A stretch of 64,000 nucleotides of DNA from Pyrinomonadaceae bacterium. GTDB taxonomy: Bacteria > Acidobacteriota > Blastocatellia > Pyrinomonadales > Pyrinomonadaceae. Both the position numbers and the translations under genes were made by a program. The DNA lies in assembly GCA_014380365.1 (NCBI GenBank), contig JACMJZ010000031.1, positions 124,001-188,000 of the forward strand. The letters are read 5' to 3'. Every line of letters begins with the position of its first letter. Position 1 is the stretch's first letter. The notes below the pieces were generated by a model. It searched no databases, was not told the origin of the DNA, and worked only from the letters and a program-made list of their open reading frames with translations. Below, in pieces: positions 1 to 64,000 of this stretch.

Positions 1-578
1 AGTTTCCAGCCGAGTGGAAGTGCCGCAGCGGCCAGAAGAATTTTGATGATGTCGCCAGGGATAAACTTCAGGACCGTGAGTTGGAACGCGGCTATTGCCG
101 GCGTTTGTGTGACCAAGGCAAACCAGGCCCAGCCGCTCAACATTATTACGATTGAACCGATGGCCATCGCCACGACAGCCGTCGGGAATCGCTTGTCCCA
201 ACCGTTTTCCGCAAAAGCGCCGGTGATAAATGCGGCGGCAGGAAACGCGACCAGGTAGCCGCCCGTTGGCCCAAAGAGATGAGCAATGCCGCTGTGACCA
301 CCATAGAAGAATGGCAAACCACTAGCGCCTTCAATCAGATACACAATCATCGCCATCGCGCCCAGACGCGACCCCAGCAACGCGCCGGTAAGTAATACAG
401 CAAAGCTCTGGCCGGTGATGGGAACAGGCCCGATTGGAATTACCACCTGGGCAGAAAGCGCCACCAGCAAACTAAACGCAACTACGATGGAAACGGAGCG
501 CGTCCAGTCAACCGGATAAAGCGCAGCACCCAGAAGCGTCTCGGCTGGCATCGCTGGTTGTTGATATGCAGTACTCAT
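1..578 (-). CDS. bioY: BioY family biotin transporter (3' end cut by window)
   Basis: Substrate-binding membrane subunit (S component) of an ECF-type biotin importer. Read on the minus strand from ATG at 578, 192 residues are visible and no stop is reached before the window edge. The family is about 190-200 residues, so only a few C-terminal residues are missing. The protein is almost entirely hydrophobic, with about six membrane segments. Family-typical stretches are ITGQSFAVLLTGALLGSRLG in the first third and FGPTGGYLVAFPAAAF in the middle. No BioM/BioN energizing subunits are visible here, so it works alone or with subunits encoded elsewhere. The next gene on this strand is the pyrophosphatase. 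No biotin-repressor operator was recognised in the short gap. Confidence 0.9.
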   Translation of the reverse strand, partial: MSTAYQQPAMPAETLLGAALYPVDWTRSVSIVVAFSLLVALSAQVVIPIGPVPITGQSFAVLLTGALLGSRLGAMAMIVYLIEGASGLPFFYGGHSGIAHLFGPTGGYLVAFPAAAFITGAFAENGWDKRFPTAVVAMAIGSIVIMLSGWAWFALVTQTPAIAAFQLTVLKFIPGDIIKILLAAAALPLGWK

Positions 579-591
579 AAATGACCTGGTG

Positions 592-657
592 TCGAGTTTG
601 GGTTCGGAGTTTGGAGTTAATCATACCCCGAAATTCAAAACTCGCAACCCATAGTTA
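592..657. repeat. degenerate inverted repeat between hppA and bioY
   Basis: One arm is GAGTTTGGGTTCGGAGTTTGG (from about 594) and the other, after a short spacer, ends AAACTCGCAACCC (to about 651). The arms pair imperfectly. It lies immediately after the hppA TAG stop and resembles the other gap-filling palindromes in this window, but it is weaker. Confidence 0.45.
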
Positions 658-659
658 GT

Positions 660-3434
660 CTAGTCCTGTTGATCCCTGGGCGGCAGCGGCTGCGGGTTAA
701 GTGAGACCTCGTCGCCGGGTCGCACGCCTGCCGGCGGCAGGGGCTGCGGGTTGAGTTCGACGATCTCACCTGGTCTAACGATACCCGGTGGTTCGGGCTG
801 CGGATTAAGACTGACGATTCCACCTGGTGGCAGGGGCTGCGGATTGAGCGAGACCAGATCGCCCGGTGCCAAATTTCCAATTCGCATCGTATGGAACGAG
901 CGCCAGACAAAAACAGTTGAAGCAAGGAAGAATATCGCCGCCAGCACGTGGCTAATCATTGGCCCATTCTCACCAAATTGGCCGCGAGGGTCAGCAATTG
1001 AAACCGCGAGCTCAACTGCGAGCAAGCCGAACAACGTGGTGAACTTGATTACCGGATTCAGCGCCACTGACGAAGTATCTTTGAATGGATCGCCCACCGT
1101 GTCGCCTACCACTGTGGCATCGTGTAGCGCCGTGCCTTTCTGTTTTAGGTCCACTTCAACCACCTTCTTCGCGTTGTCCCAGGCGCCGCCGGCGTTGGCC
1201 ATGAAGATTGCCTGATACAGACCAAAGATGGCGATCGAAATCAAATAGCCAATGAAGAAGAACGGCTCGACAAAAGCGAACGCCAGGGTGGAGAAAAAGA
1301 TCGTCAGGAAGATATTGAACATGCCCTTCTGCGCATACTGCGTGCAGATCTCGACGACCTTCTTACTATCTTCAACAGAAGCTTTCTCCGCTCCGTCCAG
1401 GCGGATGTTGGCCTTGATGAACTCCACCGCGCGATAGGCCCCGGTGGTTACCGCCTGAATCGACGCGCCGGTGAACCAGTAAATCACCGCGCCACCCGAT
1501 ATCAAGCCCAGCACAAACGGCGCGTGCAAGAGCGACAGATTCTCCGTTCTGGTGGTGAGTCCGTCGGTCAGAGTCATCATGATCGAAAAGATCATGGTGG
1601 TGGCGCCGACCACTGCCGTGCCAATCAGAACCGGTTTGGCAGTCGCCTTAAACGTATTGCCCGCGCCATCGTTTTCTTCGAGCAAGTGTTTCGCGCGCGC
1701 GAAGTTTACGTTCATGTTGAAGTCGCGCTTGACGTCAGCTTCGACGTTGGGCACCTGTTCGATCAGCGACAACTCGTAAACCGACTGGGCGTTGTCGGTC
1801 ACCGGGCCATAGGAGTCAACGGCGATTGTTACCGGTCCCATACCGAGGAAGCCAAAAGCTACCAGGCCGAAAGCGAATACCGGCGCCGCGACCATCAGGG
1901 CGTCGAGGCCCATGGTGCTGAAGTAATAAGCCACCGACATCAGGCCGACGATAGCAAGGCCCAGCCAGTACGCCGAAAAGTTTCCGGCTACGAGTCCGGA
2001 AAGAATGTTGAGTGACGGCCCGCCTTCGCGTGAAGACGTGACCACTTCCTGTACATGCAGCGACTCGGTCGAAGTGAAAATCTTGACCAGCTCGGGAATG
2101 ATTGCGCCCGCGAGCGTGCCGCACGAAATGATTATTGAGAGCTTCCACCAGAGGCTGGTGTCGCCGCCGAGCGTCGGAATAGTCAGATACGAAGTGATGA
2201 ACGTCACGCCGACCGAAAGAATGGACGTGATCCAAACCAGGGAAGTTAGCGGTGCTTCGAAGTTCATCTTGTCAGCGTTGCGGTACCGCGCTTTCGCGAT
2301 TGCATCGTTGATGAAATACGAAGCGGCGCTAGCGATGACCATCATGATGCGCATCACGAAGATCCAAACGAGCAACTGAACCTGGACAGTTTCACCGCGC
2401 ACGCCCAACAAGATGAAGGTGATCAGGGCCACGCCGGTGACGCCGTAAGTTTCAAAGCCATCAGCGCTGGGGCCGACTGAGTCGCCCGCGTTGTCGCCAG
2501 TGCAGTCGGCAATCACGCCCGGGTTGCGCGCGTCGTCTTCCTTGATCTTGAAGACGATCTTCATCAGGTCAGCGCCGATGTCGGCAATCTTGGTAAAGAT
2601 GCCGCCGGCGATACGCAGGGCTGCGGCGCCGAGTGATTCACCAATTGCGAAGCCGATGAAGCAGGGGCCGGCGTAGTCGCCGGGAATAAACAGCAGGATG
2701 CAAAGCATGATCAGCAGCTCGACGCTGATCAGCATCATGCCGATGCTCATTCCGGCTTTAAGTGGAATTGCGTAGAGGGGAAACGGTTTGCCTTCGAGAC
2801 TGGCGAAGGCGGTGCGCGAGTTGGCGAAGGTGTTAACGCGAATGCCGAACCACGCGACGCCGTAACTGCCGGCGATGCCGATCAAACTGAAAGCCAGGAT
2901 GATGATCACCCGGAATGGCTCCATCCCCGAGAGCACGCCGAAGTAAAGGATGATGACGATGCCGATGAAGACTTCAAGAATCAGAATGAACTTGCCCTGC
3001 GTGATCAGATAGGTCTTGCACGTCTCGTAGATAAGCTCCGAGATTTCCCGCATCGCCTGATGAACCGGCAGCTTTTTCAAGTTCATGTACATCGCCAGAC
3101 CAAACAGCAGGCCGAGGATGCAAACGATGATTCCCATCAGCAACAAGTTGTGCCCATCAACACTGCCGCCAAAGAACGTGACGCTACCGAGGTCGGGCAG
3201 GATTAGATTGGCCTCGCCTCCGCCGTGTGACTGAGCAAAAACCGGCGACGCGGAAACTGCCATGCCTGCCAAAGCGGCGGCAAGTGTCAGCCCCGTTCGA
3301 CGAATCCGCCGAGTTCGCGCGCTAACCAGAGACAGAATGCCCGCACCCGCCTTGTTGTTAGTATTTTTTCGAATAAGCAATGCTGCCAAGCAAACTGTTA
3401 GCAGGCTGATAATTGAGACCAGCGATATTTCCAC
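660..3434 (-). CDS. hppA: membrane-bound proton-translocating pyrophosphatase with repeated C-terminal tail
   Basis: Integral membrane pump that couples hydrolysis of pyrophosphate to cation export. It has 924 residues and starts at GTG (3434), preceded by AAAGGA at suitable spacing. Family signatures are DIGADL (284-289) and DNAGDSVGPSADGFETYG (314-331). In the stretch GNTFKATAKP (592-601), Lys596 lies where potassium-independent enzymes carry Lys and potassium-dependent ones Ala, so potassium-independent activity is inferred. The N-terminus is odd: a first hydrophobic segment, a basic loop, then a second signal-like segment ending near SPVFAQS (about 62-69). The last 70 residues (855-924) lie outside the normal pump fold and hold four copies of LNPQP(L/E)PP. 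The protein is longer than the usual 660-800 residues because of these end extensions. Confidence 0.95.
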   Translation of the reverse strand: MEISLVSIISLLTVCLAALLIRKNTNNKAGAGILSLVSARTRRIRRTGLTLAAALAGMAVSASPVFAQSHGGGEANLILPDLGSVTFFGGSVDGHNLLLMGIIVCILGLLFGLAMYMNLKKLPVHQAMREISELIYETCKTYLITQGKFILILEVFIGIVIILYFGVLSGMEPFRVIIILAFSLIGIAGSYGVAWFGIRVNTFANSRTAFASLEGKPFPLYAIPLKAGMSIGMMLISVELLIMLCILLFIPGDYAGPCFIGFAIGESLGAAALRIAGGIFTKIADIGADLMKIVFKIKEDDARNPGVIADCTGDNAGDSVGPSADGFETYGVTGVALITFILLGVRGETVQVQLLVWIFVMRIMMVIASAASYFINDAIAKARYRNADKMNFEAPLTSLVWITSILSVGVTFITSYLTIPTLGGDTSLWWKLSIIISCGTLAGAIIPELVKIFTSTESLHVQEVVTSSREGGPSLNILSGLVAGNFSAYWLGLAIVGLMSVAYYFSTMGLDALMVAAPVFAFGLVAFGFLGMGPVTIAVDSYGPVTDNAQSVYELSLIEQVPNVEADVKRDFNMNVNFARAKHLLEENDGAGNTFKATAKPVLIGTAVVGATTMIFSIMMTLTDGLTTRTENLSLLHAPFVLGLISGGAVIYWFTGASIQAVTTGAYRAVEFIKANIRLDGAEKASVEDSKKVVEICTQYAQKGMFNIFLTIFFSTLAFAFVEPFFFIGYLISIAIFGLYQAIFMANAGGAWDNAKKVVEVDLKQKGTALHDATVVGDTVGDPFKDTSSVALNPVIKFTTLFGLLAVELAVSIADPRGQFGENGPMISHVLAAIFFLASTVFVWRSFHTMRIGNLAPGDLVSLNPQPLPPGGIVSLNPQPEPPGIVRPGEIVELNPQPLPPAGVRPGDEVSLNPQPLPPRDQQD

Positions 3435-3707
3435 GATTGTGTGATTCCTTTCGGTCGTTTAATAAGCGGTGGGGACAATTCTCGCCCCCTTGGTTAACAG
3501 TGGGCAGCGGCAGCGCTGACAATCGTCTTTGCCAAAAGCGCATATTATTGCCGATTTAGGGTGAGCTGTCCAACTGGGGAGTGAACCACTGGCACCAGTT
3601 CTGCTCCTGGAAAGCATCGATTGCGCAGCTTCTTTCCAAGGCTCGGAATACTCTGAGTACGGTCCGAACGATAAAGAAATGCCTACCCCTGTGCGCACTG
3701 GAATTAT
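3435..3707. other. gene-poor gap upstream of hppA and the FAD operon
   Basis: Divergent intergenic stretch. It presumably holds the hppA promoter on the minus strand. Short open frames here have no recognisable protein character. No strong inverted repeat was found, unlike most other gaps in this window. Confidence 0.4.
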
Positions 3708-3736
3708 TTGACTTTTCGCGCTCAAGAGTCTATGTT
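3708..3736 (+). promoter_or_regulatory. sigma70-like promoter for the FAD/kinase/receiver/HEAT operon
   Basis: TTGACT (3708-3713), 17 bases, then TATGTT (3731-3736). Both boxes are near consensus and the spacing is ideal. It points toward the ATG at 3935, giving a leader of about 190 bases. Seen in sequence; activity is inferred. Confidence 0.5.
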
Positions 3737-3934
3737 GCGCGCGTTTCGCATTAGACTGGATGCTGGCGGGAACCTCCGAACGGTAGATTCAATCGGTCCA
3801 GTCGCTAAGATCGAATATGATTTCGAGACGAGGCGAAACGGTGATGTACTCACAATCATGAGTGGAAAGTATTAGCTCGATCACTCCGCCCGGTTTTGTT
3901 TCACAACCCAAGTTTCGAAGGAGAAGCCTCTACC

Positions 3935-5284
3935 ATGACCCTCTTCTCATCAGCCCTCCCCATTCTTGACGTAGACGTAGTTATTGTTGGCGGCGGAATT
4001 CAGGGTCTGTGGCTGCTTGCGGATCTCATCGATGCAGGCTATCAGACAATTTTGCTGGAGAGACAAAGACCCGGATTCGGCCAAACCGGACATGCTCACG
4101 TGTTTCTCCATGAGGGCCACCTCTACGCGAGCATGCTCAGAGAACAACAGAACGATGCCGTGCAGCGTGTCATGCCTTTGCTGACGGCGAATGGTCTTTG
4201 GGAGACCGCATTGGCAGGCGGGCGGCTACAGAAAGCGAAAGCTTTACGAAGTGAATTTTTTATCGGCTGGAGCAACGTGGTGAGCGGCCTGGAGTTTGCA
4301 AACCGCTGCGCCTTGGCAAACCTTCACTGTGACAGAATCGATCAGATGCCCGGGAAGTTCGGAGCCTGGGCCAATCTTCCAAGCCTGTACCAGAGCAAGG
4401 GTGTTTGCCTTGAGTCGAGCGTCCTCCTCGATCAGTTGCTGACCTTCAGCGACATCCGCAAGCGGGTTGGCTGCTGTCACAAGATAAGTGTCGAAGCCAA
4501 TGAATTAGGAAGCTACGATTTTCTCGCCGAGCACGACTCTGAACTTGCTGAGAAGAATACCCGCACGCTGTCTCTTCAAGTCAGAGCTCGAGCGGTAGTG
4601 CTTTCGGCCGGAACCGGGAATGAACATCTGATAGACCACCTCTTTGAAGGACCGACGCGTCAGCCCAATCCGAAAGCTACGAAGCAGCAAACGGTTAAGA
4701 CTTTCATGCTGGTGGTTCGCCATCTGAACGGCTCGTTGCCTCCGGTCACCGGCATGTTTCCGGATTTCGGCGGCATCTTCATGGTGTCTCGTGAAGATGC
4801 GCAAGGCCGGACCGTTTGGCTGATAGGCGACAGACAACGCCAATTGGTGACGGTACCGGGCGAAATGACCACCCTTGATGCCATCACCTGGTTTCAAAAC
4901 TTAAAGAAGGCACTGGCGACATTGCTTCCGCAACTCATTGATGACCCTAATAATTACGAATGGGGCATCTATGAAGCAATCAAGGCTGAGCCCTGGAGGG
5001 ATAAATCAGGCGCCGGCGCCGGTGGCGGATTTCCCGTGGGCTTTCACGTGCATGAACATCCTCTGAAGCCCGTTTGGTTGGCCTGGCCCGGCCTTTTAAC
5101 CTTCGCCCCGCTAGTCGCCAGTTCAATTGTGACTGGTCTCCAGCAGAAAGTGGTTTCGTCTTCATCGACGGATTGGGACTTGTGGGAACGCTTTCGCTTT
5201 ACCTTGCCTGCCGGAGAGTGTCGCTGGAAAAAGACTCCTCTCCAAACTTGGAAAGACTTCAACACTTGTTTCTCGCAATCTTGA
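3935..5284 (+). CDS. FAD-dependent oxidoreductase (DAO-like)
   Basis: Predicted soluble flavoprotein of 449 residues. The N-terminal dinucleotide-binding fold is clear: DVVIVGGGIQG (about residues 14-24) and the acidic end of the second strand in LLERQ. A following segment, GQTGHAHVFLHEGHLY, is rich in His and may line the flavin site. The ATG at 3935 is preferred to a TTG 13 codons upstream because GGAGA stands about 8 bases before it. The substrate is not recognisable; amino-acid or hydroxy-acid oxidases share the fold. It is the first gene of a four-gene set, 39 bases before the histidine kinase. That context suggests the enzyme supplies or senses a redox or metabolite signal for the kinase, which is inference. 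Confidence 0.8.
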   Translation: MTLFSSALPILDVDVVIVGGGIQGLWLLADLIDAGYQTILLERQRPGFGQTGHAHVFLHEGHLYASMLREQQNDAVQRVMPLLTANGLWETALAGGRLQKAKALRSEFFIGWSNVVSGLEFANRCALANLHCDRIDQMPGKFGAWANLPSLYQSKGVCLESSVLLDQLLTFSDIRKRVGCCHKISVEANELGSYDFLAEHDSELAEKNTRTLSLQVRARAVVLSAGTGNEHLIDHLFEGPTRQPNPKATKQQTVKTFMLVVRHLNGSLPPVTGMFPDFGGIFMVSREDAQGRTVWLIGDRQRQLVTVPGEMTTLDAITWFQNLKKALATLLPQLIDDPNNYEWGIYEAIKAEPWRDKSGAGAGGGFPVGFHVHEHPLKPVWLAWPGLLTFAPLVASSIVTGLQQKVVSSSSTDWDLWERFRFTLPAGECRWKKTPLQTWKDFNTCFSQS

Positions 5285-5323
5285 CAAGCACAATAGATTG
5301 AATCTCGCCAGGACGAAGACAAA

Positions 5324-7561
5324 ATGAAAGCCACTGATTCGAAGGTTACACCTCAGACCTACTCGCTTGATTGGTTCTTGTCGTTGATAAGCGCTGACTC
5401 TATCGAAGTCATCTTTGAAGCGCTCACAGTTCGTACCAGGGAATGGATGCAGGTTTCACGGGCGGCGCTGTGGTGGCTCGATACGAGTCACAACGGCTTC
5501 CGCCTGGTGCCGGAAGGACAAAATGACAAGAAGATCGATCTCACCGCTAATTTCATTCCCTATGATGCTGCGACTAGCCTGGGACTGCTCTCGGCGGAAG
5601 ACACAACCGAATTGGCGGAGACTGTCGAGTTCAACCTTCCTGATTTCGAATTTGCCTCCAGCCTTGCCGCCCGAATTCACTATGAGGAGCGAACAACCGG
5701 AATTCTTATCGTCTTCCCAAAACAAGCCCGCTACTCATGGTCCGCAGCGGAGCGCGACCTCTTGAGCAGAATCGCTCGCAACGGCGCCGAGCTCTGCCGT
5801 AATTTCGAAAAACGCGAAAAGCTCACCCGCTTAGTCAAGCTCGTTCAGGAGATGAGTGAAAAGACCCAACTACGCGACCTGTACGATCTGGTACTGCGCG
5901 ACGGTAGAGCGCTCCTGGGTTGCGAACGCGCAGTTGTGCGGGGTCTTAACTTGCAGGACGGACACCTCACGTTTGGCGGCTCCCATCCGCCTGCGCGCGA
6001 TGGTTTTTCACTTCCCCATGGGGAAGGCATCACCGGTTTAGCGCTCGAAAAAGGCCACGCTTTCCGCGTTGATGATGTCACGACGCCTGAGTGGGCGAAG
6101 AGTTATCGTGCTCTTTGGCCCCTCCTGACGCCAACGCGGTCCGAACTCGCCGTTCCGATACTGCAAACGAAGTATCGAGTACGCGTAAAGACCACTGACG
6201 ATTTCGTTGATAAACCGTTCGGCGTTCTCAATTTTGAGAGTCCCACGGTGGCGGCGTTTTCAAGCCTGGATGAATACTGCGCCGAGGTTATTGCAGATCG
6301 GATGGCACCGGTGATGGAACGAATTGAGTATGACTTCAAGCTTGGAAAAGTACGCAAGGCCTCCCAAGACTTGGCGACTAAGCGTGATTGGGATTCGATC
6401 CTGGATACTTTGCTAGCGGAAATTCAGAATGCTTTGGGTTACGAATTTGTAAGCTTGTCGATAGTAGATCAAGATGCCGGAGTAATCAGGTGTGAGCGCG
6501 TAGTGGGGCTTCCTCCAACTGATGCTGAGAAGTTCCGCCTGGCCGCGGTCCATGGACTGGACACAAACCATGTGCAGGCAGACGTAGTGCGTCATGGTTG
6601 GACGGATGTCCCAGATCCTGAGGACTCTCGCCTTAGCAATATAAGCAAACAGTTTGGTCTCGCCGGCATGATTCGCGTTTTTATTCCGATGAAAGTTACC
6701 TCACGTAATGAGGTCATTGGAACTGTTAGCGCTGGTTATGATCGCACCTACCGAAAGCATATTTACTGGCGAGATATTCAGCTCCTGAGAATACTGGTAG
6801 CGTTTGGAACGAACGCGATGGAATTGTTGGACCGCGGAAGAATAGATCGCGTGGGTCATGAGATGAACGCGCCGTTGACCGCAGTTCGTGCAAACCTTCA
6901 GCGGTTGCGTCGCAAGCGCGAGAAACTCTCGGAAGAGCAAATCGATCTAGCTCTCGAAGACATGGAGACTGATGCCAATGTGCTCCACTTCCAAATGCAG
7001 CAGTTGTCCTACGTACTGGGCGGAAAGATTGCGGACATCCTCGGACAGCCGCTAAACCTCGAGCCGGTATTAATGTTCAAGGATATTATTATCAAAACTC
7101 TAAGCCAGCTCAAATCTCTAGTCCGTGATGAAGGTCTGGATCCGCGCAAGGTTTCATATAACGAGGCGGACATACATAAAGTTAAGCGAATTGAGGTGGA
7201 CAAAAGCAAGATAAGTCAGGTCATCTTTAACCTTTTTATGAATGCTGTGAAGTATGCCGATAATCCTGAAAGCTTTGAGATTCGAGTGGGCGCGGAGGAG
7301 GAGCGGGATCACTACGTAATCTCTTTTTCTGACTGGGGGATTGGCGTCCCAGAGGGTTTGAAGGACCGGATATTCGAAGAGCGTTTTCGGGCGCCAAACG
7401 TTCGGAAGGTGGCTGGCTCGGGACTTGGTCTCACGATCGCGAGAGAGATCATGCGCAAACATGGCGGAGACCTCATCCTCCAAAAACGCTATAAGCCTAC
7501 AGAGTTTCACTTGATTTTCCCCAAACGACCTAGGAGGCGCCATGAGAATAATGTTCGTTGA
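5324..7561 (+). CDS. multi-GAF sensor histidine kinase
   Basis: Soluble sensor kinase of 745 residues with no membrane segment. I read three GAF-like sensory domains (about 20-165, 185-335 and 360-505). A HisKA helix follows with the phospho-acceptor His512 in GHEMNAPLTAVRANL, then an ATPase domain. The N box is QVIFNLFMNAVKYA, the G1 box DWGIGVPEG, the F box FEERFRAP and the G2 box GSGLGLTIAREIM. All catalytic boxes look intact. The ligand of the GAF domains cannot be told from sequence; the lack of membrane anchors implies a cytosolic signal. Its stop lies 20 bases inside the receiver gene, so the two are translationally coupled and probably form a cognate pair. Confidence 0.92.
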   Translation: MKATDSKVTPQTYSLDWFLSLISADSIEVIFEALTVRTREWMQVSRAALWWLDTSHNGFRLVPEGQNDKKIDLTANFIPYDAATSLGLLSAEDTTELAETVEFNLPDFEFASSLAARIHYEERTTGILIVFPKQARYSWSAAERDLLSRIARNGAELCRNFEKREKLTRLVKLVQEMSEKTQLRDLYDLVLRDGRALLGCERAVVRGLNLQDGHLTFGGSHPPARDGFSLPHGEGITGLALEKGHAFRVDDVTTPEWAKSYRALWPLLTPTRSELAVPILQTKYRVRVKTTDDFVDKPFGVLNFESPTVAAFSSLDEYCAEVIADRMAPVMERIEYDFKLGKVRKASQDLATKRDWDSILDTLLAEIQNALGYEFVSLSIVDQDAGVIRCERVVGLPPTDAEKFRLAAVHGLDTNHVQADVVRHGWTDVPDPEDSRLSNISKQFGLAGMIRVFIPMKVTSRNEVIGTVSAGYDRTYRKHIYWRDIQLLRILVAFGTNAMELLDRGRIDRVGHEMNAPLTAVRANLQRLRRKREKLSEEQIDLALEDMETDANVLHFQMQQLSYVLGGKIADILGQPLNLEPVLMFKDIIIKTLSQLKSLVRDEGLDPRKVSYNEADIHKVKRIEVDKSKISQVIFNLFMNAVKYADNPESFEIRVGAEEERDHYVISFSDWGIGVPEGLKDRIFEERFRAPNVRKVAGSGLGLTIAREIMRKHGGDLILQKRYKPTEFHLIFPKRPRRRHENNVR

Positions 7562-7973
7562 CGACGAGCGGCGGCGGATGCGGCTGTATGTCGAAGAATT
7601 GCAAGACAACGGTCACGAAGTCTTGTTTGAAGACAATGTTGATTCTGCTCTGGCGGTCATCGAGGATCCAACTAGACATTTTGACCTGTTGGTGCTTGAT
7701 ATTTCGATGCCTCCGGGCGAGACCTTCGAGTTTGAAGATACCAGAGGCGGTGCGCGTACGGGGCTAGCCTTATATGATAAGATTAGGGGTTTGAGGCCCG
7801 ACCTAAAAATCGTGGCCCTTACTAGTGTGGCTGAGCGCCGCGTAGTGGAACAATTAACACGGGAGAATCCGCGGCTTTGCCTATTCCTCAGAAAGCCTGA
7901 GAACCTACCATTTCTGTTCGCGCAAAAGGTAGAAACGTTTTTGTCGAGAACTGCGGACACCGATAATCTATGA
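7542..7973 (+). CDS. single-domain response regulator (REC)
   Basis: Stand-alone receiver of 143 residues with no output domain. Acidic pocket Asp7-Asp8, phospho-acceptor Asp53 in LLVLDISMPPG, Thr94 in ALTS and Lys118 in FLRKPE are all present. An insertion of about a dozen residues (EFEDTRGGARTG) follows the phosphorylation loop, between Asp53 and the third helix, which is unusual for CheY-like proteins. The start overlaps the kinase gene by 20 bases, and the stop overlaps the next start as ATGA. With no DNA-binding domain, its output must pass through a protein partner; the HEAT protein encoded next is the obvious candidate, by inference. Confidence 0.88.
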   Translation: MRIMFVDDERRRMRLYVEELQDNGHEVLFEDNVDSALAVIEDPTRHFDLLVLDISMPPGETFEFEDTRGGARTGLALYDKIRGLRPDLKIVALTSVAERRVVEQLTRENPRLCLFLRKPENLPFLFAQKVETFLSRTADTDNL

Positions 7974-9034
7974 GCGTGCCGAAACTCAGAAGGATCGAGG
8001 AGCGTATCGACCGAGCGCGCCGGGTTTACGAAGACACCAGTGGCGGCGTGGCGATGGTCAGCACACTGCCGCCTCAATTGAGGACCTGGGAAGAGCGGGA
8101 TGAGTATTTTAAAGTCATTGATGACGAGTTGAACACAGTGGGTCGCGTCGAAAAAGCTGATGACGCGGCGAGGTTGCACGATCGTGCCGGGGAAGCGAAT
8201 TATCTTTTGGATCTGATGGTCAATGATCATCGTGCTCGCACGCTCGCCGCCATAAATATCATTCCAGAAACCGAATTGATCTCTGCCCCGTTTATTCAGA
8301 ACAGATTCGTGGACCTGGCAATGCATGATTTCGATCCAAAGGTGAGGCGAACTGCATGGCTGCAACTTTGTCACTACCATGCTAAAGGTGAGCATCATGC
8401 CACGGCTGGCGGTAGTGATAGTCATGGAAACTTTGGTCGCGAAAGAATGCGACGTTTGTTCAACGAGTTAATGCGCGAGCGGAGTCCGCTTGGGCCGCGC
8501 GGTTCGTTCGTGGATTCCGCCCATGTTCGTGAAGGGCAGGAGAAGCTCGTGTCTGAGTTGCTGACCGCATTGGCTCGCGCGGAAGGCGATCGCAAGGAAG
8601 TCGCGCTTACTCTCAGTGAGATCGGCGGCGAAGAAGTAACCGTTTTTCTGGCGGATGCCTTGCGCTCAGAAATCGAAGAAGACAGCCCTGACGAGGAGTA
8701 CCCAATATACCTCGCTTCCGCACTTTCAAATCTCGGCGGAGCTGACGCGGTGGAAGGCCTTTTGCGCGCGGCCGATGAGGGCGCCGAGCGAGTGCGTCTT
8801 GCTGCTTTGTCCGGGCTTGAATCTCTGGCTACCGCTGGGTCCACTGCCCTACTCGAATCTCCCGAGCCCGCAACCATTGAGGGTGAAGAGATGAGGACTG
8901 CATTTGTCAACTTAGCGGAGCGTCTTTCAGCACTAATCTTTGCCTCAGAGACGCCGACCTACGTCCGCCATAAGGCCTCCGAATTACTCGATGCGGTTAG
9001 AATCTCGCTGAGGACGATCCCCGTTCACGCGTGA
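7970..9034 (+). CDS. HEAT-repeat-like protein, possible output partner of the receiver
   Basis: Cytosolic alpha-helical protein of 354 residues, no signal peptide. Helical repeats are visible around FDPKVRRTAWLQL (about 122-134) and again from about 205 to 300, with phrases such as EVALTLSEIGGEEVTVFLA and ERVRLAALSGLESLATAG typical of HEAT/PBS-lyase-like scaffolds. A His-rich linker HYHAKGEHHATAGG lies near residue 140. No catalytic motif was found. It shares ATGA with the receiver stop, so it is co-translated with it. The family is not recognised beyond the repeat fold. Its likely role is a protein-interaction platform at the end of this signalling operon. Confidence 0.7.
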   Translation: MSVPKLRRIEERIDRARRVYEDTSGGVAMVSTLPPQLRTWEERDEYFKVIDDELNTVGRVEKADDAARLHDRAGEANYLLDLMVNDHRARTLAAINIIPETELISAPFIQNRFVDLAMHDFDPKVRRTAWLQLCHYHAKGEHHATAGGSDSHGNFGRERMRRLFNELMRERSPLGPRGSFVDSAHVREGQEKLVSELLTALARAEGDRKEVALTLSEIGGEEVTVFLADALRSEIEEDSPDEEYPIYLASALSNLGGADAVEGLLRAADEGAERVRLAALSGLESLATAGSTALLESPEPATIEGEEMRTAFVNLAERLSALIFASETPTYVRHKASELLDAVRISLRTIPVHA

Positions 9035-9190
9035 AACCGCTGTCTCCTCCAATCGCAAGAAAGCATGCAACGACGAAGCCGTAGTGGGCGCGCCCTTCTC
9101 AAATGTATTCAGGTTTGAGAGAAGTCTCGCTGGGGTTGATTACTGTTGAAGCACAATTGAATCAAGGAGAACACCCGGAATGCTTGCAAG

Positions 9191-10903
9191 TCATTCCAGA
9201 CTGGTGGCAGCGTGAGCCTCCACCAGTGAGCCCTTCTGTCTGTCGCCGCGAATCTTGATGAGGGCAACGATGGCGAGGTAGAGCGCCAGGACGACGAGGG
9301 CTGCGGCGGTAATCGCATTGATCAGTTCGATATCCAACACGCCCACCCCTATTTTAGTGACTTTCAGGTTTCCGATTACGAGCGCGACCAGCGCCCAGAG
9401 TGTGATCACAAGCACGAAGATCATCGGCAGGAGGGTGAAGGCGATTCGCTGGCGTGCCTGGTAAAGCCAGACCGTTATCGTCAGCAGCGTTAATCCGGCG
9501 AGCAACTGGTTTGACGCTCCAAACAGCGTCCAGAACTTCAGCCACGAGTTTGGCGGCGCGAAGAGGATGAAATAGAGCGGTAGCCCCAGAGTCAACAAGG
9601 TGCCGAGGAGCGCGCCAGCTTTACCCTTCCAGCCGAACAGCTCCTGCACAATGTAACGGCCCAGTCGCATTGAAACGTCGAGCGTGTCAAACACGAAAGT
9701 TGAAAAAGCCATCGCTCCGAAGGTGACCGCGAAGGCCAGGTTATCCTTGCCGATAATCAGCGTCAGAAATTGGCCGATGCCGTTGCCGTAGATCGTTCCT
9801 GGCGCTTTGCCGCGCAGCGTCTCCTGCGCGACGATCATCACGGTGACGAGAGCAATTAACGCCACGAAGCCCTCAGCCAACATCGCACCGTAGCCAACCG
9901 AGCGTATGTGCGACTCGCGATCTACCTGCTTCGACGTAGTACCCGAACAGACCAGGCCGTGAAAACCGGAGCAGGCCCCGCAGGCAATAGTCACAAAGAG
10001 AAACGGGAAAAGCGTCCCCGTCATTCCGCCGATATCAAACGATTTGAAAGCCGGTTGCTGAATATCGTAACCACCGAAGAAAACTCCGATGATGCCGAGC
10101 GCCAGCGCGGAGTAAAGAATAAATCCACCCAGATAGCCGCGTGGTTGGAGCAGCGCCCACACCGGCACGATCGACGCCACGCCGCAGTAAATAATAATCA
10201 GCACGCCCCAGGTCTTATGATCGAAGACCAGCCAGTTTGAAGTCATGGTGCCGACCCAGGAGAGCGCGAATGCTGCGGGGACGAAAATCAAAGTCACTAA
10301 CCAGAGCGGCGGGTTGAGATAACGCTGCACCAGACCCAGCAAGATCGAGAGCAACAGGTACATCACGCTGGCCGCAGCCACTGCGCCGCCTGGATTGAAG
10401 TTAACCATTGTGGCCTTCAACTCTTCGGAGCCACCGACGAACGTCCCCGCGGTAATATCCGCAAAGGCCACAATCACGTAGAGCAGTGCGATCCAAATGA
10501 AACCCATCATGGCGCGGCCGGCGCCGGTTCCCAGATGTTCGCGCGCGATCTCGGCAATCGAAGTGGCGCCGTGACGTACGGATGCCGCCAGAGACGCGAA
10601 GTCGTGCACGGCCCCGATCAACACTACGCCTAACCCGATCCACAGCAGACACGGCAGCCAGCCGAATGCCTGACAGGCGAGAATTGGCCCGGCTATGGGA
10701 CCGGCAGCGGCTATGGCGGAGAAGTGTTGACCGAAGAGATAGAAAGGTTTGGTGGGAACAAAGTCGACGCCGTCGTTCACTCGATTGGCGGGAGTTGTCC
10801 GTGCGTCGTCGAGCTTAAACTGTCGGGCTACCCAGCCGCCGTAGAGACGATAGGCGGCAGCCAACATCAGTAGAAAGCCGACTGCAAGCAGCGTCAGCGT
10901 CAC
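9191..10903 (-). CDS. cstA: CstA-type carbon starvation/pyruvate transporter
   Basis: Polytopic membrane transporter of 570 residues. In Enterobacteria, homologues (CstA, BtsT) import pyruvate or peptides. The start is GTG at 10903. Family stretches are HFSAIAAAGPIAGPILACQ near residue 65, GAVHDFASL near 95, and ACGACSGFHGLVCSGTTSKQ near 310. The protein is shorter than E. coli CstA (about 700) and ends soon after the last membrane helix, as in other short homologues. It converges with the HEAT gene. The gap holds a weak hairpin around CTTCTCAAA/TTTGAGAGAAG (9093-9123). Confidence 0.92.
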   Translation of the reverse strand: MTLTLLAVGFLLMLAAAYRLYGGWVARQFKLDDARTTPANRVNDGVDFVPTKPFYLFGQHFSAIAAAGPIAGPILACQAFGWLPCLLWIGLGVVLIGAVHDFASLAASVRHGATSIAEIAREHLGTGAGRAMMGFIWIALLYVIVAFADITAGTFVGGSEELKATMVNFNPGGAVAAASVMYLLLSILLGLVQRYLNPPLWLVTLIFVPAAFALSWVGTMTSNWLVFDHKTWGVLIIIYCGVASIVPVWALLQPRGYLGGFILYSALALGIIGVFFGGYDIQQPAFKSFDIGGMTGTLFPFLFVTIACGACSGFHGLVCSGTTSKQVDRESHIRSVGYGAMLAEGFVALIALVTVMIVAQETLRGKAPGTIYGNGIGQFLTLIIGKDNLAFAVTFGAMAFSTFVFDTLDVSMRLGRYIVQELFGWKGKAGALLGTLLTLGLPLYFILFAPPNSWLKFWTLFGASNQLLAGLTLLTITVWLYQARQRIAFTLLPMIFVLVITLWALVALVIGNLKVTKIGVGVLDIELINAITAAALVVLALYLAIVALIKIRGDRQKGSLVEAHAATSLE

Positions 10904-10942
10904 GTTAAAGAGTCTCCATAGAACTCGTCATCATGCGCCCGG

Positions 10943-11224
10943 CTAGCGATCGCGCCAATAACCGGGCCGTTTTTGGTGCGCAACTGCTGTAATGAATACT
11001 ACGCTGTTCTTGATGCGGTAAAGAAAAGGAAATCTCGCGAGCACGTAGCGTCGTTCACCGGAGCGTGCCTCAGGCCAACGCGTTGGCGACGCGGCGATAT
11101 GTCGGAGGGATTCAGCGATGTCGGTAGCGAACGCACGGGCCGCGAGTTTGCTCCGCTCTCGATACCAACTCTTTGCTTCGGAGAGTTCCTGGTCAGCTTC
11201 GGGATGGAATTCGATCGTGATCAT
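10943..11224 (-). CDS. ParE/RelE-family toxin
   Basis: Small basic protein of 93 residues when started at ATG 11224, which overlaps the antitoxin stop as ATGA. Upstream in-frame codons lie inside the antitoxin gene and are rejected. Features of the ParE/RelE superfamily are an N-terminal strand MITIEFHPEADQEL, a helical pair, and the C-terminal strand pair RRYVLARFPFLYRI followed by VVFITAVAHQKRPGYW. The family includes gyrase poisons and ribosome-dependent RNases; which one applies here cannot be told. The order antitoxin-then-toxin with overlap is classical. The C-terminal AHQKRPGYWRDR is typical of ParE-like members. Confidence 0.88.
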   Translation of the reverse strand: MITIEFHPEADQELSEAKSWYRERSKLAARAFATDIAESLRHIAASPTRWPEARSGERRYVLARFPFLYRIKNSVVFITAVAHQKRPGYWRDR

Positions 11225-11448
11225 TCGCCGCTCATTAGCTTGGCCTTGATCTCCTCCCAGGGAATTGTCTGAACCTTGCCCGACTCGATTTCCTGCCAAC
11301 GTCGCTCGGCTTCCTCGGTCCACGCACTTTCAACATCTGGATCACCAGGTGTTTCCAGGCTTTCAATCAGCAGACCAGCGAGCGTGGCGCGGTCGTTGTC
11401 TGTTAATTCCAGCGCCTCGCGAAACAACTGTCTGAGTTCGGTTGCCAT
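11221..11448 (-). CDS. addiction-module antitoxin (Unstab_antitox/TIGR02574-like)
   Basis: Acidic protein of 75 residues, partner of the ParE-like toxin. The start ELRQLFREALELTDNDRATL followed by LLIESLE matches the small antitoxins that precede RelE/ParE toxins in many soil bacteria. The C-terminal half contains VESAWTEEAERRWQEIESG, which in this family wraps the toxin. No separate DNA-binding domain is apparent. It is the first gene of the two-gene module. Confidence 0.85.
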   Translation of the reverse strand: MATELRQLFREALELTDNDRATLAGLLIESLETPGDPDVESAWTEEAERRWQEIESGKVQTIPWEEIKAKLMSGE

Positions 11449-11573
11449 AAATCCAATTTTACGCGAAGCGGCTGAAGATTCCTACGGATTAGTGACTGCT
11501 TCGGCAATGTCATACCACATTTCCTCAGTCAGCCTTTATTGTTAGACTTTCGTCATTCAAGATATGAACCTAT

Positions 11574-12359
11574 ATGAACCGACTCGTAAAACTGGAAAAT
11601 CTCGACACTAGTTTCGTCAATCTTGGCGCGCTGATTCGCCATCTGCGTCAGCGTAACTTTGTGGGCCGCGTGAAAGTGGCGCTCGAAGAGTATGAGGCCG
11701 ACGTCTTCCTCTACGGCGCTGAAGAGCCCAGCATTTGGGAGAAAAACCATGCAACTGGACGAGGCGCGCAGGGTAGGGATGCGATGGAACGATTACTGGT
11801 GCGCGCGCGTGAACCCGGCGGAATGATTACGATCTACGAAGGCCCAAAAGAAACTGGAAGCGCTAACGACAAGTCGCCCGGTTCCTCTGAAACGGCGGTC
11901 GTTGCCGAGGCTCATGAGTCGGCCGGATCCAGCATGGGTCACGTTCCGGCAGCATTAACTGTAGAAGTGGACTGGGACGAGCTGATTGTGGCAAGTGGGG
12001 AATTGATTGCCGCCGTTGAGCGCGCCGCACAGAGCGCTAACGAAGACTTCGTCGCTCATTTTCGCTCGGCGCTGGTAGCGCTCGGAGACGACTATCCCTT
12101 TTTGGATCCCACGCTAGGTGGATTTCAATACTGCAATGCAAAGGTACAACTGCGCGAGCGTCCGGCTGCGAGCGACTTTGTTTCGAGTTTGACTGAAGGC
12201 CTCCGCCGTACAGTTAGTAAACTTGCGGATGGGAAGGCCGGCGCGCGTTTTCGGGAGCGCGTCGCGGTGGAGTTGGCGGTGGTGGCGCGAAGAAATGAAA
12301 ATGCGTATGCGCAGTTTACTCCGCATCTCGACCGCATCGCCGGGACGAGAGTCCTTTGA
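11574..12359 (+). CDS. hypothetical protein with conserved-looking N-terminal region
   Basis: Soluble acidic protein of 261 residues, family not recognised. It has a compact N-terminal segment (1-50, including LDTSFVNLGALIRHLRQRNFVGRVKVALEEYEADVFLYG, here split by description only at residues 9-48), a low-complexity middle (about 95-130), and a helical C-terminal half that ends YAQFTPHLDRIAG. No signal peptide or membrane helix. No good Shine-Dalgarno precedes the ATG; a short direct repeat ATATGAACC stands just before it. The TGA stop is followed at once by a palindromic gap filler that runs to the start of the stress protein, so the two genes may be cotranscribed. Confidence 0.6.
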   Translation: MNRLVKLENLDTSFVNLGALIRHLRQRNFVGRVKVALEEYEADVFLYGAEEPSIWEKNHATGRGAQGRDAMERLLVRAREPGGMITIYEGPKETGSANDKSPGSSETAVVAEAHESAGSSMGHVPAALTVEVDWDELIVASGELIAAVERAAQSANEDFVAHFRSALVALGDDYPFLDPTLGGFQYCNAKVQLRERPAASDFVSSLTEGLRRTVSKLADGKAGARFRERVAVELAVVARRNENAYAQFTPHLDRIAGTRVL

Positions 12360-12446
12360 ATTTTCGGGATTTCGAAATTCGGAATTCGGAATCAACGTGA
12401 ACTGCTTGACCAAATCCGAAATCCGAAATTCGCAATCGAAATTCCC
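12357..12446. repeat. inverted repeat joining a stop codon to the next start codon
   Basis: Left arm of the type GGGATTTCGAAATTCGGAATTC (from about 12365) and right arm of the type GAAATCCGAAATTCGC (about 12418-12433). The element starts at the TGA of the upstream gene and ends exactly before the ATG at 12447. It leaves no recognisable Shine-Dalgarno for the stress protein. Confidence 0.65.
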
Positions 12447-13406
12447 ATGTATCCTTTCAGAAATATTCTATTCCCGACGGATTTCACGCCCCACGCTCGG
12501 GCCGCACTGAAGTATGCGGCGGCGTTTGCGCGTAGCGGTGGCGGACGCGTCGTAGTGTTTAGTGTTCAAAGCGGCAGCGTTCCGGCAAATTTACTCACGA
12601 TGCCGGAGGGTGTTTTCGCAGAACAGGAGAATCATTGGCTGCTGCAACTCCGAACCGAGGTTCAAAACCTTTTGGCCGATCCACTCTTTGATGGCCTTGA
12701 GGTCGAACCAGTTATCGTCGAAGGAGAGCCTGCGCCCGAGATCGCGAAAGCTGTACTCGCCTACGACATCGACCTGGTTACCGTCGTCACTCACGGCCGC
12801 AAAGGCCTCTCCCGCGCACTCTGGGGTTCGACCGCCGAGGAAATTATCGCGGAAGCCGTTTGCCCGGTGCTCACAATTCGTCCTCCTCAGCATGATTTTG
12901 TAGAAAATCAAGCTGGGCGCAGCCAGATTCATCTGAATCGCGTCTTGTTATCGACAAACTTCCGGCCATCATCTGTTGCTGCTACCCAAGTGGCGACACA
13001 ACTCGCAAATCAAACGGGAGCGGAGTTGCATGCCGTTTATGTGATTGGAGACTACCTCGAGCAGATCTCGGTGATGTTTCCCGAAAGCGGCCTCAACGCG
13101 CTGGCGCGGTTGCGCACTTACGTGCAGGAGCGCATGGGCCAGCTTTCACGCGAAGACGGCGCTCGCGCCATCGCCCACATTGCCGAAGGAAGGCCTTATG
13201 CAGAGATTGTTCGGATAGCAACGGAGAAGGAGGCCGATCTTGTGGTTATTGGCACGAATGTTCACGCATCGCTTTTTGGAGGCACACCCGTGCTCGGCTC
13301 GGAAATTGAACGCGTTGTGCGAAACGCGCCGTGTCCCGTTCTTTGCGTACCCGCAGCAAAAGTCCTAACGCCTCTTCCGGCGCTAATCACCCAGCCCGTC
13401 AGCTAG
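12447..13406 (+). CDS. tandem-domain universal stress protein (UspA family)
   Basis: Cytosolic protein of 319 residues made of two UspA domains, about 1-150 and 165-310. The first begins FRNILFPTDFTPHARAAL. Its nucleotide-loop region is VTHGRKGLSRALWGSTAEEI. The second ends VIGTNVHASLFGG followed by EIERVVRNAPCPVLCVP. Loops of the G-x2-G-x9-G(S/T) kind suggest that at least the first domain may bind ATP. Tandem Usp proteins serve in stress survival, but the specific partner is unknown. The start codon directly follows a repeat arm and has no visible ribosome-binding site. Unequal codon or base use was not evident. Confidence 0.92.
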   Translation: MYPFRNILFPTDFTPHARAALKYAAAFARSGGGRVVVFSVQSGSVPANLLTMPEGVFAEQENHWLLQLRTEVQNLLADPLFDGLEVEPVIVEGEPAPEIAKAVLAYDIDLVTVVTHGRKGLSRALWGSTAEEIIAEAVCPVLTIRPPQHDFVENQAGRSQIHLNRVLLSTNFRPSSVAATQVATQLANQTGAELHAVYVIGDYLEQISVMFPESGLNALARLRTYVQERMGQLSREDGARAIAHIAEGRPYAEIVRIATEKEADLVVIGTNVHASLFGGTPVLGSEIERVVRNAPCPVLCVPAAKVLTPLPALITQPVS

Positions 13407-13437
13407 GTTCGAGGTCAAGCTCTTTCGCGCGACGATT

Positions 13438-13545
13438 CCGGGGCAGTAGCCCGCGCGTAAGCAAGGGCGTTGCCTTCGTGAGCAGATACGATGAGTTGGT
13501 GTCGTGGGGACGACGCCCTTCCTTACGGTCGGGCTACTGCCCCGG
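13438..13545. repeat. F1 palindrome, copy A
   Basis: Left arm CCGGGGCAGTAGCCCG (from 13438) continuing to GGGCGT, and right arm ACGCCCTTCCTTACGG continuing to GGGCTACTGCCCCGG (to 13545), with about 40 bases between. Same family as the elements at 51981-52060 and 53276-53352. It lies between two convergent genes without touching either stop. Confidence 0.85.
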
Positions 13546-13567
13546 AGAGGTGATTGTTTCTGTTCGC

Positions 13568-14371
13568 TTACTGGGAAACTAATTGCAAGCGACCGTCCGG
13601 CAGTCTCACAGGAAACACGCTCGGTTCATACATCGTCAGCGGAGTTGATTCCTTGCGCTGCGCGCTGGCGAGTTGATCGCGGGTGATGTTGTAGGCGTAA
13701 CGCGCGGCTGAAGGATCGCGAATCATCCCATAGCGTTTACTGATTCGCCGCACATACTCCTGTGTTTCATTGTATGGTGGAACGCGCCAGCCATACTTCA
13801 TTACCGCACCCTCGCCGGCGTTGTAGCCAGCCAGTGCCAGATTTACGTCGCCCTTAAACATGTTCAGAAGAAAGCGCATGTAACGTGCGCCGCCTTCCAC
13901 GTTCTGACGCGGATCCCAAATACTGGTGACGCCAAAACGGCGCGCAGTGCCCGGCATCAACTGCATGAGGCCGCTCGCACCTTTGTGCGAAAGGGCGCGA
14001 GGCTTGAATGTCGATTCCTGATGCATGATCGAGTAGAGGAGCAGGGGATCGACGCCATTGCGCGTGCCGGATTCAACAATCAGGGAATCGGTATTCGAAT
14101 TTCCGGTCGTGTATCCGCCAAGCGAGTTGTTACCCTTGATTTCTGCCATCCGGGTATTGATGATTGCGTTAATCGATTCGGCGCTGGCCGCATAGCCACC
14201 CCGACGAAGTTTCTTACCGGCAACCACCTTCGACGGCGCAGGCGGCGGCGTCTCGACCCTGATTCCATTTGCGAAATCGAAGTTATCGAAACGATAGCCA
14301 ACGGTATTCTGAGCGAAGGCCGCGGTGGTCGTAAGGAGAAGTAGCGCAACAGAAAGGGTAAACGTTTTCAT
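13568..14371 (-). CDS. secreted lytic transglycosylase (SLT family)
   Basis: Cleaves the glycan strand of peptidoglycan between MurNAc and GlcNAc, forming anhydro-MurNAc. The 267-residue precursor has a signal peptide (1-20, ending TAAFA/Q). The catalytic domain (about 95-225) carries Glu119 in HQESTFKP, the GLMQLMP motif (134-140), AGYNAGEGAV (181-190) and YNETQEYV. All family 1 SLT motifs are intact. The N-terminal 75 residues after the signal are Pro/Lys-rich and may be a linker. It converges with the stress protein across an F1 palindrome. Confidence 0.93.
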   Translation of the reverse strand: MKTFTLSVALLLLTTTAAFAQNTVGYRFDNFDFANGIRVETPPPAPSKVVAGKKLRRGGYAASAESINAIINTRMAEIKGNNSLGGYTTGNSNTDSLIVESGTRNGVDPLLLYSIMHQESTFKPRALSHKGASGLMQLMPGTARRFGVTSIWDPRQNVEGGARYMRFLLNMFKGDVNLALAGYNAGEGAVMKYGWRVPPYNETQEYVRRISKRYGMIRDPSAARYAYNITRDQLASAQRKESTPLTMYEPSVFPVRLPDGRLQLVSQ

Positions 14372-14604
14372 TTGGGGTCAGTCGCTTCGGTAATCCGGAA
14401 TTAGTTAATGGTCGGCGTGCAGGCGAGCCTTAGTCCAACCAAAGGGCAGATAGCGTGAGGAGACTTCAAGGACATTGGCCTCTGAAATTGCGTCGCGAGA
14501 CCAGGAGGAATACTAACACATGGGTTTAACCATTGCCAACACCTTGGGTTTACACACCAAAACCCCAAGCTTTCGAGGGTTTCGGACAGCATCTTGAAGC
14601 AGAT

Positions 14605-15615
14605 TCAGGTGAATTGGCTTCCGTTAATTCGATGAGCAAGGTTCGGAGCCTCTTCGAGATTGGGCACCCGCCCCGCGAGCAAAAGATATGAATAAAGCGC
14701 GAGTCCGGTGAGGCCTGCGACGCTGAATTTGATTGCCGCCGGAATCGGAGCGGGGGAGATGAAGCCCTCGATTATTCCCGCGATCACCAGCAACACCGCC
14801 ACTCCCATCATCAAACGCACCGCATCTTTGCCACGGCTCTTCAGCGCGTCGGCGCGAGACATGTCGCCAGGCATCAACATCGCGCTGCCTATCAACAAAC
14901 CGGCGCCGCCGGCAATGAAGATGCACGACAGCTCGATTACACCGTGGCCCACCATGAAGGTGAGAAGATCGTTGCCAAAGCCCGCGCGATAGGTTAGCGC
15001 GAGTACGGACGCGATGTTCGCGCCGTTGTAGGCAAGAAAGAATAAAGTGCCCACGGCAAACAATGCTCCGAAGGCGAAAGTGTAAATCGTGACCTGAATG
15101 TTGTGCGTGAGAATCGAGCTGGCGCCGACCTGGTTAGCCTGATTTAGATCTTCCCACCAGTGAGTTTTTGTCTCTATGTAGAGTTCTCTAAAGGCTGGCG
15201 CTACGCCAACGAGTTCGGAAAACTCCGGATCGTATTTGGTCCCTACAAACCCGATGACCCCAAAGATTAGAAAGACGCTGAAGGAGAGGGCGGTATACGC
15301 CCACGTGCGACGGAACGTTTGGGGAAACTCCTTCACAAAGAAGTTCTTGACGCGCGAACCGCCCTGCGCATCTGCCTGATAAATGCGGCCATGTGCGCGA
15401 ATGACGAGGCTATTCAGATAATTGATCAGACGAGGATCACGCGACTCAGCTCGGGCGATGGCGAGGTCAGCGGCGGTGCGTCGATAGATGCGCCCCAGCT
15501 CGCGCACCTCTTCGCGATGGAGCCGGCGCAGCGAGGTGGCGTCCAGCAACTTCAGCAGGTCTTCCAGACGCTGCCAGGCGGATTTATGTTGGTCGATGAA
15601 ATGATCGTTAGCCAT
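14605..15615 (-). CDS. SpoIIM/DUF95-family membrane protein
   Basis: Membrane protein of 336 residues. A soluble helical N-terminus (about 1-105, beginning with QHKSAWQRLEDLLKLLD) is followed by five or six membrane segments between about 108 and 320. The central LTHNIQVTIYTFAFGALFAV and FMVGHGVIELSCIFIAGGAGL are the hallmark stretches of stage II sporulation protein M relatives. In Bacillus SpoIIM belongs to the engulfment machinery. Many non-sporulating bacteria carry homologues of unknown role, and no other sporulation gene is seen here. It diverges from glutamate formimidoyltransferase across an inverted repeat. Confidence 0.85.
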   Translation of the reverse strand: MANDHFIDQHKSAWQRLEDLLKLLDATSLRRLHREEVRELGRIYRRTAADLAIARAESRDPRLINYLNSLVIRAHGRIYQADAQGGSRVKNFFVKEFPQTFRRTWAYTALSFSVFLIFGVIGFVGTKYDPEFSELVGVAPAFRELYIETKTHWWEDLNQANQVGASSILTHNIQVTIYTFAFGALFAVGTLFFLAYNGANIASVLALTYRAGFGNDLLTFMVGHGVIELSCIFIAGGAGLLIGSAMLMPGDMSRADALKSRGKDAVRLMMGVAVLLVIAGIIEGFISPAPIPAAIKFSVAGLTGLALYSYLLLAGRVPNLEEAPNLAHRINGSQFT

Positions 15616-15619
15616 AAGT

Positions 15620-15742
15620 CAGTAAGCGGTAGGCAGCAGGCAGCAGGCAGTGCTAGTCTTCATCTCATCTGATACCAGGCAGGGAGCAAGCTTCCGTGAG
15701 ATCATACGGAACTGCCCACTGCCGTCTACTTACTGCCTACTG
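15620..15742. repeat. inverted repeat spanning a divergent promoter region up to the start codon
   Basis: Left arm CAGTAAGCGGTAGGCAGCAG (from 15620) and right arm ending CTACTTACTGCCTACTG (to 15742). The right arm abuts the ATG at 15743, and the left arm begins 5 bases from the SpoIIM start. Neither gene therefore has a normal ribosome-binding site next to its start. Confidence 0.75.
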
Positions 15743-16663
15743 ATGCAAAGCATCGTCGAGTGTGTACCAAACTTCAGCGAAGGCCGCAAGCCTCAAACTG
15801 TCGCGCGCCTGGTCGAAGCTATCCAGTCGATAGAAACTGCTTGCGTGCTTGATACTCACATTGATCCCGATCATAACCGCTCAGTTATCACTTTCGTTGC
15901 TTCGCCCGGAAAGGTCGTTGACGCCGCCGTAACGGCAGTGTCCACGGCGGCGTCCCTGATCGACATGCGCGCTCATCAAGGCGTGCATCCTCGCCTGGGT
16001 GCCACGGATGTCCTTCCATTTGTGCCGATTCAGGGCGTGACCATCGACGATTGCGCGGCGCTGGCGCATCAGGCCGGCGAGCGGATCGCCGACGAACTTT
16101 CGATTCCGGTCTTTTTTTATGAACGCGCCGCACTCAGGCCTGAGCGCAGAAACCTTGAGGATGTCCGGCGAGGCGCACTGGAGTTGCTGCGGGAACAGAT
16201 TGCGGTAGACCCGCGTCGCGCTCCCGATCGCGGACCACTCGTCGTACATGTCACAGCGGGAGCGATTGCAGTCGGCGCACGTCCGTTTCTGATCGCCTTC
16301 AACGTGAATTTGAAGACGACGGACGTCACGGTGGCGAGAAAGATTGCCCGGGTGGTCAGGGCGCGTCATGGTGGCTTGCCGTTTGTAAAGGCGTTGGGAT
16401 TTGAATTGTCGACACGCGGGCTGGTGCAGGTGTCGATGAATATCGTGAACTACGAAGTCACCGGCATGAGGCAGGCATACGACGCTGTCCGTGACGAAGC
16501 GAACCGGCTAAACGTCGAGATTTCAAGTACCGAGATTGTTGGGTTGGTCCCGGAAAACGCCCTCGATCGGTCGGCGGGGTATTTTGAGAAACTTGAAAAC
16601 TTCTCCGAGGACAAGATTCTCGAGAATCGCCTGCGGATGTGTAACCCAGTTGGAGATGTCTGA
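15743..16663 (+). CDS. ftcD: glutamate formimidoyltransferase
   Basis: Transfers the formimino group of N-formimino-glutamate to tetrahydrofolate in histidine degradation. It has 306 residues, the length of the stand-alone transferase; the cyclodeaminase domain of the animal fusion enzyme is absent. Conserved stretches are IVECVPNFSEGR (3-14), THIDPDHNRSVITF near 37-50, and HQGVHPRLGATDVLPFVP near 80, where the catalytic His of the family lies. The ATG at 15743 is chosen because homologues begin at this point and the upstream extension is made of repeat sequence. No other histidine-degradation gene is adjacent. Confidence 0.92.
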   Translation: MQSIVECVPNFSEGRKPQTVARLVEAIQSIETACVLDTHIDPDHNRSVITFVASPGKVVDAAVTAVSTAASLIDMRAHQGVHPRLGATDVLPFVPIQGVTIDDCAALAHQAGERIADELSIPVFFYERAALRPERRNLEDVRRGALELLREQIAVDPRRAPDRGPLVVHVTAGAIAVGARPFLIAFNVNLKTTDVTVARKIARVVRARHGGLPFVKALGFELSTRGLVQVSMNIVNYEVTGMRQAYDAVRDEANRLNVEISSTEIVGLVPENALDRSAGYFEKLENFSEDKILENRLRMCNPVGDV

Positions 16664-16679
16664 AGATCAGAAGGTGTCG

Positions 16680-16838
16680 CGGCTCGGCCGCAGCACAGTG
16701 CGGTAAGGCTCTGCCTTACCGATGAGCTTCTATGATTTGCAGGAGGCTATGCCTCCGATTCATGAGGCGCAGCCTCAAAAGGGAAGGGGTGCGTCGGAAA
16801 GGCACAGCCTTTCCGCACTGTGCGGCGGCAAAGCCGCA
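16680..16838. repeat. F2 compound palindrome, copy A
   Basis: Outer arms GCACAGTGCGGTAAGGC (near 16693) and CCTTTCCGCACTGTGC (ending near 16823), with inner hairpins GGTAAGGCTCTGCCTTACC and GAGGCTATGCCTC, and a trailing GCGGCAAAGCCGC. The same design recurs at 50003-50167. It is wholly intergenic. Confidence 0.8.
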
Positions 16839-16892
16839 ATGGTGAACTCACTGTGGCCATCGCACATCAAACGGCGAAGCCGTGGCTACGAA

Positions 16893-16920
16893 AGAGCGGG
16901 GGCAGGCCCCCTTCCTTACC
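16893..16920. repeat. GAGCGGGGGC hairpin half-element
   Basis: GAGCGGGGGCAGGCCCCC followed by TTCCTTACC. It matches one arm of the palindrome at 18691-18834 and stands between F2 copy A and the 3' end of the next gene. Confidence 0.6.
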
Positions 16921-16941
16921 TGAGAGATATTCAATCGAGTC

Positions 16942-18045
16942 TCATTTCGATCCCAATTTGATAATCGTCTTACGCAAGCGTGGGTGTTTCTGCATCAGGT
17001 TTAAGTAAGTTCTCTCATCTGCTCCGGCCTTTGCCTGAATGATTCGCCTCAGAGCTTGTTTCTCATTCCTGCTCCACCCGCCAAGGTCATCAATCAGGGA
17101 TAGTGTTACGGCGAAGTCGGTCAACGCAGATCGGCCAGCACCACTCCTGTCAGCATTGATGTCCAACATCCGCGCCAGTGACTTCACCGAATCCACTCGA
17201 AACTTTTCGGCGTCTCCCTCAAATCCGGAAGCCATGCGGCGCTGTATGCCCAGGCCGATGTTTCGCACGGAGAAGCGGTCCCAATCGCCTGGCTTGGAAC
17301 TAAGGGTGGATTTGTCTGACTCGAAAGTCATTGGCCCGGCGGCAAGTTTGCGGAGAGTTCGTGCGCTGGTGCGATACCCTGGGCGCGAGGCAATTTTCTT
17401 CTCTTCTTGCGATACGAGCTTGAGAATTTCCGGGTTGGTGGGTCTAAACCCGAGTTTGCGATAAAACCAGAAAGCGCCCGACTCGATGCCCTCTTCATTT
17501 TCATAACCAATTTGATATGGATCAATTGCAAAGGCTGTGACGCCGAGCAGGTGACGGAAGACGTTTAGCGTGCGAGCGTAGAGCCAGGCAGTTTCACCGT
17601 CGCGAAAGGTGTAATAAAGATTGAAGCCGCTTTCCATCCGCTCGAAAAGGGAGAGGCCCTCGAAGTAGCCGACCGCCACTCCGTTCTTGAAGATCATGGC
17701 GGCGTGATAAGCGCGCAGAGGCAGCCGGACCCCAGGCGGCAAGCACGTGATGAAGATATCCACGCCGCGACCGAGGTGGGTTTTGAAAACACGTGCTGGA
17801 TCGCCGTGAGTAAACCCGTAAAGCTCGCGATAACGAATCGTTGACGCTTCGCGCGCTATGTCCAACAACCGCTCGCCTTGTTCGGATGAGAGTCGTGCAA
17901 GTGCCGGCGCAGGCTTTTCCAACTCATCTCTGAAGGAAACGTCTCTTCTTTGAATCAGAGAATCGCGATGATAGAAAACCTTACTGGCAGAAACCGGCAA
18001 GCGCATTCCCGTGCGGGTGGCGCGATAAGGCGGCGTCCAGATCAC
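16942..18045 (-). pseudogene. C-terminal part of a gene interrupted by an in-frame TGA
   Basis: Open frame of 367 residues from an internal GTG (18045). Upstream it continues without a break, in the same frame, through 39 more sense codons to a TGA at 18163-18165 and then into the 167-residue frame 18163-18666. The two pieces are therefore one gene of about 575 codons with a single stop inside. The segment contains AFWFYRKLGFRP (near 190), which resembles the C-terminal part of GNAT acetyltransferases. The family is otherwise not recognised. No signal peptide was seen. It could be a recent nonsense mutation, a base-call error, or readthrough; CTG after TGA is a leaky context. If translated alone, it lacks a good ribosome-binding site. 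Confidence 0.7.
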
Positions 18046-18162
18046 GTAGAGCTTCTGCGAATCGAATAGCTCGGCTTTTTCTCTATCCGTCTTCTTCAGT
18101 GAATCAAATCGCTGGATGAGCCAGGCGACATCGTTTGCTGAACCACCCTTTGCCGTCCGCAG

Positions 18163-18666
18163 TCAGCCGGCGTAAGGGACGTTGGCTTCAACAAACGCGT
18201 CTTCCTCCAGCAACGGCATGAACCGCGGCCACGTCTCTGACAAGCGGTTCTCATCTTCAAACCATTCCCAGTCCAGGGTAATCCGAGAGGGGTGCCGTTT
18301 TGCGAGCCACCGCACAATCGGGAAGGTAAAAGTGTCGCTTACGGAAGTGCCGGCAATGCCGGAGACTTCCGGAGATTCCAGCGACGAAAGATCGGCTTCT
18401 GCCGCCCGCAGCGCATCGACGCGTTTGCTGAAGCTTTTCAGAATCGACTCGGCCAGGTGCCTGGCGCGCGCGCTTTGCGGATAGGCGCTGATGAAGAGCA
18501 GCAGCTCGTGAAACCGGATCAGTGCTTCGGCATCTTTGAAGTTAAGTCGAGAAAGACGCGAAAGGACTGTTTGCACCGCGATTGGTTGGGGAGGCGAGCC
18601 GAAGCGACTCTTCAAATCATCGAGCTGATCGAGGAGCCGATTGAGCGTGTTTGAGGCGGGCTTCAT
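18163..18666 (-). pseudogene. N-terminal part of the same interrupted gene
   Basis: Open frame of 167 residues starting at ATG 18666. It is a soluble, Leu/Arg-rich helical protein (RLLDQLDDLKSRFG, then VLSRLSRLNFKDAEALIRF) with a more globular end ITLDWEWFEDENRLSETWPR and LLEEDAFVEANVPYAG before TGA. The downstream codons CTG CGG ACG GCA AAG keep the frame open into the 367-residue part. No known domain was assigned. The presence of sense codons right through the break argues that this is one gene, not two adjacent genes. Confidence 0.7.
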
Positions 18667-18690
18667 TTTTCACTGATACCGCGCGATGCT

Positions 18691-18834
18691 CAAGAGCGGG
18701 GGCAAGCCCGCCTTCCTGACCACGAGATGACTCAACCAGATAATAGGGCGTCGATCTTGAAAGCCGTTCAACCTGGACAATCCCAATTCACCTTAACAAT
18801 CACTCAGGTTGGGAGGGGGCTCGCTCCCGCTCTT
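18691..18834. repeat. inverted repeat with AGAGCGGGGGC arms
   Basis: Left arm AGAGCGGGGGCAAGCCCGCC (18693-) and right arm GGGAGGGGGCTCGCTCCCGC followed by TCTT (to 18834). The arms are complementary with mismatches. The element lies between the interrupted gene and the alpha/beta hydrolase. Confidence 0.65.
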
Positions 18835-18865
18835 CGGTTCGCAGTCCCACTTGAAAGGTTGGCGG

Positions 18866-19930
18866 TTATCCCAAGTGTTTTCGCATGAACATGGCAATCT
18901 TCCACGCATCGATAGCTTTCCAGGGCAACGAGGCCAGCGTGTAATGCCCACAGGGAAGCCAAACCACGTCGAGCGGCAAATCGTGACGTCTCGCTTCCGC
19001 GATCACGTCTTTCGTCAGATCGAGCGGAAACGTCAAGTCGTACTGCGCCGCGATGAAGCGCATCGGGCGCCGGCCCATTTCTGGCAGACGCGAAATAAAA
19101 GGCACCGGACTAATCGGCTTCCAAAACTCGCGGAGTTCCTCGAGACTAAGATCGTCTGCAAAACCCTCGCGCAAGTGACGCGTAGACAACCCGCGCCAGG
19201 CGACGTCGGCAACAAATCCGGAAACGTGATTGAAAGTGCCGGCGTCGATATCCGGCTCGTGAGCGAAAGCGAGAAACGCGATGCACGATCCGACGCTTGT
19301 GCCCAAAATTCCGATACGCTCGTAGCCTTCATTCTTAAGCCAACGCACTGCGGCGCGCGTGTCGAGCACGGCCTGCCGCATCGACTGAATAGTGCGACCG
19401 ATGTTCGTGCTAACAAGATGATCGGCACGCTCTAACTCAGGCGGCCGCCGATTTTCGTGATAAGGAAGCGTCAAGCGCAAGGCAGCCATCCCGAGGAAGT
19501 TGAAGATGCGGCACGCTTCCACGTGACTGTCTGGTTGCGCATTCCATTGCGGCAGCACGACTACGGCCGAGCGCGGACTCCGCGCGCGGGTTGGCTCAAC
19601 GGGAAAGTAACGCGCGCGCGCCAGGTTGTTTTCCACCGACGGAGTGTGAATCGCGCTGGTCCACGTGAGTTGGTCCCCGCTCAGATTGAAGTCGGTTATT
19701 TCAGGGAGCGCGTAGAAATCCTCGCTGTGCGCCATCGCCTGCTCGGTGTGACGATGCAACACACTTCGCGGATCATCGCCGTTGACGTGGTCACTAATGA
19801 ACTCCAGTCCCCATTCAAACGGCCTTACCAGGCGGTTGTTATCCCGCTCGTGATGCGCGCGTTCGCGCCCGTGCATGTATGCTTTCCACAAAACTCCAAA
19901 AACTCCTGATGGCCGAAATGAAGTCCGCAA
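18866..19930 (-). CDS. alpha/beta hydrolase family protein
   Basis: Predicted cytosolic esterase-like hydrolase of 354 residues. The nucleophile elbow is GTSVGS with Ser213. Asp298 (AAQYDLTFP) and His329 (LPCGHYTL) complete a plausible triad in the right order. The first 100 residues are an extra N-terminal region without signal peptide. The substrate is unknown; the long N-terminus and PYHENRRPPE region resemble uncharacterised hydrolases rather than lipases or dienelactone hydrolases. The GHYTL region around the catalytic His is unusually well preserved relative to such families. Confidence 0.8.
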   Translation of the reverse strand: MRTSFRPSGVFGVLWKAYMHGRERAHHERDNNRLVRPFEWGLEFISDHVNGDDPRSVLHRHTEQAMAHSEDFYALPEITDFNLSGDQLTWTSAIHTPSVENNLARARYFPVEPTRARSPRSAVVVLPQWNAQPDSHVEACRIFNFLGMAALRLTLPYHENRRPPELERADHLVSTNIGRTIQSMRQAVLDTRAAVRWLKNEGYERIGILGTSVGSCIAFLAFAHEPDIDAGTFNHVSGFVADVAWRGLSTRHLREGFADDLSLEELREFWKPISPVPFISRLPEMGRRPMRFIAAQYDLTFPLDLTKDVIAEARRHDLPLDVVWLPCGHYTLASLPWKAIDAWKIAMFMRKHLG

Positions 19931-19997
19931 TCCTAGGGCGTGGGAGCTGACAGATCAAGTGAGCAAGTGGCGACCGACTATGGCTTTACCCAGGCTA

Positions 19998-20486
19998 TCA
20001 TCCGCCGGCAAACTGGTTCCCAAGCTCAGTCTGGAGAATTCTCAGGATAGTTTGGTCGTCACCGACATAAAGTACGATTAGCTTCTGACTCTTGAAGAAG
20101 TGAGGCGTGGACATCCACGTGGGCTTGGTGTTTCCAATGGTCTTGCCATCCTTGCCTACGAGCTTTGCCTGGTTCTCGGTGTTAGCAGGGTTGGAATATT
20201 CAAACACTTGAATGGCTTGATTATTAATCTTCATGATGCGACCCGATACCAGAAAAAAAGGCTGGCGAACCCTTTCCTTGGTCGATTTGACTGACGCTCC
20301 CTGAGCACGAAGCTTCACGATCAAGCGGGTGTAGTCCTTATAGAATTTGCTTCCAGCGACGTGTGACTCACCTTTGTTCGCGGGAAGGCCGATTGGACGA
20401 GCCTCAGCCAAAGGTCCTAAACACAGGGTACCAGTCAGTAGTGACAGCGAAACGACTGCCCAATAAACGCAAAAACTCCTCTTCAT
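19998..20486 (-). CDS. hypothetical secreted protein
   Basis: Precursor of 162 residues with a signal peptide (about 1-29, ending AEARP). The mature part is small, basic and beta-rich (FFLVSGRIMKINNQAIQVFEY). It ends with a segment, STPHFFKSQKLIVLYVGDDQ, reminiscent of secreted stress or adhesion proteins, but no family is recognised. The only visible cysteines lie in the signal peptide. It is divergent from the metzincin-like gene. An unassigned function with clear export is all that can be supported. Confidence 0.7.
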   Translation of the reverse strand: MKRSFCVYWAVVSLSLLTGTLCLGPLAEARPIGLPANKGESHVAGSKFYKDYTRLIVKLRAQGASVKSTKERVRQPFFLVSGRIMKINNQAIQVFEYSNPANTENQAKLVGKDGKTIGNTKPTWMSTPHFFKSQKLIVLYVGDDQTILRILQTELGNQFAGG

Positions 20487-20680
20487 ATGAGCTCCTGAAA
20501 CTGGTCGAAGGTAACATTTCCATTGTCCTAAAGCCCTTGCAAAGATGTTCCAAAGATTGACAGGTTAGCTATGGAGTACTATCGTTAGCCCGTCGCACGC
20601 GTCCCTAGCCAGCTGGGAATCCAATCTTCGGATAGGGGCTCCGAAAATACAACCTTACGAACTAGAAAGGAAAGAATTCT

Positions 20681-21538
20681 ATGCATAAGTCTTCGCATCG
20701 AACTTTGCTAGCGGTGTTTCTCACGTTGTTTGCTTTGTCAGCGCTGGCAACAGTCACCTCAGCAGATCACTCTTGGGGCGGCTACCACTGGGCCCGCACA
20801 AGCAACCCTTTCACAATCAAAACCGGCGATAATGTAACAGCCGTCTGGGATCCTTATCTTGATGAAGCCATCAGCGATTGGAATCTATCCGTGTCGCTTG
20901 ACCTCCTAAAGGTGGCAGGCGGAACGAACCCAAAGAACTGCCGTCCCACTGCGGGTCGCATCGAGGTTTGCAACTCTAAGTACGGCAATACGGGTTGGCT
21001 CGGTATCGCTCAGATCTGGATTACTGGCGGCACTCACATTACACAAGGAACCACCAAGCTCAACGATACTTACTTCAACACTGCGCAGTACAACACGCCT
21101 GCTTGGAGGCGTCTCGTCATGTGTCAGGAGATTGCGCACGATTTCGGTCTGGATCACCAGGACGAAACCTTCAATAACTATAACCTCGGAACTTGCATGG
21201 ACTACACAAACGCTCCCTCGGGTGGCGTAGTCGGCGGTTTCAACTACGGACCGAGCAACGAGCATCCGAACGCACATGATTACGAGCAAATCGAAATCAT
21301 TTACGACCACCTTGACAGCACGACGACCATCGGTCAGAGCGTGAACCGCGGTAACGGCCAGGCGCCGCCTGCGATGAATGACCTTAACATGGATAACCCG
21401 AGTCAATGGGGGAGGCTGATTAGCTCCTCACGGAATGGACGGGTGCAAACCTTTGAACTCGACTTCGGCGGCGGAAACAAAGTGATTACTCACGTTTTCT
21501 GGGCCAGCAGTGAAGAACGAGAACATGACAATCATTAA
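20681..21538 (+). CDS. secreted metzincin-like protein with QExxHxxGxxH motif
   Basis: Precursor of 285 residues with a signal peptide (about 1-28) and AAAGGA 9 bases before the ATG. The motif Q149-E150-I-A-H153-D-F-G156-L-D-H159 matches the metzincin zinc signature HExxHxxGxxH, except that the first His is Gln. Cys148 stands next to it. The downstream TCMDY may act as a Met-turn. The family is known to me from other bacterial secreted proteins but not its function. It may bind zinc with altered geometry, use another ligand, or be a non-catalytic relative. A strong terminator follows at 21583. The start of the mature protein is HSWGGYHWAR, rich in aromatics. Confidence 0.75.
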   Translation: MHKSSHRTLLAVFLTLFALSALATVTSADHSWGGYHWARTSNPFTIKTGDNVTAVWDPYLDEAISDWNLSVSLDLLKVAGGTNPKNCRPTAGRIEVCNSKYGNTGWLGIAQIWITGGTHITQGTTKLNDTYFNTAQYNTPAWRRLVMCQEIAHDFGLDHQDETFNNYNLGTCMDYTNAPSGGVVGGFNYGPSNEHPNAHDYEQIEIIYDHLDSTTTIGQSVNRGNGQAPPAMNDLNMDNPSQWGRLISSSRNGRVQTFELDFGGGNKVITHVFWASSEEREHDNH

Positions 21539-21582
21539 TTAAACCAAGCGGAAAACTTCATCCCTGGATGAAAGTTCGCGGA

Positions 21583-21613
21583 GGGGCGAGACGGATGTCT
21601 TGCCCCTTTTTGT
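21583..21613 (+). terminator. Rho-independent terminator
   Basis: GGGGC (21583-21587) and GCCCC (21602-21606) with inner pairing AGAC/GTCT, followed by TTTTTGTT. It follows the metzincin-like gene. A smaller hairpin AACTTCATCC/GGATGAAAGTT precedes it. Confidence 0.85.
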
Positions 21614-21630
21614 TGCAGGCGCTGCCGGAA

Positions 21631-23214
21631 CTAGAAGCGTCTTTCAAAAAGCCGCCGCAACATCTGAGGTAAAAGGAGCGCTGTTTTCAAGATGGAACCG
21701 GTGGTGAAGTGGGTGGCGAGACCGCCGAAAAGTTTCGTGGCGCTCGGGTCGTAGCGAAACCACCAGAGGTCGGGCAGGAAAGAAATACGATTAACGTGAA
21801 TGTGTTTTGGAGTCACCAGTTCGAGCAACCCCATGCGTCCGTGAGTTCTGCCGTAGCCGCTATCCTTCACGCCGCCCCATGGAGTTTGCGCTATGCCGTG
21901 AGTGTAGACTACTTCGTTGACCATGACAGTTCCAGCCTCGATGCGCTCAGCCAGCTTTTGTCCGCGCGCGATATTTTTTGTCCATACGCTTGCGGTTAAA
22001 CCGAAGACACTGTCGTTGGCAAAGTTGATTGCCTCATCGTCGGTCTTGAAGGTCATTACCGGCAACACAGGACCAAACGTTTCATCGCGCATAATCGTCA
22101 TGCTGTGATCCACGTCGGTGAGTACGGTCGGTTCATAAAAGAACCCTTCCGGCTTCGCGCCGCGTCGTCCGCCGGTGAGCACCGTGGCGCCGCGTTGCAC
22201 CGCATCGCTCACGTGCTCCTCTACAATCGCTCGTTGTCGTTCATTTGTCATCGCACCAACGTCAACCGACTTCTCAGTTCCCAGTCCCTGCTTCAAAGCG
22301 CGAGTCTCTTTAACGATGAGTTCGATAAACTTCCCCGCGATCGACTCCTGCACGTAGCAACGTTCAACCGAGGCGCAGGCCTGGCCGGAATTGGCAAAGG
22401 CGCCCCACACGGCGCCGCGCGCGGCGTTTTTTAGGTCTGCGTCTTCGAGCACGATCATTGGATCTTTTCCGCCCAGCTCGAGCACCACGGGCGTCAAATA
22501 CTTTGCGGCTGCTTCAGCAACGCGTTTGCCGGTAGCCACGCTGCCGGTGAACATGATCTTATCGACTCGCGCATCGATCAGCGCCGCGCCCGTCGTTCCA
22601 TCGCCGGTCAGAATTTCCAACAACCCTGCGGGGAGACCGGCACGGTCGAATATCTCTCCAATCTTCAGTGCGATTAAGGGCGTCAGTTCGCTGGGCTTGA
22701 GCACCACCGCGTTCCCGGCCATCAAGGCCATGACGATTTCATCGGCGGGCGTAGCCAGGGGAAAATTCCAGGGCGAGATTATTCCGATGACGCCGAGTGG
22801 CTTGAACACCAGGCGCGACGATCGGCCCATCAGTCCATACTGGCCGATGTCGATCTTCTGCGGACGGAGCAAGGCCTCGGAAGCGTGTGCGAAGTAGTGC
22901 ATGGTGTCGAGCGTGGGCACCACCTCCATCGAGAGTGCTTCCGCGAGCGGCTTGCCAGTTTCTTTGGAAACCAGCAACGCCACCTCGTCACGCGCGGCGA
23001 GCATGAGTTTTCGCGCTTTGAGAACCACTCGACCGCGCTCGCGGTAAGACAGCCTGGCCCATGCGGGCTGCGCCTCACGTGCTCGGGCAACCGCCTGTCT
23101 TACTTCTTCAGGGGAAGATAATGGTGCGCGGCCAATCTCCTCGCCCGTGCCCGGATCGTACGAAACGATCTCGCTGAGTCTCGTTGTTTGAAGAGGTAGG
23201 GTTTGCGTGCTCAT
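21631..23214 (-). CDS. aldehyde dehydrogenase family protein
   Basis: NAD(P)-dependent aldehyde oxidation. It has 527 residues from ATG 23214; a TTG seven codons upstream is possible. Signatures are ISPWNFPLATP (cofactor loop), FTGSVATGKRVAEAA, the catalytic Glu in LELGGKDP and the catalytic Cys in SGQACASVERCYV. The C-terminus extends about 50 residues past the last dehydrogenase strand, with FRYDPSATKLFGGL and a hydrophobic stretch LKTALLLPQMLRRLF. This suggests membrane association, as in some long-chain fatty aldehyde dehydrogenases; that part is inference. It diverges from the aminopeptidase gene. Confidence 0.93.
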   Translation of the reverse strand: MSTQTLPLQTTRLSEIVSYDPGTGEEIGRAPLSSPEEVRQAVARAREAQPAWARLSYRERGRVVLKARKLMLAARDEVALLVSKETGKPLAEALSMEVVPTLDTMHYFAHASEALLRPQKIDIGQYGLMGRSSRLVFKPLGVIGIISPWNFPLATPADEIVMALMAGNAVVLKPSELTPLIALKIGEIFDRAGLPAGLLEILTGDGTTGAALIDARVDKIMFTGSVATGKRVAEAAAKYLTPVVLELGGKDPMIVLEDADLKNAARGAVWGAFANSGQACASVERCYVQESIAGKFIELIVKETRALKQGLGTEKSVDVGAMTNERQRAIVEEHVSDAVQRGATVLTGGRRGAKPEGFFYEPTVLTDVDHSMTIMRDETFGPVLPVMTFKTDDEAINFANDSVFGLTASVWTKNIARGQKLAERIEAGTVMVNEVVYTHGIAQTPWGGVKDSGYGRTHGRMGLLELVTPKHIHVNRISFLPDLWWFRYDPSATKLFGGLATHFTTGSILKTALLLPQMLRRLFERRF

Positions 23215-23278
23215 CAGGTTGTGATTATCCACCAAAGCGACTCCGTCGGCTAGGAAACCTAATAAGGCAGAGATAATA

Positions 23279-23353
23279 GTTGACAGGATTAACAGGACTC
23301 ACAAGATATATCTGTCTTTGGCTCTATCTTGTAAATCCTGTTAATCCTGTCGA
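23279..23353. repeat. F3 repeat, copy A (ACAGGATTAACAGG type)
   Basis: Arms TTGACAGGATTAACAGGACT (23279-) and TGTAAATCCTGTTAATCCTG (to about 23350) around a short loop. Related copies are at 37928-38043 and 41020-41135. It lies in a divergent promoter gap. Confidence 0.85.
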
Positions 23354-23451
23354 GTTGGAAATACGGACGGGTGATTTCGCTACCTCCCGAAGGCTCAGGT
23401 ACAATGAGCGCTCCCAATTAGTCGGCAAATATCCTGCAGGAGCAACTTCAA

Positions 23452-24744
23452 ATGATCACACCCCAACTCGCGGAATTCATGCGCCAGATGGATCAGAAAT
23501 CGGTAGCTATCATTCCCGGCGCGCGCGAAGCCACTCGTTCAAACGACACTCAATATCGCTTCCGCCAGGATTCTGATTTCTACTATCTAACCGGATTCGA
23601 GGAGCCCGAGGCGATAGCTGTCATCGCGCCGGGGCGTGCAGAGAAGTACACGCTATTCGTTCGTCCGCGCGATCCGGAACAGGAGATTTGGGTGGGACGG
23701 CGCGCGGGAGTTGAAGGCGCGAAGTCCGACTTTGGCGCCGACCAGTCTTTTCCCATTGCCGAGTTTGACGAGAAGCTTCAGGACATGCTCGATGGCGCCG
23801 AGAAACTTTATTACCGGCTGGGCGTCCATTCAGACTTGGACAACAAAATCATTAGCCAGATTTCTGAGATGCGGGCCATCAATCGCAAACCGATTCACGC
23901 GCCGCGGACCATCATCGATCCCGCAACAATCGTGCATGAGATGCGCGTCTTGAAGAGCCCGGAAGAGATCGAGTTGATGCAACGCGCCGCCGACATTGCC
24001 GCTGAAGCCCACGTCGAAGCGATGAAAGCCGTCAGGCCTGGGATGAAGGAATATGAAGTTGAGGCGATGATCGAACAGGTGTTTCGACGGCACGGAGCTG
24101 CCGGGCCCGCCTACACTTCAATCGTAGGCGCGGGCGCAAACGCCACCGTGCTCCACTACATCAATAACGACGGCGAACTAAACGATGGCGAATTGTTATT
24201 GGTCGATGCCGGCGCTGAATACAAAGGTTACGCCTCCGACATCACACGCACGTTTCCCATCAACGGCCGTTACACGAAGGCCCAGCGCGAGATTTATGAC
24301 CTGGTGCTGGAGACGCAAATGTCCTGCGTCGAAATGGTCCGTCCCGGCGTGACGCACGACGAGCTGAAAGCTCATTCGGTAGAGATGTTAACTGAAGGCA
24401 TGGTCAGGCTTGGCTTGTTGAAGGGCGAACCCGCGAACCTGATCAAGGAAGAGAAGTATAAGCAGTTTTACATGCACGGTCTGGGTCATCTGCTCGGCAT
24501 CGACGTTCATGATGTTGGAATTTATTACTACGACAAGCAGTCGCGCGCGCTTGAGCCGGGGGTGGTGATGACTATTGAACCTGGAATTTACGTTGCCCCG
24601 GATACGAAAGACATTCCGGAACAGTATCTCGGCATCGGCGTGCGCATCGAGGACGACGTGCTATGCACGGCAAACGGCCCGCGCGTCTTAACTACCAAAG
24701 TTCCGAAGGATGCGGACGAGATTGAAGTGCTGATGGCGAAGTAG
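23452..24744 (+). CDS. pepP: Xaa-Pro aminopeptidase
   Basis: Two-metal aminopeptidase that removes N-terminal residues before proline. It has 430 residues and no signal peptide; AGGAG stands 9 bases before the ATG. The N-terminal AMP_N domain (about 1-140) carries FRQDSDFYYLTGFEEPEA. The pita-bread domain has the metal ligands in VDAGAEYKGYASDITRTF, HGLGHLLGIDVHD, IEPGIY and GIGVRIEDD. The TAG stop is part of a repeat arm (TAGGACATTCC), shared with the convergent DHH gene. Confidence 0.95.
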   Translation: MITPQLAEFMRQMDQKSVAIIPGAREATRSNDTQYRFRQDSDFYYLTGFEEPEAIAVIAPGRAEKYTLFVRPRDPEQEIWVGRRAGVEGAKSDFGADQSFPIAEFDEKLQDMLDGAEKLYYRLGVHSDLDNKIISQISEMRAINRKPIHAPRTIIDPATIVHEMRVLKSPEEIELMQRAADIAAEAHVEAMKAVRPGMKEYEVEAMIEQVFRRHGAAGPAYTSIVGAGANATVLHYINNDGELNDGELLLVDAGAEYKGYASDITRTFPINGRYTKAQREIYDLVLETQMSCVEMVRPGVTHDELKAHSVEMLTEGMVRLGLLKGEPANLIKEEKYKQFYMHGLGHLLGIDVHDVGIYYYDKQSRALEPGVVMTIEPGIYVAPDTKDIPEQYLGIGVRIEDDVLCTANGPRVLTTKVPKDADEIEVLMAK

Positions 24745-24836
24745 GACATTCCTGTCTGTCCGAATTCGTAGGGGCACGGCATGCCGTGCCCCTACTAGCG
24801 TTAGCAGCGCTGGACAGGCAGGAATGCCTGTCCTAC
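24741..24836. repeat. F6 palindrome holding the stop codons of both flanking genes
   Basis: Outer arms GTAGGACATTCCTGTCTGTC and GGACAGGCAGGAATGCC followed by TGTCCTAC. An inner perfect palindrome, GTAGGGGCACGGC-AT-GCCGTGCCCCTAC, spans 24768-24795. The TAG stop of pepP is within the left arm and the TAG of the DHH gene within the right. Confidence 0.9.
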
Positions 24837-25786
24837 ATCGAAAGCTCCGCTACGATTTCCTTCATCACTTCTCGACCCTTCTCCACTTCCTCGGGCTTCA
24901 AAGAAATCGCGCCGACTACGGCATGTCCGCCGCCGCCATAGCGTTCGCAAATTTTGGCGATGTTGTGTGTGCGCGGACGCGGCGCCCACGGATTCGAGCC
25001 GACGGAAATCTTGGTGCGTTGCGGGCCGCGGGTCAAGGCCACGGTGTAAGACGCTTCCGCGAAGAGATAATAGGGTATGAACTTGTTGAAGCCTTCATAG
25101 CCTTCATCAACTAGATCAAACTGGACTACGCCGTTGGCGAAAACAGCTTTGCGTCGCACTGCCTCAAGAGTTTCCAGATGTTGCTTGAGGATTGGTTGGA
25201 AACGTCGTTGCACCTCTTCGCTGGTGGCCACTTCGTCCAATGGTTTCACAGTCAGTTCGCGAATAACCTGTTCGACGAATTTATCGTCCGGGTCAGCTTC
25301 GATCACCTGCATCAGTTGCAGCGCCGGCTCTTTCAGCTCTACACACTGCGCTGGCGATTCGTAAAGCGCGCCGTCGATGATGTGCGCCCAGTGAATCAAC
25401 GACGCTAACGGTGTGTCGTCGAATCCGAACTGCGTGCGGGCGACGTCGGCGATGAATTCCGTGCAGGACTTGCGGGTGAAGTCGAGAAACTTCTGCCCTG
25501 ACTTGTCATTCTTGAAATGAGTTTCGTCCGCGGGAGTTAGAAATGCCGACTCGTGATGATCAAACCACCAGGTCAGTTTCTCCGAGGGCGCATATTTGAA
25601 ATCGACGATTGCGTTTTCATCACCGTCAAGTAGCCCAACGTCAAACAGGTTTCCCGGCCGATGCAGCAGTCCCTGGTAACTGACTTCCGCGCCGGGGTGA
25701 ATGCGTTCTTTGTAAAAACGCGTGAAGGTTGCGGCCGACGCGACGCCGTCGAAGCAATGGCCGTGATAGAGCAAACGAAGTTTCAT
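24833..25786 (-). CDS. DHH/DHHA1-family phosphoesterase
   Basis: Soluble protein of 317 residues of the DHH superfamily, whose members hydrolyse short oligonucleotides or cyclic dinucleotide products. The motif YHGHCFDGVASAATF (8-22) stands for the first metal site, DFKYAP (62-67) and WWFDHHESA (74-82) for the next ones, and the C-terminal GGGGHAVVGAISL for DHHA1. The DHH triplet appears as FDHH. It could be an NrnA-like nanoRNase or a cyclic dinucleotide phosphodiesterase relative. The stop lies in the F6 palindrome. Confidence 0.82.
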   Translation of the reverse strand: MKLRLLYHGHCFDGVASAATFTRFYKERIHPGAEVSYQGLLHRPGNLFDVGLLDGDENAIVDFKYAPSEKLTWWFDHHESAFLTPADETHFKNDKSGQKFLDFTRKSCTEFIADVARTQFGFDDTPLASLIHWAHIIDGALYESPAQCVELKEPALQLMQVIEADPDDKFVEQVIRELTVKPLDEVATSEEVQRRFQPILKQHLETLEAVRRKAVFANGVVQFDLVDEGYEGFNKFIPYYLFAEASYTVALTRGPQRTKISVGSNPWAPRPRTHNIAKICERYGGGGHAVVGAISLKPEEVEKGREVMKEIVAELSM

Positions 25787-25884
25787 AGCTTATTGATGTC
25801 GGGCAAACTTTAGTTTGTCGGACCAAAAGAGTCGGCAATAGTAGCAATGAAGTGGGGTAAACAGTAAATGGGGAAGGTGCATTG

Positions 25885-26070
25885 TGGGACGATTAATGCG
25901 GAACCGGGAGCGGTAGCGACCAGGTGCTGGATTCAACTTCAAACACTCCGGATCGATTGAGACGCGTTCTCACCTTACTTGAATGACAGCACCCGGTCGC
26001 TACCACCAGCCCACGCGGGCTGCCCGCGCGGGGACCCCGGTCCGCTCCCGGTACCGCATTAATCGTCCCA
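25885..26070. repeat. long palindrome with GACGATTAATGCGG arms
   Basis: Left arm TGGGACGATTAATGCGG followed by AACCGGGAGCGG (25885-25913) and CGACCAGGTGCTG. The right side mirrors it, with CAGCACCCGGTCG and CCGCATTAATCGTCCCA (to 26070). A further GC-rich inner hairpin CCCACGCGGGCTGCCCGCGCGGGG is described here by its ends only. Single copy in this window. Confidence 0.85.
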
Positions 26071-26105
26071 CTGCAAGCTGTGCTCGGAGCCGCCGTATAC
26101 AGGCC

Positions 26106-26141
26106 AGGGAAAAGAAAAGGGCGCACTTACAGTGTGCGCCC
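26106..26141 (-). terminator. Rho-independent terminator for the thiol-protein gene
   Basis: Hairpin GGGCGCAC (26119-26126) / GTGCGCCC (26134-26141), followed on the minus strand by CTTTTCTTTTCCC. It is placed 28 bases past the stop of the gene at 26170. Confidence 0.75.
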
Positions 26142-26169
26142 GAAGTTCATCGCGAGGACGAGATCAAAA

Positions 26170-26787
26170 TCATTCTTTACACGGTTCAATGGCGGCTGTC
26201 TTCGCGTTGAGGTGGTCGGCGATGAACTTATCAGCTTCCGCTTCAATCAACTCGCCATTAACGATCCAGGCCTTCTCCGTTAGCACGTCTCCGGTTTTCG
26301 CAAGCGCTGAGGGGACGAGGAAGATGTTCCAGGGCGATCCCCAACGGCGCGTGTCGCCGGTCAACTGGCGGTAGCCGAAATGAGGCGTCTTCTCGCGATC
26401 GTCACGCGACTCGGATTCGCTAACCACTCTGTAAGGCGGCCCGTTTGGGCCAAAGAAAGCGCTTACTGTATCGCGCGTGCCATACTCGCTGACACCAATT
26501 ACCTCAAAACCCTGCGCTTTGTATTTCTCGTATAGTCGCGCGGCTACCGGCGCTTCGTGCTTCCAGTTACCGCACCAGGGTGCGAAGTAAACAACCATGA
26601 CCAGCTTCTTGCCAGCGACGAGCGAACGCAGATCGACCGGCTTGTTGTCCTTCAGATCGTTGAGCGTCCAGTTCTTGTAGTATACGGTTTTCTCGACAAT
26701 TGGGGAGTATTCATGACCGTCTTGCGCGTAGGTTGACGCCGGCACGAAGGCCAGCGCAACTAGAAATATGAGAATGAATTTCAGCAT
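26170..26787 (-). CDS. secreted thioredoxin-fold protein lacking the second active-site Cys
   Basis: Precursor of 205 residues with a signal peptide (1-21, ending STYAQ). The thioredoxin fold (about 35-190) has the active-site region YFAPWCGNWK, where the second Cys of CxxC is Trp75; only Cys72 remains. The only other Cys is near the C-terminus in EPCKE. It could act as a monothiol reductase or peroxiredoxin-like protein, or be a chaperone-like relative. It is the last of three adjacent thiol-disulfide genes on this strand, followed by a terminator. Confidence 0.8.
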   Translation of the reverse strand: MLKFILIFLVALAFVPASTYAQDGHEYSPIVEKTVYYKNWTLNDLKDNKPVDLRSLVAGKKLVMVVYFAPWCGNWKHEAPVAARLYEKYKAQGFEVIGVSEYGTRDTVSAFFGPNGPPYRVVSESESRDDREKTPHFGYRQLTGDTRRWGSPWNIFLVPSALAKTGDVLTEKAWIVNGELIEAEADKFIADHLNAKTAAIEPCKE

Positions 26788-26816
26788 GAAAAGTTACCTC
26801 CATAAATCCAGCGGTC

Positions 26817-28034
26817 TTACTTAGGCGCCGTGGTTGGCGCTTCGAGCAGCAGTGGTTTGATTACGGCCTCAAACGCTGCCTGACTTCTTTCGCCGAAAAA
26901 TGTCTCGCGGATCAGTCCCTGGCGATCGACTATGTAAGTTGTGGGTAGCGAAAACGCCGGCAACTGCGCGCCCACCGCCTGGCCGCCCGTTACCACGGTG
27001 TAATCCATCTTAAGGTCTTCCTGGAAGGACTGAATCAAATCCGGTGTGTCGTCATAGGAGACTCCGACCACGGTCAACCCTTCGGCATCCATCGCTTTCT
27101 GCATCGCGTTGAGCGCCGGAATCTCCGCGCGGCAGGGAATGCACCAGGTGGCCCAAAAGTTAAGCACGACTACTCGACCGCGCAGATCAACCAAACGCAA
27201 TTGGCTGCCATCCAGTTTCGCGAACTGCACATCCGGCGCAAGTTTGGCGTTAGCGACGTTGCTTGCCGGCGCGCCCTTGCCGGTGGGCTCACCGAGTTTC
27301 AACTTCGACTCGAGGTTTGGCAGCACGCTGGCCAACCACGAGCTCGCGAGCACGGTGACGCGGTTCGTCATCACCAGCAATCCGATTACTATTAGGATGA
27401 CGCCGGAAAAGACCTCGACTTTGTGCAGGTGTTTGCGAAAGCTGCCATAGAAACTAAGAAATTTGTTGATGCCCAGGCCGGTTAACAGAAATGGCACCGC
27501 GAGTCCTGCTGAATAAAAACAGGAGAGCACCAGGCCGCTGCGCCAGCCGCCGGAAGTTGCAGCCAGACCGATGATGCCGCCCAGGATGGGACCGATGCAG
27601 GGCGTCCAACCGGCCGCAAAAGCAAACCCCAGCGTCAACGAGCCGAGCATGCCGCGTGGTTTCTCATCCGAAAAGAAACGCGTGTCTTTGTAGAGTGCGG
27701 ATATTTTGAGCAGTCCAATTAACTGCAAACCAAAAGCGATGATGACCAGGCCGCCAATGATCCTGACCCAGGGATTACTGAGAACCGCGGCGCCAACCAG
27801 GCCGGCTGTGGTGCCGAGAGCTACGAAGATAATTGAGATACCAGCGTTGAATGCCAGCGAGTTGAGGATGACGGCCTTGCGGCTGTTGACGCCTTCTTTC
27901 AACTGGTCGACGCTGACGCCTGAGATTAAGGAGATGTAACCCGGGACGAGCGGCAACACGCACGGCGACAAAAACGAAACGATGCCCGCGAGAAATGAGA
28001 TTCCGATCGTGAATGGGGTGATGTTTGATTCCAT
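26817..28034 (-). CDS. CcdA-TlpA fusion: membrane electron carrier with thioredoxin domain
   Basis: Moves reducing equivalents across the membrane to periplasmic thiols. It has 405 residues from ATG 28034, which matches the family start. Residues 1-230 are a CcdA-like domain with membrane helices, the N-terminal Cys in FLSPCVLPLVPGY and the second in GWTPCIGPILGG. Residues 260-400 form a TlpA/ResA-like domain with the active site NFWATWCIPCRAEIP and the cis-Pro loop FSLPTTYIVDRQG. The fusion ties the transporter to its client domain. It sits between two other thiol proteins and is separated from each by fewer than 75 bases, so one operon is likely. Confidence 0.9.
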   Translation of the reverse strand: MESNITPFTIGISFLAGIVSFLSPCVLPLVPGYISLISGVSVDQLKEGVNSRKAVILNSLAFNAGISIIFVALGTTAGLVGAAVLSNPWVRIIGGLVIIAFGLQLIGLLKISALYKDTRFFSDEKPRGMLGSLTLGFAFAAGWTPCIGPILGGIIGLAATSGGWRSGLVLSCFYSAGLAVPFLLTGLGINKFLSFYGSFRKHLHKVEVFSGVILIVIGLLVMTNRVTVLASSWLASVLPNLESKLKLGEPTGKGAPASNVANAKLAPDVQFAKLDGSQLRLVDLRGRVVVLNFWATWCIPCRAEIPALNAMQKAMDAEGLTVVGVSYDDTPDLIQSFQEDLKMDYTVVTGGQAVGAQLPAFSLPTTYIVDRQGLIRETFFGERSQAAFEAVIKPLLLEAPTTAPK

Positions 28035-28105
28035 TAAGAAGTTCACTTGCAAATAGAAACTCACTAACAATTGTTTGCGGCTTTGCCGCAGGGACTAATT
28101 TGCCC

Positions 28106-29458
28106 CTAGTTCATTCGCTCGGTGGCCTGTTGCGCTTCGGCCGCGTCGACCGGCTCGGCCAGCACGGTCTCGAGCATTTTCCCAAGCGCGGCATTCTCTG
28201 CTTCAGTGGCGCCCATCGCGATATACCGGACATTTCCTCGCCGATCAATTAGAAACGACATTGGAATGGAAAAAACACCGTAGTTCATGTCGTTAACTGA
28301 AGAATCGGCCACCGCGAACCCGTAAGGCAGCCGATTTTGTTTCTTGAACGTTTTCAGATAGGCCAGCTCTTCTGGACGAGTAAGTTTGCGTCCCTCAGCG
28401 TGTCCGAAATAGTTTGTCAGGCCGAGGACGACCAACCCCTGATCCTTGTAGCTTTCGTGCCACAGCTGCAGTTTCGGAAAAATGCGCCGGCACGGCCCAC
28501 ACCACGGCGCCCAGAAGTCCAGGAGCACCACCTGCCCGCGCAAGTCTGATAGCTTTACCGGCGACTGATCGATCCACTGCGCCACAACTATTTCGGGAAG
28601 TGGAGTCGCGGCGGTAACCTCCGCCGTAAAACCTGCACGTGGATCAATAGACTTATCCAGGCCGGCCAGCCGGATGTTAGCCAAACGCAAAAGATTTCCC
28701 GAGGGCAGGGAAACTGCTGTCTTGCGGAGTTCTTCGATGGCCGCGATTGCAGACTGTCTCTTATTTAGCAGAACGTCGGCTTCGGCGCTGAGCGATGTCG
28801 CTTTATAGAGCAGATCATCGCGTCGAAAAGTATTGTACGTCTTGCTGGCGGCCACCAACTTCGCAACCTTGAGCATCTCCTGCGCATGTTTGGACATGCC
28901 CTCGTAAGCCTTCGCCTTTCTTAAGGCTTCGGTAATCAGCGTCTCCATGCCAAACCATTCGGTCAGATTTTGCGGCTCGTTTTTCGCGTAGTTTGCCACC
29001 GCGGCCTCGGCCTGGGGAATGAGATCGCCGCGCGTTGCATAGAGGACGACTACGGCACGGGCGAGTTGCGCGTTCTCGCCGACACTGTTGGTTTTCAGGA
29101 ATCGGCCCATGGCGTCAAGCGCCGCGTCCGCATTGCCCTCGATGTGATAGAGCATTCCGAGGTAGTAAAGATCGCCATCTGCCAGCTTCTTGCGCGACGC
29201 GAGAACCGCTGCAAACTTCGCGGCCAGATCCTTCTGTTCCTGCTTTGTTTTTGCCTCGAGTTTTTGATCGTAGGCGACTTTTAGTTTGTTGAACTCGGCG
29301 AACTTCTGGTTGACATATTCGTTCGCTTCCTCAAACAGAACTTTAGCTGCGCGTTTCTCAGGCGCCGAGCCGTTCTTGTTGTGCGACTGCGCCACCGCGC
29401 CAACACTCAACAAGAGCAGGAGCGCGATCAGTTGAAAGTTTCGAAAAGGTAATTTCAT
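28106..29458 (-). CDS. secreted protein with TPR-like helical region and TlpA-type thioredoxin domain
   Basis: Precursor of 450 residues with a signal peptide (1-23, ending GAVAQ). The middle (about 30-270) is helical, with TPR-like phrases such as YYLGMLYHIEGNADAALDAM. The C-terminal half is a TlpA/redoxin domain with LLDFWAPWCGPCRRIFPKL and the cis-Pro region FSIPMSFLIDRRG. It is likely a periplasmic thiol reductase that docks a partner through its helices. It is first of the three thiol genes, immediately after ThiO on the same strand. Confidence 0.85.
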   Translation of the reverse strand: MKLPFRNFQLIALLLLLSVGAVAQSHNKNGSAPEKRAAKVLFEEANEYVNQKFAEFNKLKVAYDQKLEAKTKQEQKDLAAKFAAVLASRKKLADGDLYYLGMLYHIEGNADAALDAMGRFLKTNSVGENAQLARAVVVLYATRGDLIPQAEAAVANYAKNEPQNLTEWFGMETLITEALRKAKAYEGMSKHAQEMLKVAKLVAASKTYNTFRRDDLLYKATSLSAEADVLLNKRQSAIAAIEELRKTAVSLPSGNLLRLANIRLAGLDKSIDPRAGFTAEVTAATPLPEIVVAQWIDQSPVKLSDLRGQVVLLDFWAPWCGPCRRIFPKLQLWHESYKDQGLVVLGLTNYFGHAEGRKLTRPEELAYLKTFKKQNRLPYGFAVADSSVNDMNYGVFSIPMSFLIDRRGNVRYIAMGATEAENAALGKMLETVLAEPVDAAEAQQATERMN

Positions 29459-29494
29459 TTGGAAGTAGAGCTTTCGGTTTACCCGCGATCACCA

Positions 29495-30664
29495 TCACCT
29501 TACACAGACCGGAGCGAAACGCTCAGGTGCAAAAGCATTCAGCGAACCCGGCGTCGCGCCATCGACCACGGCATCCGCGATCAGCTCTCCGGTGATCGGA
29601 GCCAGCAGGATACCATTGCGATAATGCCCGATCGCATAGAAGAGCCCTTCAATTTCAGCATAGGCCCCGAGTACAGGCAAACCGTCTGGCGTGCGTGGCC
29701 TGAGGCCGGCCCACGATTCCTTCAACGCCAGGGACCCAATCCCCGGAGAGATTTCCATCGCCGCCGCATGGATCGAGCCCACTCCCTCGGCAGTTACTTG
29801 TTTGTCAAAGCCCACATGTTCAGTGGTTGATCCGGCCAGAAGTCGACCATCACGTCGAGGCACGACGTACGCGCGCGGACTGTAAACAACGTGGCTGAAA
29901 ATTGCCGGGTTGGAATCGAAACATAACATCTGGCCGCGCACTGGTTCGATGCCAAGAGCGGGCAATGCACTGTCCGGCGGCAGCACACCCGACTCATCTG
30001 ACGCTGTCAACAGCGAACTCCAGGCACCGGCCGCTATAACTATCCTCTCGGTGGCGACAAAGCCTCGCGAAGTTTCCAATCCGGAAATGCGGCCCCTCGC
30101 GAGTGTCACAGAATTCACTGAGGTGTCGGTTGCCAGATGAACACCACGATTTTGATTCGAAGCTGCGAGAGCTTCTATGAGCCTGCGATTTTCGACCTGG
30201 GTGTCGAGCGGAAATCGTAAAGCCATTAGCACACTTTCGGAGATTGACGGTTCGAGTTTTCTGGCAGACTCAGAACTCAAGCGTTCTACAGAGAGCCCGG
30301 CTTTGGACTGCCAGTCGTAACGCAGGTCGAGTTCCTTCACATCTTCTTCATTCAGGCCCAGGTAGAGTGTGCCGGTAGTTTCGAGTTGGATGTCTATTCC
30401 CGTTTCCTCGAGCAGTTCCGCTGCGAAGACGGGATAGAGATCGCGGCTGCCGCGACAGAGATGGAAAAATTCGTCGGCGGAATCTGCTTCGGCTTGTGGG
30501 GCGAGCATGCCTGCTGCAGCTCCTGACGACTCGGCTCCCAGTCTGTCGCGCTCGATCACGAGCACATCGCGCACGCCGCGCAAGGCCAGGGCACGCGCCA
30601 CCGCCAGGCCGATGACGCCACCGCCAATAATCGCGACCTCAGTTGTCCGCGGTAATTTATCCAT
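29495..30664 (-). CDS. thiO: glycine oxidase ThiO
   Basis: FAD enzyme that oxidises glycine to iminoglycine for the thiazole of thiamine. It has 389 residues from ATG 30664; a GTG three codons earlier is equally possible. The dinucleotide fold is EVAIIGGGVIGLAVARALA. ERDRLGAESSGAAAGMLAPQ is the ThiO-specific loop and WAGLRPRTPDGLPVLG the C-terminal signature. No thiazole synthase or ThiS gene is adjacent. It diverges from the isocitrate dehydrogenase gene across two nested repeats. Confidence 0.9.
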   Translation of the reverse strand: MDKLPRTTEVAIIGGGVIGLAVARALALRGVRDVLVIERDRLGAESSGAAAGMLAPQAEADSADEFFHLCRGSRDLYPVFAAELLEETGIDIQLETTGTLYLGLNEEDVKELDLRYDWQSKAGLSVERLSSESARKLEPSISESVLMALRFPLDTQVENRRLIEALAASNQNRGVHLATDTSVNSVTLARGRISGLETSRGFVATERIVIAAGAWSSLLTASDESGVLPPDSALPALGIEPVRGQMLCFDSNPAIFSHVVYSPRAYVVPRRDGRLLAGSTTEHVGFDKQVTAEGVGSIHAAAMEISPGIGSLALKESWAGLRPRTPDGLPVLGAYAEIEGLFYAIGHYRNGILLAPITGELIADAVVDGATPGSLNAFAPERFAPVCVR

Positions 30665-30705
30665 TACTTCCACTATGACTCATCGGAGGAGCGGAAAAAC
30701 TGGCA

Positions 30706-30776
30706 CGATCCACGAATCAACACGAAGCCTCACTAGAGTTCTTAGTTCGTGTCATTTCGTGTTCTTTCGTGGATCG
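30706..30776. repeat. F5 repeat, copy A (GATCCACGAA arms)
   Basis: Arms CGATCCACGAATCAACACGA and TTCGTGTTCTTTCGTGGATC. A one-armed variant is at 42155-42216. It lies between thiO and the dehydrogenase gene, upstream of both. Confidence 0.75.
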
Positions 30777-30810
30777 TCTTGCTCTGCCTAGTCGAGGTTA
30801 TTGATGTTGT

Positions 30811-30894
30811 GACTTTGGTCTTTGGGCTTTGAAACGTTGTATCCTTAGACTCTTCGAAACAAGTCCAAAGATCAAAGTGCAAAGGCCAAAGTAC
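30811..30894. repeat. inverted repeat ending at the dehydrogenase start
   Basis: Arms ACTTTGGTCTTTGGGCTTTG (30812-) and CAAAGTGCAAAGGCCAAAGT (to about 30892). The right arm ends 4 bases before the ATG at 30897. No Shine-Dalgarno site is left. Confidence 0.75.
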
Positions 30895-30896
30895 TT

Positions 30897-31898
30897 ATGC
30901 AACATCGTATCACACTGATTCCGGGCGATGGCATTGGCCCCGAAGTGGCTTCGAGCGTCGTGCGCATCATCGAGGCGGCGGGCGTGGACGTCGCATGGGA
31001 AACGCATTACGCGGGCGCGCAGGCCCTGGAGAAATTCGGCGAGACGCTCCCGAAGGAACTGCTCGATTCCATTACGCGCAACAAAGTGGCGCTTAAGGGC
31101 CCGGTCACAACGCCTATCGGCAAAGGCTTCACTTCCGTCAACGTGGGCTTGCGTAAAGCGCTCGATCTGTATGCGAATCTGCGTCCCATCCGCGCGCTGC
31201 CAAATGTTCCCTGCCGTTATCCCGAACTGAGCCTCGTGATCGTTCGCGAGAACACGGAAAGCTTGTATGCGGGACTGGAGCATGTGGTGGTTCCCGGCGT
31301 GGTCGAGAGCCTGAAGATTATTACGGAGAAGGCTTCCACGCGCATCGCGCGATTTGCTTTCGAGTATTCGCGTCGCGAGGGCCGCAAGAAAATTACCTGC
31401 GGACACAAAGCCAACATCATGAAGTTGTCTGACGGACTCTTTCTAGATTGCTTCAGAAATGTGGCGAAGGAGTATCCCGAAATAGAGGCTGACGACAAGA
31501 TTATCGACAACGCCTGCATGCAACTCGTCATGCGGCCGGAACAGTTTGACGTAATGCTGCTGGAGAATCTTTACGGCGACATCGTCTCGGATTTGTGCGC
31601 TGGTTTGATCGGCGGACTGGGGTTGGTGCCGGGCGCCAACATCGGTGAGAAGGGCGCGATGTTTGAAGCGGTGCACGGTTCGGCGCCGGACATCGCGGGA
31701 CAGGGGATCGCTAACCCGACGGCGTTACTGCAATCAGGGATTCTGATGTTGCGCCACATCGGCGAGCGCGAGGCGGCTGATAGAACGGAAAACGCGCTGT
31801 TCAAGGTTTTCGAGGAGGGCAGAGTGCTGACGCGCGACATCGGCGGCACCGCGAGGACGGCAGAGTTTGCCGACGCGATTATTCAGCAGATGCGTTGA
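30897..31898 (+). CDS. NAD-dependent isocitrate dehydrogenase-type enzyme
   Basis: Beta-decarboxylating dehydrogenase of 333 residues. ITLIPGDGIGPEV opens it; LDLYANLRPIRALPNVPCRY and VIVRENTESLYAGLEH are the substrate-site stretches of NAD-IDH-like enzymes rather than LeuB, since ENTE and a Ser appear where LeuB has the isopropylmalate-specific region. The catalytic Lys/Tyr region and the metal Asp residues (DNACMQLV and NLYGDIVSD) are present. A short length and NLYGDIVSDLCAGLIGGLG suit the homo-IDH and IDH3-like group. Isopropylmalate or homoisocitrate cannot be wholly excluded. An aconitase gene lies 10 kb downstream. Confidence 0.85.
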   Translation: MQHRITLIPGDGIGPEVASSVVRIIEAAGVDVAWETHYAGAQALEKFGETLPKELLDSITRNKVALKGPVTTPIGKGFTSVNVGLRKALDLYANLRPIRALPNVPCRYPELSLVIVRENTESLYAGLEHVVVPGVVESLKIITEKASTRIARFAFEYSRREGRKKITCGHKANIMKLSDGLFLDCFRNVAKEYPEIEADDKIIDNACMQLVMRPEQFDVMLLENLYGDIVSDLCAGLIGGLGLVPGANIGEKGAMFEAVHGSAPDIAGQGIANPTALLQSGILMLRHIGEREAADRTENALFKVFEEGRVLTRDIGGTARTAEFADAIIQQMR

Positions 31899-32071
31899 TG
31901 GCGAAGGTCCGCTGCCGCCTGAAATCCTCAGATTGAAGCCCCGTTGGTGCGGAATGTTTATTGTATTTACGGAGCTTGGTTCCCGGCGGTAGAGCACATT
32001 CTATTGTCATCAGGCCCTAACGGCGCTCGGACCTTGCCCCACGTGTTAGAATCCCTCATAAGGAGCTTTCC

Positions 32072-32350
32072 ATGAGTACGTCGCTCAACGACAACCCCGC
32101 GATACTTTCAACTTTGGTTGAGAATGGATTGGCTCTTTACGAGAGTCAGTTGAAAGCTGCGCTTGAGCCGGAACATCGCGGTGAATTCGTCGCAATTGAA
32201 CCCTCAACCGCTCGCTATTTTCTTGGCCAAACAGCCACAGATGCACTCGTGGCTGCTCGCAAGGCAATGCCCAAGAGCCAATTCTTCCTCACGCGTATCG
32301 GCAAAAGCTCTGCGCACAAGATAGGCGGCCATGGCACTCGAATCAGGTAG
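32072..32350 (+). CDS. small conserved protein paired with a retropepsin-like protein
   Basis: Cytosolic protein of 92 residues with AAGGAG 7 bases before the ATG. A repeated theme of this family is visible: LKAALEPEHRGEFVAIEPST, then ARYFLGQTATDALVAARKA and FFLTRIGKSSAHKIGGHG. Similar small proteins occur next to aspartic-protease-like genes in cyanobacteria and soil bacteria. The function is unknown. Its 3' end overlaps the next gene by 20 bases, which implies coupled translation. Confidence 0.7.
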   Translation: MSTSLNDNPAILSTLVENGLALYESQLKAALEPEHRGEFVAIEPSTARYFLGQTATDALVAARKAMPKSQFFLTRIGKSSAHKIGGHGTRIR

Positions 32351-32708
32351 AGTTAATTCTTACAGGGAAGCTCTAGTTCAAGTCCGTCTCCGAGACGGAG
32401 CGACGATTGATTGCGTCCTGGATACGGGGTTCGATGGCGGTCTGATGCTGCCTCGCTGGTTTGTAGCACAGATTCAAATTCCAATTGTCGGAGAATTAAC
32501 ATTCGAGATGGTCGCGGGCGCCAGAATGTCAGCCGAAGTCGGCCTAACTGATATTGATTGGCTAGGTAGCTTGCGCCAAGTTGAGGTCATTGTCAGCGAA
32601 AGTGACGATGCTTTGATTGGCACAGAACTGCTAATTGCCACCACCTTAATTATCGATTACACGTCCAGCAGCCTCGCGATCTCAACGCGCGAAAACATCG
32701 GCACGTAA
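32331..32708 (+). CDS. clan AA retropepsin-like aspartic protease domain protein
   Basis: Single-domain protein of 125 residues. The catalytic turn is CVLDTGFDGGLMLP, with DTG; the second flap region is EVIVSESDDALIGTELL, where LIGTE stands for the family's hydrophobic-Gly end. The fold works as a dimer in retroviral relatives. No signal peptide, so it is cytosolic. The gene overlaps the preceding small-protein gene by 20 bases. Proteolytic activity is expected from the DTG but not shown. Confidence 0.82.
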   Translation: MALESGRVNSYREALVQVRLRDGATIDCVLDTGFDGGLMLPRWFVAQIQIPIVGELTFEMVAGARMSAEVGLTDIDWLGSLRQVEVIVSESDDALIGTELLIATTLIIDYTSSSLAISTRENIGT

Positions 32709-32784
32709 CTATGAGCGCGTGTCGCCATCATATTCCAGTATCGTAGGGCTCCTCCATTAGCGACGTTGAACTCGAGAGATTGCC

Positions 32785-34947
32785 TTACAGCCGGCGATCA
32801 AGAGCCAGAGCGCGTATCGCAGCTTCCAACTGCAATTGAAGTTGCTGGCGGGCTGCCACTTTCGTCCGGCGCTCGCTGGTGAGTTGTTCAATTCTCGTCT
32901 CCTGCTCATTTACCTTTGCCACGTAGCGCGCTATCAAGCCGCGGGCGTCCGCCGTCTCACTGAGCGCCTTGATGTTCTCTCGCAAACGCGCCTGGTCCTT
33001 CGCTATTTCAGCCGCCTCGCTATCAAGTCCTTCGACCGCGGCGGCAATGTCCGCAATCTGTACCTTTAGATTAATTATCTTTTCCAGAGCGGCCTGCGAC
33101 GTTTGGTCCAGATATCGTCGTGAAACGAAGACCCCGAGGTCGCGAGGCGTCAAACTCGAGATTGCGTACTTGTCCATCAGGGCCTGGCGTTCCCCAACTT
33201 TCAGCTGCACTGTTTCGCGCGGACCCAGCTCAACGCGGAAGCGATAGGAGCTGGCGGTTTTCTCCACCGGCTTCCGCGTTTCTTCAGTCAACCGCCAGCC
33301 CTCGCGCAAAGGATGTTCGACGTAAACGACGCGGGGCTTATCTGTTTGATTCGTGATCGAGTAGGTCTTGTTCTCTGCTTCGTAATAGTGGGCCTGGAAG
33401 ATACCTTCGACCACTCGCACGAGGAACACGGGTTCCCGACCACCGTCCTTGCTGACAGCAACCAGCGTCGCCAAATCCACGGCGAAGGAAATGAATCTTT
33501 CCTCGCCAGGCTTTAGTCGCTCGACGAGAGCTTCGCCCGCGTATGCATCGCCCTCGATCACAGTAAGCGCGCCGCCTTCAAGTGTGAGTGGCGAAGTGTT
33601 TCGGAGACGCATTCCACTCATTGGTCGATCAGCTCGCTCCGCTTCTCTGTAAATCGAAACGCGCTCGCCTTCCATCCGCGTTTGCAGGATCGGAATCAAC
33701 GCCGAACGGTCGCGCCGCACTGTGACCGGCCGGTCGATGCGGTATTCGAACAAGTCGCCGACCTCCTTTCCTGTTGCCGCTGTCTTAATCCCTGAATCTT
33801 CAGCCGAAACGGCATCGCTGAGCGCAGTGACTGGACCGGAAAAAACTCTAATGTAGTCCGCGCCGCCTCCGCCACCCCCGCCCGCACCACCGCCGCCGTC
33901 GTTTCGATCACCGCCGCCACTGTTCCCGCCTCTCCCAGTACCAATGCCCATGCCCATGCCGGCGCCTTCCCCGGAGTCGTAGATCTGCGGCTCAAGGTTC
34001 AGATCTTCCGGAATTGGAATCACGGGGCGAAAGCGATAGAGCGGTCGCTGGAGCGGCTGGATAAACGAAACCGGCGTGCCGGAGAAAAGCGAGAGCGACA
34101 CGTCCGACCAATCTTCGTCGCTGACGTTATCAACTATCGCCCAGCCCTGGAAGAATGGCTTGCCGGACGAGTCAAGCACGACGCGATAAGTGGTTTTCCA
34201 GATCGGAGCTGCAATCGTATAACTAACAACCAGCTCGCGCCTTCCGACGCCATCCGAATTGACCACTATCGTCTTGGCGTCCTGTTGTCGCGCCGAGGCC
34301 GACGCGTGCGCAAACTCGTTGATATCGTGGCGCGCACCCTCGTCAACCAAGTGGACAGAGCGGACGTCGCCCAGGGGAAAACTTGCCAGGTCGCCGCTCG
34401 TCGTCGCGATGACGAGAGCCTGCGTGGTCAGCGCAGGTTTGTCGCCTTCATGCTGAACCTGACGCTCTTCAACTGTGAGTATCGCTCCAGCTACCGAGCG
34501 ACTGGCGGTTGTGACAACCACTCGCGCCCCCTGCAGTTGACGAAGTACGCCGGCCAGCCCTCCCTGCGTGTCCCCGTCGGTGCCAGCCTCGATTGCGAAG
34601 GGAATATCAGCCAAACGAGCGGCAGTCGGCGCCGACGAGTTGTAACTCACCGCGCCGATCTGACCGTCGCCGAGATCCAATACCAGCATTGACTTCAGTA
34701 CGTCATCAACCTGTGATTGTTTGAACTGCAAACTGATCTCAGCCTTGCCTGAGACAAAGCCGCGCCTTTCAATAAAGGCAACCCCGTTGCTGTATAGAAT
34801 CACGCGACGCAGTGGTAGCTGTTGTGCCTGAGTTGCCGGAGAAGAGAGTTTAGAGGTTGGGGTCTTGCCAGCCCCCGTGCGTATTTGACCTTGGACCGGA
34901 GGAAGCGCGAGCAGAGTTGTGGCGAGAAGAGAAACGGCGAGTTTCAT
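32785..34947 (-). CDS. secreted DUF4139-type protein with Gly-rich linker
   Basis: Precursor of 720 residues with a signal peptide (1-20). The N-terminal beta region (about 45-230) resembles DUF4140-like partners; the DUF4139 core follows, with SYTIAAPIWKTTYRVVLDSS and LVERLKPGEERFISFAVDLA. A Gly/Asp/Arg-rich linker (about 330-372) sits inside it: GMGMGIGTGRGGNSGGG and GAGGGGGGG. The C-terminal third is a coiled coil (about 610-715). Similar proteins have unclear roles, possibly in envelope maintenance. Gly-rich runs in such proteins are usually flexible spacers. Confidence 0.8.
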   Translation of the reverse strand: MKLAVSLLATTLLALPPVQGQIRTGAGKTPTSKLSSPATQAQQLPLRRVILYSNGVAFIERRGFVSGKAEISLQFKQSQVDDVLKSMLVLDLGDGQIGAVSYNSSAPTAARLADIPFAIEAGTDGDTQGGLAGVLRQLQGARVVVTTASRSVAGAILTVEERQVQHEGDKPALTTQALVIATTSGDLASFPLGDVRSVHLVDEGARHDINEFAHASASARQQDAKTIVVNSDGVGRRELVVSYTIAAPIWKTTYRVVLDSSGKPFFQGWAIVDNVSDEDWSDVSLSLFSGTPVSFIQPLQRPLYRFRPVIPIPEDLNLEPQIYDSGEGAGMGMGIGTGRGGNSGGGDRNDGGGGAGGGGGGGADYIRVFSGPVTALSDAVSAEDSGIKTAATGKEVGDLFEYRIDRPVTVRRDRSALIPILQTRMEGERVSIYREAERADRPMSGMRLRNTSPLTLEGGALTVIEGDAYAGEALVERLKPGEERFISFAVDLATLVAVSKDGGREPVFLVRVVEGIFQAHYYEAENKTYSITNQTDKPRVVYVEHPLREGWRLTEETRKPVEKTASSYRFRVELGPRETVQLKVGERQALMDKYAISSLTPRDLGVFVSRRYLDQTSQAALEKIINLKVQIADIAAAVEGLDSEAAEIAKDQARLRENIKALSETADARGLIARYVAKVNEQETRIEQLTSERRTKVAARQQLQLQLEAAIRALALDRRL

Positions 34948-35081
34948 GGAGATGCACCTCGAGAATCAATTGGAAGTCTGGATGGGGAGGTTTGATTATT
35001 GCAGGGTCGAGAAATCAGACGACCCCACTACTTATTACCAGCGAGACGGGAAAGGATACGGTTGAAAGCGGACGGCTGGGA

Positions 35082-35176
35082 CTTTGCGTAACTTTGCGTC
35101 TTACTTCGCGACCTTTGCGGTCCTTCTGAAGGTTCACCGCAAAGGTCGCAAAGATTGCGCAAAGAGCCGCAAAGCA
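35082..35176. repeat. F4 repeat, copy A (CGCAAAG type)
   Basis: Left arm CTTTGCGTAACTTTGCGTC and ACCTTTGCGGTCCTTC; right arm CACCGCAAAGGTCGCAAAG and GCGCAAAGAGCCGCAAAG. The whole segment pairs on itself. Copy B is at 39878-40000. Confidence 0.75.
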
Positions 35177-35210
35177 AACAGCACCGATACCCGACAACCG
35201 TTACCGGAAT

Positions 35211-36545
35211 TCACTTGCTCACGCCGCTATTGTCCAGCGCCATGTACGTTTCTGGTGAGAACAATCCTAACCATGGATCGCTTGCGGGCGTCAGAAACAG
35301 TTGGGCGTAGACTTTCTTGTTCAGCTTATTGAGATCATTGTTGCCCCGGTCATCGATGAGCCAGGCGTAGATCCTATTGTGAAACAGATACTCGTTACGG
35401 ACCGTGTCGAACGCGATGTTCATTTCGAGTTTTTGCACCAGATTCGCGAGTGCTTGCCGGGTGGCGCGTTCGCCTCCATCAGCAGCCAATGCCTTCTGAG
35501 TTTGTCTTTGGATGAGCCCGCGACTGCGCGCGTCCAGTCGCGCATCGGCCATGTGAAGCTGTGCGATCTTTTGCCAGGTGTCCTCATCGGTGACATTTTC
35601 CAGCACTTGGCCACCCGCGAGCATTGAATTCAAGACGTTTGCCTCAGTAACCACCTTCGTCCTCGCGAGGGCGGCGGCCTGGACGGCGGTGGGGACGCCG
35701 TTGCGGTCTTGCATGATCACAATGCCGTTAGGAATTTTCCCGCCAGTTTTCTGAATGTCCGCCAGCCAGGCGACGTTGATCGCGTTAAGGCGAGCGAGTT
35801 GATAGGCCGGCGCTTCAAACTTCTTGCCGGGTTCATTAAACTGCTTGAAGGCAGCTTCGGCCCGGCCCAGCGATCGCAGAAAAGCCCCCGGCCCATACAA
35901 CCCCGGCAACGCATCGAGCGGACGACCGCTGGTATCAAGAATGTAATGAATGCTGTTGCCGGTTAAGGTGCGCTCTAGTTTTCGGCCGTCGCCAAAGTCG
36001 ATCGTCACTCGCGGCGCCGGACGTTCTGATTCCCAGTGGAGAATAAACTTCTCGCGCAGCATCTGTGAGACTTCGGCATTCGAATAAAGTATGGTGCGGA
36101 AAAACCGGCTATTTGCGCAGCTATATTCTTCACTGAGTTTTCCCAGCAGGCGCAAAGAGAGAATTGGTTTGCCGGTAGCCCGGGCCGCTAGTTTTGCTTT
36201 TTCGAAGTCGGTGTACCAGTAAAGGCCCGACAGATAACTGTCCTTCTGCTGACTTACCGCATCCAGCGCCTCGCTCAGCCGTTGCCATTCAGGCGTCGTG
36301 GCCAGCAACGGAGTCGATACTTGTTCACTAATCTCTTTGGCGTGGAACTTAAACAGCGCGTGCAGTCCTGCCGGACCCAGCGCGCGCAGTTCCGCTATCG
36401 ACGGCGCTGATTCAGCTGAGTTCTCAGAGACGGCCTTGAGCGCGAGCGCTTGCGGATCCGTGTTGGCGTAAAGATTGTGGGTGGAAACGAGCAGGAACAG
36501 CAGAAAAAACGAAGCAGCAAACCTGGGCCTCATCGGGACCTCCAA
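35211..36545 (-). CDS. hypothetical secreted protein with degenerate thioredoxin-like segment
   Basis: Precursor of 444 residues with a signal peptide (about 1-27). Around residues 110-215 is a stretch FEKAKLAARATGKPILSLRL, then LYSNAEVSQMLREKFILHW and HYILDTSGRPLDAL, which looks like the Thioredoxin_7/DUF255 pattern with its CxxC lost; the Cys that remains is in EYSCANSRFF. The C-terminal half is helical. The role is unknown. A stop just beyond a CGCAAAG repeat is the only notable context. Confidence 0.65.
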   Translation of the reverse strand: MEVPMRPRFAASFFLLFLLVSTHNLYANTDPQALALKAVSENSAESAPSIAELRALGPAGLHALFKFHAKEISEQVSTPLLATTPEWQRLSEALDAVSQQKDSYLSGLYWYTDFEKAKLAARATGKPILSLRLLGKLSEEYSCANSRFFRTILYSNAEVSQMLREKFILHWESERPAPRVTIDFGDGRKLERTLTGNSIHYILDTSGRPLDALPGLYGPGAFLRSLGRAEAAFKQFNEPGKKFEAPAYQLARLNAINVAWLADIQKTGGKIPNGIVIMQDRNGVPTAVQAAALARTKVVTEANVLNSMLAGGQVLENVTDEDTWQKIAQLHMADARLDARSRGLIQRQTQKALAADGGERATRQALANLVQKLEMNIAFDTVRNEYLFHNRIYAWLIDDRGNNDLNKLNKKVYAQLFLTPASDPWLGLFSPETYMALDNSGVSK

Positions 36546-36622
36546 GCGAAATGGGAGTTGAACTGAAGACGGGGAGTGTGAGCTTTGGAGTCAGACTCGG
36601 GGGTTTGGGTTGTCCTGATTGC

Positions 36623-36649
36623 AAGGACAGACAGGAATGTCTGTCCTAC
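36623..36649. repeat. F6 hairpin, copy B, containing the permease stop codon
   Basis: GGACAGACA-GGAA-TGTCTGTCC, then TACTC. On the minus strand the TAG stop of the permease (36646-36648) lies at the edge of this hairpin, just as in the F6 element at 24741-24836. Confidence 0.8.
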
Positions 36650-37914
36650 TCATATCGTAGCGCTTCGATTGGGTTCAGCCGCGCAGCTTTCCAGGCCGGC
36701 CATAGTCCAAACGTGAGGCCCAAGCCTACCGAAACGACGAAGCCGACCACGGGCGCCCACAGAGGTATGTAGGTGGGCATGATGATCTGGATAAGCAACG
36801 CGATGCCGCAGCCGAATGCAATCCCCACCAGGCCGCCGAGCCCGGTCAGGGTCGCGGCTTCGATCAGAAACTGAACCACGATGTCGCGCCGGCTGGCCCC
36901 CATCGCTTTTCGCACGCCAATCTCCCGCGTGCGCTCAGTAACCGACACCAGCATGATATTCATCACGCCGATGCCCCCGATCAAAAGTCCGACGCTTGAA
37001 ATCGCCACCATCAGAGCGAACACGCCACCGGTAATCGCGCCAAACTGCGAGAGGATCTGTTCGGAAGTCGAAATTCCAAAATTGTCTTTGGCTCCATAGG
37101 CCACCTTCCGTCGCCGCCGCAAGAGCTCGCGTACCTCTTCCACAGCCTGCTGCATTTGGCCCGGCCGCGCCTGGGCCATCACAAAATTATCGTTTACGTC
37201 CGGATACAATTTTCGCAAGGTGAGGTAAGGCATGTACACAGCCTTGTTTTCGTTGTTGGGATCTTCCGCTCCCACGAGGAAGACATCGCGTTCAGCCAGC
37301 ACACCCACTACGCGATAGCTGCGCCCATTAATCGTCACGTCTTTGTCGATGGCGTTGGTGAACGGAAAGAGCGTGTTGGCTACATCGCGGCCAATGACCA
37401 GCACGCTCGCATGGCGCGCGTTTTCCTCGTCCGAAAAGTAGCGGCCTTCAGAGATGTTGGTGACGCCCATCTTGAAATATGAGGGTGACGCGCCCTGGAC
37501 CGCCGAGTTTGTCATTTCGATATCACGATAGCGCACGTTCACGCGCTCGGTGAATGACCCACCGAAGAAGTCGACCGGCGACATGAATGCGGCGGCGTAG
37601 GCAACTGAAGGACACTCGGTCTCGATCGCCAACGTGTCTTCATAGCTGATCGGCTTGCGCATGCGCTCTTCGGCTGTAGGGTTGAAGTTGAACCCGGGAT
37701 CGAACCGATAGATGTAAACTGAGTTTGTCCCAAACGACTCGATCTCTTTGGAAACGCGGGCGTCGATGCCGGAAACAAAAGCAGCGATGACGATGACGGT
37801 CATGGTGCCGATGACCACTCCGAGAATGGTCAACACCGAACGAAGCTTGTGCTGCCAGAGCGTGTCAAGCCCCATCCGCAGGTTTTCGTAGAGATGACCT
37901 TGAAAGAGTCTCAT
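36646..37914 (-). CDS. MacB/FtsX-like ABC transporter permease
   Basis: Permease of 422 residues from ATG 37914. It has one N-terminal membrane helix (RSVLTILGVVIGTMTVIVIAA) with a following DxVxxxG-like turn (SGIDARVSKEIESFG), a periplasmic MacB core (about 60-270) and three C-terminal helices with the coupling stretch SVTERTREIGVRKAMGASRRD. This topology matches macrolide-export and lipoprotein-release permeases of the MacB type. No ATPase gene is adjacent. The next permease follows upstream on the same strand with an F3 repeat between. Confidence 0.88.
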   Translation of the reverse strand: MRLFQGHLYENLRMGLDTLWQHKLRSVLTILGVVIGTMTVIVIAAFVSGIDARVSKEIESFGTNSVYIYRFDPGFNFNPTAEERMRKPISYEDTLAIETECPSVAYAAAFMSPVDFFGGSFTERVNVRYRDIEMTNSAVQGASPSYFKMGVTNISEGRYFSDEENARHASVLVIGRDVANTLFPFTNAIDKDVTINGRSYRVVGVLAERDVFLVGAEDPNNENKAVYMPYLTLRKLYPDVNDNFVMAQARPGQMQQAVEEVRELLRRRRKVAYGAKDNFGISTSEQILSQFGAITGGVFALMVAISSVGLLIGGIGVMNIMLVSVTERTREIGVRKAMGASRRDIVVQFLIEAATLTGLGGLVGIAFGCGIALLIQIIMPTYIPLWAPVVGFVVSVGLGLTFGLWPAWKAARLNPIEALRYE

Positions 37915-37927
37915 AGCTGGAAACAAC

Positions 37928-38043
37928 TGACAGGATTTACAGGATTAACAGGATGCGTAGAAATGGTAATCGGATAACGACGGGAACATTGTGCCTCCAA
38001 CTTTAACTCATTCAGAATCTTGTCAATTCTGTAATTCCTGTCT
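37928..38043. repeat. F3 repeat, copy B
   Basis: GACAGGATTTACAGGATTAA at the left and TCTGTAATTCCTGTC at the right, with about 70 bases between. It separates the two permease genes. Confidence 0.75.
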
Positions 38044-38059
38044 TAAACCAATCCGCGCT

Positions 38060-39286
38060 TCACTCTGCTCTTAGGGCCTCGATCGGATCCAATTTCGCTG
38101 CGCGCCACGCGGGATACACGCCCGAAATCAAACCAACGCTGGCCGAAACGCCGAGTGCGACGGTCACCGCCAGCATCGGCAGGGCTGTGGGAACCGGCGT
38201 GAGCGTCGCCACCAGCTTTGCGAGAGCGTAGGCGATGGCAATGCCGATCGCGCCGCCAAACAGGGAGAGCATTACCGACTCCGCCAAAAACTGCTTGAGA
38301 ATGTCGCCACGCCGCGCTCCGATACTCTTGCGGATGCCAATCTCTTTCGTCCGCTCAGTGACAGACACGAGCATGATGTTCATAATCACGATCCCCCCTA
38401 CAACTAGTGAGATCGAAGTGACGCCAATCGCGGCGATCTGAATTGTCCCAAAGATCTTGTCGCGCAGTTCGTTGATCGCGCTGGGAGTAATAATCCCGAA
38501 GTTGTCCTTCTCGTGCGCGGCAAGTTTGCGGCGGATCCTCATCACCGTGCGGGCTTCTTCTACGGCGTCCTGGTAGGTGGACTGACTCGTCGAGGTGACG
38601 CTGAGACTTAGTGAACGTCGCGAACCGTAGATGGCCAGAAAAGTAGCCAGCGGCATGGAAACGTACATATCCTGCGGCTGTCCGAAGACGGAGCCTTTGG
38701 CTTTGCCGATGCCGATAACTACGAATGGCCGCCCGTCGATCCTAATCGTTTGGCCCAGCGCGTTTGAGTTGGGAAAAAGTTTGTCAGCCACGTCGGCGCC
38801 GATAAACGTCACGTTGCGGCGGCTTTCATCCTCTGCTTTTAAGAAGTAACGGCCTTCACCAGTTTCGATACGCTCGATGTCGGCGATGTTGGGCGTGGTA
38901 GCGCTGATGTGCACGCGGGAAAGATTGATGGCGCCAAACTTTACCTCGCCCGCAATATCTTCTTTGGCGCCAACTTCGTGAATTGAGCTGCCCCGCGCCG
39001 ACAGTGCCGCGGCATCTTCGAGCGTCACATCCTTGTTGCGTCGCCGCGCCGCATTCAGCGCTTCGACGCTGGAAAAATCGTCAATCGAATACTTACTGAC
39101 TGAAAAAGCGTTGGTACCGATGTTTGCGATCTTTTCGTCAACGTAAGCATTGAAGCCTTCGACCAGCGAGACCACTACAATTACCGTTGCCACGCCAAAG
39201 ATCACACCCAGCAGAGTAAGAAACGACCGCAGCTTATGGCCGAAGATTGCTGAGAGGGCAAGTTTGAGGGCTTCAAGAAAAGGCAT
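38060..39286 (-). CDS. second MacB/FtsX-like ABC transporter permease
   Basis: Permease of 408 residues with the same plan as its neighbour: an N-terminal helix LRSFLTLLGVIFGVATVIVVV, the periplasmic core (SGIDARV-type turn replaced here by EGFNAYVDEKIANIG), and a C-terminal FtsX part with VSVTERTKEIGIRKSIGARRGD. The core differs in length from that of the first permease. The pair probably forms a heterodimeric exporter half with an ATPase encoded elsewhere. The start is the ATG at 39286. Confidence 0.88.
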   Translation of the reverse strand: MPFLEALKLALSAIFGHKLRSFLTLLGVIFGVATVIVVVSLVEGFNAYVDEKIANIGTNAFSVSKYSIDDFSSVEALNAARRRNKDVTLEDAAALSARGSSIHEVGAKEDIAGEVKFGAINLSRVHISATTPNIADIERIETGEGRYFLKAEDESRRNVTFIGADVADKLFPNSNALGQTIRIDGRPFVVIGIGKAKGSVFGQPQDMYVSMPLATFLAIYGSRRSLSLSVTSTSQSTYQDAVEEARTVMRIRRKLAAHEKDNFGIITPSAINELRDKIFGTIQIAAIGVTSISLVVGGIVIMNIMLVSVTERTKEIGIRKSIGARRGDILKQFLAESVMLSLFGGAIGIAIAYALAKLVATLTPVPTALPMLAVTVALGVSASVGLISGVYPAWRAAKLDPIEALRAE

Positions 39287-39402
39287 TTGGGGGAACTAGC
39301 TCAATTGTTCTCGTGATAAATGTGACCGTGGTAGTTACGAATGCGGTGCTAAGAGGTTTCAGATTGCAGGGTTCAGTTTTGGCCGATCGATAAGCGAACC
39401 GA

Positions 39403-39789
39403 CTAACGACCCTTTGGCTGCGTCCTAGGAGCACTCGGTGGAGTCGCCAATCTACTTTTGATTTTCTTCGGCAGTTTGTCCCGAACCAATTCATAGGCTT
39501 TGGTGAGGAGCGCCTTTAGTTCGCGTTCAGGCAAAGCGTCGAAACGCTCGAGCGCTACCCAGTGATATCGCGCCACGTACGGCGCCGGCATGATGCCTTC
39601 TTGCTCAGTCAACTCCGCAAACTTTTCCGGCGTGCACTTCAGCGACATGCAATGATCGGAAGACGGCTCAAGACCCACCACCGCAAACATCTTGTTGCCG
39701 ATCCGAAAAAGAAGATCGCTTCCCCACTGCACATCCTCAGTTACGTGTGGCAGCGACAAACAAAACTTGCGAACGGATTCAATGTCCAT
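39403..39789 (-). CDS. MmcQ/YjbR family protein
   Basis: Small cytosolic protein of 128 residues. VRKFCLSLPHVTEDVQWGSD opens the family, FRIGNKMFAVVGLE and SLKCTPEKFAELTEQEG follow. MmcQ/YjbR proteins have a double-wing DNA-binding-like fold but their role is unsettled. The C-terminal tail is Lys/Pro-rich. The gene ends just upstream of the permease pair and starts next to the repeat at 39793. Confidence 0.85.
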   Translation of the reverse strand: MDIESVRKFCLSLPHVTEDVQWGSDLLFRIGNKMFAVVGLEPSSDHCMSLKCTPEKFAELTEQEGIMPAPYVARYHWVALERFDALPERELKALLTKAYELVRDKLPKKIKSRLATPPSAPRTQPKGR

Positions 39790-39792
39790 GAC

Positions 39793-39832
39793 TCATGAAT
39801 AGTAAATCGGAAATCATCAATAGTGAATGGCT
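39793..39832. repeat. F9 element, copy A (AATAGTGAATGG type)
   Basis: ATAGTAAATCGGAAATCATC followed by AATAGTGAATGGC. Its relatives are the two arms at 54600 and 54684. Only one arm is clear here. Confidence 0.45.
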
Positions 39833-39877
39833 AATGTGCTTAGGTAAGCGCCCATCTGTGGCAGGGGGTTAAAACGT

Positions 39878-40000
39878 AACCGCAAAAGCCGCAAAGCAGG
39901 GCCGCAAAGAACCGCAAAGAACGCAAAGAAGAAGCAGAAGGGCTCAGGCGAACAAAGCACCCATTGCGCTTCTTTGCGGTACCTTCGCGTACTTCGCGGT
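39878..40000. repeat. F4 repeat, copy B (CGCAAAG type)
   Basis: AACCGCAAAAGCCGCAAAGC and ACCGCAAAGAACGCAAAGAA at the left; TTCTTTGCGGTACCTTCGCG and TACTTCGCGGTT at the right. The right arm abuts the TAA stop of the DUF1835 gene. Confidence 0.8.
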
Positions 40001-41002
40001 TTATTGGGTTGGGACGGAAACGAGCGTTCCAGACTCGTCGTTCCAGCGCCACAGATAATTGGGGCTGGAAAGATGCACGCCGCCCAGCCACACATCAATT
40101 CCGTTCAAGGTCACTGAATCGGTTTTTCCAGCGAGAACTGCCCGGCCCTGTTCGGTAACTTCGAAGATTAGACCGCCCGCCTGGCCCGCAGCGAGCTTTC
40201 CCTCCAGCCTGCTTCCGTTGGCGGACAACAGGAGCGGTTCACGCCCTTCGCTTAGCTTTCTTAGCGCCAGCCAAAGTTGAGCGTCGCCTAGTCCGTATAT
40301 TGGTGCAGCATCACCGAAGCTTTGGAAGAGATCGATAAAGGCAGTCTTTCCGGTCAGGACTAACCCAAGACTCGTGTTTTCAATTGCGCCCAAACCATTT
40401 TCGACGGAAGGAAATCGTCTTAGGTGCGCGCGGAAGGCCGCATCGAGAAAAGGTAGGGCCGACGTGTCCGTCTCCAACAGACCCTCAATGTCAGTTGGAT
40501 TGGGCGAGCAATATGCTTGCCATGCCGCACTCGCAAGTTTCAGCTCAGGCGCTTTGATTTCACCTCTGTCTGGAAACAAGGAGGCGAGCTGCTCTGCCGT
40601 GAGTTGGCCTAGTCCTCGGAAGTCCGCAAAGCCGGGAAACCGATCAATGCAAACAAGACTGAGCCTGGTTTTGCGAAGCTCGTGATGCGAATACCAGTTG
40701 AGCAGGTAGAGCAAATGTAGCTGACAGAAGAGGTCGTGTTCGAACCAAAAAACAATTTCTTCTTGGTCCTCAAATGTTGCCAGCTTGGTTTCCTGTTCCA
40801 ACAACTCTCGTTCGCACTGTTCGGGACCGACGCCATAAGCTTCGGACAAGTGGCGAGCGCGTATCGCTCTCCATTCGGCTTGGTCAAGACCCGTGGGCGT
40901 TGGACCTTCGAGTAAAGCCTCGCGAAAAGCGAAATGCTCGCCGGGAAGCGCTGATAGCTTTGCTGTGTTGGCGGTCGAGTCGCCGTTGTGAATGTGCAGC
41001 AT
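40001..41002 (-). CDS. DUF1835-type protein
   Basis: Cytosolic protein of 333 residues. The N-terminal DUF1835 region (about 1-125) is seen as MLHIHNGDSTANTAKLSALP and EEIVFWFEHDLFCQLHLLYL. The C-terminal part has the typical extension of this family, including SLGLVLTGKTAFIDLFQSFG and a final beta segment. The function is unknown. It starts at the ATG at 41002, 18 bases from an F3 repeat, and its stop is at the edge of an F4 repeat. Confidence 0.85.
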   Translation of the reverse strand: MLHIHNGDSTANTAKLSALPGEHFAFREALLEGPTPTGLDQAEWRAIRARHLSEAYGVGPEQCERELLEQETKLATFEDQEEIVFWFEHDLFCQLHLLYLLNWYSHHELRKTRLSLVCIDRFPGFADFRGLGQLTAEQLASLFPDRGEIKAPELKLASAAWQAYCSPNPTDIEGLLETDTSALPFLDAAFRAHLRRFPSVENGLGAIENTSLGLVLTGKTAFIDLFQSFGDAAPIYGLGDAQLWLALRKLSEGREPLLLSANGSRLEGKLAAGQAGGLIFEVTEQGRAVLAGKTDSVTLNGIDVWLGGVHLSSPNYLWRWNDESGTLVSVPTQ

Positions 41003-41019
41003 GACTGAAATCTAAAACC

Positions 41020-41135
41020 GTCAACAGGATTTACAAGATCCACAAGATTTATGACCGGATAAGGTTGGCTCTCTTAGGTTGTCAGTTCCGGTCTCACCTC
41101 GTTCAAAATCCTGTGAATCATGTTAATCCTGTCAA
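41020..41135. repeat. F3 repeat, copy C
   Basis: GTCAACAGGATTTACAAGAT and ATCCTGTGAATCATGTTAAT with CCTGTC at the right end. It lies between the DUF1835 gene and the helical protein gene. Confidence 0.75.
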
Positions 41136-41141
41136 GGACGC

Positions 41142-41600
41142 CTAAGCGCTAGCCGCGTTGGCCTTTTCTACTTCGACGATTGCCTTGTCGATCAGTTCCG
41201 TCGCTTTCGCATGATGGCCGCCCGCGTCGGGAGTCGCGGCGCCCAGATTCTCCTTGGCTTGTTTCAGATGTATGAGGGCTTTCCTCATGTTGCTGCCTGC
41301 AGGAGTGGCGGCGATGGAGGTCGCGAAGGTTTCGCCGGTTTGCAAGCGAGCATGATGGGCCCTCGACTTCATGGCTGCTTCAACCTCATCGATAGCCGCG
41401 AAAGTGTATGCCATCGCCTTAGCGCGATGGCCGTCCTTGTCGTCTTCGCCGGCAATGAGCACCGCGCGTGCCTTCATCAGTTGCGTGCGGGTCGACTTCA
41501 GGTAGGGATCGGTTTCATAGCCCAGCGACACCTCCGCCAAACTTGAGAGCAGGAGCAGGATTCCGAGGGTGGCTGCTGCCGCGCTTTTCTTATTCGACAT
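41142..41600 (-). CDS. small secreted helical protein with internal duplication
   Basis: Precursor of 152 residues from ATG 41600, with AAGGAG 10 bases before it; a longer frame upstream has no support. Signal peptide 1-27. The mature protein has two related helical units, with DKDGHRAKAMAYTFAAIDEV near residue 56 and DAGGHHAKATELIDKAIVEV near the C-terminus, each built on GHxAKA. His-rich units of this kind occur in small secreted proteins of soil bacteria and may bind metal. No enzyme signature. Confidence 0.7.
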   Translation of the reverse strand: MSNKKSAAAATLGILLLLSSLAEVSLGYETDPYLKSTRTQLMKARAVLIAGEDDKDGHRAKAMAYTFAAIDEVEAAMKSRAHHARLQTGETFATSIAATPAGSNMRKALIHLKQAKENLGAATPDAGGHHAKATELIDKAIVEVEKANAASA

Positions 41601-41702
41601 GGTGAGTTTCTCCTTCTTGACGATGGGTTTCTTTGCGGCGGACCAGTGAGTAGTGATATTACCACTAGGTGTCAGGAATAGATCAGCGAAAGGACCGAAT
41701 GC

Positions 41703-42086
41703 ATGCCCAATAACGTCAAGCACTTTGCCGTTCATGCCGACGATGTTGACCGCGCGCGCAAGTTCTACGAAAGCGTGCTCGGCTGGCAATTCACACCGTG
41801 GGGACCACCTGGCTTCTTTCTTATCAACACCGGAACTGAAGCAGACCCCGGAGTGCAGGGAGCGTTACAAGGACGGCGGGAGATCGTAGCCGGGAAACCC
41901 ATGCACGGGTTTGAATGCACCATCGGCGTTGACTCAATCGACGACACCATCAAAGCGGTCGAAGCAAACGGCGGCAAGATCGTGATGCCGAAGTTTCACA
42001 TTCCTACCGTCGGCACGCTCATCTTCTTTGAAGATACGGAAGGAAACGTCGTCGGCGCGATGCAGTATGAAGAAGGTCATGCTTAG
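41703..42086 (+). CDS. VOC-family (glyoxalase/dioxygenase-like) protein
   Basis: Cytosolic protein of 127 residues with the beta-alpha-beta-beta-beta repeat of the vicinal oxygen chelate family: VKHFAVHADDVDRARKFYES at the start and GTLIFFEDTEGNVVGAMQYE at the end. Metal-site candidates are His8 and the Glu in FEDTEG, but the second-half His is not obvious. The activity is not predictable. The TAG stop is followed at once by a CTGGGAGCGC repeat. Confidence 0.85.
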   Translation: MPNNVKHFAVHADDVDRARKFYESVLGWQFTPWGPPGFFLINTGTEADPGVQGALQGRREIVAGKPMHGFECTIGVDSIDDTIKAVEANGGKIVMPKFHIPTVGTLIFFEDTEGNVVGAMQYEEGHA

Positions 42087-42133
42087 CTGGGAGCGCGGAC
42101 ATCCTGTCCGCAAATGAGCGCGCAGCGCGAACC
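42087..42133. repeat. F7 element, copy A (CTGGGAGCGC, starts at a stop codon)
   Basis: CTGGGAGCGCGGACATCCTG and TCCGCAAATGAGCGCGCAGC follow the VOC stop directly. The same start is seen at 46136-46278. Confidence 0.7.
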
Positions 42134-42154
42134 TTTCTCGTCAGTAGTTAAATC

Positions 42155-42216
42155 CGATCCACGAAACACACGAAGTTCACGAAAACGCTTAGTGTTGCTT
42201 AGTGTGACTTAGTGGA
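42155..42216. repeat. F5 repeat, copy B (GATCCACGAA)
   Basis: GATCCACGAAACACACGAAG followed by TTCACGAAAACGC and the CTTAGTG repeats TTAGTGTTGCTTAGTGTGAC. The same opening sequence as copy A at 30706, but the right arm is replaced by direct TTAGTG repeats. Confidence 0.6.
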
Positions 42217-42283
42217 CAGGTTTTCTTGCCATTCACCGACGACGTTTCCTATGGCCCATTCGAAGGTTTCGTTCTGCCAAGGC

Positions 42284-42289
42284 TATAAT
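42284..42289 (+). promoter_or_regulatory. candidate -10 box for the aconitase gene
   Basis: TATAAT at 42284-42289, 44 bases before the ATG. The -35 position has no good match, so the promoter assignment is weak. Confidence 0.3.
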
Positions 42290-42332
42290 GAGGCATATAT
42301 AGAGTACGCAATGATTTCAGCAAGGAGTATTG

Positions 42333-44366
42333 ATGAGTTCCGACAAGGTTTCGCAATTGCCAGATAAAATCCAGTTCACCGGTCGCATTCTATTTCTAAC
42401 CGAAGACACTTCCCTGATTCGCCAACAACTAGAAGCCGAAGGCGACGAGCGTGAAAAACTCGAAGCGAAGCTGGCGGCGCGTTTGAGTAAAGACGACCTG
42501 CCGCTCATGAGCAACATCTCGACTGACGAGATCACGCCGGGCTGGGTTTGCTTTTACTACGACGAGACGCTTGGCCAGTACGTTTACGTTGGCGTGCGCG
42601 AGGCGGCAGTCAAGAAAGATGAAATCAAGAACGGCGGGTTCGCCGTAGTCGTCTCCGGCTTGTCGAAGGGCTGCGGGTCGTCGAGAGAGACTGCGCCTTA
42701 CGCCGAGAAGTGGGCTGGCATTCAACTGGTCATCGCCAAGAGCATTGAAAAGATTTACGGGCAGAACTCGCAAAACATCGGCCTGTTGACTTCAACTGAT
42801 CTCGGCTTGGTTGCACGGATCCGCGATGGCGAAGAGATTCCGTTGTCAGAGTTCACCGATGGATTGGATCCGATTTCGCAATCGATTGTGGAACACGGCG
42901 GGCTGTTCAACTACAACAAGGCGCGGTTGGCGGGCGATGTAACCCCGCCGCCCTTAGACACCAAACCGCGCCCGATGACCATCACTGAAAAGATCATCGC
43001 GCGCCATGCGTTTGTGCGCGCCGGCCAGGTTGGCGTCGAGGCCGTGAAACCGGGCGACGCGTTGTTTGCCGTAGCCGACGTGCGCTTCTCGCACGAGTAC
43101 GTGACGCCGATGGCGGAGTCGTTGCTCAAACAGGCGTTGGGGCCGGACGCGCGCGTTTCGGAACCGGAATCGGTCTTTGCGTTTCGCGATCATCTGACCT
43201 TCCTGGGGAAGGTAATGTCGCCGAAGCATCGTGAGATGGGTTTGCTGGAGCGAGCCAACGGATTGGCGACCACCCAGGAAGACTTCACCACGAAGCAGGG
43301 GATCAAACTCTACGGCGAGAATCCCGAGGGCGGCTCTGAAGCAATCTGCCACAACGCCGTCGTCGAAGACCTCGCATTGCCGGGACAGATCGTCATCGGC
43401 ACCGACTCGCACACGTGTATGGCGGGCGTGCTCGGTTGCTTCGCGTTTGGCGTCGGCTCAACCGATATGGCCAACGCCTGGTACGCGAAGGACATTCGCA
43501 TCCGCGTGCCGGAGACCGTGCGGTATGTTCTGAAAGGCAGGAAGCGTTCAGACGTCGCCGCGAAAGACGTGATGCTGGTAATCCTTGCTTCCGACTACAT
43601 GAAGACGAGTAAAGGCATCGGCAAGGTGCTGGAGTTTGCCGGCGACGATCTCAAAAACTGGGCTATGGATGAAAGAGCAACTCTGACAAACATGTCGGTG
43701 GAAGCCGGCGGCACTACTGGAATCATCGAGCCTGATGAATCAACGCTGGACTACATCGTGAAGACCCGCGGACTTGATGCGGACGAAGTGCGCAGGGGAT
43801 TTACTTACAGCGATCCGGATGCCGAGTACGCCGCCACGTTTGAAATCGACCTCGACGAGATCCGGCCGATGGTGGCGTTGCCGGGTGATCCGCGCAACGG
43901 CATTCCGATCGATGAACTTCCTGGCGACGTGAAGATTGATGCGGCTTACGGTGGCTCGTGCACCGGCGGCAAGATGGCCGACATGGATATGTATGCCGAG
44001 GTGTTGCAAAACGCTTTGGAACAGGGCAAGCGCGTCGCTCCCGGTGTTCATCTCTATCTGCAATTCGGCTCGCAAAGGATCAAGCAGTACGCACGCGAGC
44101 GTGGGTACATCGAAATATTTGAACGCGCCGGCGCGGAGTTGATCGATCCGTCCTGCGGCGCTTGCATCAACGCCGGTCCCGGGGCCTCCCCATCAGCAGA
44201 GACTGTTACCGTCAGCGCGCAGAATCGAAACTTCCCCGGCCGCAGTGGCCCCGGGAAGTTGTATCTTGCCTCGCCCTACGTAGTCGCCGCCTCGGCCATC
44301 GCCGGGAAGATCGTCGAGCCATACGAATTCTTGCGTGCGCAAAATGAGGAACTGATCGAGGCGTAG
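42333..44366 (+). CDS. aconitase-superfamily hydratase with swivel domain first
   Basis: Isomerase of the aconitase/isopropylmalate isomerase superfamily, 677 residues from ATG 42333 (AAGGAG 5 bases upstream). The order is unusual: the swivel domain comes first (about 1-170, with GLSKGCGSSRETAPYAEKW), then the catalytic domains. The [4Fe-4S] Cys are in GTDSHTCMAGVLGC (first) and SCGACINAGPG (second and third). GGSCTGGKMADMDMYAEVL is also present. E. coli AcnB has the same swivel-first order but an extra HEAT domain; here none precedes. Aconitate or homoaconitate could be the substrate. With NAD-IDH encoded 10 kb away, a TCA role is likely. Confidence 0.88.
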   Translation: MSSDKVSQLPDKIQFTGRILFLTEDTSLIRQQLEAEGDEREKLEAKLAARLSKDDLPLMSNISTDEITPGWVCFYYDETLGQYVYVGVREAAVKKDEIKNGGFAVVVSGLSKGCGSSRETAPYAEKWAGIQLVIAKSIEKIYGQNSQNIGLLTSTDLGLVARIRDGEEIPLSEFTDGLDPISQSIVEHGGLFNYNKARLAGDVTPPPLDTKPRPMTITEKIIARHAFVRAGQVGVEAVKPGDALFAVADVRFSHEYVTPMAESLLKQALGPDARVSEPESVFAFRDHLTFLGKVMSPKHREMGLLERANGLATTQEDFTTKQGIKLYGENPEGGSEAICHNAVVEDLALPGQIVIGTDSHTCMAGVLGCFAFGVGSTDMANAWYAKDIRIRVPETVRYVLKGRKRSDVAAKDVMLVILASDYMKTSKGIGKVLEFAGDDLKNWAMDERATLTNMSVEAGGTTGIIEPDESTLDYIVKTRGLDADEVRRGFTYSDPDAEYAATFEIDLDEIRPMVALPGDPRNGIPIDELPGDVKIDAAYGGSCTGGKMADMDMYAEVLQNALEQGKRVAPGVHLYLQFGSQRIKQYARERGYIEIFERAGAELIDPSCGACINAGPGASPSAETVTVSAQNRNFPGRSGPGKLYLASPYVVAASAIAGKIVEPYEFLRAQNEELIEA

Positions 44367-44463
44367 TAGCTTCTCTTCTGGCTATATCGACGGCTCCGCA
44401 CATCAGGTGGCAGAGCCACACGACATCATTCGCGCTCCCATTAAATCGTCAAGGCAGGCATCT

Positions 44464-45006
44464 ATGAAGAGACTTTTGACATTTTCGCTGGTATTGGTTC
44501 TCTCCCTCTTTCTGTTGCATGGGGGGAACTCCCTTTCGTCCACACCTCAACCCGCCGATCCAATTCAATCGATTCGGCAGCAATACGCGACAATCAACAA
44601 GGGCACTCGCCGGTACAGGAAGGTCAAGAAAGAGTTGTCGGGCTTCTCGCTCGAAGGTGGCGAGATGACCGCCTACTTTAGCGGCCCGGCGATCGTGAAG
44701 ATCGTTGCGAATCATTTTGGCGAAAGCGGTCGCGCAGTCGAGGAATACTATTATTCCAAAGGGAAGCTGATTTTCGCTTTCCGAAAGGATTATCGCTACG
44801 ACCGGCCGATGAGCGGGAAAGTGGTTTCGACCCAGGAGAACCGCTTCTACTTTCAAAACGACCGGCTAATCAGCTGGGTTAACGAAGACGGAAGACAAGT
44901 TGCGACTGCCACCGACGAGTTTAAGCAGAAACAAGACGAGTACCTGGAATCCTCAAGCAAGTTTCTCACCGGCGCGCGTTCTAAGAACGCAACCATCGAA
45001 GCTTAA
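44464..45006 (+). CDS. hypothetical secreted protein
   Basis: Precursor of 180 residues from the ATG at 44464; the longer reading has only a random leader. Signal peptide about 1-24. The mature part is basic, with the stretches TRRYRKVKKELSGFSLEGG and YYYSKGKLIFAFRKDYRYD, which suggest an all-beta protein such as DUF-type envelope proteins. The family is not recognised. It is followed by a secreted protein gene 27 bases downstream, so the two may form an operon. Confidence 0.65.
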   Translation: MKRLLTFSLVLVLSLFLLHGGNSLSSTPQPADPIQSIRQQYATINKGTRRYRKVKKELSGFSLEGGEMTAYFSGPAIVKIVANHFGESGRAVEEYYYSKGKLIFAFRKDYRYDRPMSGKVVSTQENRFYFQNDRLISWVNEDGRQVATATDEFKQKQDEYLESSSKFLTGARSKNATIEA

Positions 45007-45033
45007 GAAAACCTGTCGGAGAACCGTGTCAGC

Positions 45034-46116
45034 ATGAACCGCAAACTAGCGCAGCCCTTCATCGTCTCATCTGTCGTTCCCAAAATACTTTTCTGTGCGT
45101 TGTTGTTCGGTTCGGCATTTCCCTCGCCGGCCCAAAGGGTTCGCCCGGGAAAGTCGGTGGACCTGGAACAGTTGCGGGTTAAGTTTGAAGCGGCAGTGGG
45201 GAAAGATTTTGAAATCGGTAAAGGTGAATTGAAGGGGCGTTCAAACGCGCGCGGCGGCGGCACGTTCTGGTTGGCACATCTCAAACCAAAGCATCCCGGC
45301 CATTTCCGTTTGACGTATCGCTACAAATACAGCGACCCACACTATTCACACGTTGAACGCGAATTCGGACTGAACGTCGGACGGAAGGGTTGCCGCCGAG
45401 GAGTGCCGAGCTACGGTTCCTACTTCAGATTTTGTCTCGGAGACACAATCATATTTCCCGTCGCCATCTATAATTTCACTGAACATGAGTTCACCCTGAC
45501 CAGCGCTGCGTACACGCCGGAACAGGATGCGGTTTGGGAAAAGGTACGTTCCGAGCTAGCGGATGAGAGCCTGGAACGCTCGCCGGTGAGCAATCCGATT
45601 GCGGAGCATATGCGATACGTCGGCAGCACATTTCACAAAATGCTGCATCGCAACGGAGGTTACACACTTGAAGGTCACGCGGTCTTTGAAGCGCAAAGCC
45701 CCGGCAGGTTCAACCTTTCACTAAGCGCGAAGTTTGCCGATTTGCCGTCCGCAGTGCTTTCAAGCGTGGGAGCCTCGGGCGGGACTTCGATAATTATCGT
45801 GGCGCGCGAGACGCCCGTAACGCTGCTCGCCTCGGGTCACGCAGTGCGCGGCTATCGCATGGGCTACGATGGACGGGAATCCGTCTCATCCACCAGCGGT
45901 GATAGTTATATGACTGACGTAATGATCCTGCAGCCCGGGGACCGCATCTCGCTGAAGTATTACTCCAGCATCCGTTCGGCGCGTTACGAGCGAAGCGAGC
46001 GCTCCGCCCGGAATGTTCCTGACATTGTCCCACCGCCTCGGATCACAAAGCTTCCGTTCGCGCTGAAGACGGAATACAACTTCACAGAATGGCTGGTAGA
46101 TTATTTGCCGCGCTGA
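45034..46116 (+). CDS. hypothetical secreted protein
   Basis: Precursor of 360 residues with a signal peptide (about 1-33). A well-formed mature region (40-180) holds YSDPHYSHVEREFGLNVGRK and a pair of Cys at 119 and 134 that may form a disulfide. The C-terminal half is beta-rich (ETPVTLLASGHAVRGYRMGY and GDRISLKYYSSIRSARYERS). The family is not recognised. It is 27 bases after the preceding secreted-protein gene and ends near the F7 palindrome that separates it from the tricorn gene. Confidence 0.65.
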   Translation: MNRKLAQPFIVSSVVPKILFCALLFGSAFPSPAQRVRPGKSVDLEQLRVKFEAAVGKDFEIGKGELKGRSNARGGGTFWLAHLKPKHPGHFRLTYRYKYSDPHYSHVEREFGLNVGRKGCRRGVPSYGSYFRFCLGDTIIFPVAIYNFTEHEFTLTSAAYTPEQDAVWEKVRSELADESLERSPVSNPIAEHMRYVGSTFHKMLHRNGGYTLEGHAVFEAQSPGRFNLSLSAKFADLPSAVLSSVGASGGTSIIIVARETPVTLLASGHAVRGYRMGYDGRESVSSTSGDSYMTDVMILQPGDRISLKYYSSIRSARYERSERSARNVPDIVPPPRITKLPFALKTEYNFTEWLVDYLPR

Positions 46117-46135
46117 GCTGACAAGAGACCGATTG

Positions 46136-46278
46136 CTGGGAGCGCAGACATGGCGGGGTCGCCAGCGGATGTTTTTCTATCCGATGGGGTGCTCGTCCTG
46201 TCTGCAATGAGCGCGCGAGCGCGAACCGCATTCGCGAGTTGCGCTCGCGTTTGCAGGCAAGATGCCTGCGCTCCCAGC
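46136..46278. repeat. F7 palindrome, copy B (arms CTGGGAGCGCAGAC)
   Basis: Left arm CTGGGAGCGCAGACAT (46136-) and right arm ATGCCTGCGCTCCCAG (46262-46277). The inner part TGTCTGCAATGAGCGCGCGA matches copy A. The right arm abuts the TAA stop of the tricorn gene (46279-46281). Confidence 0.85.
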
Positions 46279-49200
46279 TTATGGTCGTTGGCCCCAGGTG
46301 GGAGGTGGCGGTTCTTTGGTCAGGCGATCGACGGGACGCTCCTTCAATTGCCGCATTGCTTCCTCGACTGCGCGTTCGAGCTGCGGATCGCGTCCGGCGA
46401 TTACGTCCTTCGGCCAGTTCTCCACGTCAATGTCCGGGCCCACACCTTCGTTTTCCACCGCCCACTTCCCATCGCGGGTGAAGAATCCGCCGCGCGGCGC
46501 GATCATGGAGCCGCCATCGATGAAGCCGGGCGTGTCGGCGGTATGCACCAGACCGCCCCAGGTTCGTTTGCCGACCAGCAGGCCAATCTTGCGGCGCCGG
46601 AACATGTAGGGCATCAGGTCGCCGCCGGAGCCGGCCATCTCATTGATGACCATCACCTTTGGTCCCCAAATCCCGGCGGCGGGACTGGTGAAGGGGAAAC
46701 GATCTCCGGCGACGTTGTTGAAGTAGCCGTCAAAGTCGCGCTGCAACACGTCGATGATGTAGTCTGCCGCCGAACCCCCGCCGTTGTAGCGCTCGTCGAT
46801 GATCGCGCCCTTCTTGTCCTGTTGTGAAAAATAGTATCGATTGAAACTCGAATAGCCCGGCTGGCCCGTGTTCGGAAGATAGACGTAGGCGAGTTGACCG
46901 CCTGAAAGCTTTTCAACCAAACGACGGTTTGATTCCACCCAGGCCCTCGAGCGCAGACTCTGCTCGCTGGCTACCGGCACCACGACAACCTGGCGTGCGC
47001 CTTCCGTCGTGGGTTTACTATTTACGGTCAGCGCTGTCTGGCGGTTGGCTGTTCCGTCGAGCAGTCGATAAATATTGTCGGGCGCCTTCAACTCGATCCC
47101 GTTGATCGCGATGATGTAATCGCCGACGGCGACGTTGGCGCCCGGCGCGGCGAGTGGTGCGCGCAATTCCGGATTCCAGTTTTCGTTGTCATAAATCCGA
47201 GTCACTCTGTAGCGGCCATTCTCGATGGCAAAGTCAGCCCCGAGCAGTCCACCCTGCGATGGCGGCACGTCAGGCATGTCGCCGCCGCGCACATACGAAT
47301 GCCCGATTGCGATCTCGGCGCCCATCATGTCCAGAAGGTAGTTCAGATCGGCGCGATGCATTACATACGGCAGCAGCTGGCCGTACATTTCTTTCACGCG
47401 AGTCCAGTCGGAACCATGCATGTTGGGCACGTAAAGATAGTCGCGCTGTTTGCGCCAGCCTTCGTTGAAGATCTGTTTGAACTCTTCCTTCGGCTCGAGA
47501 TACATCCGCAGTCTCACGTTGAGCCGGCCTTGACCCGGTTGCGGCGGATTGCGATCAGCGTCAACTAAAAACAGCGAAGGAGCGGGAGGCGTCGCGCCGG
47601 GTATGGGAGGCCCGCTACCGCCAGGCGCGGCTGCTGCGCGATAGAGAAGTTTGCGGCCATCGGCACTGACATCGAAAGCTGCGACGCCGGTCGCAAAGCT
47701 CGCTGCCTTACGTTCGCTTAAACGGTAACGCCAAAGTTCATTGCCGCCACCGCCGCCTGGCCCAGACGGGCCTCGCGGAGCTTCAAGATAATAGATGGTG
47801 CCGTCGACGCCCGCCTGGAGTTGAGAATACTGGCGCTCCGGCACGCCGGGGATTGAAACGATGCGTTGCGGCAGTCCATCAAAGTCGATCTGAACCACGA
47901 CGGGAGGTCGCGGACGTCTCGGCAGTTGCTGACCCTCACCTTGTGCAGGTTCAGGAGAAGGTTCTGGCGTGGATCCCTGCGTGGGCCGGCCACCTCCGCC
48001 GCCCGGACCACCCGGAGATGATGGAGACGAAGGCGGGGCGCTGCCTACGCCCTTGTCTTCGTCGCTCTCGGGCAGCAGCGGGCTCGCTTCCGTCTTCTTC
48101 AACACTGCGAGATAGAGTCCAAAGGTCGTGTCATGATCGTAAGAGGTCATGTCGAGCCACTGTGAGCGCAGGCCAAAGTCAGTCGAAGCGAGGAACCAGA
48201 GGTACTTTCCGCTCGCATCCCACGCCGGCCAGACCGCATCAGCGAGGCCATCGGTGATCTGTTTAGATTCGCCGGTTTCCACGTTGCTCACGAAGATGGC
48301 GTGATACATCGAGCGCAGACGGCTGGCGTAAGCTACCCACTTCGAGTCGGGACTCCAGACAGGATTGAGCGTGCGCTGCGGCACCATCCAGGGATCGTTG
48401 CCAACAATCTTCGCGGCGCCACTGGCAACGTCGACTACCCACACCTTCAGGTTCGTATCACTGAACAGGATCTTTTTTGAATCTGGTGACCATGACGCGG
48501 TGTAGTAGTGAGTTGGGTTTTTAAGAATGATTTCGCGCGCGGGCGTCAGGCCGTCCTGCGCTTCGATGTAGAGTCGATACTCGGCTGACTTATCGCTGAA
48601 GTAGGAGACGAACTTTCCATCCGGCGACCATGCCGGATCGCGTTCCGCCGATCCACTCGAATTGGTCAGGTTGCGCACGTCGCCCTTCTCGGCGGGGATG
48701 GTGAAGATTTCGCCGCGCGCTTCAGCCACCACACGCCTGCCGGTTGGCGACAGGGCCATGTTCGTCATGCGGTTGGTGACGTCCGTCCAATTCGGCATCA
48801 TCCAGGGAAAGTCGCCGGCAGCGATGATGCTCACAATGCGCGACTTGCCGTTTCCGGGATCGAGTTCATGGACGTAACCCGCCTGCTCAAAGACCAGCGA
48901 GCCCGCGCCGGAGTTAAGTGCCTTGACGTCGAAGTCTTTAAATCGTGTGACCTGCGTTAGCTTTTTGGACGAGCTTTGATATTCCCAAATGTTGGCGACG
49001 CCGTCGCGATCAGAAATGAAGTAGACCGCGTCTCCGATCCAAACCGGATCCACGTCTTTCGAATCAGTCCATGGCGGTGAAACGAGATCGTAGCTCTTGA
49101 GATCCACAATCCAGATCGGACGATTCTGTCCGCCGCGATAATTGCGGCGCTCCTCGTCCCATGAATTGTTCATGCGGTAGGCAATGCGTCCGCCGTCGGC

Positions 49201-49743
49201 GGAAATCTTGCCCTGATAACCGCGCGGCAAGGCCATTGGGGTTTCCACGCCACCCGCAACCGGTACAGTCCAAAAGCGTGGCGCACCGCTCGGCGCCCAG
49301 GTGGCGCGCGCTGAAGTGAACAGGATCGATTTGCCGTCAGGCGTCCAACCCTGGACCAGATCTCCGCCGGGATGCCAGGTAAGTCTGCGGGGTTCTCCTC
49401 CGTCAGTTGCCACCACGTAAGCGTCAACATTGCCGGCATACTCGCCGCTAAACGCGATCCATTTTCCGTCGGGCGAAAAATGTGGATTCAGAGTCTGCCC
49501 CGGGAAACTGGTGATTCGTTGCGCACCCCCGCCCGCGCGAGGAACTGTCCAGATGTTGTTTGCATAGGCGAAAGCAATGCGCGTCGCACTAACGGCCGGG
49601 GTTCGCAGCAGTCGAGTTTGTCCACCTTGTGCCTGGGCGCGCAACGCAAATTGCGTTAACGCAAACACGGCGAGCAGAGTGAAAGTGCAGCAAAGAATTA
49701 TTCGCCTGCGGAGCGGCTCCGCGGGAAACGTATACTCAAGCAT
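46279..49743 (-). CDS. secreted tricorn-type S41 protease
   Basis: Large peptidase of 1154 residues from ATG 49743, with GGAGGA 6 bases before it. A hydrophobic N-terminus (about 13-37, ending LRAQAQ) implies export. Two beta-propellers follow (about 45-620) with PD40-type repeats such as FSPDGKWIAFSGEY and WSPDSKKILFSDT. A Pro/Gly-rich linker with about 40 residues lies near 570-610. The catalytic part has a core domain, a PDZ domain (with VAVGDYIIAINGIELKAPDN) and the S41 domain with YNGGGSAADYIIDVLQ and VMVINEMAGSGGDLMPYMF, Ser of GSGGD being the likely nucleophile. Tricorn trims oligopeptides made by larger proteases; secretion here is unlike the archaeal cytosolic form. Confidence 0.92.
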   Translation of the reverse strand: MLEYTFPAEPLRRRIILCCTFTLLAVFALTQFALRAQAQGGQTRLLRTPAVSATRIAFAYANNIWTVPRAGGGAQRITSFPGQTLNPHFSPDGKWIAFSGEYAGNVDAYVVATDGGEPRRLTWHPGGDLVQGWTPDGKSILFTSARATWAPSGAPRFWTVPVAGGVETPMALPRGYQGKISADGGRIAYRMNNSWDEERRNYRGGQNRPIWIVDLKSYDLVSPPWTDSKDVDPVWIGDAVYFISDRDGVANIWEYQSSSKKLTQVTRFKDFDVKALNSGAGSLVFEQAGYVHELDPGNGKSRIVSIIAAGDFPWMMPNWTDVTNRMTNMALSPTGRRVVAEARGEIFTIPAEKGDVRNLTNSSGSAERDPAWSPDGKFVSYFSDKSAEYRLYIEAQDGLTPAREIILKNPTHYYTASWSPDSKKILFSDTNLKVWVVDVASGAAKIVGNDPWMVPQRTLNPVWSPDSKWVAYASRLRSMYHAIFVSNVETGESKQITDGLADAVWPAWDASGKYLWFLASTDFGLRSQWLDMTSYDHDTTFGLYLAVLKKTEASPLLPESDEDKGVGSAPPSSPSSPGGPGGGGGRPTQGSTPEPSPEPAQGEGQQLPRRPRPPVVVQIDFDGLPQRIVSIPGVPERQYSQLQAGVDGTIYYLEAPRGPSGPGGGGGNELWRYRLSERKAASFATGVAAFDVSADGRKLLYRAAAAPGGSGPPIPGATPPAPSLFLVDADRNPPQPGQGRLNVRLRMYLEPKEEFKQIFNEGWRKQRDYLYVPNMHGSDWTRVKEMYGQLLPYVMHRADLNYLLDMMGAEIAIGHSYVRGGDMPDVPPSQGGLLGADFAIENGRYRVTRIYDNENWNPELRAPLAAPGANVAVGDYIIAINGIELKAPDNIYRLLDGTANRQTALTVNSKPTTEGARQVVVVPVASEQSLRSRAWVESNRRLVEKLSGGQLAYVYLPNTGQPGYSSFNRYYFSQQDKKGAIIDERYNGGGSAADYIIDVLQRDFDGYFNNVAGDRFPFTSPAAGIWGPKVMVINEMAGSGGDLMPYMFRRRKIGLLVGKRTWGGLVHTADTPGFIDGGSMIAPRGGFFTRDGKWAVENEGVGPDIDVENWPKDVIAGRDPQLERAVEEAMRQLKERPVDRLTKEPPPPTWGQRP

Positions 49744-50002
49744 CAACTGTCCTCCAAGGATGACTGTTAGTGGGGTGCTCGTCCGCCCGTGAACGCACGT
49801 GCAAGATCCGCGCGCCACGATCAGATGAGTCCGCATCTTTTAGCACGAAGTATGTTAGCCGGACAATATGTTCTCACCCGGACTGAACACAAAATCTTGC
49901 ATTAACTTTCCGCTTCAAGCTCGTTTCCAAAATTCAGAAGGTCTTTCCATTATTTCGGCGCAAAGGTGCGCGCCGAAAGATCGTTGCCAGATTTGGTAAC
50001 AT

Positions 50003-50167
50003 GGCGGCTTGGCCGCCGCACAGTGCGGTAAGGCTGGCCCTACCGTTAGGTTTCCCGAATTGACTCGAGGCTGTGCCTCTCATTTCATGAGGCATAGCCT
50101 CATAAGAAATTGACACCATGCCCGGAAAGGCAGAGCCTTTCCGCACTGTGCCGCGGCAAAGCCGCAT
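50003..50167. repeat. F2 compound palindrome, copy B
   Basis: GGCGGCTTGGCCGCC, GCACAGTGCGGTAAGGC, a GAGGCTGTGCCTC hairpin and CATGAGGCATAGCCTCAT, and at the right CCTTTCCGCACTGTGCC with GCGGCAAAGCCGC. It matches copy A at 16680-16838 in design and partly in sequence. Confidence 0.8.
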
Positions 50168-50179
50168 GCCTCGGCGGGT

Positions 50180-50208
50180 AAGACACTCGGCTGAACAAGC
50201 GGTATAAT
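50180..50208 (+). promoter_or_regulatory. sigma70-like promoter of the DUF2911 gene
   Basis: AAGACA (50180-50185), 17 bases, TATAAT (50203-50208). AGGAG at 50236-50240 is placed 7 bases before the ATG at 50248. Confidence 0.6.
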
Positions 50209-50247
50209 CAACGCTGCAATTCCTAACGCGTAACCAGGAGACCCACA

Positions 50248-51204
50248 ATGTTCACTCCGAAACGTTCGTTCATTTCTTCCCTTGCTCTCGTAACCCTGAT
50301 GTTGACCGGAGCGCAGTACGCGTCGGCGCAGGTACGCACGCCGCGCGCGAGTCCCAAAGCCAGCGTCATGGCGACCGTCGGCGTCACTGACGTGACGATC
50401 ACTTACAGCCGTCCCGCAGTGAAAGGCAGAACGATCTGGGGCGATCCATTGCCCGAACAGGCAAGCGCCAAGGGCGAGGCCACGCTTGACGATCAGAACC
50501 TGCGTCCCAAGGGCGCTGCCATCGTGCCCTGGGGCCACGCGTGGCGGACCGGTGCCAATGAAGCCACGCAGTTCGTCGTCACCGACGACGCTTTCATCAA
50601 CGGCGAGAAACTTCCGGCAGGCAGTTACAGTCTTCACACCGTGCCGACAAAAAATGAGTGGACACTTATCTTCAACAGTGTGGCGAACCAGTGGGGCAGC
50701 TTCAACTACGATCCCGCCAAGGACACATTGCGCGTGAAGGTGAAGCCGGAGTGGCTTCCCGAGAACAAGGAATGGTTGGAATTCGCCATTGATCCCGTCG
50801 ACGACAGTTCAATCAAAGTCAATATTCGCTGGGAGAAGGTGCGCGTCCCTTTCACCGTCGAAGTCAAAGACGTGAAGGCGCTGGCGCTGCTAAAGGCGCG
50901 TGCTGCGGTAGCGGCGGCCAAGCCGGATGACTTCACGACGCGCCAGCAGGCTGCGAGCTTCGCTTTACAGAACAAGCTCAACGTCGAAGAGGCGATGGGA
51001 TGGCTCGAAGAGTCCATCAAGATCAAGGCAACGATCGGTAACGTCGGACTCAAAGCGCGTACGCTGGCCGAGCAGGGCAAGACCGCCGAGGCCATCGCTG
51101 CCGGTGAGCAAGCCATCCAACTCGGCAAGGACGCCAAAGCCAACCCGGCGGCCATCGCCAACATGGAAAAGCTCGTCGCCGAGTGGAAAGCGAAAAAGAT
51201 GTAA
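50248..51204 (+). CDS. secreted DUF2911-type protein
   Basis: Precursor of 318 residues with a signal peptide (1-27, ending SASAQ or YASAQ). The DUF2911 domain (about 30-195) is recognised by VGVTDVTITYSRPAVKGRTI and the WGHAWRTGANEATQF region, with LPAGSYSLHTVPTKNEWTLI at the end. The C-terminal third (200-318) is helical and TPR-like (AEQGKTAEAIAAGEQAIQLG). The domain is common in Acidobacteriota and Bacteroidota and has no known function. It follows a good promoter, so it is probably well expressed. Confidence 0.88.
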   Translation: MFTPKRSFISSLALVTLMLTGAQYASAQVRTPRASPKASVMATVGVTDVTITYSRPAVKGRTIWGDPLPEQASAKGEATLDDQNLRPKGAAIVPWGHAWRTGANEATQFVVTDDAFINGEKLPAGSYSLHTVPTKNEWTLIFNSVANQWGSFNYDPAKDTLRVKVKPEWLPENKEWLEFAIDPVDDSSIKVNIRWEKVRVPFTVEVKDVKALALLKARAAVAAAKPDDFTTRQQAASFALQNKLNVEEAMGWLEESIKIKATIGNVGLKARTLAEQGKTAEAIAAGEQAIQLGKDAKANPAAIANMEKLVAEWKAKKM

Positions 51205-51209
51205 CCCAA

Positions 51210-51238
51210 GCAGAAGCCCGACCGTAAGGGAGGGCTCA
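51210..51238. repeat. F1 single arm, copy D
   Basis: GCAGAAGCCCGACCGTAAGG followed by GAGGGCTC. Same arm sequence as F1 copies A-C but no mirror arm. It starts 5 bases after the TAA stop of the DUF2911 gene. Confidence 0.7.
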
Positions 51239-51296
51239 TCTCAAAGCCAGCTCTTAAGGTTAGGCCTCAGCTCAATCATCCTCTCCTTAACCAGGG

Positions 51297-51328
51297 ATAT
51301 GTAAAGTTACAATCGTAACTTTACATAT
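51297..51328. promoter_or_regulatory. perfect 14-bp palindrome, candidate operator upstream of the CYTH gene
   Basis: ATATGTAAAGTTAC-AATC-GTAACTTTACATAT, two perfect 14-base arms with a four-base loop. A degenerate half copy (GATATGTAAGGTT) follows at 51338. AT-rich and without a T-tract, so an operator is more likely than a terminator. Confidence 0.5.
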
Positions 51329-51397
51329 GGTGTCCTGATATGTAAGGTTCGCGCCTTAAGTCTTACATTTGTTGCGTTGGTAATTGCCGATCCACGA

Positions 51398-52003
51398 ATG
51401 GGCGTTGCGAAACTAACAGACCAGAACACAGTTGTTCCCGCCGAAAGCAAGTATGCGCGGGTGGAGCGCGAGCGGCGTTATCTCTTGCAGGACCTGCCGG
51501 AAGGGTTGACACGCGCGAGCCCGCACGTGCAAATCACTGACAACTATCTGACTGGTACGCGGCTGCGGCTCAGGAAAGTGCGCGAACCGCAAACTAACAA
51601 GTGGACCGTGAAACTGACGCAGAAGTTTGCTCCAGACCTGCGCGACTACTCCCGCACAATCATCACCGACATTTATCTCAACGCTCTGGAAACTGAAGCG
51701 TTAGACATTTCTGACGCAAACGAGATCCGCAAGAACCGTTATCCGTTTGAATTCCAAGGGCGAAAGTTTTCCGTCGATATGTTCCTCGGTGATCTGTTTG
51801 GTCTGGTATTGGCGGAAGTAAGTTTTGAAACGGATGCGGAGCTGGAGAGTTTTGCGAAGCCTCCCTTTGCGACTGCAGACGTGACTAACGTCGAGTTATT
51901 CACCGGCGGCCGTCTCTGTGAGTTGACGTTTGCTGACATCCGCGAGGAGATAGTGAAGACTGTGCGTTCGAATCCCGGGACCGGGGCAGTAGCCCGACCG
52001 TGA
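51398..52003 (+). CDS. CYTH-domain protein with repeat-encoded tail
   Basis: Single-domain protein of 201 residues from ATG 51398 (a TTG 7 codons upstream is possible). The CYTH start is KYARVERERRYLLQDLP, in place of the usual ExExK motif; the tunnel residues include YLTGTRLRLRKV and WTVKLTQKF. Members bind triphosphates (thiamine triphosphatases, polyphosphate or cyclase relatives). ERERR in place of ExExK makes the metal ligands unsure. The last residues, PGTGAVARP, are encoded by the left arm of an F1 palindrome, whose sequence provides the TGA stop. Confidence 0.82.
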   Translation: MGVAKLTDQNTVVPAESKYARVERERRYLLQDLPEGLTRASPHVQITDNYLTGTRLRLRKVREPQTNKWTVKLTQKFAPDLRDYSRTIITDIYLNALETEALDISDANEIRKNRYPFEFQGRKFSVDMFLGDLFGLVLAEVSFETDAELESFAKPPFATADVTNVELFTGGRLCELTFADIREEIVKTVRSNPGTGAVARP

Positions 52004-52060
52004 GGAGTGTGTTGTAACTGACGGCCGCCACGCCCTCCCTTACGGTCGGGCTACTGCCCT
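51981..52060. repeat. F1 palindrome, copy B, containing the CYTH stop codon
   Basis: Left arm CCGGGGCAGTAGCCCGACCG followed by TGAGG; right arm ACGCCCTCCCTTACGG followed by TCGGGCTACTGCCCT. The TGA in the left arm (52001-52003) is the CYTH stop. Confidence 0.88.
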
Positions 52061-52102
52061 GCGATGCGCGATACCTGCAGCGAGCTGAAACCGGAGAACG
52101 TC

Positions 52103-53263
52103 ATGAATCGACTTAGTCCATTAGCGATCTTTACGCTCCTGATTGCATTCGTTGGTCTAACAGCGTGCAGTAAAGCCACCCCGACTGATCAGGCGGCCGC
52201 AAACAGCAACGCTGGGCTGCAGTCGCAGCAGGCCGATGGGGGCGTCACACCACAAGGTCAAACAAAATTCTTCAAAGGGTCTATTGGCAGCACGCTGGGG
52301 CTGCAAATGAAGCTGGTGCGCGAAGGCGACAGGCTTACCGGCTCTTATTTTTATCAAAAGGTCGGAACCCGAATTGACCTCCGCGGCACGATCAATAAGG
52401 ACGGGAACCTGACCCTCGAGGAGTTTGATTCGAGCGGAAAACAAACCGGCGTGTTTCAGGGGAATTGGAAAACTGATGAAACCGGACTGGACGCAATTGC
52501 CGGCAACTGGAAAGGCCCTAACAGCAACAAGCAGACAGCATTTTCTCTACACGAGGAACCTATCGAGTTTAGTAGTGGCGTCGAGGTTGTGGCGCGCCGC
52601 ATCAGTGAGAATAACAAGAAACTGAAGTACGAAATCGTGGCGGAGTATCCGCAGCTGACTGGTTCGGGAAGCGCAAACTACGAAAAGTTTAATCAAACGA
52701 TTCGCGGTTTGGTCACCAAGAAAGTTGCAGGCTTTAAGACAGAAATGACGCCAGATGCGGAAGACCCTCCGCTTGAGGTGCCGGAAGAGTCCAGTGGGAG
52801 CGACCTGAACATCGGGTACACGATTCAGCTGGCTAAGGACGATCTAATTAGCGTTATGCTTGACGTTGGGAGCTACTCGGCTGGAGCGGCTCATCCTAAT
52901 TCCTATTCTGAAGTAGCGAACTTCGACTTGAAGAATGGCAAGCTGCTAAAACTTTCCGACCTCTTCCAGCCCAGATCCAAACACCTGCAAATCATCTCCG
53001 CATACTGCATCGCCGACCTGAAGAAACAAGGAAAGCAGAAGGGCGAAGACAGCATGCTGGATGACGACTGGATCCAGCGCGGTGCCGGACCGGATGCGGA
53101 AAACTACAGCAGTTGGACTATCGGGAAGAAGGGCTTGGGAATCGTTTTTGATTCCTATCAAGTCGCGGCGTATGCAGCCGGTCCGCAACATGTTTTCGTG
53201 CCTTATTCAGTCCTGAAAGACATCATCAAGCCTGACGGTCCACTGGCCCAGTTTGTGAAGTGA
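52103..53263 (+). CDS. lipoprotein with DUF3298/RsiV-like domain
   Basis: Lipoprotein of 386 residues from ATG 52103. Lipobox LTAC follows a short hydrophobic stretch, so Cys near residue 22 is the anchored residue. A GGAG precedes the ATG at 6 bases. A small first beta part (40-150) leads to the DUF4163/DUF3298 part (about 160-380), with DVGSYSAGAAHPNSYSEVAN and GLGIVFDSYQVAAYAAGPQH as in RsiV anti-sigma-like proteins. RsiV relatives bind lysozyme or act on peptidoglycan; a role in cell-wall sensing is possible here. Confidence 0.78.
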   Translation: MNRLSPLAIFTLLIAFVGLTACSKATPTDQAAANSNAGLQSQQADGGVTPQGQTKFFKGSIGSTLGLQMKLVREGDRLTGSYFYQKVGTRIDLRGTINKDGNLTLEEFDSSGKQTGVFQGNWKTDETGLDAIAGNWKGPNSNKQTAFSLHEEPIEFSSGVEVVARRISENNKKLKYEIVAEYPQLTGSGSANYEKFNQTIRGLVTKKVAGFKTEMTPDAEDPPLEVPEESSGSDLNIGYTIQLAKDDLISVMLDVGSYSAGAAHPNSYSEVANFDLKNGKLLKLSDLFQPRSKHLQIISAYCIADLKKQGKQKGEDSMLDDDWIQRGAGPDAENYSSWTIGKKGLGIVFDSYQVAAYAAGPQHVFVPYSVLKDIIKPDGPLAQFVK

Positions 53264-53275
53264 GGCGTTTAGAAG

Positions 53276-53352
53276 CCGGGGCAGTAGCCCGACCGTAAGG
53301 GAGGGCGTCTCACTGTGTCCAACGCCTCCCTCACGGTCGGGCTACTGCCCCG
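53276..53352. repeat. F1 palindrome, copy C, containing the MFS stop codon
   Basis: Left arm CCGGGGCAGTAGCCCGACCG followed by TAAGGGAGGGCG; right arm CGCCTCCCTCACGGTCGGGC followed by TACTGCCCCG. On the minus strand, TGA at 53331-53333 is the stop of the exporter gene. Confidence 0.9.
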
Positions 53353-54596
53353 CTTGAGTAATCCCTCGCGTGGGCGCGCGCGAAGTAGACTGCCAGCAGG
53401 AAGGCGAGAAACATGATGCCCGCGCCGGTCCAAAAGGTTGTGAACAACGAATGGTCGCTCATGAAGTGAGGAATGCCGTCCGCTCCCTGGTAGGCAATCG
53501 CGCTATGAATCAAGACCGCTGCCAACGCGGGACCCACAGCGCGGGCCAAACTCGCCACCGATTGCACCACTCCCAACACACTTCCCTGGTCCGCCGGTCC
53601 CACACTCTTTGACGCCAGTGTCGTCAATGAAGGCGTAGACAGAGAATTGCCAAGGGAAAAAATACCCCCGCCGACTAGGAGCGCCAGCAGCCCGCCGCGC
53701 TCCGGACCCACAAAAGGAATTACAAAAAGACTGGCGGCAAAAAAGAGCGCGCCCACAACGACCAGCGGCAGCTCCCCAAAACGTTTCACCAATCGCCCGA
53801 TCAGTCCTCCCTGAACGATTACGGCCAGCAGGCCAACATATGCAAACAGATACCCGTTGTGTTGCGCGTCGTAGCCAAAGCGAAACATCGTGTAGAGCGT
53901 AAACGTCGTGGTCATTATTGAAAAGGCCACAATGAAGAGAAAATAAATACTCAGGATAAAGCCGAGACGCGGTTGTTTGAGCGACTTCATCAATTGGGAC
54001 CAGCCTCGCCCGCGCGCGGCTGAGACGCGTGCAGGATGATCCGGGGTCACGGTTTCCGGCAAAGTGAAGTACAGCAGTAAAGCATTTGCAAAGGAGAGCC
54101 CGGCGGCAAAAAAGAATGGCACCCCAACGCCCCAACGGCTCAGTATGCCGCCGATGGCTGGTCCAAAGATGAAACCCAAGCCAAAGGCCGCCCCCAGCAG
54201 ACCCATGCCCTTCGCGCGTTCCTCGGGAGTGGTGATGTCGGCGACATAAGCTTGCGCCGTGGAAATGTTTCCTCCGGTGATGCCGTCAAGGATTCGGCCC
54301 AGGAAGAGCATCCATAACGTGGTCGCAAATCCAAGTATTAGAAACCCGATGCCGGTGCCGATAATTGAAATCAGGAGTACTGGCCGGCGTCCGTGCTTGT
54401 CTGAGAGCCGTCCCAGCACCGGCGAAAAGATCAGCTGCATGACTGAATAAGAGGCGACGAGGATGCCGATGGTGCGCGGTCCGGCATTGAAGCGCGAACC
54501 TTCGGCGAAGTACGGAAGCACCGGAATGACGATACCAAAGCCAACCAGATCGATGAAGACTGTCGTGAAGATTACGACCAGTGGCGAGCGTTTCAT
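53331..54596 (-). CDS. MFS transporter, TetA-like drug exporter
   Basis: Twelve-helix exporter of 421 residues. Signatures are FIDLVGFGIVIPVLPYFAEG at the start, GRLSDKHGRRPVLLISIIGT (the cytosolic loop 2-3 motif), GRILDGITGGNISTAQAYVA and ERAKGMGLLGAAFGLGFIFG, typical for the TCR/Tet family. The substrate is unknown. The C-terminus ends RDYSSGAVARP, and the last six residues are encoded by the repeat arm, as in the CYTH gene. Starts at ATG 54596. Confidence 0.9.
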   Translation of the reverse strand: MKRSPLVVIFTTVFIDLVGFGIVIPVLPYFAEGSRFNAGPRTIGILVASYSVMQLIFSPVLGRLSDKHGRRPVLLISIIGTGIGFLILGFATTLWMLFLGRILDGITGGNISTAQAYVADITTPEERAKGMGLLGAAFGLGFIFGPAIGGILSRWGVGVPFFFAAGLSFANALLLYFTLPETVTPDHPARVSAARGRGWSQLMKSLKQPRLGFILSIYFLFIVAFSIMTTTFTLYTMFRFGYDAQHNGYLFAYVGLLAVIVQGGLIGRLVKRFGELPLVVVGALFFAASLFVIPFVGPERGGLLALLVGGGIFSLGNSLSTPSLTTLASKSVGPADQGSVLGVVQSVASLARAVGPALAAVLIHSAIAYQGADGIPHFMSDHSLFTTFWTGAGIMFLAFLLAVYFARAHARDYSSGAVARP

Positions 54597-54599
54597 TTA

Positions 54600-54703
54600 G
54601 TAGTAAATGGTCAATAGTGAATGGTAAATAGTAGTCGTGAATTTGGGGCGTAGCTCAGGGCATTGCAGGACTCCACTCCCGACCCTATTCACTATTTACC
54701 AGC
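54600..54703. repeat. F9 palindrome (GTAAATGG/ACTATTTAC arms)
   Basis: Left AGTAAATGGTCAATAGTGAA and TGGTAAATAGTAG; right CCTATTCACTATTTACC. It lies between the MFS start and the DoxX stop and is related to copy A at 39793. Confidence 0.65.
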
Positions 54704-54705
54704 AG

Positions 54706-55137
54706 CTATCTGCGCCGGCCGGACATAGCCAGATCTGCGGAAGCCATGCCTCCGCCAGAAATCAGCAGCGCCAGCGACATCGCCAGCAGTGACAATGCAT
54801 ACTCGATGCCGGTAGGCATAAAAAAGGCCGGCCAGTGTACACCGACCACCGCAACCAGCATTATGCAGAAAATTAGAAACGCCCCCACCCGGGTGAGCAA
54901 TCCTAAAATAATCAGGATGCCGCCGATCAATTCTGCAACTGCGGCGGCGCCCATCCAAAGCCAGGCTGGCCGCATGAAAGGATAAGGCGCCGGAAACGAG
55001 CTGAACTTTGCCAAGCCTGGCCCGGCGAAACTGCCCAACACTTTTTGTGCGCCATGAGCCACAAAGACCGCGCCGAGACCGAGTCGGACGGGAACGGTAA
55101 ACCAGACCGGCGAGGTTGCGATTAATTTGCGAAGCAT
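54706..55137 (-). CDS. DoxX-family membrane protein
   Basis: Four-helix membrane protein of 143 residues from ATG 55137 (GAGGTG just upstream), matching the family start. Helices lie around VRLGLGAVFVAHGAQKVL, AAAVAELIGGILIILGL, GAFLIFCIMLVAVVGVH and ALSLLAMSLALLISGGG. DoxX-like proteins are often linked to redox homeostasis or thiosulfate oxidation. The thioredoxin gene follows downstream in the plus direction, but on the same strand it lies upstream, so cotranscription is possible. Confidence 0.85.
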   Translation of the reverse strand: MLRKLIATSPVWFTVPVRLGLGAVFVAHGAQKVLGSFAGPGLAKFSSFPAPYPFMRPAWLWMGAAAVAELIGGILIILGLLTRVGAFLIFCIMLVAVVGVHWPAFFMPTGIEYALSLLAMSLALLISGGGMASADLAMSGRRR

Positions 55138-55212
55138 TGGTGGCACCTCTATATGGATTTTGAAGAGCGAGCTGATATTAGGAAACAAAAGGGCAAAGGG
55201 CAACGGCTCCAA

Positions 55213-55306
55213 GGAAAGCGAGTGTCGGGTGTCGGGTGACAGGTACCAGTAGATTACCGTGAGTTATGCCGACATCCGGCACCTGGAACCCGGCACCCAG
55301 CACCTT
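55213..55306. repeat. inverted repeat starting at the TrxC stop
   Basis: Left arm GTGTCGGGTGTCGGGTGACA with GGTACCAG; right arm GGCACCTGGAACCCGGCACC and CAGCACC. On the minus strand it begins three bases after the TAA stop of trxC (55309-55311). Confidence 0.65.
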
Positions 55307-55308
55307 TC

Positions 55309-55758
55309 TTAGCCGGCGTGCGCCAAGAGCCGAGCAGCGATGGCAGGTTTTGGTAATGCGCCGATTAGGCGGTCAACCAGTTTCCCGTCCTTGAATATCA
55401 GCATTGTCGGAATACTTTGAATCTGAAATTGCTCGGCGGTTCTCGGATTATCATCAACATTCAGTTTAGCGATGCGGTAGCGGCCGTTGGATTCGGCGGC
55501 CAGTTGTTCCATGATTGGACCCACGATGCGACAGGGTCCACACCATGGCGCCCAACAGTCCATTAGCACGGTCCCGCGAGCATTCAGCACATCACGCGCA
55601 AATGTGTCGTCCTGGACGATGACCGGTGTGTTCTCGGCCGCACTGGATTCCAGTTCCAGCGGCGCACCGCATTTGCCACACCTTGCTATGCGACCTGCCG
55701 CGCCCGCAGGATCTACGCGATTCTTAGCTCCACACTTGTTACAAACTACGAGCTGCAT
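55309..55758 (-). CDS. trxC: thioredoxin 2 (TrxC type)
   Basis: Cytosolic thioredoxin of 149 residues. An N-terminal zinc region has two Cys pairs (CNKCG, 6-10, and CGKCG, about 27-31), and the active site is CWAPWCGPCRI. The cis-Pro loop is QSIPTMLIFKDG. TrxC reduces ribonucleotide reductase and peroxide-stress targets, and its zinc finger makes it redox-switchable. The C-terminal LAHAG and the zinc region both match the E. coli TrxC layout. Confidence 0.93.
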   Translation of the reverse strand: MQLVVCNKCGAKNRVDPAGAAGRIARCGKCGAPLELESSAAENTPVIVQDDTFARDVLNARGTVLMDCWAPWCGPCRIVGPIMEQLAAESNGRYRIAKLNVDDNPRTAEQFQIQSIPTMLIFKDGKLVDRLIGALPKPAIAARLLAHAG

Positions 55759-56082
55759 AGTCTTACTCTCCTCTTAACGATGGCCACGGACGAAAGCGAC
55801 GCGTCGTCTTTAGACCGGCGGACATACTTCGTAGTAATACTTCAGCGCGCCAGTCCCCAATAGTCTCCCACAGAACCCACCGACATAGATATCAATGCGG
55901 TCCAGAAGGCTACGGTTGAGCAGTTGCGAGTTTACCAATCCCTGCTGAGACCCTATTATCAAGATGGTGTTAGGTGGAATTGTGATTGCAGCCCCTGAAA
56001 GACGCGTGTTTGTTGGCGCGTGGGCGCGACCAGGGTTGACCTCCAAATTATCCTTGTCCGCGATCTGTTCTTCGTTAATTCG

Positions 56083-56862
56083 ATGCCAGAAGAGTCTCAA
56101 CACATCAGGTTCAGAATCGAGGATCGTGTCGCGCGAATCACTTTGTCGCGCCCGCCCGTCAACATCCTGAACATCGCCATGATGCGCGAGATCAATGAGA
56201 GTTTGAATAGTTGTGCCCTGAGACGCGATCTGGTAGCAATCGTTTTTGACGCCGCGCCGGATTGTCGCGCCTTCAGTGCGGGAGTAGCTATTGAGGAGCA
56301 TGCTGAAGAAACTATTTTTCAGATGCTCGATTCATTCCACGCTATCTTTCGCGCACTTGAACAGATTGCCAGACCCACCCTCGTGGTGCTGGATGGGCCG
56401 GCGCTGGGTGGAGGTTGTGAATTGGTTGCAGCTTGTGATATCGCGGTGGCCAGCAGCCGCGCGCGTTTTGGCCAGCCGGAGATCAAGCTGGGAGTGTTTC
56501 CTCCGGTGGCGGCTGTGTTGCTGCCACGCGTCATCGGCGACAAACGTGCGCGCGAGCTGATTCTGACCGGAGACATGATCGATGCTGAGGAAGCATTGCG
56601 CCTGGGCCTGATAAACTACGTGGTCCCCACTGAGTCGCTCGAGGAAAAAACCTCCGAGCTGCTCTCAAAGTTTCGAGAGCTTTCGTCAGCCGCTCTGGAA
56701 CAAACCAAACGAGCGATCGACGCAGGTCAGGGTCGGTCGCTCGACGCTGCGCTCCAACAAGTAGAGAACATGTATCTTCACGAGTTGATGAAAACGTACG
56801 ACGCAACTGAAGGCATCAGTTCGTTTATCGAAAAACGTAAACCAGTATGGCGCAATCGATGA
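56083..56862 (+). CDS. enoyl-CoA hydratase/isomerase family protein
   Basis: Crotonase-fold enzyme of 259 residues from ATG 56083. Both catalytic Glu positions are present in ALGGGCELVAACD and GQPEIKLGVFPPVA. AFSAGVAIEEH is the oxyanion loop. LGVFPPVAAVLLPR differs from the usual IPGAGGTQRL and recalls the dienoyl-CoA hydratases of anaerobic aromatic degradation; that comparison is inference from memory. The next gene overlaps by 16 bases. Start codons further upstream lie in a region without protein character. Confidence 0.9.
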   Translation: MPEESQHIRFRIEDRVARITLSRPPVNILNIAMMREINESLNSCALRRDLVAIVFDAAPDCRAFSAGVAIEEHAEETIFQMLDSFHAIFRALEQIARPTLVVLDGPALGGGCELVAACDIAVASSRARFGQPEIKLGVFPPVAAVLLPRVIGDKRARELILTGDMIDAEEALRLGLINYVVPTESLEEKTSELLSKFRELSSAALEQTKRAIDAGQGRSLDAALQQVENMYLHELMKTYDATEGISSFIEKRKPVWRNR

Positions 56863-57797
56863 AACAATCAGAACCCCGACTCGTCGGTGTAGCGGGCGGG
56901 CCTTCAAGACATCTGCCCTTGCGTTTGACTGCCGTCATATTGTTGGCTGTGGCTTTCGTCGCCTTAGCCGACGCCGGCACTTTCGCTCAGAGACGAAAAC
57001 CGCGGACCGTGCCGCAGACAAGCCATTCACGCGATGTGTTATCGGCGGAAGCACGGGAGATGATAGGGCTCGCGAGCGCGGTTATATGCAAAGAACGACT
57101 GGCAGACCCTAAAGGAAGTGTTCCCATCGACGATATGCAAGCTCGCCCATCGTTGCCTGTCACCAGCCCGGAAGCAGTGGCCGGCGCCGAGCGCGCGCAG
57201 CGTTTGCTACCGATTGCTAAAAACCTGGTTGAGGTCTCGCTGCGTCGACTAACCTCCGATTACAAACTCGGAAACCGAAGGGGGCATAGTCCGCGAGTTC
57301 AGCGGGCAATCGCTCGCGTCAGAGCGGTTAAGAATATTCATCCGGATATGGACTCGCGCGACAACGCCTCAGTATTTCTGAAAAACCCCCACACGATTGT
57401 CTTTGGCACAATCTTTCTGGCCGGCCTGCCTTCCGATGAAGGAATAATTAGCGTGTTAGCTCACGAGCTGGTGCACATTGGTGATGGCGGTGAAGACAAC
57501 CTGAGTTTCCTGTTCCTCAGCGTCGGGAATCGCGCCTCGCGTCTCACCGGTTTGAAGATTCACGGCCAACCGGCGGAGGAGTTGACCTGTGACCTGGTGG
57601 GCACTCTAGCTGCCCGGTTTTATGTATCAGCCACTCCAAGCTACGAGCCCCTGCCTCGCAGAATATCGCGCTCCCTGGCCCACAACTGCGTTGAGCAGGA
57701 CGAAGGCGATGACGATCATCTGTCGCCGAAAATCACGATTCGGGCGCTTCTTACTCTAAACCCCACGCTGTCGCGAGAGCTCGTTTACGGACGGTAG
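56847..57797 (+). CDS. membrane-anchored M48-like zinc peptidase
   Basis: Protein of 316 residues with an N-terminal membrane helix (about 26-47). The zinc motif is HELVH (His206-Glu207-x-x-His210), preceded by DEGIISVLA; AEELTCDLVG (about 243-251) provides the third ligand as in M48 enzymes. The overlap of 16 bases with the hydratase gene implies coupled translation. The rest of the family is not assigned; the motif spacing fits a HtpX/Oma1-like or a minor M48 peptidase. Confidence 0.75.
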   Translation: MAQSMKQSEPRLVGVAGGPSRHLPLRLTAVILLAVAFVALADAGTFAQRRKPRTVPQTSHSRDVLSAEAREMIGLASAVICKERLADPKGSVPIDDMQARPSLPVTSPEAVAGAERAQRLLPIAKNLVEVSLRRLTSDYKLGNRRGHSPRVQRAIARVRAVKNIHPDMDSRDNASVFLKNPHTIVFGTIFLAGLPSDEGIISVLAHELVHIGDGGEDNLSFLFLSVGNRASRLTGLKIHGQPAEELTCDLVGTLAARFYVSATPSYEPLPRRISRSLAHNCVEQDEGDDDHLSPKITIRALLTLNPTLSRELVYGR

Positions 57798-57832
57798 ACT
57801 ACGTGAAGTTTAGCTGTAGCGACACTCCTTTC

Positions 57833-58011
57833 CATTCTCATTCACACCGCGGCTTCAGCCCGGTGGAAAAAGGGCTACTACAAGTACAGGAACCGTTTCA
57901 ACGGTTTTCCCCAATCCCTCACAGAAGGACAACAGAGCAAACCGTTGAAAACGGTTCTTGGGTTAGGAGGGCCACGTGCTCACCGGGCTGAAGCCTCGGT
58001 GTGAATGAAAA
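57833..58011. repeat. long palindrome with AAACCGTT inner arms
   Basis: Outer arms ATTCACACCGCGGCTTCAGC and GCTGAAGCCTCGGTGTGAAT; inner arms GGAACCGTTTCAACGG and CCGTTGAAAACGGTTC. Two nested hairpins with about 15 bases between the inner arms. It fills the gap between two genes on the plus strand. Confidence 0.85.
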
Positions 58012-58092
58012 TTCAGAAAAGGAAATTGCACACGTACCTTCGTGTGCCACTTCATTGACATTAGCAACACGGCGTTCCTATCATCCTTTCGT

Positions 58093-58128
58093 ATGAAGAG
58101 AGCAACCAAAAGGCGCAAACCGACTTGA
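58093..58128 (+). CDS. short upstream frame that overlaps the start of the propeller gene
   Basis: ATG AAG AGA GCA ACC AAA, ending ACT TGA: encodes MKRATKRRKPT. Its TGA (58126-58128) overlaps the TTG start of the next gene. It may be a leader peptide, or the true start of that gene cut off by a frameshift, since Lys/Arg-rich N-termini suit a lipoprotein. Confidence 0.35.
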   Translation: MKRATKRRKPT

Positions 58129-59393
58129 CCGAACCTCCCGAGACCAAAAATTTCTTCAGTACTCCCACGCGGGGTTTATTCAGAATCAACAAAGACAAGA
58201 AAAACGTTGCCCTGAAAATTGGCCTGTTGGCGGCCGTGATCGTTGGCGGTGTGTCTTGTCAGTCTGTACTCGAGAGTCAGCGGGATGTGCGACCGCTGCT
58301 GCTGCGTGATGTTCCGGCTCAACGGCTGGCGTTCCGGATGGAACCTGACGTGCCGCTGCCGGAGGAAATGAAGACCGAAGCCGCCAACGATAAGATTGAA
58401 GCGATTCAGATTGACTTCGACACGCGCAGACAAGGCGATGCGTTGATCAGAACGGTGCGTTCACCCGACGGGCAACGGGCCCTTGTGCTCTATGGAACCG
58501 CGGATGAACCCAGCCAGGCGTTTCGCATTGATATCTATTCGGCGGAAGGAAGTTTTCTGCGCAACCTGACTCCGCCCGAGCTTTCCTGCGTGTTTCCGGA
58601 GACCGTCGCCTGGTCGCCCGATGGAAACTTCATCACCTTCATCGGACACAAAGGTGCAACGCCAACTCCGACACCAACCCCACCCGGCGGAGTTATGCCT
58701 GAACTGCCTGAGCCAGGGGAAGCAGTTCCGGCTCCGTCTGTAGGGCCGGCTTTTGGTTACGTACCTCTTTTCAACACGGAGCAGATCTACATCTCCAATC
58801 GGGACGGCTACGACCTCAAGCCGTTAACCTCTCGCGAAGGGCTGATTTATTTCTATGCTTCGTGGGCGCCAGATAACCACGCGCTGGTAGCCATGGCTTG
58901 CCGGGAGAGCGAATGGAACGCTCGAGAGAAAGCGTTTAGACTCCCGACAGGCCGCCCACGTCTCGTGACGATAGACGGCAAAGAGCGTTTGCTTGATGAC
59001 GAGTTGACCGAGGCGTTGCCTGTCTGGTCCCCAGACTCTTCCAAAGTCGCGACAGCATTTGATACCGACGTGATGATTTACGACGCCGCCACCAACAAAC
59101 CAACACAAGCACGCATTCGTTTGCGGGATGCTCTGATCACTGCTTCAAGGGTTTATGAGGCGAAGACTTCCGGGGCTGGAAAAGATGGCAACGCTGAGAA
59201 CGCGGGCGGGAACACCGCGGCTGAGTCGGCTATCCCGGCAAGTTTCAACCCGACTGTGCGGCTGGAGTGGATCAGTCCGGACAAGCTTTATTTTGAAACC
59301 GCGTATGTGCGTCTGATTCCCAACGACCCAATCACTTCATTCCAGCGCTGGCATCTGTTGATTCTCAGTCCTCAGGCCGCGATTTTGAAGTAG
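58125..59393 (+). CDS. lipoprotein-like protein with TolB/WD40-type beta-propeller
   Basis: Protein of 422 residues from a TTG start that overlaps a short upstream frame; no ATG is available before residue 72. A hydrophobic stretch (30-42) ends GGVSC, a plausible lipobox, after an unusually long 40-residue N-terminus. The body is a propeller with TolB-like repeats such as VAWSPDGNFITFIGHKG and LPVWSPDSSKVATAFDTD. A Pro/Thr linker GATPTPTPTPPGG lies near 185. It may bind ligands or proteins in the periplasm. Function unknown. Confidence 0.7.
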   Translation: MTEPPETKNFFSTPTRGLFRINKDKKNVALKIGLLAAVIVGGVSCQSVLESQRDVRPLLLRDVPAQRLAFRMEPDVPLPEEMKTEAANDKIEAIQIDFDTRRQGDALIRTVRSPDGQRALVLYGTADEPSQAFRIDIYSAEGSFLRNLTPPELSCVFPETVAWSPDGNFITFIGHKGATPTPTPTPPGGVMPELPEPGEAVPAPSVGPAFGYVPLFNTEQIYISNRDGYDLKPLTSREGLIYFYASWAPDNHALVAMACRESEWNAREKAFRLPTGRPRLVTIDGKERLLDDELTEALPVWSPDSSKVATAFDTDVMIYDAATNKPTQARIRLRDALITASRVYEAKTSGAGKDGNAENAGGNTAAESAIPASFNPTVRLEWISPDKLYFETAYVRLIPNDPITSFQRWHLLILSPQAAILK

Positions 59394-59518
59394 TTCAACC
59401 TGCAACCAACTCCGAACCCGAGCCTGGGTGCACGCTCTACCCGATACACAGCTGCAATCGTTTAGATTTCCGGGTGCCTGGAAACGCGGGTCGGCATCGC
59501 GAACTCCCGCCGGCAGCT

Positions 59519-60121
59519 CTAGTTTGCAGGGCGCTTCCAGATGGTACCGTCCGTATACTCGATGCTGTGTATCACCACGCGCTCGGAGTATTTGCTCCGC
59601 AGGCCATCGCTGGTTTTCGTTACTGTTACAACTCCGACGGGAGGCGTCGTGGACCGCCCGACTAAATCTGCGTTTTTGCCAGGACGGACCTTCACGTTGG
59701 TTCTGTATCTGTGCTGTCCGACCTCGACTCCAGTCTCGGGATCAAAGAATAGATACTGCCAATCGATGTTTCGGATTGTCTTCTCACCTGTATTCTTGAT
59801 CTTAGCCGTGTAGCGGTAGCTTGTTGAGGAGCGCTCGGAGTTTGCGTCGGCGGGTTTGGCGGTGGGAAGCGGTAAGGGCGGTTGTCCACCCTGAGTTCTG
59901 ATAACGTTCTCCCTGATGGTCGCTTTCTGATCCCGAACCAGGTCGGCACGTTCCTGGTTTGGGCGGAGGGGATCCTCGAAGAGTGCGGGAACAAATACGT
60001 CCTTCTGCCAGCTAATTTTACCTACTTCCACACCGGGGGCATCGGGCAGGCTTGATGAAGGCTGAGCCGAGATATCTGCTGCCAGGAAAAACACAAAAAG
60101 CAGTAAAGTCAAAACCTTCAT
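59519..60121 (-). CDS. hypothetical secreted protein
   Basis: Precursor of 200 residues with a signal peptide (1-19, ending ADISA). A Pro-rich segment (TQGGQPPLPLPTAKPADANS) divides it. The C-terminal half is a well-formed beta domain (SYRYTAKIKNTGEKTIRNID then WQYLFFDPETGVEVG) as in immunoglobulin-like folds. The family is not recognised. The gene is encoded antisense to the propeller gene's downstream region, with converging transcription. Confidence 0.65.
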   Translation of the reverse strand: MKVLTLLLFVFFLAADISAQPSSSLPDAPGVEVGKISWQKDVFVPALFEDPLRPNQERADLVRDQKATIRENVIRTQGGQPPLPLPTAKPADANSERSSTSYRYTAKIKNTGEKTIRNIDWQYLFFDPETGVEVGQHRYRTNVKVRPGKNADLVGRSTTPPVGVVTVTKTSDGLRSKYSERVVIHSIEYTDGTIWKRPAN

Positions 60122-60216
60122 TGAAGTTCTCCTCGGTGTCGAAGTTTGTTATGTCCCCGTGGAATCCTCCCAAGCATTGGCCGTTGTGCTGCAAGCAGCG
60201 TCAGCGCGACCGTCAG

Positions 60217-61092
60217 TTAACCCACTTTGAATATGCTCACGTCTACGGGCTGATTAAACCTAAAATCTGTAAGGTCGAAAACCCAATCAAAGATTTGCGT
60301 GCCAGATGGATTGTCGACAAGGATGTTAAGTTTATACGAATGAGGGAGAACCAATCCGGTCTCTTTCTTAAACTCCCCGAATTCTTCAGTCATCTCGTAT
60401 CGCGTTGTCCTCACTCCGGCTGAGCGATCCACTCCCTGGCCAATTGGCGCGCTGACGATTCGCTTATACTCGGTGCGCACATGCTGAAAGGTTTCACTAT
60501 CGAAAAACAGACTGATATTGAAGTCTGAACCTCCGCGTGGGTTATATTTGAGAACATACGCAACTCTATCTCCAACCTTCTTCGTGCCGGAATATTCGAG
60601 TCTTGGCTTTCTTGTCGCAATGTCCAACAACGGCCAGGCGGACGATAAGGAACCGGCAAACAGCCCCTCCTTGAAAACCACATCGTGCATCATCAGAAAG
60701 CTTGCCAAATTTGAACGCACACCAATCCTGATGTAGCTGGTAGTCAGTTTCTTGCCGTCGAACGCCACTCTTTCGCCAGGATCATTTAAACCGCCAAAGG
60801 CTATACCGAGGACGCTTTTTTGACCGTCGGAAGCCAGCACCGCATCACCGACAGCCTGCCCGGTTCCGACGCCGCGGAAACTAAACTTACAGGTTCCGCC
60901 GATCACTCGACCGGTAATCGAAGCGATGGTTTCGGCCCCACCAAGTGATTGCAAGTGGCGCGCGACGACTTGTTCCGCCGTTAACTTTTCTTTGTCCTGA
61001 TTGGGTTTACCCTGAAGAGGCGTTGCAAAGCCAACGAGAAAGACCGTGGCGACAAGAGCGCAAATGCAGAGGCGAGCTAAATTGTTTTTCAT
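60217..61092 (-). CDS. hypothetical secreted protein of the outer-membrane-lipoprotein-carrier-like kind
   Basis: Precursor of 291 residues from the ATG at 61092; the longer frame upstream covers non-coding DNA. Signal peptide 1-27. It opens with LTAEQVVARHLQSLGGAETI, a phrase typical of Acidobacteriota proteins annotated as outer-membrane or zinc-protease-like, then has a beta-sheet body with FDSETFQHVRTEYKR and a C-terminal VFDLTDFRFNQPVDVSIFK. The pattern resembles LolA-type or DUF4292-like folds; the specific role is not known. It lies next to the TonB receptor and may be its partner. Confidence 0.7.
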   Translation of the reverse strand: MKNNLARLCICALVATVFLVGFATPLQGKPNQDKEKLTAEQVVARHLQSLGGAETIASITGRVIGGTCKFSFRGVGTGQAVGDAVLASDGQKSVLGIAFGGLNDPGERVAFDGKKLTTSYIRIGVRSNLASFLMMHDVVFKEGLFAGSLSSAWPLLDIATRKPRLEYSGTKKVGDRVAYVLKYNPRGGSDFNISLFFDSETFQHVRTEYKRIVSAPIGQGVDRSAGVRTTRYEMTEEFGEFKKETGLVLPHSYKLNILVDNPSGTQIFDWVFDLTDFRFNQPVDVSIFKVG

Positions 61093-61206
61093 TTTTTCAT
61101 CCGTGAAAGAGGTTGATTGCCTGGGGAGGGTAATCTCAAAGAAACTTTCGAGTAAGGAAATTCTATCACAGGAAATAGCGAAACAGTGTCCCCTCCTCGA
61201 AGAAGA

Positions 61207-61240
61207 TACGGGCGTTGCTGCAGATGCAACAACGCCCGTA
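61207..61240 (-). terminator. hairpin after the TonB receptor gene
   Basis: TACGGGCGTTG (61207-61217) and CAACGCCCGTA (61230-61240), a perfect 11-base stem with a 12-base loop. It lies 28 bases beyond the receptor stop. The tract that follows on the minus strand, TATCTTCTTC, is only partly T-rich. Confidence 0.55.
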
Positions 61241-61267
61241 TTGGTAGATCTAAACAACCGAAGGAGT

Positions 61268-64000
61268 TTAGAACTCAAACCGCGCGCCGAATTGCATGAC
61301 GCGGGGTGCGTTAGTGGCGGTGATGCGACCAAAGCTGGTGCTATTGATATTCTGATCACCCACCGAGAAGTTAGCGCGGTTGAGCACGTTGAATACTTCC
61401 ATGCGCAACTGCAAACTGGTTGTTTCCGTGAATTTGATCCGCTTGGCCAGACCAGCGTCCCAATTTAGATAAATCGGGCCGTTGATAAAGTTTCGCGGCA
61501 GATTTCCGGCCGTACCCGCAAGAGCGTACGAGAAAACCTGATTAGCAAACGGAGTCGAATTTATGGGAGCCACAGCCCGAATGCTGTTAATGGTAAATCC
61601 TGTTGGCAAGGGCTGTGTCAGATCAACGGTGAGCTGTGTGCCCGCGGCATTGCTCGCCGTTGCGGTAAGCACCGACGGATTGATAACAAAAATACCATTC
61701 GGAGTGCGGAACACACCGAACAGCTTCTTGATTTCATTAGAGTTCAGATGAGAGTTAGCAGACTGGCGACCCGAACGGCCCGTACGATTGAGCGTACCAC
61801 GAGGATCGAGAATGCCAATCGGCACCCCTGAACTAAAGTTGACGATCGACGAAAACTGCAAGCCTCCAAAGACTCTGTCGGCGGCGCCACTGTCGCTCAG
61901 CCAGCGCTTGCCACGGCCGAACGGCAACTCATAGATCATGTTTGCATTGATCGTATGGGTGCGGTCGTAGTCAGGACGGGCGTAATCAAGCTTCTTGTTT
62001 TCGTTGTCAAGAAACGGATTGACGCGCGTTTGGCCGTCATCAACTACGTCTGCCAGGATCTTCTGGAAGGTGTAGTTAACCGCGAAAGAAAGGCCTTTCG
62101 AAAAGCGCCTGCGGAGTTCGGCCTGCAAAGCGTTGTAGTTGTATTCCCCACCATTCGTCGTGTAGTTCGCCACACCCGTGTTGGGATTCGCCAGGAAGGG
62201 GACTCCCGCCGCAATACCATTCTGGATGTAGAGCAACACTAGATCCGGCGGCAGCCCTTGCTGAATGAGCGGGACTACTGCGGGGTCGTTGAGGAATCCG
62301 GCGCCAGGCAAGAGAGCGAACACCGGCAACGGAACACTTCCAGGAATCGCTGCATTGAAGCGAGCATCCGTACACTTCGCCAGTGGAGCGGCGGCGCCCG
62401 GAAGCGTGGCTCCCTGCAATCTACAGTTGTTCTGGGCCTTCAGGAAGTCGGTCAGGAAACCGTTCTTACGGATTTCGATCTGATTGTAGTCAATCGAACG
62501 GGTCAGTTCGTTGCTACGGCCACCCACATAGCGGATTTCAAACGCATTTTGTCCAAACTCGCGCTGAATGCCGATGTTGTATTCGTGGGTTTTCTGCACC
62601 TGAAGGTTAGGATCAATCAGCGAAACCGTGCCGAAGAAAAACACGTTCGCACCGTTGTTAAGCGCGTAAGCACGGGGGAAACTTGCGACTGCAGGAATCG
62701 TGAACCCCGGCAGCGGATTGAAGCCCGGCGTCGGAGTAAATTGCGATCTGAGATTCCCAGTTGCAGGGGTAACACTAGTATTGAGCGCGGTGATGGCCAC
62801 GGAGCCCAAACCGGTATTGTTAAGCAAGGCGTTGTCAGGCGAGCGAACATACTCGTCATTAACATAATTCATGCGGTAGCCACCGCGAATTACCGTCTTG
62901 CCGCCACCTGGCGCCAACCCGCCGATGAATCCGTCGCCGAATTCCGGGGTCCAGGCAAAGCTGACACTCGGGCCAAAGTTGTTCTTGTCAGCTTTGAAGA
63001 AGGCACCCGGGTCGCCGGCGTTGCCACCGACAAACTGATAGACCCCATTGGGATTGAGCAGGTCCTGAACCGGATCAGCGAAATTGGTTACTTTAGGTTC
63101 GAGGTATAACCCGCGCGGATCCTTGAGCGGTGTATACAACTCATAGCGCAGACCAAGGTTAACAGTAAGATTTGGCCTCACACGCCATTGGTCACCTACG
63201 TATGCAGAATAGTTCTCAAAGTTCAGCAGGCGAACTGCCGGTGAACCGGGAACAAAGCCGGAAGTCTGGCTCTGCACATTGGCGGTCAGCGAGCCACTTC
63301 CCACTATGCCTGCCAGGAGATACCGGAGTTGATCGGCGCGAGTGCGATCCGTGGCGTTGATGCCGCCCGGAAACAGCGCGGTCGCCAATCGTGGCGCATT
63401 CGGGTTTGCAGTTCCGGAAATAGTAAACGTCGGCGTTGTGCCCGCGAAGTTAACCGCCTCGATGCGATAGGCTTGATACATACCGCCAAAACGGATCGAG
63501 TGGTTCCCACGCGAGTAGGAAGCATTGTCCTGGAGATTGTAGTAATCGGTGTTTCGCCCTTGATCGCGGAAGCTGCCTTCCGGAGTAGTAACCAGGGGGA
63601 TTCCGATCAGGTAGTTAGTCGGTACACCGCTCTCAAAGAAGAATGGTTCGCTTCGCTGGTATCCACCACGTACTTCATTGGTGAAGCTAGGTGTCGGGGC
63701 CATCTGGTAAGCTCCGACGTAAAGCTTCGTCGGACCGCCCTGGGTGACCAACACTCCGGTTGAAAACCCGGCAGCAAGATCAGTGCGAGCGTCGCTGATG
63801 TCGCCCTTCTTGTACACGAAATTGAACGTGTGCTTGTCGCTGGGTTGAAAGTCAAAACGACCGGCTACGGCATTTCTCGTTTCCGGATCGGAACGGTTCA
63901 ATTGAACCTGTTGCAGGAGATTGATGCCAGTCAAAGTGCCATTTCCGGCCGTTGGCAAGTTGTTGAGGACGCGGGCCTGGATAATGGGGTCCACCGGGAG
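61268..64000 (-). CDS. TonB-dependent receptor, C-terminal part (5' end cut by window)
   Basis: Outer-membrane barrel for uptake of large substrates, powered by TonB. The visible part has 910 codons and continues beyond 64000; the GTG that opens the longest ORF is internal. It lacks the plug and the N-terminal carboxypeptidase-like domain expected upstream. Typical barrel stretches are NLGLRYELYTPLKDPRG, YDRTHTINANMIYELPFGRG and the final strand NFSVGDQNINSTSFGRITAT ending in FGARFEF with C-terminal Phe. The type, with RGGYRMNYVND, is frequent in Acidobacteriota. It could transport glycans, peptides or siderophores; the substrate is not told by the sequence. Confidence 0.9.
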   Translation of the reverse strand, partial: LPVDPIIQARVLNNLPTAGNGTLTGINLLQQVQLNRSDPETRNAVAGRFDFQPSDKHTFNFVYKKGDISDARTDLAAGFSTGVLVTQGGPTKLYVGAYQMAPTPSFTNEVRGGYQRSEPFFFESGVPTNYLIGIPLVTTPEGSFRDQGRNTDYYNLQDNASYSRGNHSIRFGGMYQAYRIEAVNFAGTTPTFTISGTANPNAPRLATALFPGGINATDRTRADQLRYLLAGIVGSGSLTANVQSQTSGFVPGSPAVRLLNFENYSAYVGDQWRVRPNLTVNLGLRYELYTPLKDPRGLYLEPKVTNFADPVQDLLNPNGVYQFVGGNAGDPGAFFKADKNNFGPSVSFAWTPEFGDGFIGGLAPGGGKTVIRGGYRMNYVNDEYVRSPDNALLNNTGLGSVAITALNTSVTPATGNLRSQFTPTPGFNPLPGFTIPAVASFPRAYALNNGANVFFFGTVSLIDPNLQVQKTHEYNIGIQREFGQNAFEIRYVGGRSNELTRSIDYNQIEIRKNGFLTDFLKAQNNCRLQGATLPGAAAPLAKCTDARFNAAIPGSVPLPVFALLPGAGFLNDPAVVPLIQQGLPPDLVLLYIQNGIAAGVPFLANPNTGVANYTTNGGEYNYNALQAELRRRFSKGLSFAVNYTFQKILADVVDDGQTRVNPFLDNENKKLDYARPDYDRTHTINANMIYELPFGRGKRWLSDSGAADRVFGGLQFSSIVNFSSGVPIGILDPRGTLNRTGRSGRQSANSHLNSNEIKKLFGVFRTPNGIFVINPSVLTATASNAAGTQLTVDLTQPLPTGFTINSIRAVAPINSTPFANQVFSYALAGTAGNLPRNFINGPIYLNWDAGLAKRIKFTETTSLQLRMEVFNVLNRANFSVGDQNINSTSFGRITATNAPRVMQFGARFEF

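Follow-up and report, generated by a model that had tools for sequence, protein, structure and literature searches.

We describe a pair of signalling genes, encoding a histidine kinase and a stand-alone receiver, that recurs in several bacterial phyla and is followed on the same strand by a third gene whose type changes from locus to locus. This kinase–receiver cassette with an exchangeable third gene is the notable finding of our analysis of 64,000 nucleotides of a Pyrinomonadaceae bacterium (the window), which form part of contig 7 of a 4.98 Mb draft genome. We favor, with moderate confidence, the reading that the genes make up a horizontally moving two-component cassette whose receiver would act on the product of the exchangeable next gene and not on DNA; a changing third gene is what is expected of a switch acting on a partner encoded beside it. 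In the mechanism that we propose, the GAF domains of the kinase would sense a cytosolic signal, and the kinase would autophosphorylate and then phosphorylate the receiver at D53. Once phosphorylated, the receiver would bind not DNA but the protein encoded by the next gene, altering the activity or assembly of that protein. The output slot would be exchangeable, filled here by a HEAT-repeat protein and at other loci by predicted conflict proteins, among them a protease and an NTPase.

Anatomy and domain content of the operon

The four open reading frames lie on the plus strand, at the positions and with the tight packing that the preliminary description had given: 39 bases separate the flavoprotein gene from the kinase gene, the kinase and receiver genes overlap by 20 bases, and the receiver and HEAT genes overlap by 4 (Table 1). 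The good promoter that the same description placed at 3708 fares less well; the site matches 9 of 12 positions, and the count of five such sites in 6 kb, vs 3.4 (sd 2.0) after shuffling, is not above chance. A tRNA search of window positions 1-14000 found none, and among repeats of at least 14 bases in the two operon end regions none marks the limits of the operon. As for the flanking genes, the H+ pyrophosphatase ends in a tail that is rich in proline and carries the repeat LNPQP(L/E)PP four times (window 660-870, minus strand), and a ParE-type toxin gene (PF05016, 1.5e-8, cut-off passed) lies near cstA (window 10943-11323, minus strand).

Table 1. Coordinates of the operon and its flanks in the window, and of the N-terminal domain shared by proteins encoded behind related receivers
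Feature	Position	Strand	Remarks
Flavoprotein gene	3935..5284	+	449 aa, FAD-dependent oxidoreductase, DAO family, PA4991-like; accessory, absent from related cassettes searched
Histidine kinase gene	5324..7561	+	745 aa, three GAF stretches, HisKA-like region, HATPase_c
H512 codon, presumed phosphoacceptor (RVGHEMNAPL)	6857..6859	+	His kept in 9/9 aligned kinase cores
HATPase_c domain, residues 626-735	7199..7528	+	
Stand-alone receiver gene	7542..7973	+	143 aa, LDxxMPPGE...TG type
D53 codon, presumed phosphorylation site	7698..7700	+	Asp kept in 9/9 aligned receivers
HEAT-repeat protein gene	7970..9034	+	354 aa, predicted all-helical; variable slot behind receiver
Sigma-70-like promoter match TTGACT-17-TATGTT, 9/12	3708..3736	+	Not above chance
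Left flank: H+ pyrophosphatase	660..3434	-	H_PPase 3.2e-183
Right flank: carbon starvation protein CstA	9191..10903	-	8.4e-130
Shared N-terminal domain	L026:8862-9581		
Shared N-terminal domain	L034:7300-8077	-	
Shared N-terminal domain	L024:7879-8480		
Shared N-terminal domain	L027:7000-7599	-	

The two-component features, i.e. the histidine and HATPase of a kinase and the acidic pair, aspartate and lysine of a receiver, are all present in the window pair. Pfam finds the three GAF stretches and HATPase_c (3.2e-19) in the kinase, with HisKA sub-threshold (18.7 bits vs a curated cut-off of 26.9); in the receiver, Response_reg is the only Pfam match above cut-off, and there is no output domain. 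D7, D8, D53 and K118 are invariant in eight receivers from seven loci. The stretch from D53 to T94 is longer in the window receiver than in ordinary receivers, and it interrupts the matches to Pfam and PDB profiles. The HEAT protein passes the Pfam cut-off for HEAT_2 (29.3 bits vs 27.7), and its repeats are clearest in the C-terminal half; in a single-sequence structure prediction (mean pLDDT 57.9), only the part beyond about residue 200 is confident, and the HEAT-like alphaRep matches of a fold search were weak, with a best E of 2.1e-3 and none at 0.001 or better. For the flavoprotein (Pfam DAO, 2.3e-16), one solved relative, PA4991 (5ez7; E 3.3e-12, residues 10-355), covers most of the protein and is distant from it; we know of no link between PA4991 and two-component signalling.

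The kinase–receiver pair in other bacteria

Relatives of the receiver are few and scattered. A single-sequence search found one among 395 other genomes of the phylum (G404, E 1.4e-13). The DNA pattern LDxxMPPGE-x12-TG, derived from the receivers of the window and G404 and run on a collection of 84,980 species, matched four loci: Calothrix rhizosoleniae, a Phycisphaerales metagenome-assembled genome (MAG), a KSB1 MAG and, again, G404. Receiver profile searches, which scored a limited number of candidates and whose counts are lower bounds, added at least two loci from the Calothrix phylum (G731 and G603; 338 other genomes, at 1e-14) and at least two from the window's own class (G055 and G836; 161 other genomes, at 1e-12). 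At each of these eight other loci, a co-directional histidine kinase gene lies directly upstream of the stand-alone receiver gene; taking what are in most cases the first possible start codons, the two genes overlap by 23 bases in KSB1, 17 in G731, 4 in G055 and 1 in both G603 and G404, and are separated by 3 bases in Phycisphaerales, 5 in G836 and 20 in Calothrix. Because the loci were chosen by receiver similarity, the adjacency of the kinase is an independent observation, albeit in a small sample, and it bears out the earlier view that the two genes belong together.

The proteins themselves tell a similar story. The kinases of Calothrix, G731, G603 and G055 are 32-35% identical to the window kinase over 618-753 columns, and for Calothrix the figure is 32% over 753 columns with E 6e-123 in a five-protein comparison. 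Across the nine loci, pairwise identities of kinase cores and of receivers are correlated (r 0.84, with the second receiver of G603 used), a value reached in 8 of 20,000 permutations. Judged by these alignments, kinase and receiver are an inherited pair. The window pair is nearest to G055 and the three Calothrix-phylum loci and not to G836, which belongs to the same family as the window but is a remote member: it is without the MPPG motif, has Asn at the second acidic residue and gave no tblastn match to E 0.01. This pattern of relatedness suggests horizontal spread.

The constant presence of a kinase also bears on a quite different role for the receiver, namely that of a conflict-system switch that responds to nucleotides, works independently of the kinase and is only modulated by it. 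The extra residues between D53 and T94 would suit such a switch, and kinase-less, kinase-independent receivers are predicted in related systems by Kaur et al. 2021 (PMC8195603). With a kinase adjoining the receiver in eight of eight relatives, and with D53 and H512 kept in nine of nine sequences (the second acidic residue is altered, in G836 only), we regard this role as highly improbable and retain phosphorylation by the neighbouring kinase as the preferred reading.

Searches of mobile elements and of a further class were also made. In plasmids, the receiver had no match at 1e-5; at 0.5, there were 164 matching records, and each of the 30 listed is a hybrid kinase, another regulator or unannotated. 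Of the 1,712 plasmid records that the kinase matched, none covers 80% of its length, and in the 30 matches listed only its C-terminal part is covered. No receiver relative was confirmed in viral contigs. A kinase profile run at 1e-120 on 291 genomes of the class of G603 returned only G603; three candidates were scored per genome, so members could be missed.

The G603 locus has features of its own. Two tandem receivers of the same family (L027:7584-8449, minus strand) lie between its kinase gene and the gene for an nSTAND1 NTPase; one of the two receivers might, by analogy, perhaps serve as a phosphate sink, an idea reportedly raised for Detocs. Directly upstream of the G603 kinase, a 639-residue protein with an apparent N-terminal membrane segment is encoded (L027:10700-12619, minus strand); no Pfam family matches it above cut-off.

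An exchangeable gene behind the receiver

Behind the receiver gene of all eight other loci, at a distance of no more than 150 bases, lies a co-directional gene whose type changes. The genes of G731 and G055 encode S8 subtilases of 987 and 1023 residues (8e-47 and 1.7e-46), and the Calothrix product, cut by the contig end, matches the N-terminal part of the subtilases (E 1e-68 in a 14-protein comparison). G603 has the nSTAND1 NTPase (1.8e-97), which in the same 14-protein comparison matches the subtilase N-terminal domain at E 4e-8. G836 has a DUF4062-EAD7 protein followed by a second EAD7 protein, and Phycisphaerales has a protein with a weak Mrr_cat nuclease match (0.002, below cut-off). The remaining slots hold a Band 7 protein in KSB1, on a contig of only 4,990 bases, and, in G404, a 283-residue protein of no assigned type with a calcineurin-like phosphoesterase (Metallophos) next in line; the Band 7 protein and the phosphoesterase could be ordinary neighbours. 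At the G404 locus we additionally observed a gene for an AAA/TPR protein a few kilobases from the slot and, nearby, a gene whose product reads as a candidate trypsin-like protease.

An N-terminal domain with an 'lMWm..G' motif and no Pfam family above cut-off is common to four of these slot proteins, namely both subtilases, the nSTAND1 NTPase and the Calothrix protein (coordinates in Table 1); it may be a receiver-binding or adaptor domain. The idea that the N-terminus of the HEAT protein is a diverged copy of this domain found no support (hmmsearch E 1.6; hhalign probability 1.6%, with a score of 17.7 vs at most 16.8 in 30 shuffles).

In the window, the slot holder is the HEAT protein. The slots of the eight other loci showed no HEAT protein, and its membership therefore rests on position, on the 4-base overlap and on composition. 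With respect to the last, GC3 is 0.56 for the kinase gene, 0.535 for the receiver gene, 0.569 for the HEAT gene and 0.596 for the flavoprotein gene, vs a window mean of 0.634 (sd 0.05; 40 mechanically chosen ORFs, operon genes included); the number of the 40 long window ORFs with lower GC3 is one for the receiver, one for the kinase, three for the HEAT gene and nine for the flavoprotein gene.

Could the pair be an ordinary orphan, with a receiver that acts, like CheY or DivK, on a target encoded elsewhere, and with flavoprotein and HEAT genes that are passengers on the transcript? Single-domain receivers are common, and relatives of the HEAT protein and flavoprotein were not found with the cassette at the eight loci, as such an explanation would have it. 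It sits poorly with the close co-directional gene behind every one of the eight receivers, with slot contents that are not housekeeping (S8 subtilase, nSTAND1, DUF4062-EAD7) and with the overlap of the HEAT and receiver genes, and we consider it unlikely. Returning to the reading of a switch on a neighbouring protein, we infer that the third gene encodes an effector; the probable direct target of the window receiver, which the receiver would bind, is then the HEAT protein. The proposal of a complete pathway with a HEAT scaffold and a protein contact as its output is reasonable; it has gained comparative support from the co-directional third gene at eight of eight loci, and the part of it that has to be given up is the four-gene set.

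The four-gene set and its site

A gene-neighbourhood check had been suggested for the four families. When it was run, the kinase–receiver pair recurred at eight of eight loci, and the flavoprotein and HEAT genes were absent there; neither protein had a match at the eight related cassettes in tblastn to E 0.01. On the refutation criterion that came with the suggestion, these two genes fail. Nor was a full-length relative of either protein found in 58 relatives (15 belong to the window's genus) or in 316 other genomes of the phylum, a sample that overlaps with the first. For the HEAT protein there was one weak partial match in the 58 relatives (G015, 6e-4) and none at 1e-5 in the 316 genomes; 22 matches in a pattern scan of genome contigs included no confirmed relative, and plasmids and phages gave no match. 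For the flavoprotein there were five matches of about 50-60 residues each in the 58 relatives, one of about 55 residues (1e-6) in the 316 genomes and none in plasmids. The four-gene set is, as far as these genomes and loci indicate, not a conserved unit. The flavoprotein appears to have been added locally; it might provide a redox input or output, a role that draws no support from the comparison of loci.

The flavoprotein might instead be the true partner of the kinase, feeding a redox signal to its GAF domains, with the HEAT protein as a platform for the flavoprotein. Such a redox circuit would make sense of a flavoprotein gene that is the first of a tight cluster, 39 bases before the kinase gene, and that is missing, like the HEAT gene, from the relatives searched. 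We find it improbable, given that the flavoprotein is near none of the eight related kinases and that its gene deviates less from the window mean in GC3 than the kinase, receiver and HEAT genes do.

The site of the operon is variable. CstA had a match at 1e-100 in 8 of 34 other genomes searched, and its downstream side was examined in six. In one of these six relatives (G016, of another genus in the same family), the H+ pyrophosphatase and cstA relatives adjoin in the same order and orientation without the operon, and the roughly 320 bases between them hold no ORF of 70 or more residues; one relative in six therefore speaks for an empty site into which the operon would have been inserted. Other content follows cstA in G013, G009, G019 and G020, and in G007 the contig ends; the two further CstA matches (G039 and G040) lie outside the sample. 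The side of cstA that bears the operon in the window appears to vary between species. In two congeners (L046:1515-2090, minus strand, and L048:1614-2132), a gene reading like that of a CBS-domain protein follows cstA.

Relation to known systems

The preliminary description knew of no described system with this set of genes, which is too strong a statement; Detocs and the conflict systems of Kaur and colleagues are close in logic. Detocs, credited to Rousset and co-workers in 2023, reportedly has the order sensor kinase, receiver and exchangeable effector, and is said to have a TPR sensor region in its kinase and a receiver fused to an effector domain. Loci of the window type keep the kinase–receiver pair in eight of eight cases while the third gene changes, an order that would correspond to that of Detocs if the third gene encodes an effector. 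They differ in that the window sensor is of the GAF type with no TPR match in Pfam, the 143-residue receiver is not fused to an effector, and the operon has no PNP effector. Because two features attributed to Detocs, the fused receiver and the TPR sensor, are absent, we do not file the operon as Detocs; by analogy, the operon may work like it. No PADLOC match was named for Detocs, and the PADLOC release may be without a Detocs model. The four operon proteins gave only partial PADLOC matches (for PDC-M43 and PDC-M60, the HATPase part at 2.6e-8 and the receiver part at 1.6e-6, not full-length), and none of the models matched the six neighbour proteins at 0.01. The glossary of PMC11249213 defines Detocs as a three-gene defensive two-component system. 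Most likely, the operon encodes a two-component switch on a neighbouring protein that is Detocs-like but differs in its GAF sensor and in a receiver that stands alone.

The conflict systems (VMAP/vWA ternary systems, iSTAND and EAD-linked effectors) offer a second comparison. Kaur et al. 2020 (PMC7159879) place HEAT repeats and Band7-like domains, as types that form superstructures, in the effector position; they also count receivers and a calcineurin-superfamily phosphodiesterase among the domains found there, and report that the vWA-associated effectors include receivers and no histidine kinases. EAD7, nSTAND1 and peptidases occur as terms in papers on these systems. Candidate effectors and scaffolds of the types listed there are seen in the slots of the related loci, and in the window only the HEAT protein is of such a type. 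The differences are that MoxR, vWA and VMAP domains are absent from the four genes of the window, and likewise from the six neighbours, and that the kinase is the constant part of window-type loci. Additionally, a figure legend on DefensePredictor (PMC13092281) includes HATPase and REC among the domains of predicted systems. A design of kinase, receiver and variable slot was not described in any title or abstract found in the open literature, which is weak evidence. Outside of conflict systems, the closest solved receiver by profile is 3a0r (E 3.7e-11), which we take to be the soluble kinase and stand-alone receiver ThkA–TrrA of Thermotoga; the likeness is limited by a profile match that stops at position 98 of 137, and we know of no effector slot linked to ThkA–TrrA.

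Outlook

The company that the kinase–receiver pair keeps leads us to infer a role in conflict or stress, possibly against phages. A broader idea, which we put forward only tentatively and hold to be possible but doubtful, is that of a distinct class of immune or stress systems in which one kinase–receiver switch, spread over Acidobacteriota, cyanobacteria and other phyla, would drive interchangeable effectors by way of its stand-alone receiver, with a non-enzymatic HEAT scaffold and an added flavoprotein redox module in the present case. If the cassette works as we propose, a phosphorelay would be wired straight into conflict-type effectors by the swapping of one gene; reading the slot behind a constant kinase–receiver pair would be a direct route to new effectors, and the operon would provide a testable case of receiver output through contact with another protein.
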